Positions 1-64,000 of a stretch of 64,000 nt of DNA are shown here, piece after piece. The notes under the pieces are model-generated. The model did not search any database, was not told the DNA's origin, and saw only the letters and a program-made list of their open reading frames with translations. Numbering within the stretch: the stretch's first letter is position 1; the number at the start of each line of letters is the position of its first letter. The translations under genes were made by a program, and so were the position numbers. This stretch comes from Atriophallophorus winterbourni (taxonomy: Eukaryota; Platyhelminthes; Trematoda; Plagiorchiida; Microphallidae): contig JACCGJ010000629.1 of NCBI GenBank assembly GCA_013407085.1, positions 116,148-180,147 of the forward strand, in the 5' to 3' direction.

Positions 1-149
1 GGTTATGGGTTTAACCCCTTTTAACATGTGTTTCGACACATGCTTTGAACAGGTTTGTCGTACGAGCCTTATCCAACAGTGGCATACAAGCGCTCCTTGT
101 TTACCATTCCTCCACTGTTTCAAGCGCATGCGGATCCTGATCTTACTTT

Positions 150-191
150 CCCTACCTGATGAGTGCAAACAGCACGAAACCGGTCGTGGGG
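150..191 (+). ncRNA. Type I hammerhead ribozyme, unit 1 (intact core)
   Basis: Stem I is CCCTAC (150-155) with GTGGGG (186-191), six pairs including one G-U. The core CTGATGA is at 156-162. Stem II is GTGC (163-166) with GCAC (172-175) closed by loop AAACA. GAAA is at 176-179. Stem III is formed by ACCGGT (179-184) and C17 is at 185, so predicted cleavage is between 185 and 186. All invariant hammerhead nucleotides are present. Stem III is self-complementary without a loop, so efficient cleavage may need a dimer, as known for other short-stem-III hammerheads. Activity is inferred, not shown. Confidence 0.88.
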
Positions 192-385
192 TGTGAATGA
201 CGGAAAAGCATGCAAATGAATATTTTGTTTCATGGTTATGTGTTTAACCCCATTTAACATGTGTTTCGACACATGCTTTGAACAGGTTTGTCGTACGAGC
301 CTTATCCAACAGTGGCTTTCAAGCGCTCCTTGTTTACCATCACTCTACTGTTTCATGCGCATGCGGATTCTGAAAACCCTACTGT

Positions 386-430
386 CCCTAACTAATTGAG
401 TGCAAACAGCACGGAAGCGGTCGTTGGGGT
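386..430 (+). ncRNA. Degenerate hammerhead, unit 2
   Basis: The core reads CTAATTGAG instead of CTGATGAG, and the GAAAC box reads GGAAGC. Stem II (GTGC, AAACA, GCAC) is unchanged. Loss of invariant core bases predicts no cleavage. This unit is the most divergent of the array. Confidence 0.75.
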
Positions 431-623
431 GGTTGTGAAGGACGGAAAAAGAAGCAAATGAATATTTTGTTCATGGTTTATGGGTTTAACCCCATTTAAC
501 ATGTGTTTCGACACATGCTCTGAACAGGTTTGTCGTACGAGCCTTATCCAACAGTGGCATACAAGCGCTCCTTGTTTACCATTCATCCACTGTTTCAAAG
601 CGCATGCGGTTCCTCCTTACTCT

Positions 624-665
624 CCCTACCTGATGAGTGCAAACAGCACGAAACCTGTCGTGGGG
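624..665 (+). ncRNA. Type I hammerhead, unit 3 (weakened stem III)
   Basis: Stem I (624-629 with 660-665), core CTGATGA (630-636), stem II and GAAA are intact. Stem III reads ACCTGT, which breaks the inner pair of the ACCGGT palindrome. The predicted cleavage site is 659/660. Activity would probably be reduced. Confidence 0.78.
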
Positions 666-856
666 TGTGAATGACGGAAAAGCATGAAAATGAATATTAT
701 GTTTCATGGTTATTGGTTTGACCCCATTTAACATTTGTTTGGACACATGCTTTGAACAGGTTAGTCGTACCAGCTTTATTCAACAGTGGCATACAAGCGT
801 TCCTTGTTTACCATTCTTCCACTGTTTCAAGCGCATGCGGATCCTGATCTTACTGT

Positions 857-898
857 CCCTACCTGATGAGTGCAAACAGCAGGAAACCGGTCGTGGGT
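857..898 (+). ncRNA. Hammerhead, unit 4 (stem II closing pair lost)
   Basis: The core CTGATGA (863-869) and GAAACCGGTC (883-892) are intact, but the 3' strand of stem II reads GCAG. The G10.1-C11.1 pair next to the core becomes G-G. Stem I also loses its sixth pair (GTGGGT). Cleavage, if any, would be at 892/893. Confidence 0.75.
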
Positions 899-1089
899 TG
901 TGAATGACGGAAAAGCATGCAAATGAATATTTTGTTTCATGGTTATGGGTTTAACCCCATTTAACATGTGTTTGGACACATGCTTTGAACAGGTTGGTCG
1001 TACCAGCCTTATCCACCAGTGGCATACAAGCACTCCTTATTTACCATTCTTCCACTGTTTCAAGCGCATGCGGATCCTGATCTTACTGT

Positions 1090-1131
1090 CCCTACCTGAT
1101 GAGTGCAAACAGCACGACACCGGTCGTGGGG
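1090..1131 (+). ncRNA. Hammerhead, unit 5 (A14 mutated)
   Basis: Stems I and II and CTGATGA (1096-1102) are intact, but the GAAA box reads GACA. A14 is invariant in hammerheads, so this unit is predicted inactive. The nominal cleavage position is 1125/1126. Confidence 0.76.
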
Positions 1132-1324
1132 TGTGAATGACGGAAAAGCATGCAAATGAATATTTTGTTTCATGGTTATGGGTTTAACCCCATTTAACAT
1201 GTGTTTGGACACCTGCTTTGAACAAGTTGGTCGTACCAGCCTTATCCAACAGTGGCAATACAAGCGCCTCCTTTTTTACCATTCTTCCACTGCTTCAAGC
1301 GCATTCGGATCCTGATCTTACTGT

Positions 1325-1366
1325 CCCTACCTGATGAGTGCAAACAGCACGAAACCGGTCGTGGGG
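1325..1366 (+). ncRNA. Type I hammerhead ribozyme, unit 6 (intact core)
   Basis: Stem I is 1325-1330 with 1361-1366, core CTGATGA 1331-1337, stem II GTGC 1338-1341 with GCAC 1347-1350, and GAAACCGGTC 1351-1360. Predicted cleavage is at 1360/1361. All invariant positions are kept and the core is identical to unit 1. Cleavage here and in unit 8 would release a 466-nt dimer, or 233-nt monomers if unit 7 also cuts. Confidence 0.88.
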
Positions 1367-1557
1367 TGTGAATGACGGAAAAGCCTGCAAATGAATATTT
1401 TGTTTCATGGTTATGGGTTTAACCCCATTTAACATGTGTTTGGACACATGCTTTGAACAGGTTGGTCGTACCAGCCTTATCCAACAGTGGCATACAAGCG
1501 CTCCTTGGTTACCATTCTTCCACTGTTTCAAGCGCATGCGGATCCTGATCTTACTGT

Positions 1558-1599
1558 CCCTACCTGATGAGTGCAAACAGCACGAAACCGTTCGTGGGG
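1558..1599 (+). ncRNA. Type I hammerhead, unit 7 (stem III G to T)
   Basis: The core CTGATGA (1564-1570), stem II and GAAA are intact, and stem I keeps six pairs. Stem III reads ACCGTT, so the second pair is lost or weakened. U16.1 and C17 remain. The nominal cleavage site is 1593/1594. Confidence 0.77.
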
Positions 1600-1790
1600 T
1601 GTGAATGACGGAAAAGCATGCAAATGAATATTTTGTTTCATGGTTATGGGTTTAACCCCATTTAACATGTGTTTGGACACATGCTTTGAACAGGTTGGTC
1701 GTACCAGCCTTAACCAACAGTGGCATACAAGCGCTCCTTGTTTACCATTCTTCCACTGTGTCAAGCGCATGCGGATCCTGATCTTACTGT

Positions 1791-1832
1791 CCCTACCTGA
1801 TGAGTGCAAACAGCACGAAACCGGTCGTGGGT
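1791..1832 (+). ncRNA. Type I hammerhead ribozyme, unit 8 (intact core)
   Basis: The core CTGATGA (1797-1803), stem II GTGC (1804-1807) with GCAC (1813-1816), and GAAACCGGTC (1817-1826) are intact. Stem I has five pairs because its 3' strand is GTGGGT. Predicted cleavage is at 1826/1827, exactly 233 bases after the unit 7 site. Confidence 0.85.
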
Positions 1833-2023
1833 TGTGAATGACGGAAAAGCATGCAAATGAATATTTTTTTTCATGGTTATGGGTTTAACCCCATTTACCA
1901 TGTGTTTGGACACATGCTTTGAACAGGTTGGTCGTACCAGCCTTATCCAACAGTGGCATACAAGCGCTCCTTGTTTACCATTCTTCCACTGTTTCAAGCG
2001 CATGCGGATCCTGATCTTACTGT

Positions 2024-2052
2024 CCCTACCTGATGAGTGCAAACAGCACGAA
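2024..2052 (+). ncRNA. Truncated hammerhead, unit 9, cut at the GAA box
   Basis: The stem I 5' strand, CTGATGA (2030-2036), stem II and the first bases of GAAA (2050-2052) are present, then the repeat ends and unrelated sequence GGGGATAG begins. The array boundary therefore lies inside the catalytic core. The ATG in the core (2033) is the first ATG of the long ORF that follows. Confidence 0.8.
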
Positions 2053-3292
2053 GGGGATAGCTCACGAATCTAGCCAGTTACAACGTTCTTCTTATCAAGC
2101 TACCTCACCTAAGGTGGTTAATGGAGCCAGATTTTCAAAAGAGCGTGCAAACAAAAAGGTTGAAACAATTGCATCCACTGAGAATGCAGGCATAATTAGC
2201 CAGTTACCTCGTCCTCAAAAGCAAGCTTCCACTCCAAAGGTGGTCAACGTAGCCGGAACACCGAAAAAGCGTATCAAGAACAGTAAAGCCACTAATCAAA
2301 GGAAGCAACATGGAAATGTTGCTGGTTCACCCGAACTGGATCAAATTATACAAGAATTGAACGGTTTGCTTAAGCAGTTCGAGGCGCTGCACGGCAATTC
2401 TTCTTCATCAAAAACTAGAACCCGAAATGTACTAGTTTTTAACCGAGCGGAGACTTTCATTAGGGAATCAAAACGTCGAAGAGCTTTCGATCGCAGATGT
2501 ATCAGCGTTCTTATCCCGATGGTAATTCGGAGGCCTTCTACATCCACAGTTCGAGTTCACACTATAGGGAGATGGAAGATGGATAACCGCCCTAGGCCAA
2601 TCCTGTTAGAATTCAAATACCCGGCGGATCGGAATTCGTTATTGTCTAGGGCTGAATACATCGCCAAAATAACTCCAGAAAAGCTTCAGGTTAGGCCGGA
2701 CAATCCTTCCCCTCATATTAGGCAAAACGCTTTCGCTTCAAATAGGAGAAACCTAGCTTCAAGAACATCTGCTATCCGTAAGCCTGATGCAAATCGAAGC
2801 GCTAGTAAATCCGTTACGATCTTACCGAACAGCACATCGCGACTAGTCTTGCTGTCCGGATTAGACGACGTTGACTGGCTTATCGAAAATGAAAATGGGA
2901 GCCAAGCAGATCTCTCTAGTTGTTGCTCTCTGATGGATGCGGCCTCAATCCTCAGACAACGGTCCGTAACATCCATGCAAGAGGCTGTTGAACCGGTTAC
3001 TCCTGCTTTAAGTAGCACGCCAAAAAACGTGTTTTTTCCCTCGGGTTCTTCGACCAAAGGCCAGGTAGGATTAGTTTCAGAAGCACGCAAAACCAGCGCC
3101 CCAATGTTTAAGTCCATCACTGTCAATGGTTTTATCACACCGATGCAACAAGATTTCAAAAGATTAAAGTCCATCTTCCTTAGATCATCTCTCCAAGTAC
3201 AGAACGTCACACAATCTCGTGCGAAATCTCGTAATCATCGACCACACGTACGATCTAAATGTCATAAAAACAGGCCAGGTAAACCACGATAG
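2033..3292 (+). CDS. CR1/Jockey-like LINE ORF1 protein, 5' fused to the ribozyme repeat
   Basis: An open frame of 419 codons. The first seven residues (MSANSTK) come from the hammerhead core of repeat unit 9, so the native start may be missing. Residues 10-90 are Lys/Ser-rich with two related stretches around PKVVN (about residues 26 and 69). Residues about 105-120 (ELDQIIQELNGLLKQF) look like a short coiled coil. Residues 135-235 contain a segment with RNVLVF, ISVLIP, VRVH, RPRPILLEF and NSLLSRAEYI that I read as the RRM-like nucleic-acid-binding domain of CR1/Jockey ORF1 proteins; similar spacing occurs in the ORF1 at 32853-33757. The C-terminus is basic. No PHD-like zinc finger is seen, unlike the ORF1 at 14002. 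The role would be RNA binding in the LINE ribonucleoprotein. Gypsy-derived sequence follows directly. Confidence 0.6.
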   Translation: MSANSTKGIAHESSQLQRSSYQATSPKVVNGARFSKERANKKVETIASTENAGIISQLPRPQKQASTPKVVNVAGTPKKRIKNSKATNQRKQHGNVAGSPELDQIIQELNGLLKQFEALHGNSSSSKTRTRNVLVFNRAETFIRESKRRRAFDRRCISVLIPMVIRRPSTSTVRVHTIGRWKMDNRPRPILLEFKYPADRNSLLSRAEYIAKITPEKLQVRPDNPSPHIRQNAFASNRRNLASRTSAIRKPDANRSASKSVTILPNSTSRLVLLSGLDDVDWLIENENGSQADLSSCCSLMDAASILRQRSVTSMQEAVEPVTPALSSTPKNVFFPSGSSTKGQVGLVSEARKTSAPMFKSITVNGFITPMQQDFKRLKSIFLRSSLQVQNVTQSRAKSRNHRPHVRSKCHKNRPGKPR

Positions 3293-3294
3293 CA

Positions 3295-3780
3295 AATATT
3301 AGACTCTACATCTTTGTCAGGCAACACCCAGTCTTCTACGTTACAGACCGTGCCACGAAAATGCGATTCCTCTTCAACACTGGTGCAGAAATAAGCGTCA
3401 AAAGTCTATCCGATATGGATGGTCAAAGATGAATTTCTGGGTTTCAGACTTAACTTTCCATCGATTTTCGCGCTCGCTGATGTCAAGGTACTGATTCTGG
3501 GCACAGATTTCCTTTCCCATTTTGATCTTTAAGTCAATATAGCTGGACGTATTCTTATTGACAAGTCAACAAAGGTCAATTCATTTGGTAACTTCTGTGA
3601 TTCTCCAACCTGAATCATTCGAATACGTCTTCCTTATAACCCATCAGCTTTTATTGGTTAACCGACAGCATTTTCTGAAGTTTTTAACCGTTTTAGCAAT
3701 CTAATACCGTTGAACACGACGTCAAACACCACATCCTCGCAGATGGAACACCAGTTTTTCGAAGAATTGATTTTCTTAGG
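3295..3780 (+). pseudogene. Ty3/gypsy pol remnant: aspartic protease and start of RT
   Basis: From about 3305 the frame gives LYIFVRQ..RFLFNTGAEISV, the retroviral-type aspartic protease active-site block with the usual DTG changed to NTG. A frameshift or stop follows near 3430. The second protease block (LGTDFLSHFDL, about 3495-3531) appears in another frame. At about 3709-3765 the frame gives DVKHHILADGTPVFRRI, which is the segment just upstream of the gypsy RT fingers. Similarity then stops and a CR1-like ORF2 begins. The loss of the protease Asp, the stops and the frame changes make this a dead copy. It appears to be the 5' part of the element whose RT resumes at 6775. Confidence 0.72.
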
Positions 3781-3846
3781 ATTTTCTTACGAAAAGGGTC
3801 CGGCTCATCGCGAGTCGGACCAATAGCTACAGTACACGATTCGACA

Positions 3847-4575
3847 TTGTGTAAGACAAATACGATCAGGTGCATATATACAAATGCTCAGTGTTTAACT
3901 AACAAATTAGCTGAACTATGTGAGCTTTGTGATAGACTTTCACCCGATTTGGTTGCAGTTACAGAGACTTGGTTCCAGCCCTGCATGACTGATGCTGAGC
4001 TTTTGATTCCGAAAATGTCACTACTTCGTCGCGATCGTGATCGAAGATCCGGTGGTGGAGTTGCAGTCTACTATCACGAACGTTTAGCGCAGTGTAACGT
4101 CATCGATCATCCTGACCTCAGCCTTCCTGATACGATGTGGTGTTCAGTGAAACTAGTCAATGGAGATGAATGTACGATCGGCATCATTTACCGCTCACCA
4201 TCATCCGAAAGCTCATACAATGATAAGCTCATCGAATCATTGCAACACATCACAAGATGCCAGACTATGCAATTGCTAATCATTGGCGATTTTAATCTCC
4301 CGCATCTGTTTTCGAAAGGTGAGCACTCCCTGCATTCGTTTGAACATAAATTCAAGGAGGTTATAGAAATTGCTTCACTACACAATCATGTTAACCAGCC
4401 AACTCGCTGGCGGGGTCTTGACCAACCTTCAACCCTTGACCTTGTCTTAACGCCTGAGGCAACCGCAGTAGAGGGTATACAATACCTGGCACCACTGGGA
4501 AGAGTGATCATGTTGTGCTTTTGTTTGATTATGTATGTAGTGCGGAACGATTGTGTGAACAGACGAAAGTCATAA
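3847..4575 (+). pseudogene. LINE ORF2, AP-like endonuclease domain
   Basis: The protein shows all signature blocks of the apurinic-like endonuclease of CR1/Jockey LINEs: YTNAQCL near the N-terminus, AVTETW (catalytic Glu), GGGVAVYY, IGIIYRSP, IIGDFNLP (catalytic Asp and Asn) and LDLVLT. The final Ser-Asp-His block lies just after a frameshift: near 4500 one base appears to be missing, and the SDHV motif continues in the frame of the next ORF. The last 20 or so residues of this frame are therefore out of frame. The domain nicks target DNA for target-primed reverse transcription. The frame opens upstream of the first ATG, so the real start is likely nearer 3790. Confidence 0.85.
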
Positions 4576-6653
4576 GGAAAATACAATTTGAATCCTCAAA
4601 TATCAGTCTCCGGGATGCACACACTCATGAGTTTGATTCAATGGATCCTGGCTCATATTACAATTCGTTTCTAAATTATCTCAATTCGAAGATTTACGAA
4701 AACTCGATTTTTGTACCACACAAATGCAGCTACAACAACCAGTTTGTTATTCGGAGTAGAACGAAGAAATGGTTAGCTGTTAAGCGAGAGTCTTGGGTAA
4801 CTCATAAGAAGTTTGGTACGGAAGAAACTTGGAAACGATTCTGTAAGATACGGAATCAAGTCACTACTCTTGTAAGAGAAGATCGCATGCAATTCCAATG
4901 GAACTTGCTTAAGAGAATGGAAAAGAATCCTAAGCTTCTCTACAAGATAGTAAATGAACGATCAAAGATCAAACCAGGTGTATTCTCTGTACTAACACCT
5001 CATGGATTGACCCACACTGCCCAAGATACCGCCGACGCTTTAGCAACGTTTTACTCATTTGTCTTCAATCCCAAGCGTTGTATACCATATCAACTTTCAT
5101 CAAGTTCACCACATTTCGAATTATTAAGTGAAATGACTATCAACGAATACATGGTTGGGCGGGAACTTTGTCGACTAAACGAAAAGAAGTCCCCTGGCGC
5201 AGACAAAATTACCCCCGCCGTACTTCGCAGGTGTCGCGTTGCTTTGACTGCTCCTCTCACTCGCATATTCAATCTCAGCTTAAATGAAGGAAAAATACCA
5301 CCGCAATGGAAAGCAGGGATGATAACTCCTATTTATAAAGGCGGTAGCCGTTCAGACATAGCAAACTATAGACCGGTAACGTTACTTCCGGTGATCTCCA
5401 AATTAATGGAACGCATTGTGACTGCGCGCATAAGAGAACATTTTGAAAACCAAAATATTTTGACCGCAGCACAACACGGTTTTCGAAGAGGTCGCTGTTG
5501 CTTATCTAACCTTCTTACAACGTTCGAGGATTGGACCAAGGCACTAGACGAAGGTGAGGCTGTACATGCTTGCTACATCGATATTTCCAAAGCTTTCGAT
5601 AGAGTCAACCATGACATCTTAATTAAAAAGCTCGAATCCTATGGAATAACGGGAATATTGCTGAATTGGATAAGGGACTATCTTACTGATAGACACGTCC
5701 AAGTTCGCGTTGGCAGCACCTTATCTAGAAAAATAGACGTCACGAGTGGAGTTCCGCAAGGCTTGGTGCTTGGACCTCTTCTATTCTTGGTGTATATGAA
5801 CGATATAGTAGAGGATATTGGATGCAACTTGATACTATTTGCCGATGATATTAAAATTTGGAAACGTGTCAGGTCTGTTAATGACTGTATGGCATTACAA
5901 CGGGATCTAAGCATCTTATTTCGTTGGTCCCAGTTAAATGAGTTACCATTTAACCCTGCGAAATGTAAAATGCTGCAGCTTGGGAAATCTCTGCACCACA
6001 CGTATCAGCTTGGCACGCAAGATCTCGTCTGGACCACAGCAGAAAAAGATCTGGGTATCTGGGTTTCGTTTAACCTTAAGCCTGGACAGCATTGCCGGAT
6101 GGTGTACAATAAAGCTTGCCGTATCTTGAGTCTTCTCAAAAGAATATTCCGGATTTTTACGCCCGAAACCCTACCCCGGGTAATTAACACGTATATACGT
6201 CCTGTTATGGAATATTCCATCCAAGCCTGGGCACCATGGCTGAGGAAGGATATCGAACTACTCGACAGGATTTATCATCGTGCTACAAAGTTGGTCTCCC
6301 GGTACAGAAATTTGCCTTTCACAGAGCGAATGTTAAAACTAAACCTACAAGATTTTACCCAACGGCGGATACGTAGTGACCTTATGTTGACCTTCAAAAT
6401 CCTGCATTCTGTAAACCATCCCCTTAAACACTTGCTAAAGCCCAATGACCTTACTAGAACACGAACACATTCAAAGGCTTTAAGCATTCCGCATTCTCGA
6501 TTGGATATACGTCGTAATTTTTTCTCCGTAAGAATTTGTTTCACTTGGAACTATTTGCCTGAAGAAATCACACGATCAGAATCTGTTGAGGTTTTCGCTT
6601 CCAAACTCGATGAGTTTATGACGAACCATGCGGTATGCGAATGTCCCTATTGA
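4515..6653 (+). pseudogene. LINE ORF2, reverse transcriptase domain (CR1/Jockey-like)
   Basis: This is a long open frame of about 700 codons continuing ORF2 after the single-base frameshift near 4500. RT blocks in order are: SPGADKITPAVL, WKAGMITPIYKGG, NYRPVTLLPVISK, QHGFRRGRCC, HACYIDISKAFDRVNHD (motif A Asp), SGVPQGLVLGP (motif B, with Leu where related copies have Ser), LILFADDIKIW (motif C, catalytic FADD) and AKCKMLQLG (motif D). The C-terminal third (about 6180-6650) carries YIRPVMEYSIQAWAPWL and YHRATKLV, a signature used here to recognise fragments elsewhere in the window. All catalytic residues are intact, so the copy is fairly young. It polymerises cDNA from the element RNA at the nicked target. 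Confidence 0.88.
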
Positions 6654-6774
6654 TTTTTGAGATATTTTATATTTTTTTATATATTTTTATATGTTCCATA
6701 TACCTTGTCATCCTATGGTTATTGTTAAGCTTATTGCTTTTTCTACCATACAATTTTCTGAGTTTCTGAGTTCT

Positions 6775-7660
6775 GAGTTTTGTTCATGTATATATTGATG
6801 ATGTCCTCATCGCTATTTCGTCTCAAGTGGAACATGCAGAATATCTGCGTGCCGTCTTTAATCAACTTTCACCATTTAACGTTGCGGTTAACCCGGATAA
6901 ATTCCATTTTGGTGTAACTTCACTCGAAATTGTTGGACATCATGTCGATCGAATAGGAATTCGCCCCTTTCCTGACAATCTTTCATCAATTTACAACTAT
7001 CCATATTCCACATCACTTCGACATTTACGTTGATCCCTTGGTTTATTCAATTATTTCCTAAGATTCATTCTTAATAGTGCTCATATATCTCAACCAATGA
7101 CCGATTTGTTGCGTGGAAGCGAGCGTCAATTTAAAATGAAAGCTGGAGGTGCTAAATCGTTTCAACGATTGAATAAATCATTGAATGAAGCATCTACATT
7201 ATCTCACATATTAATGAATTATCATTCTTCACATTCGCTTGCCATTCATGCATTCCAAGCAGCAGTCAGTGCTTTCCTACAACAAAGTAATGACGGTGTT
7301 GTTGAACCGCTTGCTTTATTTTACCGTCGTCTCCAACCAGCCCAGACACGTTACATTACATTTGGTCACGAATTGTTAGCTAAATACTGTGCTTTTCGCC
7401 ATTTTCGACATGTGCTCCAAGGCTGCAATTTCACTGTTTGGACTGACCACATACTTTTGACATTTGCCCTGTCTGCTACAGCTGATAGTTATTCACCCCG
7501 TGAGATACGTCAGCTTCACTATATTTGCTAGTTTCAAGTGATATACGTTATTAATCTGCTTCACCGAAAACAGTGGCATATGCATTTTCTCGCTCGCAAC
7601 TCACTGCAATCAGTCAATAGAATTTCGATCGCAAGCATTTAGCAGAGGCTTAGCAACATA
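6775..7660 (+). pseudogene. Ty3/gypsy RT (active site) and RNase H, continuation of the 3295 element
   Basis: From 6780 the frame reads VYIDDVLIAI (RT motif C with catalytic Asp-Asp), then VNPDKFHFGV, IVGHHVD and a stop near 7033. The RNase H region resumes through about 7540: SLAIHAFQAAVSAFLQQ, PLALFYRRLQPAQTRY, FGHELLAKYCAFRHFRHVLQG and FTVWTDH (the conserved T-D-H-K block with Lys changed). RNase H-like residues continue with frame changes to about 7660. This is the typical order of chromovirus/CsRn1-like pol. It lacks the RT fingers and palm start, which were lost or displaced at the LINE insertion. Confidence 0.82.
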
Positions 7661-7799
7661 ACAGTGAATTACAGCAATATCAATCCACGTCATCCCGTAG
7701 AGCTTGATTTCTCCCTATCCTCAAATTCAGTTTGATTTTATGATGTGATTTTTCCTCTGACCATTCCCGTCCTCTATTACGAAAGTTCCAATACACTCT

Positions 7800-8150
7800 G
7801 TTCCGTGTGTTAACTATTTTACTAGGTGCTAATAACAAACAAATTACAGCTTATCACTTTTTCCCTAACGGGCTTGTTGAAAGGTTCCATCAACAGCTGA
7901 AAGCCGCAATAATTTCACATGGTAATACTGAAAACTAGTCAGAGAGACTTCCATTGATCCTTCTTGGTATACGTGCTACTGTCAAAGTAGATCACGGATC
8001 TTTCGCGGCAGGGTTAGTTCACAGCATTCCACTCCGCCCCCCTAGTGAATTGATCGCATCCCCTGACGTAACAGGAGATATTAATTTTCCAAAAATATGT
8101 CAATTGATTACGATCCTTCATGAGAAAATAAATTAAGTATTTACAAATCA
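7800..8150 (+). pseudogene. Ty3/gypsy integrase C-terminal remnant
   Basis: Around 7865-7920 the frame reads NGLVERFHQQLKAAIISHG, the block holding the catalytic Glu of the integrase DDE triad. A stop follows, then LGIRATVKVDHGSFAAGLV (7957 on), the conserved segment after the integrase core of gypsy elements, and PPSELIASPDV. The first two catalytic Asp blocks were not found between 7660 and 7800, so the core is deleted. The same blocks occur at 22257 and on the minus strand near 20980. Confidence 0.75.
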
Positions 8151-8299
8151 GAAGTCCGCACTATAATAAATTAATGAAGTATGCGTTTTCGTGGACACCA
8201 AAGGTTATACGATCCTCAAGTTTGTTCGACCTTTGGCGTCTTAGCTAATATTATGAGCCAATGTAATGACTGGTCATTATTCACTGACTTCGGGATGTG

Positions 8300-8660
8300 A
8301 TTCGGTAGATTATCTCCGCTCTTCATTTACATTTAACGGTGAAGACTGCAGTATTTTTGTCCCATCATCAAAAAGACAGACCGAGCACTCATAAAACTTG
8401 GCATTAACGTTAAACCCTACCGTACGTGGTGTCAGTGAGATGCCTGTCGAGGGAAAACCTAGCTTCCAAACGTGAAACTTGAGCAAGATGCACTGAAACT
8501 GTCTATAGTCGTAGCTATTCGAAAATTGAATCATGACTGAACAGCAGCTTGTATCGATCTCGCCACCGATCAACAGACGTAGGCAGATCGAGAGCAATTG
8601 AAACGGTGTGGTGAGAAGGTGCCTTAGTTTATCGACGAGGCCGTCGACTGCAAACACTCG
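8300..8660 (+). mobile_element. RTE-type LINE 3' end remnant
   Basis: The stretch CCGCTCTTCATTTACATTTAACGG near 8318 closely matches the sequence at 49178 and, more weakly, the 3' end of the RTE element at 42430-42480. The order of later blocks (CGACAGAC-like at about 8380, GATCAAC-AGACG near 8565) also follows the 3' part of that RTE. No long coding frame remains. The 115-codon minus-strand frame across it is antisense and not regarded as a gene. Confidence 0.5.
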
Positions 8661-9097
8661 TTAAATTCCGTCTGTTTTCGCTGTTATAATCTATTATATC
8701 GGAGTTTTCAATTCCATAAAGATCGACCATGTTACATTAAAGGAAGCTTTGCTGTTGATGTCATCCAGCATGATGAAAAACGGTATGAAAACTCGATACC
8801 ATCAAAGTTCAAATGCATGAAATATTTTAGGATCACTTATGACATTGGCTTCGAATACAAATCTTGGATTTATAAAAGTCTGCAATGAGCTTGCCTCAGA
8901 TCAAGGCAGGTGTCCCGAAGTCAGCTAATCCACCCTTGAAGATATATCTTTACAATTCACTTCAAGATATTAACTAAAGCTCTAATAAAACTCCCTTTTT
9001 TTCGTAGAAAGCAAACATATATTCGATTTTCAAGTATTTGTCAATTCCGTTTCACAAACGTTATCAAATAAATGAATAAACATTGACCTTGAATTAT

Positions 9098-9165
9098 AAC
9101 GTACCCTTGATGACTGCAATTAACACGAAACCGGTCGTTGGTGTATGTTTGAAATGTTTGAAATT
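9098..9165 (+). repeat. Remnant of the 233-bp hammerhead repeat (ribozyme part)
   Basis: CCTTGATGACTGC is followed by AACACGAAACCGGTCGTTGG, which aligns with the hammerhead core of the array at 1-2052. C3 of the core is replaced by T and the 5' strand of stem II is altered, while GAAACCGGTC and the following GT are perfect. It is a solitary near-intact hammerhead in unrelated sequence. Confidence 0.65.
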
Positions 9166-10334
9166 GAAGATCTTTGTTTTAAGTGAATTTCGTTTTTCTA
9201 AAGTAAAATTTAACCAATTAATCGCTAATCTAATATTTATGTCTTTTTAAGTATTTATTGCTGACTTAAATATTTCGAATATTTAAAATCCGATCACTTT
9301 TATTCGACCAACAAAACTCATTTTGCACGGTGAACAGAAATTTAGAAATAGCTAAATCATTGAATTCTTTGGTTTACCTGATGGAAAAAAATTAGAAAAT
9401 TCTATCTTGGAATAAGTTGGCAGATTTGTGAATAACATATATCATGTTTTGGCATATTCCTTCAAAGTGCTAGAATCTTCACGTGAGTGGTAATTTTTAC
9501 AATATATCTGCCTCAATCCGTTTCATGATACTGTATATTGCGATTCATAATCTCTTTCTCCCACAATATAAACAATATCCACACTTTCGTTTATGTATTT
9601 ACAGCAATGCGCAATATATAGGAGCTTCTCAATTTCATTGCGAATAAAAAACGTCTCGATATTTAGGAACCTGAATTCTAAATTAATTTTACGATTGCTG
9701 TCAGGCTAACAACGCACTTTCACGTTAAATATAATAAAACAAACAATCTTGTCAACTAATACCTCAAACAATATAACTAAATTATCTGAATCATCCAAAA
9801 TGCGTCTTCATATTCAGATCACTCTAAGGTTTATCATTATGATATACCAACACAAAATTACCTGACATCAAAATGCAAACAAAATGTTATAAATTCGACC
9901 CACTCGGTAAACCTTTGTGAAAGTACAGCAAAACCTAGCCGCCATATATTATAAGATTGAAGAAAACATTTCAAAAACTTTCAGTAGATTTCGATACCTT
10001 TTCAAAGCGCTATTTTTCTGGCATTATCGACAAAACATTGTTTATCACAATATATGCCATAAAGCACATTAAAACCTATACTTGCAGAAAAATGCGTTAT
10101 ATCAATCACCACCAAATTAGTGATAAACTTACCCTAATAATTAGTCCTCGTGTACAAATACGTAAATGGATCGATTAAAGCAAGCAACAGTGATCTTTTT
10201 AAGTGTTTTTAAGTGAAAATGTCGCATCTTAACAACGTAATATATCAATTATTCAAAGCCATTTCTTGTTCTCAGACCGTGACAGCTTTTGTAGTAATTT
10301 AGAGATATTGATTTTAGGACTGAATTCTAGTTAA

Positions 10335-10420
10335 TTTGTTTATAAGTAAGGGATGGGGATGTGAGCAACACATTATTTTGTTTATAAGTAATTGATATTC
10401 ATCCGTGGATACCGACCATT
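10335..10420 (+). repeat. Remnant of the 233-bp hammerhead repeat (post-cleavage part)
   Basis: AAGTAAGGGATGGGGATGTG followed by AGCAACACATTATTTTGTTT matches a variant tail seen at 56785-56830 and 37969-38005 and corresponds to the GGTGTGAATGACGG..TTTTGTTT part of the array unit. The ribozyme core itself is not present. Confidence 0.45.
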
Positions 10421-11314
10421 AGTTGCAAGTGCACGGTGATTTTTGCTTCAGATCGATTTAAATAAATATATAACCAGGTTTTAATGTGAGAATCTATCTC
10501 ATAGCGTTCACATTGACGAGCAATTTGCGGCGTTTGCATGCTGTTGAATTTATTTACTTTCCGATAGTGAAGTTAGCCTACCAATAGGTGAACTTTCTGA
10601 TTTTGACACTTCATGGAGTAATGACGTTGTATTACAACAATTCTCACATATCAGCCAGGCAGTTAAGGCGATGACGTCACAGTAGGTTGAACATGTTCTG
10701 TAGACCAAAGATAGAAAGCACGTGTGAACTTTACTTCTCTTATCAGCAAAATTATGTTCAATTTGTTTACAGATGCTCGTTGAATCATGAGAATTTGGCA
10801 TCTGTAATAATTCGGCAAGCAATTTGCCGATCTAAACTTGCAAACACCGCAAATCAACCAGGTATTGCCTATCTCTGTTGACGTTGTGCAACATACGCCT
10901 TGTCAGTTAACAAACGGACGCATAATTTTGTGCTCTGATGCTTTTGAACATTACTCGTGACTCGCTGATTCTATCTGGATCATTCTTACACCATTCGATT
11001 TCGCTTGAAGAGATCTATTGGACTCGATCAATTTAGTGTCATGTGACCAATATTTCTGAAGTTCCTATTTTCCACATCACCGTAGAAATGTTGTGCGCGT
11101 GCAAATTTTGTTGTCCTTGTTTTGACATACTCGGGGCCGCTATCGTTCGGAAGATCTGCTGTATTCAACAAGACGTGTTTTCTTTGTGTGAGATCAAATC
11201 TACAGTCACCACGATTGTTTTACTAGGTAATTTGCATCCAATACGAAAAGTTCCCACGCGAACCTCGCAAATGTCATCTCTCAAACGTTAATCGACACGT
11301 GCGTAGGTGTTTCC

Positions 11315-11692
11315 GTGAAAGCCATCAAAGCCCACATTCAACGATCAGACGACCTTGACCTCAACTGCTATTGGATGTCAGGATCTAAGACAACTACTCG
11401 TGATTTGTGTCAAATTTGCAAAATAGGGGTAAGTGTGAAATCGAAAGTAGTCATGTGTTATATATGCTCTACTATGATACACACTAATTGCGATAAAATT
11501 TTGACTAAAGAGGCAGTAGTCTTTATTAATAATGCTCAAATTCGAGGTGTCTATTTTGTGAGCAACGCTGTTAAACGGCGCCGAGACCAATGTATCACAA
11601 TCAGGAAACCTAGAAGATCGAATCAAATACTTAGAAAACTGTTCACAAAAATTCGAGAAATCATTGAAGTCAATAGTTATTGCCCACAATAA
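11315..11692 (+). pseudogene. LINE ORF1 N-terminus with PHD-like zinc finger
   Basis: A 125-codon frame. Residues about 31-60 read LCQICKIGVSVKSKVVMCYICSTMIHTNC, giving a C-x2-C, C-x2-C, H-x2-C pattern, and the region is alignable with the ORF1 at 14002 (VCEQPVSLVASKVITCFLCMSKIHGKC). PHD-like fingers of this kind are known at the ORF1 N-terminus of several CR1-clade LINEs. The final Cys pair seems lost (YFVSNAV where the other copy has YVCVRC). The 11772-12035 frame continues ORF1 after stops and includes NLSVICTNVPE, comparable to SVICTDVPEPE at 32853. Confidence 0.65.
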
Positions 11693-12035
11693 CTCACTTA
11701 ATAATTAAACCGAACTAAACCCAACGCTACATCACGTACTTCCACAAGATGCTCCGTTACTTAAAGAGAATTTGCGGGAGGCTGAACAGTTTAGTGATGC
11801 AAACGCTAGCTGCGACTCAGATGTTAGTCAGATGAAAAAGTCGAAGGGGCGTCTACTGACTGTCCATCAGCAGAATTCCTTTACCTCCAAAACTAATACT
11901 GACATAAAAACAAATTTAATGAATCTCAGTGTAATCTGCACCAATGTGCCGGAGACATCCGGAACACTTTTCTCAAGTATAAGAACTCACGACATGGAAC
12001 AATCGTACCAGATGTGTTCAGTTTGGATATATTGA

Positions 12036-12790
12036 ACAGCTGGTCGGAGCGAAACAAACTTCCATTCAACTTCTGATAGTGTAAAATGCTGCAAATAGGC
12101 AAAGATTTCCCATTCTCATACAACCTTGGATCAAAACAACTAGAATGGACAACCAAAGCAAAAGCCCTCGGCGTATGGATTATTGGAAGTCTTAAGAATA
12201 ACATGCAATGCGAAGCAGTGTACAACCGAGCTAGCCACATGCTAGTTATTCTTCGGCGTATTTTCGGACATTTTTCCCGTGAATCATTCTTCATGCTCAT
12301 AAATACTTACATTTATCAAATAATGGATTACTCATTGCAAGCTTGGGTACCATGCCTACAAAACCACATCAAGCTGTTTGAGAAGATTTATCACAGAGCA
12401 ACAAAAATGAGAATATGAGAATCGAATATGCATCTTAATTTGTATACACTGCTTCGCATACGGGTTTCATTTAATATAATCCTAACTTATAAAATAATGA
12501 ACTCAAAGATGCACCCTCTGAGGCATCTATTTCGTTTCCGGTCAAGCCATGTCACACGTACTCACACACTGACTTTTGATATTCCTTATTCCCATCGGAA
12601 CTGCCGTCTGTTCTTCTATCCGGTGCATGTTTGTTACTTATGGAACTCCCTACCGTCAGATGTTGTCCAATCATCTAGTGAAAGGATTTTCAGGATTAAA
12701 TTGGATATATTTGTGTGTAGTAATTCCACCCTACATACCGTTTATATAACAATCTTTATCCAAACGAATATTTTTCGCTCATAACACGAC
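12036..12790 (+). pseudogene. LINE ORF2 RT C-terminal domain (deletion derivative)
   Basis: The frame from about 12036 reads LNSW.ERNKLPFNF, KMLQIGK, LEWTTKAKALGVW, INTYIYQIMDYSLQAWVP and IYHRATKM, the region downstream of RT motif C. A stop occurs near 12417, and the frame resumes at 12428 with RTHTLTFDIPYSHRNCRLFFYPVHVCYLWNSLPSDVV, the last conserved block of ORF2. Motifs A, B and C are absent. It joins ORF1 sequence within a few bases of 12035. Confidence 0.78.
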
Positions 12791-12899
12791 AATACATGAC
12801 ATTTTTTTGTAACTAAATAAACTGTTAATCTCCCCAATGCCTCAATTTATTTTGTATATATTTATTGTCCTTATACGAATATCCTAGGGTGTTGTACAG

Positions 12900-13830
12900 C
12901 TACGAGCTTTTTATACCATAAATTCTTGAATCCTGAATCTTGCATTGTTCCTACAAAATCGGACACTATAATCATGTAATGCCGTGTAGAATAGAAATAA
13001 CCATCATTCACTTCTCTTGTGAGTCGAACGTGAACGATCAAATACACTGAAATCAACAACCCTAATCCTTCTCTGAGCTGTTTCACATATTGCAAGAACT
13101 GATACTGGATATTCATTGTAAAGACATGTTAAGAAATGGAGATTTAGCAGAATCAGTTGAAGGTTCAAGATTCTGTTATCCTTAGTGCGTAACATTCAAG
13201 GCAGAAAGCCAGTGTTTCATATCCATATACTGCACGCGAACCAGTTTATCGTCACTTTGTACTAGCATAGAATAATACCATTGACAATCGATAAATACAG
13301 GACTGAAATTGTATTTACCTGGTGAAACAATTAAGAAAGTTCAAGGCGATAAATGCGGTGCAAGATACAATAAAATGAGTCTGGCAAGGCTATGACAGCA
13401 CCCAACTCAATCACAATTAATGAACTCGCGTTTATTGACCAATTCTGTTTGCAAGAGCATGCAAGATGATTTATTTGTATATTACCCTTTTTGTATGCCC
13501 AAACATGGTTCTGATCTGAAATACTGTTAAGTAAAAATTCCGTTCAGTGTGATTAATTCAAGTTTGTTTCAAATAAGCTTTTTCCTGATTTCTCAGCGTC
13601 TATAGTAATTTGTACAGTCTCGTATTTTGTATCATCATAATTTGTTAACTTAGACATTATCGATTCGTTTTGATTGCCGATAACGCCATACTGATTTATC
13701 GATTTCTTGTTATCGTTATTACTCACATTTCACTGATATTCTGTTCGTTAACTAAGTTAACAATATTCATCTGTTGAATACCATTTGTACATAATCAACT
13801 CATTCATTAATTACAATATACTCTTTGTTC
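12900..13830. other. No clear gene; possible antisense RTE trace at 12930-13280
   Basis: On the minus strand, fragments such as RAVYGYETLAF (near 13230) and RIRVVDFSVFDR (near 13040) faintly recall the YGCETW and SVFDHRC blocks of the RTE RT C-terminus. The match is short and broken, so I treat it as a possible remnant only. The rest (13300-13830) is AT-rich without structure I can name. Confidence 0.25.
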
Positions 13831-14001
13831 GGTTTTCGTTCTTCTGTGGTTGTCTCGGAGTCAAAATTCTATGTGGATATAACTGGAACCCAATCAGTCA
13901 CGCTTCGATCAAGCTGTGACAGCGAAGATTGTTCACCCGACAATGACCTGTAAGTAACTTGACCTCTGTGCCAATGGCCTGGATCCGGCGTACGCAACAT
14001 G

Positions 14002-14394
14002 GCCACCCCAGCTGATTGGATGAATCTCGACACGCAGAATTGTCCCGAGGTCACGTGCAAAGTGTGTGAACAACCGGTGAGTCTCGTGGCGAGTAAAGTC
14101 ATAACGTGTTTTCTGTGTATGAGTAAGATCCATGGTAAATGTAACCGTACTTTAGCCCCTGATTCGATAGCATTAATAAATAATGAAAAGGTTCCGGGCG
14201 CCTGCTATGTATGTGTTCGTTGCAGAGGTAAATCCTTGCACGATGTCGATACTTTTGAAGCCAAAATAGAAAATAGAATAGCCAGTTTCGAGTTGAACCA
14301 TCGAAATGTGCAGGAAATATTGGTAAATCACGTGAGTACGCAAGTGATCACTGAAGTAAACCATCATATCAATACAACGACTGAAGGAATCTGA
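14002..14394 (+). pseudogene. LINE ORF1 N-terminus with intact PHD-like zinc finger
   Basis: The frame of about 130 codons carries VTCKVCEQPV, KVITCFLCMSKIHGKC and GACYVCVRCRG, i.e. four Cys pairs or Cys/His ligands in PHD-like order (C-x2-C, C-x2-C, H-x2-C, C-x2-C). Downstream is a polar helical stretch (EAKIENRIASFELNHRNVQEIL) that could form a coiled coil. The stop at 14392 is probably a disabling mutation, since ORF1-like sequence continues with many stops to about 14930. The likely role was chromatin or RNA binding in the LINE particle. Confidence 0.68.
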
Positions 14395-15139
14395 GATTTA
14401 AGCTATTCATGTGACAAAAAAGAAAAAAGCAGGGTCAATCCCGTTTTGGAATCAGTTAAAACGACCACGGAAGTAGGAGATTCTTACAGAGCTATGCTGT
14501 TACGGTCGACATCAGCGGTAAGCTTCATTGCTGCTGTACCCTTCTCACGAAGTCAAGCCCCAAATGGTTTAAATTCTAAATAGTCTGACTTTCCAATACG
14601 CAATAAGTACTCCCCATGTGCACTAAGCGTGATATTTACGAACGTTAGCGAGTCTCAAGAAAACCTGTTTGCTGAAAACAGAAAAACGACCTCAAGAAAT
14701 GGTCTCAACTTTGACACCTAATGCAAATTTAACATGTAATCCCAGACAAAGTGACTCGTCTAACTCGCCACTCAACTTTAGCTCATATTGGTCAACTTCG
14801 CTTGCTAAAAGTCACGCTGAAGTACGATGCTGATATCGAGAACGTACTGCTGAATGCGTAACTACTCAAGACAGATCCCGACTCAAAATGTCTCATATAT
14901 CCAGATGTACCATGGTGGGAAAGGAAGGGTAGCTTGATCGCCAGAGAAAAAACGTTATTAAGAAGCATATTTCTACTTAGTACAAGCGATTAAGATGTAC
15001 ATCCATGGTAGACATCGACCGAAGGAGGCGAACACAGACAGTTCTCCTTGGTGGACCATAAAATACTTCTCCAGCATCGATTAAGGAAACCATGGAGCAT
15101 GATGTCAAGCAGTGGCGCTACATTGCATGCTCTCTTAAT

Positions 15140-15470
15140 ATTTCTAATGCACTAGTTGTGGACACTTTTCGAGTTCTTTTTCTCCAAAAAATAAAGGAAA
15201 TGGACTGAAACCCATAAAGATTACGCTCTTGACAAGCGCCATGGCCGGAATAGTAAGGTGGGAATGTAAAAAAAGGAAACGAACATCACCGATATATGTT
15301 AGACTTAGCCCACCCAAACCCAATGTCATAAGTGAAACAATAACCAATCTGGAGACAGCGGATAGCAGCGTTTCCATGCAAATGAAAAAGATAAATACAT
15401 CAAAATACACACTAGTTTCTCACCATTGGATTGCTCCGATCCAGATAGTCATTGGTGCTATCCCTTAGAG
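15140..15470 (+). pseudogene. LINE ORF1 RRM-like block remnant
   Basis: LVVDTFRVLF..KGNGLKPIKITLLTS (15150-15240) parallels VVVDTFRLPSSANYKGNGPRPLKINF in the ORF1 at 32853-33461. The frame after this (15229-15468) keeps about 80 codons open, containing SPKPNVISETITNLETADSSV. It corresponds to the variable region between the RRM-like domain and the ORF1 C-terminus. Confidence 0.5.
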
Positions 15471-15489
15471 CACCTGAAATCTTTATTGG

Positions 15490-17300
15490 CGGAACATTCA
15501 GTGTTCGTTTTAAAGAAAACTTATCAACGTAATAAATTAATACTGCGAAGCAGGACTAAAAATGGATGAAACAAGGGGCAATATTGTGGAAGTGTCACAA
15601 GGCTACCAACACAGCTGATTCTTGGGCACAATTTACACGACTGCGAAACAAAGTTATCAGCTTAATTCCAGATGCTAAACAAGCTTTTCAATCGCAATTG
15701 AGTTCTCAGATGCACCAGGATCCGCAGCTCTTATATAGAATCGTAAACGATAGAGCGAATATTGAACTAGGGGTCATTGCCATAAAGACTTCATCGGGCT
15801 TCACTTAATCCATTAATCAGACCGTTAACCGGTTAGCAGACGCTTAAGCCGGAGTTTATACGCCGAAATCTACGAAGTCTGATCACGAAATAATCATTCG
15901 ATTTGACCGACCGAGTGATTTATTGATTACTCCGATCTGAACCACTATACTGAATGTTCAATAATTTGCTTCATGCTGCTGTGGTACCAAAGGACTGGAA
16001 ACTGAGACAAATAACACACAATTACAAAGGTGGTAGCCGTTTTAAAGTTACAAATTACAGGCCTATGTCATTGCTGTCTTCGGTATTTAAAGAATTTGAG
16101 CGAATAAAAACAGCAAAAATAGTGCGACATCTGGAAACAGTTACCTAACACGGATTTTGCAGAAATCGCTCTTGTTTAACAAATATGCTGACAAGCCTAG
16201 ACGTTTGGACGAGGGTTACGGATGCGGAGACTGTATTCATGCGTGCTACCTGGACATTTATAAGGCATTCGATGGAGTTGATCACAATTTACTCTTGAAT
16301 AAGCTAAATAAACACGGTATTGTTGGAAGACAATATGAATTGATAAGTGTTTACCTCAGCAACAAACACATCAGCGTTCGTTTGGTCGACCTATTTTCGA
16401 AGAAAATCAATGTCACTAGCAGTGTTCCACAAGGATCAGTGCTTGGACCAAAACTGTTCCTCGTATACATGAACGATATACCAATACCAAATGACAGAAA
16501 GATGGTTTTGTTTTTGACGATACAAATGTATGGAGGTGAATCAGCAATGCTGATGATTGCATTTTGCTGCAAAACGATTTGAATGCTTCGTACAATTGGT
16601 CATTCGAAAATAAACTGCCATTGAATATGTAAAAGTCGTAGATCGTTCAAATTGGTCGTCACCTTGGCTTTTCCTATCCATAAATCTCGGCGACAAAATC
16701 CTAAAGTACACCACTGAAGAAAATGATCAGGGTGTCTGGGTTTGCAGTATTTTGAAAAATGGTCTACGATGCGAAGCCGTTTACAAAAGCGCGCTTTGGC
16801 TGCTCTGCATGTTTTGGTGAAAATTTGGATGTTTTTCCACAATGTGTTTTCGTTTCATGATGTACACATATATACACCCGGCTCTAGAACTGCCGCCACA
16901 AACCTGAAACACCATGCTCCAAACGAAATCTGAACTCTGCATCGCATTTATCAGAGAGGCTTTCAGGCTTGTCAATTCGCATCGCGGGCAATAAGGGACT
17001 ACTGGAGCTGAGGAAACGTACGCAAAGGAGAATGCGATGGGATCTCATCCTAGAATACAAAATACTACATTTTCCCTCCCCCTGGACTTATTATTCCACC
17101 TTTAAGCTTCCAGCAAAAGCCGTGACAATGGTTGCAAGTTGGAAATTCCACACTCCAAACAGGACTGCCGCAGGTATTTTATTCGGTGCATGTGTGCTTT
17201 GTTTGGAATTCCCCACTGCCGAGTTGGTAAGCTCAAACGTTATCTATATTCAACATCGAAACTTGAAGTTAGATAGTGCGATCCGAATTTGCCCCTAAAT
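15490..17300 (+). pseudogene. LINE ORF2 linker and RT, several frameshifts
   Basis: The linker (15566-15808) reads FTRLRNKVISLIPDAKQAF and LLYRIVNDRANIELGV. RT blocks are then spread over three frames: PKDWKLRQITHNYKGGSRF and NYRPMSLL (15954-16148), HGFCRNRSCLTN (16150-16190), HACYLDIYKAFDGVDHNLL (motif A, 16230), SSVPQGSVLGPKLF (motif B, about 16420) and a damaged motif C (FLTIQMYGG where intact copies have FADDI). The C-terminal domain follows with stops to about 17300. The lost motif C Asp pair and frameshifts show it is dead. Confidence 0.75.
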
Positions 17301-17332
17301 ATAATTGAACTATATCGTACCATTGATTTTGA

Positions 17333-17416
17333 TATATATATATAGATCATATATATATATATAGATATATATATAGATAATATAGATATATAGTATATAT
17401 ATATATATATATATAC
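17333..17416. repeat. AT/GATA-type microsatellite in LINE 3' UTR
   Basis: About 84 bases of TA dinucleotides with interspersed GATA units. It sits where the related copy at 27594 has a pure (AT)n tract, just after the ORF2 end, so the microsatellite appears to be part of this LINE subfamily's 3' UTR. Confidence 0.85.
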
Positions 17417-17419
17417 CTG

Positions 17420-17940
17420 AGTGAAGTGTCTCCAGAAACAATCAAATTAAAAATAAATAGATGACCAACAGGATGCGATCAATTTATGACATTTTCCTTT
17501 ACGGTGATAGAACATGTTCCTGTTTTCTAAAGGGAATGTAAGCAAACACGTAAAATTGATAACGAAATTGAGCTTAAACATATTGGGCTAATTTTGATAT
17601 TTTTATTTCAATTTAAAATTCTAGTGTTTCTACCACGAAGTGAAATGGCACGCACGATAAAATCTAGATAAGTTTTTGTTTTGCCATCAAATTCAGTTTT
17701 ACGTGACATCAAGCGTCCAAGAAAGAAAATATAAGTCATTTGTAACTAAGTGAGTATACACGATAGCCAATAATTGTGAACTAACACCTCCTATAAGGCG
17801 TTACATTAGCATTACTCTACATGTACACAATCGACAAATAAAGAATTACATTCCACTAGATGTACATTGTACACGTGATTTTGCCCCAAAGATTTATCGG
17901 GATTGAACTGATCAATCAATGACAAAATTAATAGTAACAT
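17420..17940. other. Spacer between inverted LINE ends
   Basis: About 520 bases without a coding frame or recognised repeat. It is flanked on both sides by (AT)n tracts and inverted copies of the same LINE 3' region, so the whole 16840-18510 block forms a long imperfect palindrome with this as its loop. Confidence 0.5.
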
Positions 17941-17950
17941 TCAAGATTCA

Positions 17951-17989
<39 letters not shown>

Positions 17990-18510
17990 CAAAATCAATG
18001 GGCCGATGAAGAACTTTATTAACCGTTGGGGACAAAATTTGGATAGCATAATATAATCGTCAAGTTTCGATGTAAATATAAATAAACTGTGAGCTTACCA
18101 AATGGAAGGTCGGAATTCCAAGCAAAGCACACACGTACCGAGATAAAATACCTGCGGCCTAGTTCTCGTTTGGAATGTGGTTATTATAAACTTGAAACCA
18201 TGGGCCACGGATGTGGTAGGAAGTTAGGAGTGGAATAATAAGTCAGTGGGTGGTGGAAACAGTAGTAAGCTATTTGGATGCGAGTCGAAGACACCTCGCA
18301 TTCTCTTTTGTGTACGTCTCCTCAGCTCCAGTCGTCTGAGTCGCCCGGCGAATGGCGTAATTTCGAGTCTAATGACAAGCTTAAAAGCTCTTTGATAAAT
18401 GCGATGCAGAATCTAGGAGCCATAGTGTTTAGGCTTGTGCGGCATAGTCTAGAACCGGGTGTATATATGTGTTCTTCATGACAGGAAAACACCCCGTGGA
18501 AAACGTCCAA
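17940..18510 (-). mobile_element. CR1-like LINE 3' fragment, inverted
   Basis: Read on the minus strand from 18510, the sequence contains ACACATATATACACCCGGTTCTAG (18466 down) and the C-terminal RT region homologous to the copies at 16846 and 27085. It includes the block equivalent to SKRNCRRYFYSVRVCFAW near 18190-18120. It ends with (AT)n at 17952-17987 and a tail of two ATCTTGA-type repeats at 17941-17952. Part of the 3' UTR between (AT)n and tail is missing compared with the 27060 copy. The reading frame is broken. Confidence 0.7.
17952..17987. repeat. (AT)n microsatellite in LINE 3' UTR
   Basis: About 18 uninterrupted AT dinucleotides directly joined to the CAAGATTCAAGAT tail of the minus-strand LINE fragment. 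Confidence 0.9.
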
Positions 18511-18599
18511 ACGAGTAGGTATATAATCAATAATGCATTGTCACTATATGTGTACAATCGAGCGTTCAGAAATGTGGTTTCAAATTAAACTGGAATCCG

Positions 18600-18890
18600 T
18601 CCTTCCATGTATTTTCATCACGACCAGTTTCGTGTTGTTTGAACTCAACAGGTAGAAACAGTACGATCAGGAACCGCATGCCTTGATTATGTGAATAAAT
18701 TTTAAACAAGGTTTAAGGTTGTTAGCCACTGTTGGATAAGTCTGGTTTGACCAACCTACTCAATTACGTGTATGCTGGGGACGCATGCAAATACGGATTT
18801 TTGTTCCAATCCCATGGGTTCAACCCCATTCATATATGTATGATTGCACAGGTTGGCTGTACCAGCTTTACCCAACAGTGGTTTACAGGC
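18600..18890. repeat. Inverted pair of 233-bp hammerhead-repeat copies
   Basis: 18605-18790 is a minus-strand copy: its reverse complement gives CCTGATCGTACTG, then CTAC, a mutated core CTGTTGA, AAACA, and ACACGAAACTGGTCGTG. Further along is the stretch matching CCAACAGTGG (18727). 18785-18890 is a plus-strand copy starting at ATGCAAATACGG and including ATGGGTTCAACCCCATT and ACCCAACAGTGG. The two partial copies meet head to head near 18788. The hammerhead core carries an A6-to-U change and an imperfect stem II, so it is predicted inactive. Confidence 0.75.
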
Positions 18891-19041
18891 TGAACATTTT
18901 AGACCGAAATCTGTTTTAAAAAGATAATATAGAATGATCCTTAACAACTAAATCTTCTGTAATCAGGTAGGTCCTTTATGTTGTTGGCGTGCTTCAGTCA
19001 ATGTTGACGACGGATGTCCATCGCAAGCGCACCAGTATCTC

Positions 19042-19626
19042 ATGCTTCACAACCATCCATATGTCATGCTTGTCTGGTTCAGGGAGAATAATCACTTCGG
19101 CAACTTTTACAGCGTTTGTCAGTACTCGATCGTTCGATGGCATCTGCAGCTTGTCGGCGTGATATGCGTTCAAGTGCCAGGAGCAGTATATAGTCTTTCT
19201 TTGTTTGGAGATGACGCATTACATTGTGCCACAACACCATGTGTTAAAGATAATGTTCTTTCCAACTCATTGGATCGAAGTCAGAACATTTCTTATCCTT
19301 TAAACTCAATTCATCTACACGCAAGTGTGGATAGCATAAAGAATGGCTTCCTGATTTCAACGTTCCATAGAGTTGAACTTTTCCGATCCGACCATTACTT
19401 ATTACATGGACGTGACTCAGTGTGCGTTTTCGGTAAGGTTAACGCACTGTACACCGGCTTCAGTAAACACTTCCGCATTTATAAATTTGAAAATCCGCGC
19501 AGGACCTTAGATAACATTTTGAGGAGGAATTCATCAAGTCGATATTGTGATATGCATCCGAATTTCAACTATTTTATGGATTTCAAAGCGTTTGCACATA
19601 ATTTAGTAGGTGTCTTAGATAAGTAA
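19042..19626 (+). CDS. Hypothetical 194-codon ORF, no family recognised
   Basis: This is the longest open frame in the window that I cannot tie to a retrotransposon. The product is rich in His, Ser, Asn and Leu, with no signal peptide, transmembrane helix, zinc ligands or repeat that I can identify. Composition is ordinary for translated AT-rich DNA. There is no similarity by eye to the LINE or gypsy proteins here, and no splice-site pattern stands out at its ends. It could be a chance frame, an exon, or part of an unfamiliar element. No flanking feature helps: 18890-19040 and 19630-20440 hold nothing recognisable. Confidence 0.25.
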   Translation: MLHNHPYVMLVWFRENNHFGNFYSVCQYSIVRWHLQLVGVICVQVPGAVYSLSLFGDDALHCATTPCVKDNVLSNSLDRSQNISYPLNSIHLHASVDSIKNGFLISTFHRVELFRSDHYLLHGRDSVCVFGKVNALYTGFSKHFRIYKFENPRRTLDNILRRNSSSRYCDMHPNFNYFMDFKAFAHNLVGVLDK

Positions 19627-19629
19627 TAA

Positions 19630-20440
19630 TTTCGAAACACTGAGCCATGTAGTGTTGTATACAATTTCGCGGTGTTAACAGGAGCTCATCAAATGTGATT
19701 CTTAAAATCTGGCAGTGCATAAGATGTCTAGCAAAGACTCAAAGGTGTAACGAAATTTCCTATTTCTTATCAGAATGTTGTTTCGTATAAAGCCAGTGCA
19801 ACTTTAACCTGTTTTCTCAGCAGAAAGTTCTACAGGTGATCGAATTTCACTGGCGGTATTATGCTGTGTTTCAATTGTTGTTAGTTCCCATTTTACAGCT
19901 CAGTTAGGTAAAGTTTAGGCATGCACCATCCGACTGAAATTCAAACGACATTCACGATGCGCCAGTGAGACCCCGCACAGAGGTGAGCACTATGCATTTC
20001 ATAAGATAATTTTGTTTTAACCCTTTACCGATGTACGCAACACACATTTTTACTGGACCTCCAAGGACGAAATCCTGAAACTACAGACTGTGGTTTTAAT
20101 GACAAAGCTCTATCTCGTATCCCGACACGCAATTGAGATTTCGCCACTAACAGCGTACGTCTTCTGATTATTGTACCCAATAAACTGGAACACACTTCTC
20201 CGCGTAACGCAGCATACTAATCCGAAGCAACTACACATGATAAACTTGCGGTATGAATAATATATTCAAATTGTGTACATATTTGCGTGTATGCATTATT
20301 ACAAAACAATGAAGATTAATTTACGTAAAATAAAACGAAATTTACAAGGATGAAAACACCATAATATTCCCTCTCTAGAGCGTTAGAAGAGAGTGAAACG
20401 CCCGAAACAAAAAGATTTAATCCACGTAGATTAACAGGCC
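19630..20440. other. No recognised feature
   Basis: About 800 bases with only short frames. No repeat shared with the rest of the window was noticed. Confidence 0.4.
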
Positions 20441-20449
20441 ACCTGACTC

Positions 20450-21005
20450 TACGATCTGATCAAGTTTTTATGAATTAAGGAGGGTGAGTCATAAGATGGG
20501 AGAGAGAGTTCACACGGCTGGTTTAATTTGGGAACAATAGGAGTGGGCGAGCTTAAAGGAAAATTGTCTACATCGAGAGTACCATTTCGAGTGTGAACGT
20601 TTGAGGGTGGTGTTTCGTCCCACACTGGTTCGATAAAAGCTTCATTCATGCGGTTAATAGTAAGAGTATCTTAAGCAACACTTTGATCGATGGCAAAGTA
20701 TTTGGCACAGCGACTAATGACCTTGAAGGGTCCCATGTATGGGGATTGCAAGGGTTTGTGCGTATAGTCGGTTCGCACAAAAACAAAAGCACATGAATGT
20801 AAATCACTTGGCAAGTTAACGTTACGAGTGTATAGGCGAGTAGGGGTTGCACGCAATTGACGCACGAAAGATCGTAAGCGTTTGACATATTTGGTAACAG
20901 TAATGTCTGCTGCCACCTCAAGGAATGCGATCAATTCACCAGGGAAGCGGATTGGAGTGTCGTAAAGTAACTCTGCCACGAAACATCCGTAGACAGTGCC
21001 TATGT
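20450..21005 (-). pseudogene. Ty3/gypsy integrase C-terminal region, minus strand
   Basis: Read from 21005 leftwards: GTVYGCFVAELLYDTPIRFPGELI, the segment after the integrase catalytic core, then VKRLRSFVRQLRATPTRLY, CAFVFVRTDYTHKPLQSPYMGPFKVI (the GPF-type integrase C-terminal motif of gypsy elements) and KYFAIDQSV. After a frameshift near 20650 it continues NRMNEAFIEPVWDETPP and a Pro/Ser-rich tail, which matches the VMIDRVKPTFMND region of the plus-strand copy at 22715. The frame is largely open, so decay is modest. Upstream core blocks are absent beyond 21005. Confidence 0.78.
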
Positions 21006-21049
21006 ATATTTAGTTTCAATTTTAACTAAATTTCAATCACAATTTATAA

Positions 21050-21445
21050 TTTTTATTTGAAGCCGAATTTTTATTAAAAAACAAGATATAACGTTCAAGA
21101 AGCAAGTCGGAAGCACATAACCGACATCACGGTTGATGACGCTACTCAGGTATGCGTATCCGTGATCTGACGTTCGAACGCCGATCAGGCTTTATGCTAA
21201 ACACAATTATTTGCGAATTTGAGGATAAATTCTCATTTGCAAATTGAAATATAGCTTCCATGTGGGGCCAATATAAGTCCCAAAATTAATTCAATACAGC
21301 ACCGATAAATGTTTGGAATATTTTCGACATTTAAATAACAGTACGATGGTTAATTTTGCTTTGAAGCAACATTTTTATTAATAAGGAGTATATGGCGTTA
21401 TAAAAGCAGGACGAAAGCACACGACCAGTTTCGCGGTTGTGATGT
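21050..21445 (-). repeat. Hammerhead repeat family B (about 305-bp unit), locus 1
   Basis: Sequence from ATTTTTATTA at 21067 recurs from 21371, so the locus holds one unit plus the first part of a second (period about 304). It matches the locus at 63200-63605 over its whole length, including TGCGTATCCGTG, CGTTCGAACGCCG, ATTTGCGAATT and GCAAATTGAAAT. On the minus strand the complete unit should carry a hammerhead at 21106-21161, but CTGATGA has become CTGAGTAG and GAAA is lost. The partial unit retains CCGCGAAACTGGTCGTGTGC (minus strand, 21436-21417), i.e. only the 3' half of a ribozyme. It ends close to the stem II loop, just as in locus 2. Confidence 0.72.
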
Positions 21446-21626
21446 AACAACCGTGTTTTACTGGAGCTAAAAACAATTGACCTTAACATCTTTCCCGTTC
21501 ATGCGTGCTAAGTGACTGCTTTTCTGTACCGTTGTACACATTTTGGCCACCTTGATATAATCTTCATTGTCCTGTGCGTTTTCTCCCATTTTCATAGGAC
21601 ATTATTGTAGAAGTAAGTCTACTACA

Positions 21627-21692
21627 AATTGGTGAGCCAAATGTGATACACGTATCTTTCCTGTAATACAATTGGGTGATCCCGACGTGATA
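21627..21692 (+). promoter_or_regulatory. Ty3/gypsy primer-binding site, duplicated
   Basis: TGGGTGATCCCGACGTGA at 21673-21690 is one inserted G and one C-to-T change from TGGTGACCCCGACGTGA, which I derive as the complement of a eukaryotic tRNA-Trp 3' end with CCA. This PBS type is described for the CsRn1 group of trematode gypsy elements. A second, more divergent version (TTGGTGAGCCAAATGTGAT, 21629-21647) lies 43 bp upstream, as if the LTR/PBS junction had been duplicated. Confidence 0.6.
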
Positions 21693-21989
21693 CACGAATC
21701 GTGTACTACAGTTTGGCCTCATCCGTTAAAATTAACCACTTTGCGTTAACACGGAGCGAATCGCTTAATGGCTGAGAGACACACGTACATTGCGGGATAA
21801 AACGTAGGTACAAATTTACCAGTTTAAGAAATCAGCAGAGACCCTTGAAGCTGGTAGGCTCTGGGAAGTTCAGGATTGTTCCAGTGGTTCGATACCGGAA
21901 GCCCAAAGACTATGGTCTAGAAAAATCGACTGCGGTCTGACAAAAACTGTACTTGTTCGCGTTGATCGAAACCACATTAGGAATATTTT

Positions 21990-22790
21990 TCGAAAAGGAT
22001 GAGCGTTTCTTTCACATCCACGTAGATCTAGTCGGCAAGTTACACCAACTTCACATGACAGTACATACATCCTCATCTGCATTGGTCGTTTCACCGCTAC
22101 ACAACTGCTCTTCCGAGACAGTTGCGCACGCTTCCTTCGAACGTTTGGTGCCCGGATATTGTTATAACTGACCGAGGTTCCCATTTCGATGGCACCTTCA
22201 CTAAATTGCTGGTTACTCTCGGTTGCCAACACCACCGGAATACTGCTTACAACCCCGCGGCGAACGGCCTGGTGGAACGATTGCACAAGCAACTCAAGGC
22301 CGCGCTGAAGGCGCATGTAAGTACTGATGGATCGAAATCATACCGGTCGTACTCGTAATTTTTGGATCAACCTTCAAACCTTGCTTGCAAGCCACTTCGC
22401 CGAGTTAATATTCTGTCATACCATCGCGTTATCTGGTGAGTATGTCGTCCTGACAAGACAATCACCATTTGCCTGTGGAGATTACGTGGCGTGCTTGCGA
22501 CATTATATGATCCGTTCCCACCTATCAACCCGCGGCTACAGGCCAAACTATCCCATGTTCCGAAAACATTTGCACACTGCCAGCATGTTTTTCTTCGAAA
22601 CGACGTGATGAAACAACCTCTTCACCCTTCTAATGCTAGACCGTTTAAGGTACTTCCGCGATTCCCAAAACAGTTGTGATTAACCGCGACGGTGGGCATG
22701 ACAAGGTCATGATTGATAGAGTCAAACCAACGTTCATGAACGATACAGTTGACCCAGTTAATCCGCCAGACCGATAGCCAACCACAGCAC
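21990..22790 (+). pseudogene. Ty3/gypsy integrase
   Basis: The frames read FFHIHVDLVGKL (first catalytic Asp) at about 22010, ILTDRGSHFDGTFTKLL (second Asp, frame shifted) near 22167, and TAYNPAANGLVERLHKQLKAALKAH (catalytic Glu) near 22235-22315. LATLYDPFPPINPR replaces the usual region after the core. The C-terminal part reads HVFLRNDVMKQPLHPSNARPFKVLPRF, then INRDGGHDKVMIDRVKPTFM (to about 22740). All three DDE residues are present, but at least three frame changes and a stop after 22358 disable it. The role would be insertion of the cDNA. Confidence 0.82.
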
Positions 22791-22889
22791 CACCGGTAAT
22801 AAACCGTACTTTACCCACTGCTGACTCAGAACCCGCGACAACAACAACTAGGAGTGCGAAATTGCGATCCGTAAGCGTTGCTAATTTTC

Positions 22890-24440
22890 TAATGCATATT
22901 TAACGCTTTATTATGGTTTGGTGTGTTCCCGTGCATGCGTTTTGTGCCCATTCCTTATCACTCGGTCGTGGCCTTAAACCCATTAAAAAGAGACCGTTTT
23001 ATTTCTTTTTACCCACTCAGGTGCAAATAAACTCTTCCCAATGATGCAACCGTGGTACATGCCACCCACGGAACATTGTCGTCAACCAACCCATCAACCA
23101 TGAGCACCCAACGTCCAACCCGAAATCTATCAGACAAGTGCCTTTCCAACTTGGCTTGGCTCCCCACCCAGTTTCCTCCAGACGAGTCCGTTTGCCATCA
23201 ACCCTGTGGATGTTGGAAATTTTCCGCAGGGACTGTGTATTCAAGGTCTCGCGTTCTTCACTGTCAAACATACTGATGTGCCTACATGTGCACTTAATGG
23301 GTTCATACTGAGACTGCTGCGTGGGGTAACTTACCGTTTCGTTCAATACTAGTTTAATATCATCCTTCGCACATACGCTTCGTAAAAATTATCGAATTGT
23401 TTGCTTAAATCAGAAGAATAAATAAATTAAATATATTAAATAACTTCTCTTGAATAATTAAAACAAACATGTTATAAATAAATATTGTTTGTTTCAAAGC
23501 AAATTTTAAGAACTAATAAGTTCCCATAGATAGCTGTTTGCCATATTCCTGAAAATGTTAATTCTCTCTGGAAAGTCGCCAGTTCTACTTCCGAATAATA
23601 TTTGGGTAAAAAATAAAAAATTAAATGCTTTAGGAAATGTTTGCCTAATTTTTTTCAAAATAGAAATAACATTTTTCCCTCATTCTATTTTCCGGTGGTT
23701 AATTTCCCATGTTCGGAAATATCTCACACAAATCTTGATTCCAAACCATGTGAAATTTAGAGTTCAACCTGGGATTCTGAGCAAATCTATGTAGTCTAAA
23801 CTAATTAAAAAGATTTTCCAACATTTTCTAGGTTTTTTGGTTAAAATATGACTTCAAAAGCGAATGCTGGAGAGCAACACGAATATGCGGCTTGATTAAA
23901 TTTAAGGTTCCCTAATGCGATCAAAAATCTTGATCCATCTCGTTTTAGTTTGATGAAATTTCAAATAATTAGGAGATTCTATTTGGGAAAAATCTGGATA
24001 GAGACATTTGTGCTTTACCTAGAGATAGGCGCCACACATTAAACTATTTATAATATTTTGATGAACAGTTCACAATCGGAAATTCAGAAAATCACCTATT
24101 TATCGAAATTACGACCGGCTTCGTGATTCAAAAACCGATGTTGGCGTAAATAATTCATTGTAAAGTTGCGCAAAGCCGAGCAGATAAGCAGGTACAGTCA
24201 AATATTTTTGCAACAAATTTGTGTAAACCGTTTCAAGGAGCCCATATTTTAAAAAGCACCGGAGCTAGGAAAAAATGGTAATTTTGCTATAGCTGAGAGG
24301 CTATATGTGCGAACGCAGAGGCGTGAAGAGCAAAAGCGAAGAGTGACGATCATGAACCCTCTGGCGTATGCAGAACCGCCATCCGGCAACACCAAGAGGG
24401 TTAATGACAAAAATCACGAACCTGCAATAATTCGAGATTT
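22890..24440. other. Unassigned; 22900-23350 possibly gypsy 3' region
   Basis: 22960-23340 is less AT-rich than its surroundings and follows the end of gypsy pol directly, so it may be the 3' untranslated region or LTR of that element; I could not match it to the stretch at 21444-21626. Frames of 74 (plus) and 109 (minus) codons there show no family features. From 23350 to 24440 the sequence is AT-rich. ACGACCGGCTTCGTG at 24111 looks like a small remnant of a hammerhead repeat (minus strand). Confidence 0.35.
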
Positions 24441-24454
24441 AACTGAATAATATG

Positions 24455-24520
24455 ATTCAAGATTCAAGATTCAAGAATTTATGGTCACAAAAAGCACAGC
24501 TTCAAAATTACCATATCATA
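24455..24520 (-). mobile_element. CR1-like LINE tail-only fragment
   Basis: GATTCAAGATTCAAGATTCAAG (three ATCTTGA units on the minus strand, 24459 on) is followed by AATTTATGGTCACAAAAAGCAC, the reverse complement of the LINE 3' signature GCTTTTT..GACCATA. Hardly any further 3' UTR is recognisable, so this is an extremely 5'-truncated insertion. Confidence 0.6.
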
Positions 24521-24742
24521 GTAAATATTCGTTCAAATGAGATCAAACGAGAACAAATCGAGCGGCAATTTCTTCGAAAATAGCAGCAGTTGGACAACAT
24601 CAGCCGCTATAAAATGATGTGGAGTTAGTTAAAGTTGGTGAAACGTGCCCAACGTAGTTAGAGTTATCTGTTAATCGGATGGCACGAAACTGAGTGACGC
24701 ATCAGATAAAAGTGACAACTTTCACCGACAGATTAAATGATG

Positions 24743-24822
24743 TTATATCTTTATATATAATATATATATAAATAATAAGATATATATTATATCTATATAT
24801 TATAGTATATATATATATATAT
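24743..24822. repeat. AT-rich microsatellite
   Basis: Interrupted TA and TATATAA units over about 80 bases, followed by ATTCGTACTTATACTATGACTC. This resembles the (AT)n..TTGTACCTATA arrangement of the LINE 3' UTR at 27594-27640, so it may be a relic of that subfamily. Confidence 0.7.
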
Positions 24823-24829
24823 TCGTACT

Positions 24830-25385
24830 TATACTATGACTCTGTTGTTATTGAGAGAACTAAGAATAATGTGACCAATCCGATGGCTATGATTGAAATT
24901 AATGTAAAGATTCAAAACTTGAAAGCGACAGCAAATTTAGCTTGGAAAAATTGTTTAGGCAATCAGGAAATAACATTCATTTGTGTAGTAATCGTTCATG
25001 CTGTTGATTTTCCTTGGTTTTCAAACATTTTATCTCAAAGTGGCGTTGAATAAAAAATTATGTAAAACATTCTCCCGCTGCCACACGTCACACAAATCTC
25101 AATCATGGTGATCCTGACTTGAAATTATAATCCACTGAAAATGGCTAATCAATGTACGATTTATACCAGTGTGCATATTGGTTAATCAAACCTTTTTTAT
25201 TTACCAGTCGTGGAGGTTGACATTACTAGTGCTATCTCCGGATATATGTAGCATGAAGCGATGAATGTGTAATGATTACACCCTCTAAACAGGGTGTTGG
25301 GTTGTCGAATTTATTTTCCCAGCTATTTTTGTTGAGCACCTTACACTTGGGATTGGTGGGTATTCGCATTGAGTACATTACATTT
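24830..25385. other. No recognised feature
   Basis: Short frames only. Nothing was recognised before the LINE fragment begins at about 25388. Confidence 0.35.
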
Positions 25386-25387
25386 AC

Positions 25388-26258
25388 TACTATTACAAAA
25401 GGATCTTGATACGCTTCACAAAGAACAAACTGCCGTTTAACTTCAACAAATGCAGGATCATGAATGTGGGGGAATCGAGTAGAGTTCACATATCACATAG
25501 GTTCGCATGTCCTTGAAAATTGCAGTGAAGAAAAAGATTCGGGTGTCTGGATATGCTCCATTATAAAAACATCACTTCAAACTAACAGTGCCTTTAAAAA
25601 AGCAACACGTGTTCTAAATCTACTCAAACGTGTATTTGGGAAATTTTCGCCCAAGAGATTCCTAAAGATTATGAATACATACTTGAGACCAGTCATGGAA
25701 TACGGTGTGCAGTCATGGTCTCCGTGGCTAAAGAGGGATGTGGAACTTATGCAGCGAATCTATTACCGCTCAACGAAATTAGTTCTCGGCATCCGAAACA
25801 AACCATATAAAGAAAGGATAGCTCAACTGGATCTGTTCGATTTTCCCTATCGACGGATCAGCGGAGACCTTATCTTACTTTACAAAACATTCCATACCCC
25901 GAACCATCCTTTACAGGATTTATTCACGCGAAGGGATACGAGGAATTATCGGACCCATGAATATGTGCCGGTCGTACCCCATTCCCGCCTGAACTGTAGA
26001 AGGTATTTTTACTCTGTCCGTGTCTGTTTTACTTGGAACAGTTTACCTTCAACCGTTGTTCACGCCACTAGCTTGCATGACTTTAAAACGAAATTAGACG
26101 AATTTTTATTGCATTATTCGTTTCCAGAACATTATATACTGTTTATTCTATGTTCTTATATTGTTTTTACACTTAAATTTCAATTTTTACTATCCTATGG
26201 TTGTTGTTAAGCTTGTTGCTTTTTAGACCATTAAAAAACTTGAATTACCTTGAATTTC
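25388..26258 (+). mobile_element. CR1-like LINE 3' fragment with long open RT C-terminus
   Basis: The first 90 bases read LLQKDLDTLHK and, in another frame, KLPFNFNKCRIMNVGESS (RT motif D area). From about 25493 the frame is open for more than 230 codons: HVLENCSEEKDSGVW, FGKFSPKRFLKIMNTYLRPVMEYGVQSWSPWL, YYRSTKLVLGIRNKPYKERI, RLNCRRYFYSVRVCFTWNSLPSTVV. This is the ORF2 C-terminal domain; all RT catalytic motifs are absent, consistent with 5' truncation. The 3' end has GCTTTTTAGACCATT (26218-26232) and a TTGAA-type tail. The copy at 49940 belongs to the same subfamily. Confidence 0.85.
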
Positions 26259-26259
26259 C

Positions 26260-27055
26260 CGAAAGGTGAGACCGGTTCATTATTCGATCCTGGGCATTTT
26301 GATCGAAAGTCGCGGTCCCAATTGGAGCAATGAGCAAATCTAAGTAACGTTTACGCTTCTGAATACTGATACACTCGCAATTACACAGATTACCGCAATC
26401 CAGCTGTTCTGAATATTCTAATTAAACTTGAAAGCTAATGTTAAAAAAATTGATTATCAATATTTTGTCATATCAATCTGACTAAGAATAGCACACAACA
26501 ATGCATTGAGATTATGAGTTTGCTCACTTCAAAGATTTCAAAACAGCTACACTTGTTCTAACCTTGTTATTACTATAACACTTTTTCCTGCTAATAACAC
26601 CTGCTCTTATGATAATAAAGAAATTTTTGCCATAGATAAGGAACATGCAAATAAAATAATCACGCTTTGCTCAGCAGTGCCTTATTAAAAAAACTCACGA
26701 TTTCCCTAAAGAATAAGAATGTTCTTATTCAATTCCCGTGAGAGAGAAAAATCAATAAGTTTTATTTGCTCCTAACGAAATTTGACAACAGACATGACTA
26801 TTGCAAGCACAGAGTCATGGGTTAGTCATTTTTTAAATCCACAAAACAAGCTGTTAATGAGCATGCACATAAAAATTCCTTCATTCTTTTCGAAATGTAA
26901 CATCGATCTGTTCGAGTTAGATCGCAGTAAAAATTGATGAGCCAGGCGATAGGCGATGCATAGTTATTTTTGGTCAAGCTCAACTGGAAAATGTTTAAAA
27001 TTGAATGACTCAAAACATGACCTTGTTTCAACGAGACAGCTTAAGTAAGAGCTTA
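26260..27055. other. No recognised feature
   Basis: AT-rich sequence without a plausible gene or repeat. Confidence 0.35.
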
Positions 27056-27059
27056 AGAA

Positions 27060-27591
27060 AGGAGGGTGTTTTCCTCTCATGATGAATACATATATACACC
27101 CGGTTCTAGATTATGCCGCACAAGCCTGGACACCATGGCTCCAAAAAGACATCTTACTCCTGGATCGCATATACCGGAGAGCTTCTAAGCTTGTCATTGG
27201 TCTCGAAAATATGTCATTCGCCAGGCGACTCAGACAACTGGAAATGAGTACACTTGCACAAAGGAGAATGCGAGGTGATCTCATCCTCGCATACAAAATA
27301 CTAACTACTGTTTCCCACCCCCTGGATATATTATTCCACCTTCGAACTTCCAGCAACAGTCGTGGCCATGGTTGCAAGTTGGAAATACCACATTCCAAAC
27401 GGAACTGCCGCAGGTATTTTTATTCCGTACGTGTGTGCTTTGCTTGGAATTCCCTACCTTCCGATTTGGTAAGCTCAAACAGCTTATCTATATTCAAATC
27501 AAAACTTGACGATTATATGAGAGCTAATCCGAATTTTCTCCCAAACTATTAATAAGCTATCATTGTCCCATTGATTTTGATTTTATTTATA

Positions 27592-27634
<43 letters not shown>

Positions 27635-27710
27635 ACCTATATTTCCACCCTGTGGTTATTGTAAAGTTAATTGCTTTTTCAACCATAAATCTTGAATCTT
27701 GAATCTTGAA
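27060..27710 (+). mobile_element. CR1-like LINE 3' fragment with (AT)n 3' UTR
   Basis: The frame at 27079-27552 covers MMNTYIHPVLDYAAQAWTPWL, YRRASKLVIGL, RRMRGDLILAYKIL and SKRNCRRYFYSVRVCFAWNSLPSDLV, ending in DYMRANPNFLPNY, the complete ORF2 C-terminus. The 3' UTR holds (AT)n at 27594-27630, CCTGTGGTTATTGTAAAG, GCTTTTTCAACCATA (27673-27687) and three ATCTTGA repeats to 27708. It is open and well preserved. The copies at 16840 and 17940 belong to the same subfamily. Confidence 0.85.
27594..27630. repeat. (AT)n microsatellite in LINE 3' UTR
   Basis: About 18 uninterrupted AT units between the ORF2 stop and the 3' terminal signature. Confidence 0.92.
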
Positions 27711-27714
27711 AAAC

Positions 27715-29110
27715 GTTTATATAGCACCGTAGTTACAATCACTGAGCTCGATCAGGAAGACAGTATATGGTGTAACTTGAAGCTCGAATCAGGAGACAGT
27801 TGCATCGTTGGTGTAGTTTATCGTTCACCATCATCATCGGATTCGCACAACAAAAACTATTGAAAGCAATGTAGTACGTCGGAAAACAGCGCAATTCGCA
27901 ATTATTGATTATGGGAGACTTCAATCTGCCTCAACTATATAACCGAGTAGATCATTCACCCCAATTACTAGACTCCGAATTTCGTGAACTGTTCGATTAC
28001 ATCACCTTGTATAATTATGTTTTCGGATATACTCCACAATGAAATTTCCAACAGACATCGATTCAAGACCTAGTCCTAACCTCTGAAGCCACGGCCGTTG
28101 AAGATGTTCAGTATCACCCTCCGCTGTTCTGTTCTTTCAATACGTGTAGAATGGTAAATCAAAAAGTAAATAGAAATGTAGATTACATTGGTTTGATGGA
28201 AATAATGGGGGCTTTCGATGAACATGCTATAAATGCCAGTGATCCGGACTCGCATTGCACAACCCTGACAGATTACATCACCAATATTTTACATTTAAAT
28301 TCTAACTATGACCCGAAACATAATTGCAAAAAACTCCATTTCAGAATTCACAGTCGCACTAGCAAATGGTTGACAAAGCGAAATTCGGCATGGGCTATTC
28401 ACAGCGTCGCGAGAGCAGAATGGACCTTTGCAGACTTTCGCAAATTGCGAAATCAGTCACAAATCTCATCCGTGAGGATAAACAATATCACTTCTTAAGC
28501 TGGCAGTAATAATGCAGCGGAATCCCAAACTGCTTTATCGAACCGTTAAAAACACGACCAAGCTGAAACCCGGTGATTTCCAGTCACGACTGATAACGGA
28601 CTAACTGATTCTGTCCTGGAAACCGCCAACGCTCTCGCCAGTTTTTATTCACGAGTTTTCACCCCATGGATGCATTAAAATCATCGGAATTGTCAGCACC
28701 AATTGTGCCAGAGACTATAAGCGATATATACATAAATTCTTAAATAGTGCAGCACCACCTACGCAGGTTGAATATCAACCAGACCCCGGGAGCTGACGGG
28801 ATCACACCAGCAATCCTAAAGGTATGCGGGTGTCAATTGTGCGAACCACTTTTTGTTCTATTTAACAACTCTTTAATAAAACCCATCTACAAACGTGGAA
28901 CTCGTTCTGATCCAGCAAATTACCGCCCTGTTGCAATCCTTCTAGTGATCTCAAAAGTTATTGAGCGAATTGTGTGCGAAAGAAAAGTGAGTCATCTCGA
29001 AACCCAAAACGTGTTGTCCCGAGAGCAACATGGATTTCGCAAGTCTCGTTCTTACTCGACTAACCTTCTGGAGACAATGAACGACTGGACGCAAGCTGTT
29101 GTCACATAAT
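27715..29110 (+). mobile_element. CR1-like LINE fragment: endonuclease C-half to RT N-part
   Basis: Starting immediately after the tail of the previous fragment, the sequence reads (with frame changes) QEDSIWCNLKLESGDSCIVGVVYRSPSSS, LLIMGDFNLPQLYN (27900-27940), IQDLVLTSEATAVE (28060) and then the linker frame 28151-28498 with HFRIHSRTSKWLTKRNSAW and FRKLRNQ. The RT start at 28747-29109 has PGADGITPAIL, IKPIYKRGTRSDPANYRPVAIL and QHGFRKSRSYSTNLLETMNDW. It breaks off at 29110 before motif A. Both ends are truncated, which is unusual for a LINE copy and suggests later deletion. Confidence 0.78.
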
Positions 29111-29114
29111 TTGA

Positions 29115-29780
29115 ACTCTGATTTTTTAGTACACTTACATATCTACCATAAACGAAACGTTAGCCAAAACGGAAGTACGCCTAAGTATAGACCCATTCAA
29201 TAGCTTCCGAGTAGTCTGAAAAATAGCACACTCGTGCCCAGCATACGCGCTGAAAGCACGAGCAGCTCCGACGACAGATATCGCTAATCCACTATCACTC
29301 AGAAGAATTCCAATGGAATATTCCAGATGACAACCTGTTTATGCAGATGAAAGATTTGCAACCATACAAGATCGACCTAATGTAACCAGCGTGATGATGA
29401 CTCATATAAATCGGTCGACACACAATCTACAGATATATTCGCTTGAAGCGACAACCGCGCCCGTTGACTTCCGTTCAGAGCAGGCATTTCGCGTATATGC
29501 TCGTAATTCTTTGTCAATTTGATAGTAAAAACTTGCCTACCTAGCTTTAACTTACGTCGTTCGTAATAATGTAAGAACCTGCTTAAAACTAAATCGTTGA
29601 TATTTGGTGTGCAAAGAGTAATGCAATAAATGCTTTGAGCAAATAAGCGGCGTGACCTTAATTCACTAGTACTTGTCACTGCAATCTCACCCCTCATTCA
29701 CAGATTTATCTTGCATGAACGTGGTTTCCAAATCGATATAATTTTCAATACAATACATTACTTTCTGCTTGGGAAATTTT
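29115..29780. other. No recognised feature
   Basis: No recognisable LINE or gypsy sequence. A 106-codon minus-strand frame (29377-29697) has no family feature. Confidence 0.35.
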
Positions 29781-30420
29781 TCAAAGTGATTCAAAGTTTT
29801 ATTGGTCTAAAAAGCATTTAGCTTAACAATAACCATAGGATGGAGTTATGAAGTATACACAATAAAAAAAGAACAGGAAAACTCATGTAGTGTAAATCGT
29901 ATCAAAGTTTGGGTTGTCTCTCAAGTATTTGTCCAAATTAGCTTTAAAAATATCCAGGTTGGCTGAGTGTGTAACGGTAGAGGGGAGGGTGTTCCATGTG
30001 AAACTTACACGTACAGCATACGAATATGTTCGACAGTTCAGTCTTGAAGTGGGAATAAACACTAAGTTCATGTTTCCGGCTGGCACGAGGTGGCGAGCGA
30101 GTGAAAAGTTTGGCAAGGAATGGTTAGGGACGTGTATAATATTGTACATCAGTATGAGGTCACCTCTTAGTCGACGACAGCGAAAGTCGAAAAGATTGAG
30201 ACTCCTCAAACGTTCTTCATATGGTTTAGCAGCTAGTCCGTGTACAAGTTTTGTGGTTCGGTGGTAAATACGCTGCAGAAGATTGATGTCTTTCTGAATC
30301 CAGGGTGACCAAGCCTGAACAGCGTACTCCATCGCTGGTCTCAAATAATGTTTCGATGATGGTAAGGGCTTGCCGAATTTTGATATAAATGCGGATGCTG
30401 TTGATAATCTTTAGGGTGTC
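29780..30420 (-). mobile_element. CR1-like LINE 3' fragment, minus strand
   Basis: On the minus strand the frame 30344-29883 reads MRPAMEYAVQAWSPWIQKDINLLQRIYHRTTKLV, YEERLRSLNLFDFRCRRLRGDLILMYNI and RLNCRTYSYAVRVSFTWNTLPSTV to the ORF2 end. The 3' UTR includes CCTATGGTTATTGTTAAGC and GCTTTTTAGACCAATAAA (29815-29797) and ends in a TTTGAA-type tail near 29780. The 5' truncation lies near 30420, upstream of the ATG, where SGKPLPSSKHYL-like sequence replaces the expected frame. Confidence 0.82.
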
Positions 30421-30940
30421 GCCTGAACATAACGATTATTTCCACTAGCATTTACAAAATATAACAGCGAATTTCTCACTCAGTTAAAATTCTATCAATT
30501 TTGATTTTTCCAACCCATGCTACTTTTGTTATCTGTCTATAAGAACGTTTTGAGTGATTAATTTTCATGACAATAGCAACGATCAAAAGTCATTAGCTTG
30601 ATAGATCATTCTCTGGTCCAAATAACAACTGAATTTTACTTAGAGAACGAAAGCATTTTCTTTTAAAGAACACAGTCTCGACAATTAATTGATCGATTGG
30701 CGGGAATTTAAAAATGTGAAATCACAGCGTGGTAAAATCGATGCCGATTTGAGGTTAAGAATTTGGATATACTCCATAGTAATGGTCGTTCTGTTGAAAA
30801 TCAGTCACGTAACAATCCGAAGGAATTTTTTCTAATTATTGACCCGAATCAATGTTAATTATGTCATATTTGGATTCGGATGTTTGTAATCCCAAACAGA
30901 CATTGACGTCTTTGCAACAGCGTCAATCGGGTAGTGGTAT
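30420..30940. other. No recognised feature
   Basis: Short AT-rich stretch between two minus-strand LINE fragments with no identifiable coding sequence. Confidence 0.35.
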
Positions 30941-31300
30941 TCAATTCATTTCATTTCAATTTTAATGGTCAAAAAAGCATATAGCTCTACAGAAAAAACC
31001 ACAGAATAATATGGGAACTACGAATATTATAACAAGCAAAATGGGATTCGGTTGCTTACTGAGCAGCTCAAGAATCACTTAAAAAATCCAAAGGGCAGAA
31101 ATTGTTTTCGATTGGTGGGATAAAAAATGTAGATGCATGGTATTAGGTTGTATAGTTTTCTTCGATGAACGGGTTTAGGGTCAAAAAGGCATCAAGACTT
31201 CTCTTGAAAATCTGCTGATTTGTTGAGTTTACACCATAACAAGTAAAACAAACTCGCACGGCAAAAAATGCCGTCTACAGTTGAGTCGCGAGTGAGGGAC
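30940..31300 (-). mobile_element. CR1-like LINE 3' UTR and ORF2 end, minus strand
   Basis: Reverse complement of the 3' end of the LINE at 36470-36785: AGAGAAGTCTTGATGCCTTTTTG, ACCCTAAACCCGTTCATCGAAG, TGCCCTTTGGATTTTT, CTGTGGTTTTTTCTG and GCTTTTTTGACCATTAAAA, then a TTGAAATGAAA-type tail (30940-30965). The two copies share their whole 3' UTR, so they belong to one subfamily. This one is truncated after about 350 bases and lies about 0.9 kb upstream of the full-length copy in opposite orientation. Confidence 0.8.
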
Positions 31301-31384
31301 CGTTAGCAATGGAACAATTGAGATATTTAAATGGTTCAAGGTCTTAAAATATCCGTATTTACCTATATTTCTATCAGTTTCTAT

Positions 31385-31560
31385 GGGTTTCATGGTGTTT
31401 CCACTGTTTCGGTATGGATAGCACGATCAGGATTCGCATGCTTCCACACAGTGGATAAAGGGTAAACATGCATCGCACTTGGCAGCCACAGTTTTATAAA
31501 CCTGGTACGAGCAACCTGTTCAATCACATGTGCTCACACAAATGTAAATGGTTTTAAGGA
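31385..31560 (-). repeat. 233-bp hammerhead repeat remnant, minus strand
   Basis: The reverse complement gives CATTTGTGTGAGCACATG.. GATTGAACAGGTTGCTCGTACCAGG and, further on, GCATGCGAATCCTGATCGTGCTATCC, matching the array unit between its CATGTG palindrome and the region just before the ribozyme. The hammerhead core itself is missing or unrecognisable. Confidence 0.55.
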
Positions 31561-32120
31561 CCTTTTGGCTTGGAAACGGTTTAAAGTTCGATCCGCAATT
31601 GTATATGATATTGTAACGGGTCGTTCAAAAAGACTGCATTTCACGACTGATTCGCATACGTTTTCAGTGCGGCTTTTGGTCCACTTGTGCACAACATTGA
31701 TTGTTCTATATCCACCAACACCGTTGTTATAACACATTTTTGACATGTTCATATGTAAACATATGGATATGGAGGTTTCGCTGTGCCACTCGGAGAAAAA
31801 CTTCAAATGAATGCTGAAACAACTTGATATGAAAACCAAATGGCTCAAATATAATCCACTCTAGGCTAATCGCTAGATGTATAGTGATATGGCTGGCAGA
31901 CAAGAACACATTTGTTTCAGATTTATACAAAACCTCACAATTCAAATGCTGCCATACAATCACGACGTTTAGATTTTGTTTGCTAAGATTTTTTTCAACG
32001 ATTCATGTCGTCATATTAATCTTATTTTCCTGTAAATTCGTGCAGACGAATAAGGTTATTATTGTAATTCTTACGTTCTACACTCACGCACATCATACAT
32101 GTAGCTACCACAAATAAAAC
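31560..32120. other. No recognised feature
   Basis: Several overlapping frames of 77-104 codons on the minus strand show no family features and overlap each other, so they are probably chance. Confidence 0.3.
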
Positions 32121-32295
32121 ATCTTTTTATTGAATAACATGTGACGATCTGTGCGGTCGCATTATTCTGTGCTCTTGCGTTTTTGGATCTAATTCACTCC
32201 CATCTCGTCCTATCTGGATAATTTTTACCTTTTTGGACTCCTCTTAACACAAGCATTGTGATCATACCAATTTTAAAAAATCAGTTTTCTACATT

Positions 32296-33757
32296 TTGAA
32301 CCAAACTAGACCTACTCGGGCAAGTTTGTGTGCAACACTGAATATTGGATTGAGTTTGCCACCATTTGAAAGAGCTCGCTTTCCTACTTCGCTTGACACA
32401 TTGGACCGAAAAATCGGATCCAATCTGATGGAGCTACGACGAACTTTGTTACACACCTTTCCTGTGGCGAGATTATTCACTCACCCACTTCCAACTACCT
32501 TATATCCGCTTCGGACCCGACTTCGTTTCAAACGTGCCGAGCTAACAAACCAGAGAATTGAAGGTTTGTTGAATGAATTATTAATTAGCAAACTGAAGCT
32601 TAGACTTGAGTGTGGAGATCGTGCTTCATCTCCGTCTCTAAGGAAGCAGGAAGGCAAAAAATGCGATGATGAACATACGGACATTCGACCTAGCAATTCA
32701 GAACAACTGAGCCGTTCCCATGATCCGCGTGCCTTGGAAAGGTCTGAAACAAATTCAACAAAATCCGAGAATAAAAACAACTAACTGATCCCAAAACAGA
32801 TATTGCTTTTGAGAAACGAAATAACATCTCCACCAATCGTAAGGCACACTCTTTGAGTGTCATTTGTACTGACGTTCCTGAGCCTGAATGCACTCTCTTC
32901 AAAGACCGTCAAAGACATGATGAAGAAAAATGGAAGGAACTGTGTGAACGTATGAAACTTGGAACTGTAGTGCCGTTAGCATTGACTCGTTTAACTAGAC
33001 GGCGTGATTCACCTCATCAGGATAAACCCAGTCTGTTGAGGGTTAACTTAGAAAATGAGCGTGACCTGGAAAACGTGCTACTAAATTCTTACCTACTTGG
33101 GTCTAACAATTCACTGAATATTCGTATTCATGTTGATATTCCATGGTCCGAAAGGAGGAACAATACATACGACAAAAGAAAGACATCTAATCGCAATCTC
33201 ATCATCCTCGGAGTTCCAGAACTGGCAGGCGATCCTGAGGCTAACGAGCGAGCTGAGCATGACTACAGGCAATGGAGTTTTCTGGCTGATACCATTTTGG
33301 TCGAAAAGGCCGTTGTCGTGGATACTTTTAGACTGCCTTCCTCAGCAAACTACAAAGGTAATGGGCCACGTCCATTAAAAATAAACTTCCTAATGAGTAC
33401 TATGGTAATACTGTACGTTCCAACTGGAAATGCTGGAAACACAAAATCCCAAAAGGTGTAATCCTTAGCGATCACATAAACACTGATACAAATGCAGCCC
33501 ATTCTACATTAAATACTGTCAGGATTGATGAAGCCCTATCAACTGAACCAAGAAATGAATCTTCAGCTGGGACACAAAATCAGCAATCGAACGCAAAGCC
33601 ACCCCAAATGACTCCCGAGAGTGGAGTGAAGCCAGATAAAGAAATCTTTTTTGGCCAAAAAGAGGACTCGATTTGCGCCTCTCAACCTGAAACGACCGAT
33701 ATGCTACTTAACTTGTCAAAAAACAGAACAGTGCCGACTCTTCCAGAGTCGGCGTGA
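32296..33757 (+). pseudogene. LINE ORF1 (two to three frames)
   Basis: The first frame (32296-32784) encodes about 160 mostly basic and polar residues (LCATLNIGLSLPPFERARFPTSLD, RIEGLLNELLISKLKLRLE) with a possible short coiled coil. The second frame (32853-33461) contains SVICTDVPEPE, RLTRRRDSPHQDKPSLLRVNLENERDLENVLLNSYLL, an RRM-like region, then TSNRNLIILGVPELAGDPEANERAEHDYRQW and KAVVVDTFRLP..RPLKINF, a second copy of the nucleic-acid-binding block. A frame change near 33440 leads into ILSDHINTDTNAAHSTLNTV and a Ser/Thr/Pro-rich tail that ends at TGA 33755-33757, three bases before the ORF2 ATG at 33760. It would bind element RNA. Confidence 0.65.
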
Positions 33758-33759
33758 CA

Positions 33760-36578
33760 ATGACGGTTGTCTCAGATTATGACATCACACGACACCATCC
33801 ATCTTTGCTTACCAAAACTGTTCTTGGATGCCTCTATACCAATGCCCAATGCTTGATTAATAAATTTGCCGAACTTGTCGCTCGGTTTGAGACTAAACGA
33901 CCTCAGCTAATTGCCATTACCGAAACTTGGCTGAGCCCGGAAATCCACGATTGTGAGTTAGAGATTGCTGGCATGTCATTGCTCCGCCGAGACCGTGCGT
34001 CACGTGGAGGAGGTGTGGCATTCTATTATGATCAGAGACTCAAGTGCAAAGAACTGACGGATTCCGACTTGGTGCTTCAGGACACGCTATGGTGTTTGTT
34101 GACAGCGACTACAGGCGGAGATTGCACAATCGGCGTAATTTATCGTCCACCTGCAGCCCCGGAAGTGTATAATACGAATCTACTCGACAAGCTACGCTTG
34201 ATTGCCTCGAGATATCATACTAGAATCTTGATCATGGGAGACTTTAATCTGCTAACTTGCTGAAGACGAACAAAATTTCTCAGGCCTCCACTGCTGCCAT
34301 CTTCCAGCAGCTGTTTGACGAAATTTCCTTATATAATCACGTTGAAAGCAATACAAGATACAGAGGAATAGATATGCCTTTAATGCTCGATCTTATCTTG
34401 ACAACTGTAGAAGGCTCCGTCGAAAACATTACATACAATTGTCCGCTAGGTTCGAGCGACCATTTGGTCTTGAATTTTGACTACCTATGTCGAGCAGAGC
34501 GGACAAACGATACAAGAAAAATAATCAGAAAGGTATGCCTATCTAAATTATCAAACGCCCTAAGTTTGATTAACGATTGGCAAATTGAAGGCATAGGAGA
34601 AAAAAGAGCAGTGGTGTAGCATTTTGACCAAGGTAAACCGGGAAATCAACGCAAACTCAGCATTCGTACCAAAACAGTGTGGAAACGCATTCGAATTTAA
34701 AATCCGCAGTCGCACTCGGAAATGGATTAAACTGCGAAATATGGCTTGGATAAACCATCGCCGGTTAACCACCGATGCCACATGGGAGACCTTTAGAAAA
34801 CTAAGAAACCAGGACATCAAACTTATTGCTGAAGACAAAATACAGTATCAAGCTGTCATAATGTCTAAAATGAAACGGAATCCCAAGCTTCTTTACCAGA
34901 TTGTGAACAAGCAGTGTTCAGTGAAACCAGGAGTTGCGGCCTTGCGGACGCCATCTGGAATGACCACAAATGCAGCTGACACCGCGGATGCTTTGGTAAA
35001 TTATTATGCTACAGTATTTTGTCCAAAGGAAAGCGTGGATATACAAATGGATCCAGAAATAACGCATCCTCTACCATTGGACACAATAACCATCAACAAA
35101 GAAGAGGTGCTGGGAACTCTACTATCGATGAATCCCAGAAAATCCCCTGGTTGTGATAAAATTACCGCGAATATATTTAAGCATTGTGCACAATCTCTAT
35201 GCGGACCTCTAACTCTGCTAATCGTTGTCGCAAAGTGTCATACCGACTGAATGGAAATCTGGTATAATCTCCCCGATTTTCGGATCCCGCAAATTACAGA
35301 CCTGTTACTTTGTTGTCCGCCGTATCCGAGGAGCTCGAAAGGATCGTGGCAAACAAACTGAGCAAATACCTTGAGGAAAATAGGCTATTTTCGGGAGCGC
35401 AACACGGTTTTAGAAGGGGATACTCCTGCCTTACTAACCTTCTCCTTACCCTTGACGACTGGACTCGAGCAGTAGATGCTGGGGATACTATCCATGTATG
35501 TTACCTCGATATGTCGAAAGCATTTGACCGTGTAAACCACAGTATTCTCTTGCAGAAGCTGGAACGTTGTGGTATCACTGGCAGTCTGTTAGCATGGTTA
35601 GAAAATTACCTGACTGATCGGCTTGTTCAAGTCTCTGTGGACGGTGCTCTATCGAAGTCGGTAGCCGTGACAAGTGGAGTGCCTCAGGGATCCGTCCTCG
35701 GACCAATCCTCTTCGCGCTTTATGCTAATGACATACCAGCTCTCATCAAATGCAAGATCGTACTGTTCGCGGACGATATAAAAGTGTGGTCGAAGATAAG
35801 TAAGTCGGAAGACTGCGAACTGCTCCAGAAGGATCTGGACAACCTCCAGGCTTGGTCCCTAAAAAATCGCATATTTTTCAATTTCCAAAAGTGTCACATG
35901 TTAAACATTGGCAAATATGTGGAGTACCAGTATTTTCTTGGAACACACAGCCTCTCGTGGACCATGGAACAAAAGGACTTGGGTGTGTTAATAAGCAACA
36001 CCTTAGGGATGTCGAGCCACTGCAACTACGTCTATCGCAAAACATCACATAAATTGTCACTCCTAAATAGAATTTTCGGTAGGTTCTCAAAACAGACAAT
36101 TCCCTGTATTATAAATACGTACATCAGGCCCACGATGAAATATGCGGTTCAAGCATGGTCGCCATGGCTTAAAAAAGATGTTGCGACTTTGCAACGAATA
36201 TATCATCGAGCTACCAAACTTGCCACTGGACTCAGCCGGAAACCCTACAATGAGCGAATCAAAACGCTAAATTTATTGATTAGCACGTCGTCGTCTCCGA
36301 GGTGATTTAATTCTGGTTTACAATATTTTGAATACCGAAGATCACCCTCTACAATGCTTATTGAATCTACGGAGCTCGCACAATACAAGAGGTCACACAT
36401 TTACTCTAACCGTCCCTCACTCGAGATTCAACTGCAGACGACATTTTTTGCCGTTTGTTTTACTTGGAACAATCTGCCAGATAATGTTGTAAACTCACGA
36501 AACCAGCAAACTTTCAAGAGAAGCCTTGATGCCTTTTTGACCCTAAACCCGTGCATCGAAGAAAACTATACATCTTAA
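33760..36578 (+). pseudogene. LINE ORF2: AP-like endonuclease and reverse transcriptase, frameshifted
   Basis: The endonuclease (33754-34619) has YTNAQCLINKFAEL, AITETWL (Glu), GGGVAFYY, IGVIYRPP, LIMGDFNL (Asp, Asn), MLDLILTT and SSDHLVL (His), with a frameshift near 34255. The linker (34624-35250) has IRSRTRKW, FRKLRNQDIKL, LLYQIVN and SPGCDKI. RT (35310-36305) has NYRPVTLL (in the frame before 35310), QHGFRRGYSC, HVCYLDMSKAFDRVNHS (motif A), SGVPQGSVLGP (B), VLFADDIKVW (C) and FQKCHMLNIG (D), all catalytic residues intact. The C-terminal part changes frame at about 36300 and ends with AVCFTWNNLPDNVV at 36578. Breaks near 34255, 34619, 35250 and 36300 show it is no longer functional. Confidence 0.88.
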
Positions 36579-37839
36579 CACCATACACCTATATTTGTTA
36601 TCCTACCAATCGAAAACAATTTCTGCCCTTTGGATATTTACTCGATTCTTGAACTGCTCAGTAAGCAATCTAATCCCATTTTGCTTGTTATATTATTCGT
36701 TATTGTCATATTATTCTGTGGTTTTTTGTAAAGCTATATGCTTTTTAGACCATTAAAATTGAATTCAATTGAATTGAATTGAATTGGTCTTTTATACAAC
36801 TATTACAGCTTCTGAGATTAGGAGCGTGCAATATATCATTTGTGTTCTAGTACCCATCGTTGTTTTGTATTAACTCTGCAACTGCTGCTTTGGTGGTTTC
36901 AGTGTGCAAGTAGAACAAATCTGAAGAAGTGGGAGGTGATCTTGTGTTTACGCATCGACTACAATCAACTACTAATGTTGATTAAACTCCTTCAGACCCA
37001 TACGATATAAAAAGTTTGAATAACATGGCCAAACATGTAATGAAACACTTGGATGTCCAACAGTTCTTTCCCTCACATATAATTAACATCTAAAATTTTT
37101 AATCACGTTTATTAAATGACCAATCCCCCAACCGATGCGGTTCCTGTGACAATCGCGATAACGTATCCAAAACAGTAGCAAACTGTTTCGCTCACCCAGT
37201 TCATAAACTGATAATACAATAAACTTTTTTTCCAAAAATATCACTAGAAAATCTTTATACATCAAGAAAGAATGTCTAATAAACAGATAAACTAATTACC
37301 GTTCTAGACAACAAGTTGTTCTTTCTTATGATTTGTTAGCTCGTGATGTGTGTTCGGATTATTTCGAGCTCCAACCATTTCGACAGCATCTCCATTGATT
37401 TTTATATCCGACCAGTATGGTTTTAGTTATTTATCTGAAAGTTTGTTACAGTGGATATGCCTATGCAAGCCTTATTTTGTGCAGCATCACCTGCTTTTCT
37501 GCTGGTAATTCGTTTATTCAAATCGCTTTTGTATTGCAATCAGTTTAAGACAACCGAGATTACCACTAGCAGAAACTATCCGGAGAAATACTCAGAGTGT
37601 TATTGATTTCTTGCCATTATTCACAAATATGCCAAATCAGTAGATAGAAAATATCAAAACCCCGACATAACGCATCAAGTTCACAGTACACCACAAGAAT
37701 TTGCATTGACCTCATCCACATTTTTTAATCGGATTTTTAACTTTGGGTGATACCCGTAAAATGAAACTATCTGTGACCAACTAAGTGTAGCGATTGGTCC
37801 GTAATCACCTTTTAAATTAGTTTGAACACCTTGGTTTTT

Positions 37840-38005
37840 TGTAAGAACCCTATGAAGCAGTGACTTTCGATTATAACTTCGGTTACTACATTACCATTGT
37901 TTCAAGGGTCACTGATTCTAATCTACACCCAATGGCAGCAATTATCGAAAAACCGTTTTAAGGAAGTGCTAGGGATGTGAGCACAGCCCAACAATAACAC
38001 TATCT
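37840..38005 (+). repeat. 233-bp hammerhead repeat remnant
   Basis: GTAAGAACCCTATGAAGCAGTG parallels GTAAGAATCCTATTCTACAGTGG at 56667. It continues with CCATTGTTTCAAGGG, CTGATTCTAATCTAC, GAAAAACCGTTTT and GCTAGGGATGTGAGCACAGCCC, following the order of the copy at 56650-56830. The hammerhead core is eroded beyond function. Confidence 0.5.
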
Positions 38006-38353
38006 GCAGTTCGTAAAACATCCGTGAGCTGTGAGACATTAGTGTGTGTTAAGGTTGAATCTGTCACACAAAAGGTGACAAATCATTGAATTCGGACGAA
38101 ATATAGCTTCAAATTCCTGAAAAGAGATATGACATATGTTGCAACAGCAGCACCTGTATGTTGGCGCAATACAAAGATTTTCCTTTATCAATAAGTTTCC
38201 AACATTGAGGCCTAGATGATCTCACGCTGAGCTCTAAGTTCAGCATGCAAAGTTTGAAGGTATTAAGATAAAATATAATCACATCACGAAATTCTAATTT
38301 TGTTTGTATAGCTTTCGAAAAATGGGGAACACAATCTTTTATAACATCCTCTG

Positions 38354-38355
<2 letters not shown>

Positions 38356-38385
<30 letters not shown>
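38356..38385. repeat. (AT)n microsatellite
   Basis: About 15 AT dinucleotides just upstream of a 5'-truncated LINE fragment. Confidence 0.9.
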
Positions 38386-38387
<2 letters not shown>

Positions 38388-38429
38388 TACGCAAACGGTT
38401 TACTGTTACAACTGTGTCTGAGAGTATTG

Positions 38430-39315
38430 AACATCATAAAAGTGAAAAATGTTGCGGTAGAAATTTCGCGTTCTCATACAAGCTCGGGTTTCTTTAACTG
38501 AAGGGGACAACAATAGAAAAGGACCTCGATGCTTGGATAAGTGAAAGTATGAAGAACAACATGCAGTGCGAAACCGTGTACAACCGAGCTTGTCTCATGC
38601 TAGGTATGATTTGACGTATATTTTGACGATTTTCCCTAGAATTGTTTTCCCTGCTCCTAAAAACCTATAGAAAACCAGTGATTGGTTAAACAGTGTAAAC
38701 TTGGGCACCATGGCTAAGAAGGGACATCATGCTGCCCTCGAGTATTTACCGCGGGGCAGCTAAAATGGTGGGCTCTCTTCGCGACCTTCCTTATTAGGAG
38801 CGGCTGGTGCGTATTAATTTAAATACTCTGGATCACATACGAGTTCAATTGGATTTATTCCTCACGTATATCATACGGAACTCAAAGTTTCATCCTCTGA
38901 GTCATGTATTTCGATCACGGTCAAGCCATATCACTTGCACTCACACACGGACATTGTTATGCCACATTCGCACCGGAACTGCCATCACCTCATTTTTTCG
39001 GTGCGTGTTTCCTTCTTATGGAATTTTTTTACAGTCAGACGTTGTACAATCATTTAATCAATCGATTTTCTGGAGAAAAACTGGATACATTTATGCATTG
39101 TAGATCCACCATACTACGGGTATATATAACTTCAATAAAGCAACATCATGCAATATTTATCCTAACGAATCTTTTTTACTACTACTACTGAGACAATACA
39201 TGACATTTTCTGTCTACAAAAACTGTCGATAATCCCAAGACCTGAATTTATTATTTTTTGTTTTCATACGAATATCCAATGGTGTTGGACAGCTATAAGC
39301 TTTTTATACCGCCGA
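38430..39315 (+). mobile_element. CR1-like LINE 3' fragment
   Basis: With stops and frame changes it reads EKDLDAWISESMKNNMQCETVYNRAC, TWAPWLRRDIM, IYRGAAKMVGSLRDLPY and (38807-39103) IRVQLDLFLTYIIRNSKFHPLSHVFRSRSSHITCTHTRT, then the conserved F-F-R-C-V-F and PSYGIF block. It is closest to the copy at 12086-12784 (MKNNMQCEAVYNRA, KIMNSKMHPLRHLFRFRSSHVTRTHT). The 3' UTR ends with ATAAGCTTTTTATACC at 39315, where RTE sequence starts; the expected tail is not visible. Confidence 0.78.
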
Positions 39316-39954
39316 TATTCAGCCGGGGATAGTAACAGAAATGAGCCCTTACTATCTATAAAATGCTCCCACGTAGCGTGCGTCTCAAATAACCTCTGAC
39401 AACCTAGTATAACTACTGGCCTGCACGAGTTTCTTCCACAAGCCAGGCGGAACTACACTTTATGACAGGGGAAGGGGCGAAGGCGGGTGACTGACGACTT
39501 GAAACCAGTTTGCTCCGGGTAGATGGCAGTCCATCTAAAGGAAGGAAACCGCTGACTCTAAAACACCTCGTGCCTTTCCGGTTACCTGATTACGGAAAAT
39601 GCTTCGGGAGGAAACCCCAGGGAAAAATTCGGAGCGAAGTCCAGTAGGCGTATATCTGCCCACAGCGCTTTTTACCTGTCAACACCCTGCTGCCTTGTAG
39701 GTTGCACTTGGTTGTGCAAAGGCTAGTGAGGTTTACTCTAAAAAACGCCAAGTGGTGCTGGGGACATCATTTACATACTATTTTTAATTAAACTTCATGA
39801 AAATGTCTCAATATATCTCAGCTGTCTGCAACCGAGTACCCGAGAGGCGACGTGCCCTCGGTTCTACCAGCGGCTAGGGTGAGGAGTAAAGATTTTTATC
39901 TGGGATAATGAAACGTAAGGACACTGTGGATGTCGGTAGTCAAGCCATCACAAT

Positions 39955-40660
39955 GCTTTCTTTATTTGACTACCGGGTAGACGTTGCTTGTCTTTTTGAG
40001 GTTCTCCTACCTGGGCACTGATCCAAACCGATGAAGATCTCAGGAGTCGATCGTACATACTTGCTCCTTTAAAGAGGACATGGAGATGGATCTGGTCAGC
40101 ACGGAGTAGCGATAGCTATCATTGATCATGCCAAGCAAGCACTCATGTCATGGACGCCTGTGTCCTCGGGAATTGCACTAATATGGCTGAGGGGACATCA
40201 CTTCAATATTACTATCGTTTCGGTGTACGCACCAAAGTTATGTGCCGACCAAAACGCAAAAGACGAATTCTATAAGCAGCTTCAGTCCGTCGTCGACAGA
40301 GTAACTGGAAATGACATATTGGTTGTGGCCGGTGATTGGAATGTACGTACCGGACCAGCATATGCTCCAACGAACCGAACATTCGGAAGATTTGGCCTAG
40401 GACAGCGCTGCGATAACGGTGATTGATTAATCGAGTTTGAGACCTAACGTGTCTGCAACACTACATTCCAATAGTCTAAGAAACACTTGCTTAATGCACT
40501 GTCGACTGATGACAGAACGTCGAATCAGATCGATAATATCCTAATCAGCGCGCGCTCGATGTTCTTAGTGCTGGACTGTGGGTCCTATCGTTGAGCCGAA
40601 ACAGGGAACGCAGCTGGCACTGATCACGCTCTCGTTCGCGCAAAACTTTGACTTCACCTG
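39955..40660 (+). pseudogene. RTE LINE AP-like endonuclease
   Basis: The frame with changes reads YRVDVACLSEVLLPG (catalytic Glu; near 39970), GVAIAIIDHAKQALMSW, then the open stretch 40145-40435 with FNITIVSVYAPK and ILVVAGDWNVRTG (Asp and Asn), FGRFGLGQRCDNGD. After a stop at 40428-40430 it continues SNQIDNILISARSMFLVLDCGSYR and GTDHALVRAKL (Asp-His), near 40520-40650. These blocks and their order are typical of the RTE endonuclease. Several stops make it nonfunctional. Confidence 0.82.
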
Positions 40661-40789
40661 CTAAACCGCCGAAGGAAATCTTCTTGAAAGCGTTTAATCT
40701 TGGCAGCCTTAGAAAACCCGGACCAACGTATTAAGCTCATTAATTATATTGCTGAGCAGTCGGATGGGAGCGATGCCCAACTAGAAGAA

Positions 40790-42600
40790 CAGTGGTCCAG
40801 ACTGAAGGCCACTACTCAGACAGTGCATTAAAAATCTTAAGCACCGTTTCTTGCCACCGGCGAGACTGGATCTCTCAGAACACCAATAAGTTCTCTGCCA
40901 AAGCTAGAGATGCCCGAATAAATGGTGATTCTTATCGCCGCCACCCTTATAGCAGCTACACAATCGCCCGTATGGATCGTCAGCTATACTGGGGAGAAAC
41001 TGCATCTGAGATGGAAGCTGCAGCGGGCATAGAAAACTTTGGAAAACTGTTTTGCCTGATTTGCACCCCATCTGGAAGCTGTAGTTTTAGCACGAACCTT
41101 CGAGATTCGTCGGGACAGCTGATATTTAACCTCAATGACAAGATAGGTAGGTGGGTTGAACATTTCAGTCAACTACTGAAACGCCTGTCATCTATCAGTA
41201 CAGCGATCACTGCCTCGGTACAGAGCTGCGGCTACCCGATCAACTGCGATGCCCCATCAGAATACAAGATCTCAAGTGTTTTGCAATGAATGGAGGACGG
41301 TAAATCGCCAGGCGAGGACGGAATATCAGTTGAACTTAGTAAATCCTGTGCTGAGGCATTATTATCTCCACTACACTAACTGTTTTGTTCTATCTGAAAG
41401 ATGCAAGTTTTCTCGTCAGATTGGTTTATTTCTATCATCATAACCCTGCCCAAACGTGGAGATAAATCTGTGTGCCAAAACTACCGCGGAATAAGTATCA
41501 TCAATGCCACAGCTAAACTGTTTGCGACGCTACTGCATAATCGGTTCTCCACCGAACGAAATCTGCGCACTAGATTCAAACCAAGGTGGGTTTCACCCCA
41601 AGTTGGGATGTGTAGACCTAATATTCATTGTGCGCAGGATTCTGGAGCACTATGTACAGTGCCAACAGCAAATGATAGCTTGTTATATTGACTTCCGCAC
41701 CGCGTTTGACTCAGTATACCATGCTTGTTTATGGGACATAATGCTATCGAATGTAGTCCGCTTGATGCTCGTTAGCATAATTAGAACCTATTACAACTAT
41801 ACAAGGACTCGGGTTTTCGTCTACGGTTAAGATCTTGCGAATTTTATCTGCACAGGCAAGGTTGTCCGTTATCCCAAGTTATGTTCAACTATGTCGTAGA
41901 CTGGGTTATGAACCAGACATTAACGAATTATCGAGGGGGTCAAGTTTCAACGGCTCTCTGGATATCCGATCTTGACTACGCCGATAATATAGTCGATTTT
42001 TGCGAAAATGCCGAAATGCTGCAAAGGATTTTAGACCGCATTAGTAGCACTGCTGCGAAAGTCGACCTCGAGCAAAATCCAAGGCATTTATTTATATCGT
42101 TACATCAGAAATCCTGCAGTCTTTCAGATCGAGTACGTTCGAGTATTCAGATACATCGGTTCAAGTATTTTGCCAATTAGTCAGGTGAAAAATGAAGTGA
42201 AGTTAAGGGTCAATCGTGCGCGCAATGCTTTTTTGCGGTTGAAAGGCACCGTTTGGCGAACACCCGGGATCAGCCTCAAAACTAAGATACGTGTTTATCA
42301 AGCAGCGATCCGCCCTGTACTGCTTTATGGATGCGAGACGTGGACGCTGAGGTTACGGCATTTACGAAGTGTTCGCGTTCCTTATGGTAATCTTGAGCAT
42401 CCGATATGCTGACCGAGTGTCTAATGCCACCTTTAGAATGCGATGCCACGCCGTTCAGATCCAACGGCGAAGAATGCAATGGTTTGGCCACGTCCTTTGA
42501 AAGACAGACTCGACGCTCACGAAACTCGTCGTCGACCCCAAACCCATTCGTACCTGCCGTTCGGACCACCGTACATGGCGGTCAAGTGAAGACCTGGTTG
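40790..42600 (+). pseudogene. RTE LINE reverse transcriptase
   Basis: The linker frame 40792-41289 reads NTNKFSAKARDARINGDSYR and DKIGRWVEHFSQLL. RT blocks: DGKSPGEDGISVELSK (41295), TLPKRGDKSVCQNYRGISIINATAKLFATLL (41445), GFHPKLGCVDLIFIVRRILE and ACYIDFRTAFDSVYHACLW (motif A, about 41680-41730), RQGCPLSQVMFNYVVDW (motif B, 41850), DLDYADNIVDF (motif C, with YADN replacing YADD, about 41970), and FRYIGSSI..RARNAFLRLKGTVW, KIRVYQAAIRPVLLYGCETWTLR (42270-42350), RMQWFGHVL (42470). Frame changes occur at about 41290, 41500, 41830 and 42170. The lost second Asp in motif C adds to its inactivity. Confidence 0.85.
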
Positions 42601-42787
42601 TCGACAGTGAACTAGGATGTATACGCCCTGGGACTGCGCACCATCTGCGGCGTTCGCACGTTGGAATGTGAATGGATTAAGATCTGCAACAATCTAGTCT
42701 CCGATCAACGCGCGTGTGCTGGTGTGATTCGAAACATCAATGAAGCCGGCTAATCCACTCGTGGAGCCAGCTGCACAAAAGTATAAA

Positions 42788-43510
42788 GACATACAGAACC
42801 TGCAACGGGATCTCAATGTGATTTATCCTTGGTCCCTAGATAACAAGATGCCACTGAATACATAGAAATGCAGCTCATTATCGCACAAAAGCAAGTTGAA
42901 CAAAGAAATTTATATAGGTCAAACTTTTTTAAACCCGATTCCTCCGACAAAAATTTAGTTGTAATTATTTAGAGTGAGGAAACTCTATTCAATGTCAACT
43001 CTCTGCCAGTAAAACTAAAATCAACTTGGTTCTCCTCAGTTCGTTTGACACCAATATAATTTGCAAATTGATTTCAACCTACATCCGCCCCCATATTGAA
43101 TATGCTATACGGGCATGGGATCCTTGGTTGAAACAATACATTCAGCTATTAGAAATTCCACAGCGTAGAGCGACATAGCTCGTCTTCGTACTTTCTGATT
43201 ATATATACGAAATGAGATTTAGAATATTGAAATTGCATTCATCCCAATACAGGCGACGGCAAGGAACACTAATCTTCATTTTGACAGTGCTCAATCAAAA
43301 ATATCATCCACGCAGCTATCTGTTACACCTTTCCCACGACACACCTGCGTGGTCACCAATCTAAACTTTGCTAACAGCAGGTTGAACTGCCACAAATACG
43401 CATTTTCCGTTCGCAATGTGCAACTGTGGAACTGTTTCAACTTTGTTTAACTTTGTTCACACTGTGAACATACACTATTCATACATGAAACGCACCGGAA
43501 TATAAGGCTC
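42788..43510 (+). mobile_element. CR1-like LINE RT C-terminal fragment, strongly decayed
   Basis: With many stops: NLQRDLNVIYPWSLDNKMPLNT.KC (42797 on), TYIRPHIEYAIRAWDPWLKQYIQLLEIPQRRAT (43078-43178), FRILKLHSSQYRRRQGTLIFILTVLN and SRLNCHKYAFSVRNVQLWNCF. It follows the RTE element with no gap. It is more diverged than the other CR1-like fragments and has no recognisable 3' tail. Confidence 0.7.
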
Positions 43511-46500
43511 ACTGCCGATTTTTCGTAAAAATTAGTGTTTTTATGTGTGCCTTATAGTCCTAAAAATACGATACTCACGTGATACACTCTGAAAACATTG
43601 ACGCTTTCAAGAAATCACTAGATGTCCAGATGGACAAGTAGGTTTTTCACGTGTGACAATAATCTCTAACAATATTTTGATATTTTATATACCATCCGAC
43701 TCGATGTACATTTTTTGGGTCTTGTAAAGCATAGCATTTTACCCGCATATCATCTGTGAATAAAACTATCACTACCATTATTTCTTGAAGCTGGAATCTT
43801 ATTACGAAAAACTTACAAAATCGAGCCCTCCTCTCACGAGAATGATTAATTAATCCTTGATGAAATCTGTACCAACACAAAGAATCTTGCAAGACACATT
43901 TTTGAACAAATAGCAAAACGATCTTTAACAATGGTTCAAAACTTGTACGACGTTGGGTTTGGAAACACTTACACCTATATAAGTGTAGAATAGAAGGCTC
44001 GGTCAAGCAAAAAAATCAGAGTTTGCGAAATTCCTTATATTCAGAGGGACCCTGGATTATAAAAGTAAAAAATCCATTCGAAATGTTTAATCGATTTATT
44101 GATTATCAACGTAAGATTGATACAATCACGGTGGGCGATTTACCGAATGCTGAAACAACATGTAAAATCTTTGTAGGCTCAAACGTTTCGCAATATGATG
44201 ATCAAAGAGAATAAAAATAATAAATATATAAAAATAATTTATATAAATCAGTATCACGAAGCCGAATAATGCTACAAAACTTATAAATCATTCTTTTCGG
44301 AATTTTGAATCATCATAAATCATCTAGATGACTATGCTGATACCACAGTATCAAATAAACAATAATCTGGTTCAATTAAATATTTCAAATCATAGAGCTA
44401 GCTTAGCTCTGTGATTTGTTTAATTCGGATAGGATATATCAAACGAAATCACCAGTATCTCTGAGGGTGCAATTTTACTAGATTTCCATAAGGCTTGTTT
44501 AATATATGGCGCTAAAACTGGCAGAGTTAACAATAAGGATATCAACACTTGGATTATTTTACCGATAAGCTGATTGTTCAGCTAAAATTGATGAGGTATT
44601 GCAACTTGTAAACTTAATTACAGACGAACAATTAGAATTCTACGTATCTCAAGATGAAACATGTAAAGTCTGTCTATAAATTTATGCCGATATTGTTATT
44701 GATTTTTGCCAAAAATTGTGAGAGATAAATATGATTTCGTAATCTTTAAGGTTCCAAAATGAGATGATTTAACGTTTTGCTTAATATTATTTTCAGCTCT
44801 ACAAGAAATGTTTCGTAAATGTTTAACTTTCTTTGCAACTGGATAAATAAAGAGAACTCACTTGGTAGTTGTTAAATTTCAACCGGGTGTTTGTAGTGAA
44901 ATTCTTTTACAGGGAACCATCTAAAAAACGAAACTTGTATGATCCCAATAATCAATAGATATCATTTTAGAGATTACTACTCATATTTTGTTCACTCGTG
45001 ATTTTCGTACAAGCAGATCATCTAATTATTATTGGTTTTCTTACGCAAGTAAATGAATAATTGTACAATTGTAATCAACATTATTAATTTTCTCCCAACA
45101 CCTGAGAAAGTCACGTTTTCTCTCTTACTATTAATTAACCCGAAATATTTTGGCAAAATCCAAATGAATTCAGTCATGTCGTTATGAGACGAACAAGTGC
45201 AGTTAGTACCCACTAAATAGACATCAAACCGACGTGAACTAACCGAATAGGTCGCTGTGAGTCTTGTGGGAGAGATTGTTTACCTCTAAAAACGACTAAA
45301 TATTCATGCAAAACAATGTGAAGTGTGATGCCACCATGCGCCTGCGAAGAAAATCCATGGTTTTCATCTACGGAATGAGGTCCAAAATAGTTATGGGATC
45401 TACTCACTTTACTTTAGCTCATATATGAACCCTCAAATTTAAAAATACCCACGAGAAAACAACACCTCGCTGTATGCTCATGCGAAAGTTGTGAACTATG
45501 TTTAATAGCACTGATAAGATCGTTTGTCCAAATTCACTAGTTGAGTACGTGTTTTCGGTTTATCTATGCTGCTAAGATTTTATAATAGATTCACAGTTCA
45601 ACGTTGTTTCATATAAAACCAGATTGCTCTTATATCAAGATATCGCATCGAATGCAAAGATTTTTCCGCACGCATTAGTTAAAATTTGCTCACCGACTTA
45701 TTCTTTGCTATTCTATTAAATAATTTCTAATGCAGCCAGTAGACGCTCGACATTGTTTGAATGCAACAGAAAATGGACTCACCTACGTGCAATGGGAATT
45801 CTTTGTTTATTAGTAGCCAAAGGCCCTCCGCGATTTATGTTTCTAAACATGGGAAATGATGTACAAACGCTCAAAATATTGCCAGTGAGCGCCAAATTCG
45901 GTTAAATAAAAGAAACATTTTATTCGAAAATTATTTCGAAACGCCAGCTAATTACATCTCTCCCTGATCAAAATTAGTAATGAATGATTACTGGAATATT
46001 ATCCGTTTTCGTTGCCTACATTTCAAGTGAATATGCACACATAATGGCATTTGATGCAGGCTCTGTGTTTAGTAGCTTTCCGCTACAAGTAGATTTGATC
46101 TAAATGATTGGCCGTATTACCATAGAGGAAAGAGGTTTGAAGTTCACGATTGTTTACATTTCTCCACTGTTCCCAAGTCGAATGACACGCACCATGCGTT
46201 TGTCATTTTCCGTTGGCTGATAACATGAAACCATCTTGGAATATTTATTGAAAAATTGTGCAGAAAGTAATATTTTATTTAAGTTTATCCTTTATCCCAT
46301 ACCCAGCTGTGTATCTTGTTATTATGTGATTAAACAGGTGAATTACTGGTCAAAAGCAGCGGATAAATGGCACGCTATTCATGATTTCTATCTTAATATT
46401 CCCCAATTATTTTATTGGGTTAATCACATTTCACTATGAAAGATGCTGGAACTATTCGTAATCATGATTTTCTCTTGATTCCGGAAATTTCTGGCAGACC

Positions 46501-49160
46501 TTACTATTTAAATGTCGATTTCGCAAATCGAACCCCATAATACACCTACTAAGGGAGATCCTGTAAGCTCGGGTCTTTGTACGATTCTCATTCTGGTCTA
46601 TGTCACTGAGGCATGAGAACTAACACGCTGTTAAATTTTATTAATTTCAGACGACCGAAATACCTAGATTTGTATCCACTTAGCTAATTGACTGAACTTG
46701 TAAAGACAACTGAAGATGTGTATTGATACTTTCAAGCTTGTAATGCTCACCTCAAAAATGCAAATCTTATACGAAAGCATCACGTACATACGCGATCTTT
46801 TTGCATATCAATTAGTAATGAAGCTTCGTAGGATAGTAAAATAAAAAATATATGGTAACACTTTCGCAGGATGACAAATGTCATCAACTTTAACGCGTAA
46901 CATTTAAATCGAACAAATTCAGATCGAGATTTATCCATCTTGATTAAGAATAAAACATTATCCCTTGACAATTTATTGTGTTATACTTTCTGTCCGGAAA
47001 TTCGGAAAAAACGTTTTGTGATAAATGCGGATTCTTCCAACAAATGATTAATTAAGACTCTTCTCAATCCAATAACTCACCTCAGATTGGGCTGCCAGTA
47101 GGCATCTTGACGGGCATCTTGCCAGGAATCCACTGATCTGTTTAAAGTGAATCAATTTTTAAATGAACGGGAAGTGAAAAACCCCAATTGTAAAAATTAC
47201 GAATATTCGAAACAATTGCTATTTTCGATATCACGAAACTACCATTTGTGATCAGTCTGTGTTGAATTTAGCAACAACTCTAACCTGCTTGTCCAAATGA
47301 AACACGTCGAAAAATATTATTCGAATCAAAAGTTTGGCGTATCATGGTATTTTACGCAATGCGAATGCATGTACATATTCCGATCTAGTTGGTAAAATCA
47401 CCAGAATTGTATTATAATATATATATATATATATATAATTCAGATTAATATTTACGTTATGTTTATATGATAATATATAACATACTTTTTCCCTTTGTAC
47501 TACAAATCCCAAATCATTGAAATCCAGCCAATATTTCAGGTCAACATTTATGGTTTAAATAATTTTCAGTGGTTTTTAATGGTGAAATGGGAATTTTTAC
47601 TAGTTTTATCTTACTCAAGTTACAAATAGTTTTCGAATGCATAGAACGGAGTGGATTGTATGAAATCATTTAGTGCCATTGAAACTAGTGAACGATCGCA
47701 ACTAAAATATACAGCAACAGAGAAAAATTTGCTGATAGAAGAATCCACAAAGGAGGTGTTGTCGCATTGTTTGGACAGATAAATTGAATTGAGACCTACG
47801 GGGACTTGAGACTAGCTAATGTAGTAACAGTTTAGAAGTTGAAGTAGGATTCGGATGCAAGTAAATCGAGGATATCATAAATCGTGTCCAGATTACAACT
47901 GCATATCAGATGGCCTACGACTATCAAGTATAATCGACAAGACTGCTGTTATAAGGGAAAGTTTGATAGGTTAACGAAAGTAAAGATAATCAAGAAATGT
48001 TAACACCTATTTGTCATAAAAGATGCCAAGAATATAGGTCAAGATTGAGGTTCACTAGGACGCTTAGCTGAAAGCCGAAATGGAGATATTTTATTGATAG
48101 CTCATGCCCACAAGAGGGGAAATGCTAGAGAATGGAGTAAGAACATTTTGCGTAGTTTTGTATGGTATGATGTCGATTACACACGTAACAAAACGTAACA
48201 GCTAGTCGTTGATTTAATAGAACAATGATTTGGCGGAATTAAAATTAACTGATTGAATTGGCCCATTATAAAACGTTTCCATAATTGTGAGAGAAAGGTT
48301 CCAGTTCATTTATAATAAATTTGAATGCGCTGTTAATTCAGACATTAAACATTACTTAGACAAAAATCATCTAACCGCAAATGCGGCCACTTCAAGTTCA
48401 ACTTCCTTATTTAAGCACTTCATAGAGTGTGTGTTGGCTTCCTTCGGTCGATGGCGACCATGGATGTACAACACAATCGCATGGATTTTCATGTTCTACA
48501 GTTTTTTGATTGAGTAGACCTTCTGATTGTATGCACATCATTTAGTAGCGTTAGCAGCGCCGTGATATTAGAGTGAACATGCTTTGCAGACTAGCTTAAG
48601 ACAGCAGTTCTACATTCAATAATCTGCAAACCCATGATACAGAAAATATGAGACAGATGCTGCATAAATGCAAAGGGTTCAGTTTCCAGTTTTGTCCTGA
48701 GTGAATTTTCCTAGTTTAACTGCAACACCGTAAACAGCAAGGCAGTATGAGCCGAAAAATACAAGTTTTCCCAACAAGATTCTCCTCGGCATTTCACTTA
48801 TATAAACAACTTTATTTTGCACGTTAAAATTTGCAAGATTTGTAGGAAAATAGTATTTTTTAATGAATCTATATTGGTAAGAGTACTTGATTAAACACAT
48901 TGCAAAGTTTTTCTAATTGAAAATTCAGACGGGCGTTCTTGCAATGCTCACCACTTCTAATTCCGCACTATTCAATTCTCATAATTTCTAACGTTTAGTT
49001 TATATGGGTAGTGATGAACGAAATATCATATTTGTGTGTCGTTGCATGTACCAACAAAACCAAGGCATTTTAGTGTATTTTTAAAACATGCTCTAACAAA
49101 TAAGTGGCCAAATTGGTAATTCAATGTGTTCGTCAGGAACCTTGGTTCAAATAAACAACC
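43510..49160. other. Long AT-rich stretch, no recognised gene or element
   Basis: Only short frames occur (mostly 60-119 codons, both strands), none with a family signature. The frame at 44023-44214 (63 codons, RNSLYSEGPWIIKVKNPFEMF..) and the following 44460-44640 region (GAILLDFHKACLIYGAKTGRVNNKDINTW in one frame) look slightly protein-like, but I cannot assign them. A short (AT)n tract lies at 47411-47438. No copies of the window's repeat families were noticed here, so this may be older unique sequence or intron. Confidence 0.45.
47411..47438. repeat. (AT)n microsatellite
   Basis: About 13 AT dinucleotides with slight interruption at the left end. Confidence 0.85.
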
Positions 49161-49164
49161 GCGA

Positions 49165-49495
49165 TGAAGTGAAATACATCCGCTCGCTGTTTACATCTAA
49201 CGGCAAAGAGAGCAGAAGTTTTGCCACGTCCCCTGAACGACAGACTCTGTACTCGTGAAGCCACTCATACTTGGCGACTGCTTTAAGGTGATTGAGTGAA
49301 GAAATTACAGTCAACTGTGAAAATGGATGTTGATGTCCTATGAATGCTTGCATTTTACGGCGTTCGAAAGCAGAAGCTTGGTTGAATAAAACCTGCATCG
49401 ATATCGCCTTTGAACGACGCTTATGGGCTGACATAATTTTTGAAATCAATTAAGACGTTAATCTACCTGTGGAGACTGCCGCACAAAAGTAAGGT
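49165..49495 (+). mobile_element. RTE LINE 3' end fragment
   Basis: AACGGCAAAGAGAGCAGAAG followed by TTTTGCCACGTCCCCTGAACGACAGACTC matches AACGGCGAAGAATGCAATGG and TTTGGCCACGTCC..AAAGACAGACTC of the RTE element at 42460-42510 (the MQWFGHVL block). The 3' end CTGTGGAGACTGCCGCACAAAAGTAAG parallels GTGGAGCCAGCTGCACAAAAGTATAAAG at 42757-42788. It is a 5'-truncated plus-strand copy; the coding frame is lost. Confidence 0.78.
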
Positions 49496-49939
49496 AAGCG
49501 TGTACTTAAATTTAAAATAGTCTTTTATATGATACGAATTTTTTACGAATCAGAAAAGTTTTGCCATTGAGATAACAGAACTTACTCGTCATTGTAATCG
49601 ATTAAATACCCGGATGCAGGAGCCGAGAATAAAATTGTGAAAGCTGAAATGAATTGGAACACAAGAAATCATGTTGGGGATAGAAAATTTTGCACAAATT
49701 GTTATTGTACTTGAGCGCATTTTCTAATCATGTCAGCTGATTGTGCACATCTTGCTGAATGTTTCGGTTTCCTCATCTATTAGAAACTTTACATATGATT
49801 CAGATAGATTTTTGATTCAAACAAGGTTTTTTGATTAACCATTGAAAACATGCACATCATTCAGAACTTATCTGCATACAGAATACTTAAAACGAATTTG
49901 GTAGATACTAGTATAATAATTTTGTTGAAGACGAGAATG

Positions 49940-50668
49940 AATCCTAATCATCATTCCACATTGTATATTGTGCTTATCAATCCGGAAGGAGACAGTAAAA
50001 AGTTATCCAGTTTAAAAACCTCATTTCAAAGTAACACTGCCTTGACATAGGCAACACGTGTCCTCAATGTACTCAAACGGGTATTTGGGAAATTTTCACC
50101 CAAGCTATTCCGAAAGATCATGAATATATGCCTGAGATCAGTCATGGAATACGCTGTGCAGTCATGGTCACCGTGTCTCAAGAAACTTTTAGCAGCGAAT
50201 CAATCACCGCTCAGCTAAACTAGTTCTCAGCATCCGAAACAAGCCTTATAAAGCAAAAAATAGCCTACCTAAACCTGTTCGAATTTCCCTATCGACGGAT
50301 CAAAGGAGACCTTATCCTTCTTTACAAAATATTCCACATCCCAAACTTTCCCTATTCACACGAACCCATCGATGGTGGTATTCTATTCCCGCCGGAATTT
50401 TAGAAGGTATTTTTATTCTATACGTGTCTGTTTTACTTGGAACAATTTGCGTTTTATTGCTGCTCACTCGACCAGCTTGCATGACTCTAAAACGAAATTA
50501 TACGAATTTTTATTGAATTATTCGTATCCCGACTACTAATATACTGTTTAATCTGATTGCTTATCTTGTTTTATACAGTTACATTTAAAATTTAACCATT
50601 CTGTGGTTATTGTCAAGCTTGTTGCTTTTTAGACCATTAAAAACCTTGAATTTTCTTGAACGGGAAGT
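49940..50668 (+). mobile_element. CR1-like LINE 3' fragment
   Basis: From about 50010 the frames read LKTSFQSNTALT, ATRVLNVLKRVFGKFSPKLFRKIMNICLRSVMEYAVQSWSPCL, LNLFEFPYRRIKGDLILLYKIFHIPN and the RRNFRRYFYSIRVCFTWNNLR-type end with many breaks. It is nearly a copy of 25560-26258 in order and wording, but is more decayed (a stop right after ALT and an internal deletion near 50350). The 3' end has CTGTGGTTATTGTCAAGC, GCTTTTTAGACCATT (50624-50638) and a TTGAA-type tail. Confidence 0.8.
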
Positions 50669-50669
50669 T

Positions 50670-52385
50670 CAGAGTTGTCCAGTCATCAACGTTAAACCGC
50701 TGAATCTTTTTTCCGAAACTAGCAATATCAATCACTCTATTCTTATCGACGAGGTGTACTTTGTATTTAAATCGATATTTCTAGAGCTACTTTTTAATAG
50801 TAATGGGGTTGTTATTAACAAATGTATAATTTCACTGTCAAAACTACGCCTCCTTTTTCAGCACTCGTTTGTCGTGGTTTTGTTAGAGACTTAATAGCAA
50901 TATTGATCGCGTTCAAACCTACTAAGTCTTGTGCTCGTTAATCATCTAATAAAATGAAGTGATTTCTCGACTGTGTTTTGAAAAGAGGGTTATGGACACT
51001 TGAAAATTGCCGCAGTTTTGATAAAGAACGTCTTGTCTGAGGGGTGCACGTCTTAGCACTTCGCCCCCAATTTGCCTTACTAAACGATTGGTGAGCATTG
51101 TTGGAGAATTTAAATTATAACTGAAGAGAAAATAACAAGAAATTTAGCAAGGTAAATCAATTCATCATATGTGTTCAACTATAATAGCCAATGTGCTATC
51201 ACGTATTAAATTTTTATCGCCTTTTTGAATGCTGCCAAAATCTGTGCATTGTACTAATTGAGCAGAGCAAACTGCATTTACACTTCAAGCAACTCTCGTT
51301 TGCACAACTTCTGTGAATGTTCTTATTGTTAATCGGATTTATTTTTAGATGGATTGTGCTGAAACTCACTTCAAATGTTTAATCAAAACGTGTTTTTATT
51401 ACGGGAAGTTTGAAATTAATCTTGTAAGATGCGTTAAAAGAGCTATCAATTAAATCATCAAAATATGCCCATAATTAAGTGGTATTAAAATTTAAGTGCG
51501 GTGAATTTTGCAAAACATTTCCTGATCATCCATTCAAGACTCGAGCTAAAGCTGGATTGCATTGACCGAATCACGAATCTAGAAGTGTTTTTTTATGCAA
51601 GTACACCTCGCAGCCGGTTTTTGGTTGTTTGATATGAGAAATGATTGCGTCATCGAAACGGTGGAAAAGTAGTACACAAAATTATAGTTGAAAGCTACTG
51701 TTCGATAGGGTTCGTACAACGAACCACGATGTTCAGATACAGAAACAAGAGTGATATTCGGTCAAGAGGTCAAGACACTCAATAAACTTGTCTGTGAGAA
51801 ACTATTGAATGCAACCTCTTTGAACGGGAATAACGGAAGCCCTAGATTCAAATTCCTGAAGTATCCTCAATGTGTCAGAAATGAGCAAACGGGACCGAGT
51901 TTAAATCATTTTTCGATCGAACAAGTTAAATTAATTCTTTGAAACGAGTTCTCTTTTCTGCTGTTAGTTAGCGTCATCCATGTGCTTTTATATAAATCTC
52001 GTTGTGGCCGCTGTTTCAACTTATTGTTCTTGTTGGTCTCCTTTTGTCCTTTACAAAATCGTTAAAGAACACAGAAACATGAAAATATTATACTCTTCAC
52101 ACTGTTACACATTAATACACAGTCCGATTCTCGGGTGACAATTTGCCCCAAATAGTTTACATCGCTCAGCAGCCGAAATCATCACATGCTATTCCGCAAC
52201 CTGGAGATTGCGCTATATATAGGGTTTAGTGTTAAAAATATGATGAACTAAAAAGTTCAAAATACGTTTGCAATAAACTTCTTTAAGATGGATATATTCA
52301 CCAATAAAAACAAGGATGATCCAAATCTTTCCTCTGAGTAAACAAACAAAATTTTTGAAAGTATGAACTTCAAAGCTATTGTTGG
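50670..52385. other. No recognised feature
   Basis: The frame at 50610-50894 starts inside a LINE tail and is not considered a gene. The remaining frames are short. No repeat was identified. Confidence 0.35.
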
Positions 52386-52389
52386 AAAA

Positions 52390-52740
52390 CGTTGGCACAA
52401 CCAAACTGTTCAATCATATGCACAAACATGCAGGTAGCGGGTTAAACCAACGAACTAACACTATATATTCATATTTGCATGTGTGATAAGAATGCATGCG
52501 AATATGAAGCTTTTGTTTCAACCCATGAGTGTATCCCCATAAACAATTATGTGGTCATTTGTGATTTAACAGCTTGGACATACCAGCCTTACCCAACAGT
52601 GGCCTAAAATTTTAATCTTTGATCAACATTTCTCCATTGTTGTAAAGCATGTGGATCCCGACCACACTGTCCGTACCTCATGAGTGCCACTTGGTCCTGC
52701 TGTTTGTGCGATATAACTGGAGGCAAATATGCATTAGTTT
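52390..52740. repeat. Inverted pair of 233-bp hammerhead-repeat remnants
   Basis: 52390-52460 reads on the minus strand GGTTTAACCCGCTACCTGCATG and TTGAACAGTTTGGTTGTGCC, matching the start of the array unit. 52495-52740 is a plus-strand copy: TTTTGTTTCAACCCATGAG, TGGACATACCAGCC followed by TTACCCAACAGTGG, CTCCATTGTTGTAAAGCATG, CCACACTGTCCGTAC, then a damaged core CTCATGAG and no recognisable GAAAC box. The two halves are head to head, as at 18600-18890. Predicted inactive. Confidence 0.68.
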
Positions 52741-52744
52741 TCAA

Positions 52745-53445
52745 ACGAAATTCTTATTCGTGGTGACCACGTTGAGTACTATGTTGCATAAATGACGATA
52801 TCTGTCGACAGATGAGCTCTTTTGGAATACGATCATTTCCCACTTATTAGTATTCCATAAAAACTAGATTTCGAAAAACCTTTATAATCTAAATATACAT
52901 TTTATCTACATTTATATATGTGTGTGTAATTTTCAACCACAGAATAAATTTTTTTCGAGGAAAACAACTAATTATCACGTTTATCGTCATATTAGCGTTA
53001 TTTCATTATAACAGACATCTTAATTTTTATATATTGCAAGTCATAAGGCCACCGATACGTACACTATTTTATTTGGCGTTTAGACAGTGAAACGATTCAA
53101 ACAAATCACCACCAAATTAGTTTCACTGAAAATCCCATAGGTGGGCTGATGACAGGGCCAAAATTAATCACCTGAGCCAAAAATAAAATGAAATATTTAC
53201 TAATGCATGAGTGATTTCAAACGTCATTGTTAATTACTGTTTTCCCAAATGCATTTAGTTAACTGTGGACTATTGAATTAATGTAATAATGTTGGGTACG
53301 GGAATGCTTAGGCGCAGAGGTTTTGGTGCTTATATGCAGGTCAATTGCATCCATGGGCACTTTTCTTACACCCAATCTTATAAGCGAAGTGCTAAAATGT
53401 GTTTTAATCAGGGTTTTGACTCTACCGTAGTTGGCTCAAGGTAAT
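52745..53445. other. No recognised feature
   Basis: AT-rich sequence with no credible coding frame. Confidence 0.35.
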
Positions 53446-53449
53446 TCAA

Positions 53450-54540
53450 ATTAATTCAAGGTTTTAATGGTCCAAAAAGCAAATACTTTACAGTAACCAC
53501 TGATTAAAAACATCAGGAATGCATAAAAACAACACAAATGTTTTATCAATATGGAAAGTCAGACTGTGTATCGAGGTGCGAGGTTGGATTTTTTCAAGTT
53601 CAGCCTTGAACACGTTCAGACTGGATGCACAAATGATATGTCGGGGCAGAGCACCATATAAAACAAACCCGGACAGCAAAGAAGAACTTACGACAATTTG
53701 ATCTAGAATGTGGAATAATTAACTTGTTGCCTTGCGATCTGCTATCACGTGTTTCTTTCCGATGAAACAGGTGTTCAAGTGGATGATTCACTCTATGCAT
53801 AATGTTGAACAGGGGGTGAAGTCATCCCTGACACGACGTTACGAAAAGTCAAACAGATTCAGTGTTGCAATTCTCTCCTCGTATGGCCTCTTGTATTATC
53901 CGGTCACCAGTTTTGTAATGCAATGGTAGACGCGTTGCAGCCATGGGGACCATGCTTGAACAGCGTACTCTATTGTTGGCCTGATATATGTGTTAATTAT
54001 CCGTGGTGAGTATCTGCTTTGTGAAACTAGCGAAGATCCTTCTGAGCAGTGCTAAGTTTTGGCAGGACATTTTGTAAACCAAGTTACTGCTAATCCACAC
54101 ACCCAGGTATTTCTCTTCCATAATCCAGGAAAATTACTGAGATCCCAGTGACTATGTGAATTCGAAGTACTTACGGACGTTTAACATTTTACATTTTTGG
54201 ATTTTGAATGGTAGGCAGTTTCGTAAGGACCATGTATGAAGTGCTTCGAGATCATTTTGTAGAATTTGGCAATCTTCTATCGTGCGTACGCTAGTCCAGA
54301 CATTGATGTCATCCGCAAATAATTAATTTTGCCGGGTAATATTTCAGGTATATCGTTTGCGTACACCAGTAAGAGAGAAAATAAGTTACGGGGATGTAAG
54401 CAACGCGATACTTTCGGGTATGATATTTTCAATGTCTCAATGTCCACTGAAACATTTCTTATTGGTCCAACCACTAAATTGACATCAGTGTAAAACAGTT
54501 ACTTGTTGTAGGTTTAAAGGAAATGTGCAAACCATAAGCA
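53450..54540 (-). mobile_element. CR1-like LINE 3' half, minus strand
   Basis: On the minus strand from 54480: RNVSVDIETLKISYPKVSRC (motif B area, altered), FSLLLVYANDIPEILPGKINYLRMTSMSGLAYAR, which in two frames gives the end of motif B and a damaged motif C (L-ADDINVW-like). Then KIQKCKMLNVRKYF (about 54200), INTYIRPTIEYAVQAWSPWL (about 53990-53930), ERIATLNLFDFS and RSNCRKFFFAVRVCFIW (53700-53640). It ends with GCTTTTTGGACCATTAAAACC (53480-53460) and a TTGAA-type tail at 53440-53460. The RT core upstream is missing. Numerous frameshifts. Confidence 0.8.
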
Positions 54541-54544
54541 GGTC

Positions 54545-56640
54545 ACATTCACCCCAGTCGATCACGCCAGTATAAGAAGTAAGAAGGCTTTCGTCAAGTT
54601 AATCGATGCCAAATTTAGTTCCTGTAGTAACGCGTCTATTACGTTGTTTATACAATCTTCAGGACACCCGTTTCAAAATTAATCACGACATCCCCGCGTT
54701 TTGAACCCACGTGCCGATTGAGTCCCGATTCATAAAAAAATTCCATCTTTCCTACTCTAATCGCTTTCACTCATGAGACTCACAACAAGAGTACGCTGAC
54801 TGGTCAAACGTGGTTGACTTTGTTTGAGTACTAATTATTGTTTAATAAATTCGCGAAGAGCAGATTATCCTTTGCAGTGAGAAGCAATTCGATAATCACA
54901 ACGAAAATATTTACTTGCTTGAAAAGAATGTCCATCAGTAAACGCATTGTAATCATACATGCAGTTTTGTATTCAAGCTAACCCATTGTGTTAAACCAAA
55001 TCCACGCATGTGTAGGCACTTCATGGAAAGTTTCTCACGGTAACCTCGCACGAGCTCATATCATGCTCATATCATGATTAATAACGGATGCATAAATTCT
55101 GATCTATAGGTAGATTTAGATACTAATAATCAGCGATAGATACATTTTTTTAGCTTAATTGATGCTGCACCAATTTCGAGAAATAAATCTTGTTCAATCA
55201 TTGCTTTGTCCAATAGCAGGTATTTCTAATCGAGCGTTCAAAATAATAAGGATTTTCTGGTTTATGACACAAATGTGCATGCGTTCGCAACACGCATCAA
55301 GATTTTGTCAACCGGTTTATTAGGTTTTGATGTGTAGAGTTTTGATGTGAAATAACCAGTAATTAATAGCAGCACATCCACGAATCAGAGAGCATAATAC
55401 CCTAAAATAATTTTCTAAACACTTGCTACTTACAACACGAACAGTAGTTTTCGCAGTCATGGAACCACATTATACCCTCATCCACAGGTTACGACGAGTT
55501 TCATTTTTCATTACAATAAAAAAATAAAAATTGGATCACCTCGGAAAATCAAATAGGATAGTAATTTTGGTGATCCTGAGCATTCCACGCCGATTTTAAA
55601 TTGATACAATGTCTACGTGAATCAATTTTCAACTTAATTAATCTCATTTTAAGATGAGTCTACAAGGTTTTAGTGTCAGAAAAATGCTTGCACGATTTAT
55701 AATTTTTGACAGTTTGCGAAAATTGAACCTACAAATAGTAACAAGATGCTGATAATTAATTTAGGTTAAAATGTTCAGCTCAAGAAATTTTAGCGATAAG
55801 AATTTTGTGTAAGTCTAAGCGCGATAACTATTAATAATAACCTAGTTGTTTGCACATTGCTAGTGAAAACAAGTACAACACAATGAAAATTATAAATACT
55901 TAGTGGTTAAAGTTTACAAAAGATATATTTCTTCGATTTAATTCCATTTTTGTTCACTTCACTTCAGTTGAATTGGTGATCTTTGACTTTTTAATGCTAA
56001 AGTATTTCTCATAAAAACGATCATCAATTAAATAGATTCCATGATAGATATTGGTAATCTGAGTGTAAGTATATGCTTTTGTATATGTAAACAGTAGGCG
56101 ATACTCAAATGATAATTCTTTACCAGTTGGTTGTCAAATGAAAATGACTGAAGCCACAGGACCTTGCAGTAACGTTCCGGTTTACAATGTTGTTCACGAT
56201 GGCATGCGGTATAAAAGACGGATACTTTAAAACGAAGACTCATTAAAGCCAACGTTTGAAGGAAAACTGTTTGAAATAGGTTCCAAAATTCGTAATAAAT
56301 TATAATTGAAAAATTTGTTTTTTCTTTAACAAGATATAAATGACCGATTATGCATGAGTAAGTACACATTATCCCTTATATTATATTTTAACACTTGAGC
56401 GTTCAGTTAGAGGTTAATCAGTCGCCTGTATGTGAATAATTCAAACTACAAAATGTTACAAATAAATTTCAGTGATATCCTAATTGGCCACAAATTTGAG
56501 TTTGATTTTCGTCAACTTTCTATATTTTCGTATAGTGTATCGGTGTTTATGCTGCGATATTGAGGATACATTAAACGTGTTTAGATTGGCACCATATTGT
56601 TGTTGTCCTTTATTTTGAATGATGTTTTACTTTGCGATTC
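54545..56640. other. No recognised feature
   Basis: AT-rich, short frames only; a 113-codon minus-strand frame (56028-56369) has no family signature. Confidence 0.35.
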
Positions 56641-56649
56641 TCTATTTAA

Positions 56650-56830
56650 ACATTGGGGTTCTTTGTAAGAATCCTATTCTACAGTGGTTTGTTTACCGCA
56701 TTATTACTGTATCAAGGCCCACTGGACCTGATTTTACTGTCTCCACGTGATGACAACAAACAGTCAGAAACCGGTTGTGGTGTGTAAGTGATGGGGATGT
56801 GAGCGCCACAGTATAATGTTTTAATTTGTT
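56650..56830 (+). repeat. 233-bp hammerhead repeat copy, diverged
   Basis: CCTATTCTACAGTGGTTTG, ACTGTATCAAGGCCCAC, CTGATTTTACTGTCTCCAC, a core reading GTGATGA (C3 to G), AACAAACAG, CAGAAACCGGTTGTGGTGTG and TAAGTGATGGGGATGTGAGC follow the order of the array unit. C3 is lost, stem II is mispaired and C17 is T, so no cleavage is expected. It extends the tail variant also found at 10335 and 37969. Confidence 0.65.
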
Positions 56831-59490
56831 TTCCTACAACGAAATAAGATGCTTAGATCCTGTTGTAATGCCATACGTAGGATGTATTAATTTGTGTACA
56901 CCATGACGACAAAGCACGCACTTTGTGTTCTTGTACACTATCTCTAATGAATAAACAACAAATTTTCTGTGTGTCAAAATCAAGACGTTTCCAATAACCT
57001 ATTCAAACCGATAAATTACAAACTTTCTTTTCGTGAAATGATTCCCCGATTGGTTACGAACCTTTCCACAACATTACTTAAAAAAGCATTTTAAAACGAA
57101 AATAAAATTGGAACATTTTGATCTTGCATTCAAATGCGGGTTACGAGCTTTGGAAATCTTATATGAGTCCATTGGTGAAATGTGCAATAATGCGATCGAA
57201 CATGTCACTCCATCAACGAATACTCATGCAACCCACCGCTCGAAACTGTAATATATAGCGAATGTTTTGCTTTCATCCCCCGCACCAACACACTGATAAT
57301 GGGTTTTGCTTGTTTATCCACATGGAGAGTGAAAACAGGAATCTCAGATTCAGTTTGCTCTAATTAAATTACGTTTATTTGAAAATTTGATGTACCAATT
57401 TGTCAATATTAGTCCATTTTATGAGGGTTTTCGAACAATAGAAACATGCTTATTTTTTGTCAAATATTGATCACACATTTAATTCCATTATGCGAACAAA
57501 TAAAATGTAGAAGACGAAAACTCAAAGTGATATTCTGTGTATGCAGATTACAGACGTGGCCGTAATATTGCAAGTGTATTTCAAATAACACGTTTTACCT
57601 CAGTGGTTAAGTGGACAATAACCTCCAAATCTCGTAAATTTTCTTGAAAAATCACACAGAATTCAAGTGAAGGCTGCTATATATACCGGAATGTTGATTA
57701 TATAAGTAAAAAATCATCAGCCAACTGACTTCAGTCTGAAGAATACACCGATAATTGGATCACAGAGTGTAGGGAATATTTCAAACCTGGTAGTAATTAA
57801 CACATCGATAACAAGTAGCCTGTCCAGTATAATAACAAAATTTATAAAAATAAAATGCTCACCGGCTATTAGGAACGTTGTTTGACACCTCATTTTCTAC
57901 AGCAACTTGATCTTTCAATTCGGTCTTACATTTTGCACAATTTATAACCATGTTTCACCAATCAGATTTTTACCCTATTCTGATTGGTCATTATTTTCGC
58001 TACTGGATGGAAAAATCTGATGAGTTTTGCGGTGAAATTTATTGAGTGCCGATAACGCGCTATTTCAATTAAATTAATTCAAACAAGCTTCGCCGGCGTG
58101 TTAAGTAAAACTGATTGCGCGATTCTGATGAAAGATCTCAAATCCTTTAAAGATTGTCTCATTGGGCCATGTGAATCAGACGTTTGTAAACAGATGAACT
58201 TAATCGCTTAGGTAAATAGCAAACACGTGTTTACCCGAAAATAATTGGAATAATTTGATGGGAATAAAATTGAAACAAAAAACTATAAGAATTGTTTGAT
58301 ATTTTTTCGCCAACAAACGATCACTTTGGGAACGTTGAATAATCGTCATGTTTGATCGTATCGAAAAAAGTTAACACTACACTTTATGATCAATAATACA
58401 CATGTTTCTCATAGTTTTAAACTGCTGGATATCATGTCTCGCTTTGTAGACATCATGAGCGTAAGCACAGCGAAATTATCAGGATTCCATTTTACACATC
58501 GCAAAAGAAGCACGGTTAATGTTGTACGGAAAACCGTGGAGATATGATTATTTTGTACAATTATTTTATTTGATGAATTTATTCGGGAAATTACTGAGAA
58601 AAGCTCAATTAATAAAGACCGAGAACTTGCAAGCTTGTGGGGCTTTGTGTAATGTGATCAAGCTTTGGCCAAGGAGAAATATTGAGAGATGAATTAGGCT
58701 ATGAGCCCAATTTTAATTCGACCCTAAATGAACTTCACCAACACAATTGCCTGTTCTTAAAAATTAATCAGGCTGAATGCATTAGGAATATTGCGTAATA
58801 GTAAGGCATTATCATTTGAATGTATCTTTCCATAGGTGATAGGTTACGATAACCAGAATCGACTAGCGTTGATCGCACAAGCAGTATGAACACCAGGGTA
58901 AGTATGTCATCAAGGTGGTCATTATAAAGTTTCAATCACCTAGTAAGAGGTTACGTTGATCATGGCATCTAGGTTGGTGACGAACCATCCGCAATATAGT
59001 ATGCAAGCAGGGCCATTATTCCACAAAGTACAGTTAAAATAAGCTTTGAAAACACGAAACCGTTGGAACCATGTGTCAAAGGGCACGAAGTGGATCTCGC
59101 TGATAATTGCGGTCAGACAATCAACCGAGAGCGGTTGAAATGGAATGGTTTGTCCGTATCACTTGACTTATAACAGGAGTTCAAGCAAGTAACATAAAAA
59201 AGACCATTCGTATTCAGTGCTCATGTTGGATGCCCGTTCTCCAAAATGTTATAATGAGATGAATCAATGTTCATCAATCGGTGCGTTGTTTGTAACCCAA
59301 AAGTGAGGAAAACAGAACAAAGCCGTCTGAGCAGAACTGCGATGTCCGATGTCTTATCGTAGACAAGAAAACAACAAATTAACGTTTGTACGCTTAAAAT
59401 TATTCCCCAAAACAAGCGGGGTATCATCGCGTAGAATGCCGGTTATGTATGCAGAAACGATCGTAGTTCATTAATACAAAAATGTGTCAT
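56830..59490. other. No recognised feature
   Basis: AT-rich sequence without an identifiable gene or element. ACACGAAACCGTTGG at 59053 resembles part of the hammerhead repeat, but the match is too short to claim. Confidence 0.35.
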
Positions 59491-59494
59491 TGTT

Positions 59495-62010
59495 TCTCGT
59501 TCGAGATTCGTGATTTATGGTTAAAAAACATAGCAGTAAAATAGCATAGGATATATGCATAAAAATTAAACAAATCGTTACTTTAATGTTTGCGTCGATG
59601 TGCTTCGAAGGATCTACAAAAGTAATTCCTATTGTGACACGGAGAACGGAATTTTCGACCTGGAATAATTGGATAATTTTTCTCTCAGCTATTTGAGTGT
59701 GTAAGAAGGAATCACTAAGGGATTTCGGTATACTCGGACCTATACAGTATTGTTCAACATAAAAGGTTGTAGCGTTTGTTTGAAGATCATTTTGTTCAAT
59801 GAAACATTTTCTAGCGGTAAGCTGTTCCACGAAATGCATACACTGACTGCATAAAACTTACGGCAACAGTTTAATCGTGACTGTGTGATTTAAAGGGTCA
59901 TATTGTGACTGCGGGTCGGAAGATTCGAACCAACTTTAACAAGATGTCTGAGTGGGTGGGACCTCATGTGGATTATTCGGTATGCCAGGATTAGGTCAGC
60001 TCGGTTGCGCCTGTGTTCGAGAGTACACAATCCAAATCTACTCAGTCGCTGCTCAAATGGTCGATTACGCAATACAGTAACCATTTTAGTTGCCTTATGA
60101 TTAATTCTTTCGCGGAGCGAGATATCATTTTCCACCCACGGTGTCCAAGCGTGTACAGTAGAGTCCACAACTGGATCTTTCTATGTATTCAATTCAATTC
60201 AATTCAATTTAATGGTCCAAAATGAGTGCGGTGAGAAATGTTCGAAAATTGGTCTGAGTATGCCCACTACCTTGCATGCACGCTTCTAGACGGTCTCGCA
60301 CTGCAGACTGTTTTTTTCAAATTTTCCCATACCCAAATACCGAGATCTTTCTGCGATAAGCTGCACTCAAGCGTGCGGCTGCCAAGTACGTATGAGAACG
60401 GGAAGGGTTTCCCAACTTGCAACATTTTGCACTTGCGGAATTTGAAGGGCAGCTTGTTTTAAATTGACAACTAATGCAGCTTATTTAAGTCTGCTTGTAA
60501 AATAGGCAACCTACAACAGAGTTGATCTTCATCCAAATTTTCGCATCATTGTAGAAAAAACAAGTTTAGATCGTACAAGTTTCAGTAGATAATTTATTAG
60601 TATTAAGAACAGTATTGGACCAAGTACTGAACATTGTGGGACACGGCTCGAGGCTTTAATTGTTCAAGAAATTTCGCCATCTATTTTGACTTTCGCTTTG
60701 CATTCAGACAGGTAACTTGCGAAACATGTTAGTAGATTTCCAACACCCTACAGATTCTGAAATAGTAATGAACGATCAACTCGATCGAAGACTTCAAATA
60801 TATCTAAGTAACGAACTTCCTTCATCTAGTGCTAGCGTCCAATCGTTTAAAGTCGTGAGTAAGTTCGACAAGCATGAACCTGTTTTCCTAAATCCATATT
60901 GTGCCTGAGAAAGAATTTCATGGCTCTCGAGGTGCCTGATAATACTTTCACACACCAAGCGTTCCAATACTTTAAAAACCACTGAAAGGAGCGTTTATTG
61001 GCCGGATCCAAACGACAACCACTTTTGTAGATTGGTGTAACAACGCCGGTTTTCCCAATAGCTGGTACGACCCCCGTATTTAGTGTGTGTTCAAATAAAC
61101 CACATGGTGGGCCGCAAAGCTCTAGGCCACATAACTTCAAAATAGAAGTCGTTATTTCGTCTTCCCCCGGGGATTTTAACGTTTAGCTTGCGTAAATGCT
61201 TTCACACAACCGTAGGATTCATATCGACATCATTTAGGCTTTCCACTTCTATTGAGGGTGGCAAAGAAGTTGGCAGGGACATATCATTTGGAGAAAAGGC
61301 TTGCGCATAATACTTTGTCAGAGCATCAGTTGCAACCCTGACAGTGTCTGTCAATCCGTCCACTGTCTGAATCGGAAAATCTCCAGGTTTAACCTTAGTC
61401 GCGTTGTTTACGATTGTCTATAGTATTTTAGGTTCTTTCCACATGGTCTATCAGCATCAAATGGCGATGTTGTTTATCTTCGCGAATTAAGGACGTCACC
61501 TTGATTCGGACATTTTGAAAATATTCCCAGTATGCGCCTGTTCGCGTGATCCTGTGTTGTCAATGCCGAATTTTGCACGGCTATCAGATTTCGAGTGCCC
61601 CTGCAGAGCTTGAAACAAAATTTTCTAGCTTCTTTTCGGAATATTGGCTGAGTTTTCGTCTATTTTCATACCGATGTATCTTAAAAGGCGAAAACAGTGA
61701 GTTTCTGCAATCCCAAGATCGAGATGCTTCTCGTCCAGCATATTGAGTGTTTCGCGAAGTCCAAAGTTTGATGAGTTTGACACCAATCGATGCACTCCTG
61801 GAGCTGCACACGAATTCGAAGATCAACACGGTAGTCACTTAGACCAACAGAACTATGATATGGCGCTGACTCTGTTGCTTCGGATGTTACAGTCAAATCC
61901 AGGATTGAAGATTGGTCGGGGTCACTGTCACACAAGAGTTAGAGAGTCACTAGAGGTTTCATCCCTCAAACGAAGTCGAAGGTATACGTATTTTCCATAC
62001 AATTAGACTT
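59495..62010 (-). mobile_element. CR1-like LINE, minus strand, from endonuclease end to 3' tail
   Basis: Read from 62010 leftwards: SILDLTVTSEATE and SVGLSDYRVDL (endonuclease end, 61900-61820), linker KVKPGDFPIQTVDGLTDTV and TDALTKYYAQAFSPND (about 61400-61290), KLCGLELCGPP, VVTPIYKSGCRLDPAN, RT VFKVLERLVCESIIRHLE..QYGFRKTGSCLSNLLTTLNDW (60975-60830), SSRVPQCSVLGPILFL (motif B), a damaged motif C, and the C-terminal domain STVHAWTPWV..RINHKATKMV (60165-59890). The end reads CISWNSLPLENV (about 59820-59790). The 3' signature CTATGTTTTTTAACCATAAATC lies near 59530-59510. Motif A seems missing near 60800. It is 5'-truncated and full of frame changes. Confidence 0.8.
60187..60223 (-). mobile_element. 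LINE tail-only insertion inside a LINE RT
   Basis: ATTCAATTCAATTCAATTCA followed by ATTTAATGGTCCAAAAT is the reverse complement of the LINE 3' signature (..TTGGACCATTAAA) plus a TTGAA-type tail. It interrupts the RT C-terminal domain of the minus-strand LINE at 59495-62010, between PIFEHFSPHS and VVDSTVHAWTPWV, and replaces about 40 bases coding for the usual INTYIRP block. This would be a LINE insertion truncated to almost nothing but its tail. Confidence 0.6.
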
Positions 62011-63190
62011 AAGCAATACACGCAAGACAAAGTAATGTGGATGGCCATTTCTACTCAGAACACATTGCACCAGCACAAATTCCCCATTCTTATTTATTCT
62101 TTCGATCTAGTTATGTTCAACTCAAATTCAATTTGTACTTTTGAACAATTTGTGTACCACGTTTCGTTTATTTTTCATTGCTTCCTGGGGGTGCATTTTC
62201 GGTTGATTTCCTTAAAACGTAGAACATTTTGAGAGGCGATAACCATAAAATTATTAGACTGAGTTTATGCGCGTAGGAAGTATTTGAATATGAGCTCTTA
62301 CTATTTAGACCGAATTCACCACCGACTCTAAGGTTTACACAATATCACGTGAGATTAATTTCCGATTAATGCTTGGCATTGAACAAATCCATTTGCCATT
62401 GTTCTCACGCGTGTAAATCAGTGTGGGACGTCTAAAACGAATTTATCCTAAAACCCGTAGGGTGTTGATAATGAAAATGCCAGTGGAAAAATCGACAGTA
62501 AAGTTCCATCACACAGCATAAATATTTTAAAAAATGAATATTGTGTTGAGAACTCGTTTGTTTTACTTTCAACTCAATGCAAGATATTAGGTTGGGTTAA
62601 TGTTGGGGAACAGCCAAGGTCAGTTTAGACGGTAAGTGGATACCACTAGCATATAATCGAGGATAGTTTAGAGTGTCTTCGAAAGAAAAGATTCTTGAAG
62701 GGAGTTTGGTACATGTGAAATGGTTTGTATGGGTTAAAATGGCGTCTCATAATTCTTCATAGTGGAAAGCTATATCAAGTGTATACGGTTCGGTTTGCAT
62801 ACCGAGCACCCGCTTCGTTGGCCGATGATAGATTCAATTCATTGGTTTAATATCCTAATTGAGTGTGATAGGCAACGTTGGGCCTTGAAGTAATTGCAGG
62901 GTGAGGTTTGCGAAGCCAGCTATGATTACACAGTAAACATGAGCATATGGTGAATCACGTAGGTTAAATCAAAGGTATATGCCATCAAATCACACACACA
63001 TCACGACAGAAATCGCGTTGTTCTCACTTGTAAGGTTAGAACCGAATGATAAGATATTGTAAATGAGGTTCAGCAAAATAAGTGAATAAGCAAGCCGGAT
63101 TTTTCCCTGAAGCCAAACTGCCAGTGCTGAGAGCGAAAATATTGCATGGGTTATGATTTAGGATTTCAACGCGTGGCTCGAAATCAGTCT
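62010..63190. other. No recognised feature
   Basis: No credible frame and no recognised repeat between the LINE and the hammerhead family B locus. Confidence 0.35.
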
Positions 63191-63199
63191 ATGGCTTGT

Positions 63200-63605
63200 T
63201 GTTTTTAAAGTCAGATTTTTATTAATAAGTAGTATATGACGTTCGAAAAGCAGGACGGAAGCACACGACCGGTTTCGCGGTTATTGCCGATCATCAGGTG
63301 TGCGTATCCGTGACCTGACATTCGAACGCCGTTCTGACTTTGTGCTAAACCCATTTATTTGCGAATTCGAGGATAAATCCTCATTTGCAAATTGAAATTT
63401 AGCTTTTTTTATTTGGGGACTAATCGAAGTCCCACAGTTGGTGCAATGTAGCACCGGCAACTGTTTGGAATATTTTTGCAACATTCCAATAACAGCATGA
63501 TTGTAGTTTTTGTTTAAAGTCAGATTTTTATTAATAAGTAGTATGTGAAGTTCGAAAAGCAGGACAGAGCCACGACCTCGTTTTCGTTCGCCGGTTATTG
63601 CTCTA
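63200..63605 (-). repeat. Hammerhead repeat family B (about 305-bp unit), locus 2
   Basis: The block from TCAGATTTTTATTAATAAGTAG at 63211 recurs at 63520 (309 bases apart), so the locus is a complete unit flanked by a direct repeat of about 95 bases. On the minus strand the order is: partial unit (63602-63520) beginning in the stem II loop of a broken ribozyme, a complete unit with a full hammerhead (63310-63256), and the shared end AATAAAAATCTGAC. The locus at 21050-21445 has the same structure, so the short terminal direct repeats are a feature of the family. No protein is encoded. The 111-codon frame on the minus strand runs through the repeat and is not considered a gene. Confidence 0.8.
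63256..63310 (-). ncRNA. Type I hammerhead ribozyme, family B
   Basis: Read on the minus strand: stem I CGGA..GCACAC (63310-63298) pairs with GUGUGC..UCCG (63266-63256), six pairs, an internal loop, then four more. CUGAUGA is 63297-63291. Stem II UCGG (63290-63287) pairs with CCGC (63280-63277) around a six-base loop, with a U-C mismatch next to the core. GAAA is 63276-63273, stem III is the palindrome ACCGGU (63273-63268), and C17 is at 63267, so predicted cleavage is between 63267 and 63266. Only the stem II closing pair departs from consensus; a G at 63290 (minus) would restore it. The internal loop in stem I is where type I hammerheads make tertiary contact with loop II. Confidence 0.85.
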
Positions 63606-63609
63606 TGGC

Positions 63610-64000
63610 TCTCCAATTCTTACACCTTTAACATAAGTTAGAAAGTTCCTTAAGATGGTCGTTCTTCTAAAGTTGTATATCTGTTTCAACCTGATCCAAT
63701 CGGTTTCATCTGATTAGAACACACAAAGCAAAACTGGCTACTAATTAGTAGTTCGTTGAATTAATCAACATCGCAGCCAGAATTTACCGCGTTTCACGTA
63801 GGTTCCGTATCACATACTTTGACTCAAATTTTCTGGAGGTAATTTGAAGAGATTGAACTGTGAATTTATACAATGTGTTGCGTTTCTTCAAACTAGAGAA
63901 AATCTCAGTCGTGCGACTTATCGCGACAAATTCGAAAACTGTATACATTGCAAGGAATCCGGAAAATGGCGAATGACGATACAAGGAGCATTATTTCGTA
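63610..64000. other. No recognised feature
   Basis: AT-rich sequence to the window edge; the 66-codon minus-strand frame has no family features. Confidence 0.35.

Follow-up and report, generated by a model that had tools for sequence, protein, structure and literature searches.

We asked what kind of element a hammerhead-bearing tandem repeat of the trematode Atriophallophorus winterbourni is, and what could have spread it through the genome. The repeat lies at the left edge of the window (the whole 64,000-nucleotide stretch of DNA analysed here, C565:116148-180147, from a 537-Mb assembly of 15,840 contigs).

Array and hammerhead motif

Tandem Repeats Finder gave a period of 233 bp over 1-2052 of the window (8.8 copies, 92% matches), as the initial annotation had claimed. 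The same annotation had the array begin at the first base of the window; its true start is C565:114864, 1,284 bp before the window, and the whole array occupies C565:114864-118199 (3,336 bp, ~14.3 units). GC content over 1-2000 is 44-46%, and the array has no open frame of 150 aa. The right end at 2052 falls at unit position 178, after GAA, at neither of the usual 3'-end sites described below. The array and its hammerheads are as follows.

1..2052, + strand: 233-bp tandem array, right-hand part (Tandem Repeats Finder and left-flank search)
150..191, + strand: unit 1 hammerhead, core intact, expected cleavage after base 185 (32.9 bits)
386..428, + strand: unit 2 hammerhead remnant, core altered (no Rfam match at E<=10)
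624..665, + strand: unit 3 hammerhead, stem III palindrome altered to ACCTGT (32.4 bits)
857..898, + strand: unit 4 hammerhead, stem II altered to GCAG (26.1 bits)
1090..1131, + strand: unit 5 hammerhead, A14 altered, GACAC (26.8 bits)
1325..1366, + strand: unit 6 hammerhead, core intact (32.9 bits)
1558..1599, + strand: unit 7 hammerhead, stem III altered to ACCGTT (30.4 bits)
1791..1832, + strand: unit 8 hammerhead, core intact, five-pair stem I (29.7 bits)
2024..2052, + strand: unit 9 hammerhead, ending after GAA at the right end of the array (E = 6.6)

The motif consists of stem I (CCCUAC/GUGGGG), the core CUGAUGA, stem II (GUGC/GCAC around AAACA), GAA, ACCGGU and the cleavage C. Allowing up to three mismatches, CTGATGAGTGCAAACAGCACGAAAC had nine matches in the window, eight of them inside the array, where 0.00 were expected, which rules out a chance match. 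The Rfam model of the type I hammerhead (RF00163, Hammerhead_1) recognised eight of the nine window units at E<=10; units 1 and 6 scored best (E = 8.9e-6, 32.9 bits) and unit 9, truncated at the array end, scored worst (E = 6.6). All of these matches lie below the gathering score of 34. In a scan of eight other loci, three array units exceeded it, one belonging to L010 and two to L021, each with 34.4 bits. Thus the type I motif or its remains occurs in each unit, as proposed. The statement that units 1, 6 and 8 are fully intact holds for units 1 and 6, with six stem I pairs, whereas unit 8 keeps the core and has five pairs only; a strict core scan also found unit 3, with its altered stem III.

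Within-unit substitutions had transition fractions of 0.30-0.42, where random errors are expected to give 0.33; the fraction in three pairs of old repeats in the window was 87/163 = 0.53. Since the within-unit fractions are error-like, part of the unit variation may be assembly error. The alterations that the initial annotation named in units 2, 3, 4, 5 and 7 are present in the sequence, but reading them as decay is for this reason unsafe.

Stem III is formed by the palindrome ACCGGU, and a single motif allows at best one pair and a CCGG loop. ACCGGT was found in 150 of the 155 units whose flanking core is intact (out of 232 units). A cofold of two 42-nt hammerheads reached -32.3 kcal/mol, against -14.1 kcal/mol for one alone; in it, stems I and III, of six pairs each, join one motif to the other. 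The palindrome predicts dimer-dependent action, as in newts, and on the folding model the ribozyme should act as a dimer. It resembles HHR_Amex1 of the axolotl in its one-pair stem III, its palindromic tetraloop and the dimeric action that these imply; the axolotl hammerhead is described as working better as a dimer (PMC7229834). The newt and axolotl satellite unit differs in host and in length (~330 bp vs 233 bp here).

The whole unit folded modestly better than its shuffles, with z = -1.8 as a linear and z = -2.0 as a circular molecule (9/200 shuffles as good in either case). The predicted fold contains a hairpin at unit 75-119, with outer strands 75-82/112-119 and inner strands 86-90/96-100. 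Covariation was scored over one array unit and 18 hand-picked old copies, with the structure taken from one row. Stems I and II were paired in 76.2% of cells (shuffled mean 70.2, 0/500 as high; slid versions 26-53%), and 10 of their cells were changed on both sides (shuffled 4.6, 5/500). Two of the five measures, pairs changed on both sides (103/500) and further pair types (108/500), were not above shuffles. Because related rows can exceed shuffles, we regard this comparison as moderate support for stems I and II. Within units, the hammerhead had no special conservation (rank 46/233).

Long arrays contain a mixture of two largely linked unit types, so that these arrays are not obtainable from one monomer circle; several short arrays are uniform (L011, L014, L016, L022). 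Private variants were common to neighbouring units in 29/1,245 cases at lag 1 (2.3%), vs 1.4% between arrays. The idea that the units of an array are copies of one circle is therefore unsupported, given the mixed types and the few shared private variants, both of which are blurred by error-like substitutions. No indel hotspot, a sign of template jumping, was found at the cleavage site. The mixture may stem from multimeric templates, from template switching or from exchange between arrays.

Dispersed copies, their ends and their flanks

An exact 30-base core of the unit occurred 1,654 + 1,796 = 3,450 times in the 537-Mb genome, with 0 occurrences of the reversed control, which bears out the genome-wide spread expected earlier. 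The core had no occurrence in viral contigs, a set from which near records of this genome may be absent. A 24-base word from unit 65-88 occurred 2,390 times; despite being shorter it is rarer than the core, which would follow if that half of the unit is missing from many copies. The 182 listed places (the first 100 of each of two listings, with 18 same-strand C129 places of the 24-base listing left out) fall into at least 129 separate clusters. Loci were sampled in two rounds. The first covered the window's left flank together with 19 further array regions selected for their similarity to the unit, and more pieces were added later; the second took 10 of the first 11 core-listing clusters (all but C14) plus two clusters selected for their head-to-head orientation. 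The 10 core-listing loci held five solo pieces of 78-118 bp, two head-to-head inserts and three same-strand ones. Older copies of the family also lie within the window.

9108..9178, + strand: old diverged family fragment, 73% (unit search)
18619..18763, - strand: old diverged solo copy, 78% (CTGATGAGTGCAAACAGCACGAAAC match and unit search)
31386..31557, - strand: old diverged solo copy, 75% (unit search)
52565..52687, + strand: old diverged solo copy, 75% (unit search)
56698..56819, + strand: older copy, 74%, ACCGGT kept

The 3' ends with readable flank clustered at two places in the unit: 14/24 at 213-233 (site A) and 7/24 at 93-105 (site B), with 3/24 elsewhere, at 178 (the window), 170 (L018) and 31 (one arm of L022). 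Site A was taken as unit 213-233 and site B as unit 93-107, windows set after the ends were seen. The count excludes L024, which shares its flank with L018, as well as a 28-bp fragment in L014, one array of L021 that runs into a gap, and ends that coincide with the limit of a contig or stretch. Site A also fits two 3' ends obtained later (229 in L060, 230 in C7837); in four further arrays fetched later the end was not reached. No A-tail or microsatellite tail was seen at the 3' ends. The 5' ends of arrays were scattered. Solo copies bounded by target duplications spanned unit ~112-224 (L066), 122-224 (L069) and 116-219 (L073), positions read by eye. On the predicted fold, these solo 5' ends would lie at the 3' foot of the 75-119 hairpin, and site B at its inner stem.

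For the 17 inserts whose outer ends were both available, target duplications were sought as exact repeats within 12 bases of each boundary; in L067 the boundary on the left was set by eye. Duplications of 10-13 bp were found in 7/17 inserts (L017, L022, L066, L069, L070, L073, L075), which backs the re-integration proposed in the initial annotation. Among 1,500 random placements in the window, none gave a repeat of at least 10 bp and 0.13% gave one of at least 9 bp. With the limit at 9 bp the count was 9/17, through L076 (9 bp) and L071, a doubtful case with large offsets. Repeats of 0-5 bp only were found at C565 (the window), L023, L030, C7837, L065, L067, L072 and L074. By shape, duplications bounded five of seven head-to-head inserts, three of five solo copies (all but L065 and L072) and none of four simple same-strand arrays (C565, L023, L030, L067), beside the doubtful L071.

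Among the matches listed in the 129 clusters, opposite-strand neighbours within 2 kb were head-to-head in 10/10 cases and never tail-to-tail. The head-to-head inserts with a 9-13 bp duplication were L017, L022, L070, L075 and L076 (the last two are C102 and C115 of the orientation listing). In all five, one arm ends at ~219-233 (in L076 past the aligned part, which stops at 218), and the opposite arm, read by eye, ends at 97 (L017), 99 (L075), 107 (L076), 78 (L070) or 31 (L022). The two arms of L017 are separated by ~930 bp of different sequence, which itself includes an old pair of family copies. In C7837, which like L074 falls in the group without a duplication, both arms end near site A; the duplication predicted for this insert was looked for and not found. 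L024 is also head-to-head, with its right end off the contig.

Class of element and candidate movers

Schistosome S-alpha is a hammerhead-bearing satellite or mobile repeat of flukes with a tRNA-like promoter upstream; in contrast, no such promoter was noticed by eye in the 233-bp unit, which probably differs from S-alpha. The W elements of schistosomes are likewise fluke repeats, mobile or satellite in nature, that carry a hammerhead (PMC8490949). Metazoan non-LTR retrozymes, with examples in coral, mussel and axolotl, are described as tandem units of 170-400 bp with GC below 50% and a type I hammerhead per unit, with no long frame in the array, dispersed clusters and target duplications in some copies (PMC7229834). 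The winterbourni family shares these features; its tandem hammerhead units, dispersed copies and target duplications uphold the retrozyme-like organisation suggested at the outset. Unlike the retrozymes so described, it has solo half-units, two clustered 3' ends and head-to-head inserts within one duplication. We found no head-to-head retrozyme inserts inside a target duplication in those parts of the retrozyme and Penelope literature on which this comparison draws. We consider it quite likely that the 233-bp family is a metazoan non-LTR retrozyme, non-coding and non-autonomous, whose insertion would involve the hammerhead, a circle and an enzyme acting in trans. It looks like a new, separate retrozyme family.

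The insertions could proceed as follows. The array would be transcribed, two hammerheads would pair with each other by means of the ACCGGU palindrome and cleave after GGUC, and the unit-length RNA would be joined into a circle. A trans-acting enzyme would then nick the target and start reverse transcription inside the RNA at site A or site B, toward the RNA 5' end. Where synthesis stopped near unit 112-122, at the foot of the predicted hairpin 75-119, a solo element of ~105-113 bp would result, and where it continued round the template, an array. If both target strands served as primers, with site A used by one and site B often used by the other, their cDNAs would meet head-to-head within one target duplication.

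The likeliest helper for such a scheme is a Penelope-like element, to which we give about an even chance. Penelope inserts contain direct pseudo-LTRs and an inverted one, are mostly head-to-head and have 8-10 bp duplications; they can capture 0.9-1.5 kb of host DNA, and tandem or inverted copies without a duplication also occur (PMC3846280). The Penelope protein PAc of Anolis cuts and extends both strands, starting inside the RNA at two adjacent sites (PMC11167929). The winterbourni inserts resemble the published Penelope-like inserts in their head-to-head copies, short target duplications, two internal starts and weak stem III, and the 930-bp middle of L017 is comparable to captured DNA. They differ in that the unit has no RT or nuclease frame and in that the two 3'-end sites are ~125 nt apart, not adjacent. 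In the PAc experiments described, both strands share start sites, so that the A/B split seen here differs; hammerhead mutants still insert in vitro, so that cleavage need not matter (PMC11167929). The retrozyme model proposes copying of circles and names Penelope-like elements as strong candidate movers, a role it leaves undemonstrated (PMC7229834). The family offers thousands of copies with countable ends, and its two 3'-end sites, head-to-head rule and duplications allow this proposal to be tested.

A bolder proposal, to which we give somewhat under an even chance, is that the genome holds a direct record of RNA reverse transcribed from two internal sites, one per target strand, by Penelope-type machinery. 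The products would be joined head-to-head in one duplication, and whether synthesis halted at the hairpin or lapped a circular template would decide between a 110-bp solo copy and a satellite array. If true, this would identify what moves animal retrozymes and mean that some satellite arrays are born in a single step; the insertion scars suggest how one insertion could produce a satellite array.

At least 17 GIY-YIG matches were above cut-off (150 of 1,370 candidates scored). The four examined all lie beside Gypsy-like sequence, a label given by eye where Pfam named GIY-YIG only. In L038 (minus strand) and L077 one open frame continues from the GIY-YIG domain into the Gypsy-like sequence, and in L078 and L079 the Gypsy-like sequence comes after the domain in a different frame. 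No genuine Penelope element was identified among these four copies; L077-L079 had no similarity to the unit at E<=1, and L038 had no Rfam hammerhead.

The same retrozyme might instead have been moved by a LINE, such as the endonuclease-RT elements that Pfam recognises in the window and that we take to be CR1-like. A retroelement protein at 4458-6650 has its nearest named relatives in other flukes, Paragonimus westermani (50%) and Dicrocoelium dendriticum (42%), and head-to-head copies could come from twin priming, which is known for L1 and yields the same layout. The unit search of the window at E<=1e-3 returned what appear to be family copies alone, with no 3' tail common to the unit and the endonuclease-RT elements. 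The missing A-tail or microsatellite tail at the 3' ends also argues against a LINE, as do the two separate internal 3' ends, which are atypical; to our knowledge such ends are not the usual LINE pattern. We therefore consider a LINE mover rather unlikely.

Spread as a satellite through unequal crossing-over plus gene conversion, in which case the hammerhead would be a passive relic, is improbable. It would agree with the mixed unit types of long arrays, with the unremarkable within-unit conservation of the hammerhead and with the recurrence of the window array junction on two other contigs. However, local amplification predicts far more neighbour-shared variants than 2.3%, a test that assembly errors weaken, and the at least 129 separate clusters, the solo copies and the target duplications call for insertion. 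The duplications contradict satellite exchange as the sole mechanism, while exchange inside arrays is possible.

The junction with the downstream element

Immediately to the right of the array lies the start of another repeated element.

2053..3292, + strand: multicopy element start, with open frame (junction recurs on C11057 and C2379)

An open frame at 2015-3292 crosses the junction; its first ATG, at 2033, falls within the CTGATGA of the hammerhead core. The frame at 2030-3289 had no Pfam family at E<=0.1 and no homologue at E<=0.001 among 3,933 candidates. A search with the element returned 577 candidates, of which 40 were scored, three of them at 100% (the window, C11057 and C2379). Among the copies examined, only C11057 and C2379 share the array/element junction with the window. 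C11057 matches the window collinearly in two places, 4712-4912 and 7212-7412, which span a nested insertion, and C2379 matches 4703-4903; four of seven downstream samples were out of place (~3.1 kb extra), and upstream samples differed from the left flank of the window. From these sequence matches the window junction looks like one event, duplicated or seen in several haplotypes. A misjoin within the window array is possible.

It is very improbable that the array forms the 5' part of the coding element at 2053-3292, a composite starting at the ATG of the hammerhead core as in PAc of Anolis, whose frame starts at stem II inside the hammerhead (PMC11167929): the frame does cross the junction, and L041-L046, six related copies fetched of the 37 others scored, carry other sequence before the same point, but the two contigs that share the junction look like copies of one event and about one third of such joins should be in frame by chance. 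The ATG within the core may be chance, and we set aside the view that the array serves the downstream element as its promoter or start.

A hammerhead also occurs outside this family: L014:7575-7619 (minus strand, 36.1 bits) lies in a separate SINE, tRNA-like by eye, that carries its own motif.

Unit types of the 233-bp arrays and the adjoining open frame

Two unit types, GGCT and CCGC at unit positions 34, 56, 64 and 110, were distinguished in the 233-bp arrays. The four positions are largely linked, and both types are intermingled inside arrays; in the window array, the switch of unit type comes after unit 3. The array is followed by an open frame:

Window 2015-3292, + strand: open frame (frame scan)

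Searches with this frame returned neither a Pfam family (E<=0.1) nor a homologue (E<=0.001, 3,933 candidates). Its first ATG, at 2033, falls within the hammerhead core.

A second hammerhead

A hammerhead distinct from that of the 233-bp family was detected in L014, a stretch from another locus of the assembly:

L014:7575-7619, - strand: hammerhead (Rfam, 36.1 bits, over the cut-off)

Immediately upstream lies a stretch judged tRNA-like by eye. In schistosome S-alpha SINEs the hammerhead sits just 3' of the tRNA-like part, the same order.

Gypsy-like sequence and other repeats

Four copies from other loci (L038, minus strand; L077; L078; L079) carry a GIY-YIG endonuclease domain with Gypsy-like sequence, recognised by eye, directly 3'.

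L038:1249-2055, - strand: GIY-YIG domain (profile match) plus Gypsy-like sequence (by eye)

The two parts share one open frame in L038 (minus) and L077, two of the four, and L077, L078 and L079 are 96-97% identical across 1.2 kb. These copies may represent a Gypsy element that captured a Penelope-type nuclease. L038:1-4241 forms a large palindrome (arms 90-99% complementary), possibly an assembly artefact.

Gypsy-like pieces also occupy window 3283-8150, where only the RNase H is Pfam-named, the remainder being assigned by eye:

Window about 3787-6653: endonuclease-RT element splitting the pieces
Window 7034-7528: RNase H

Another repeat forms two separate pairs:

Window 21056-21438: pair 1
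Window 63204-63591: pair 2

Copies within pairs are spaced 304 and 309 bp, with 67-87% similarity to the reference copy.
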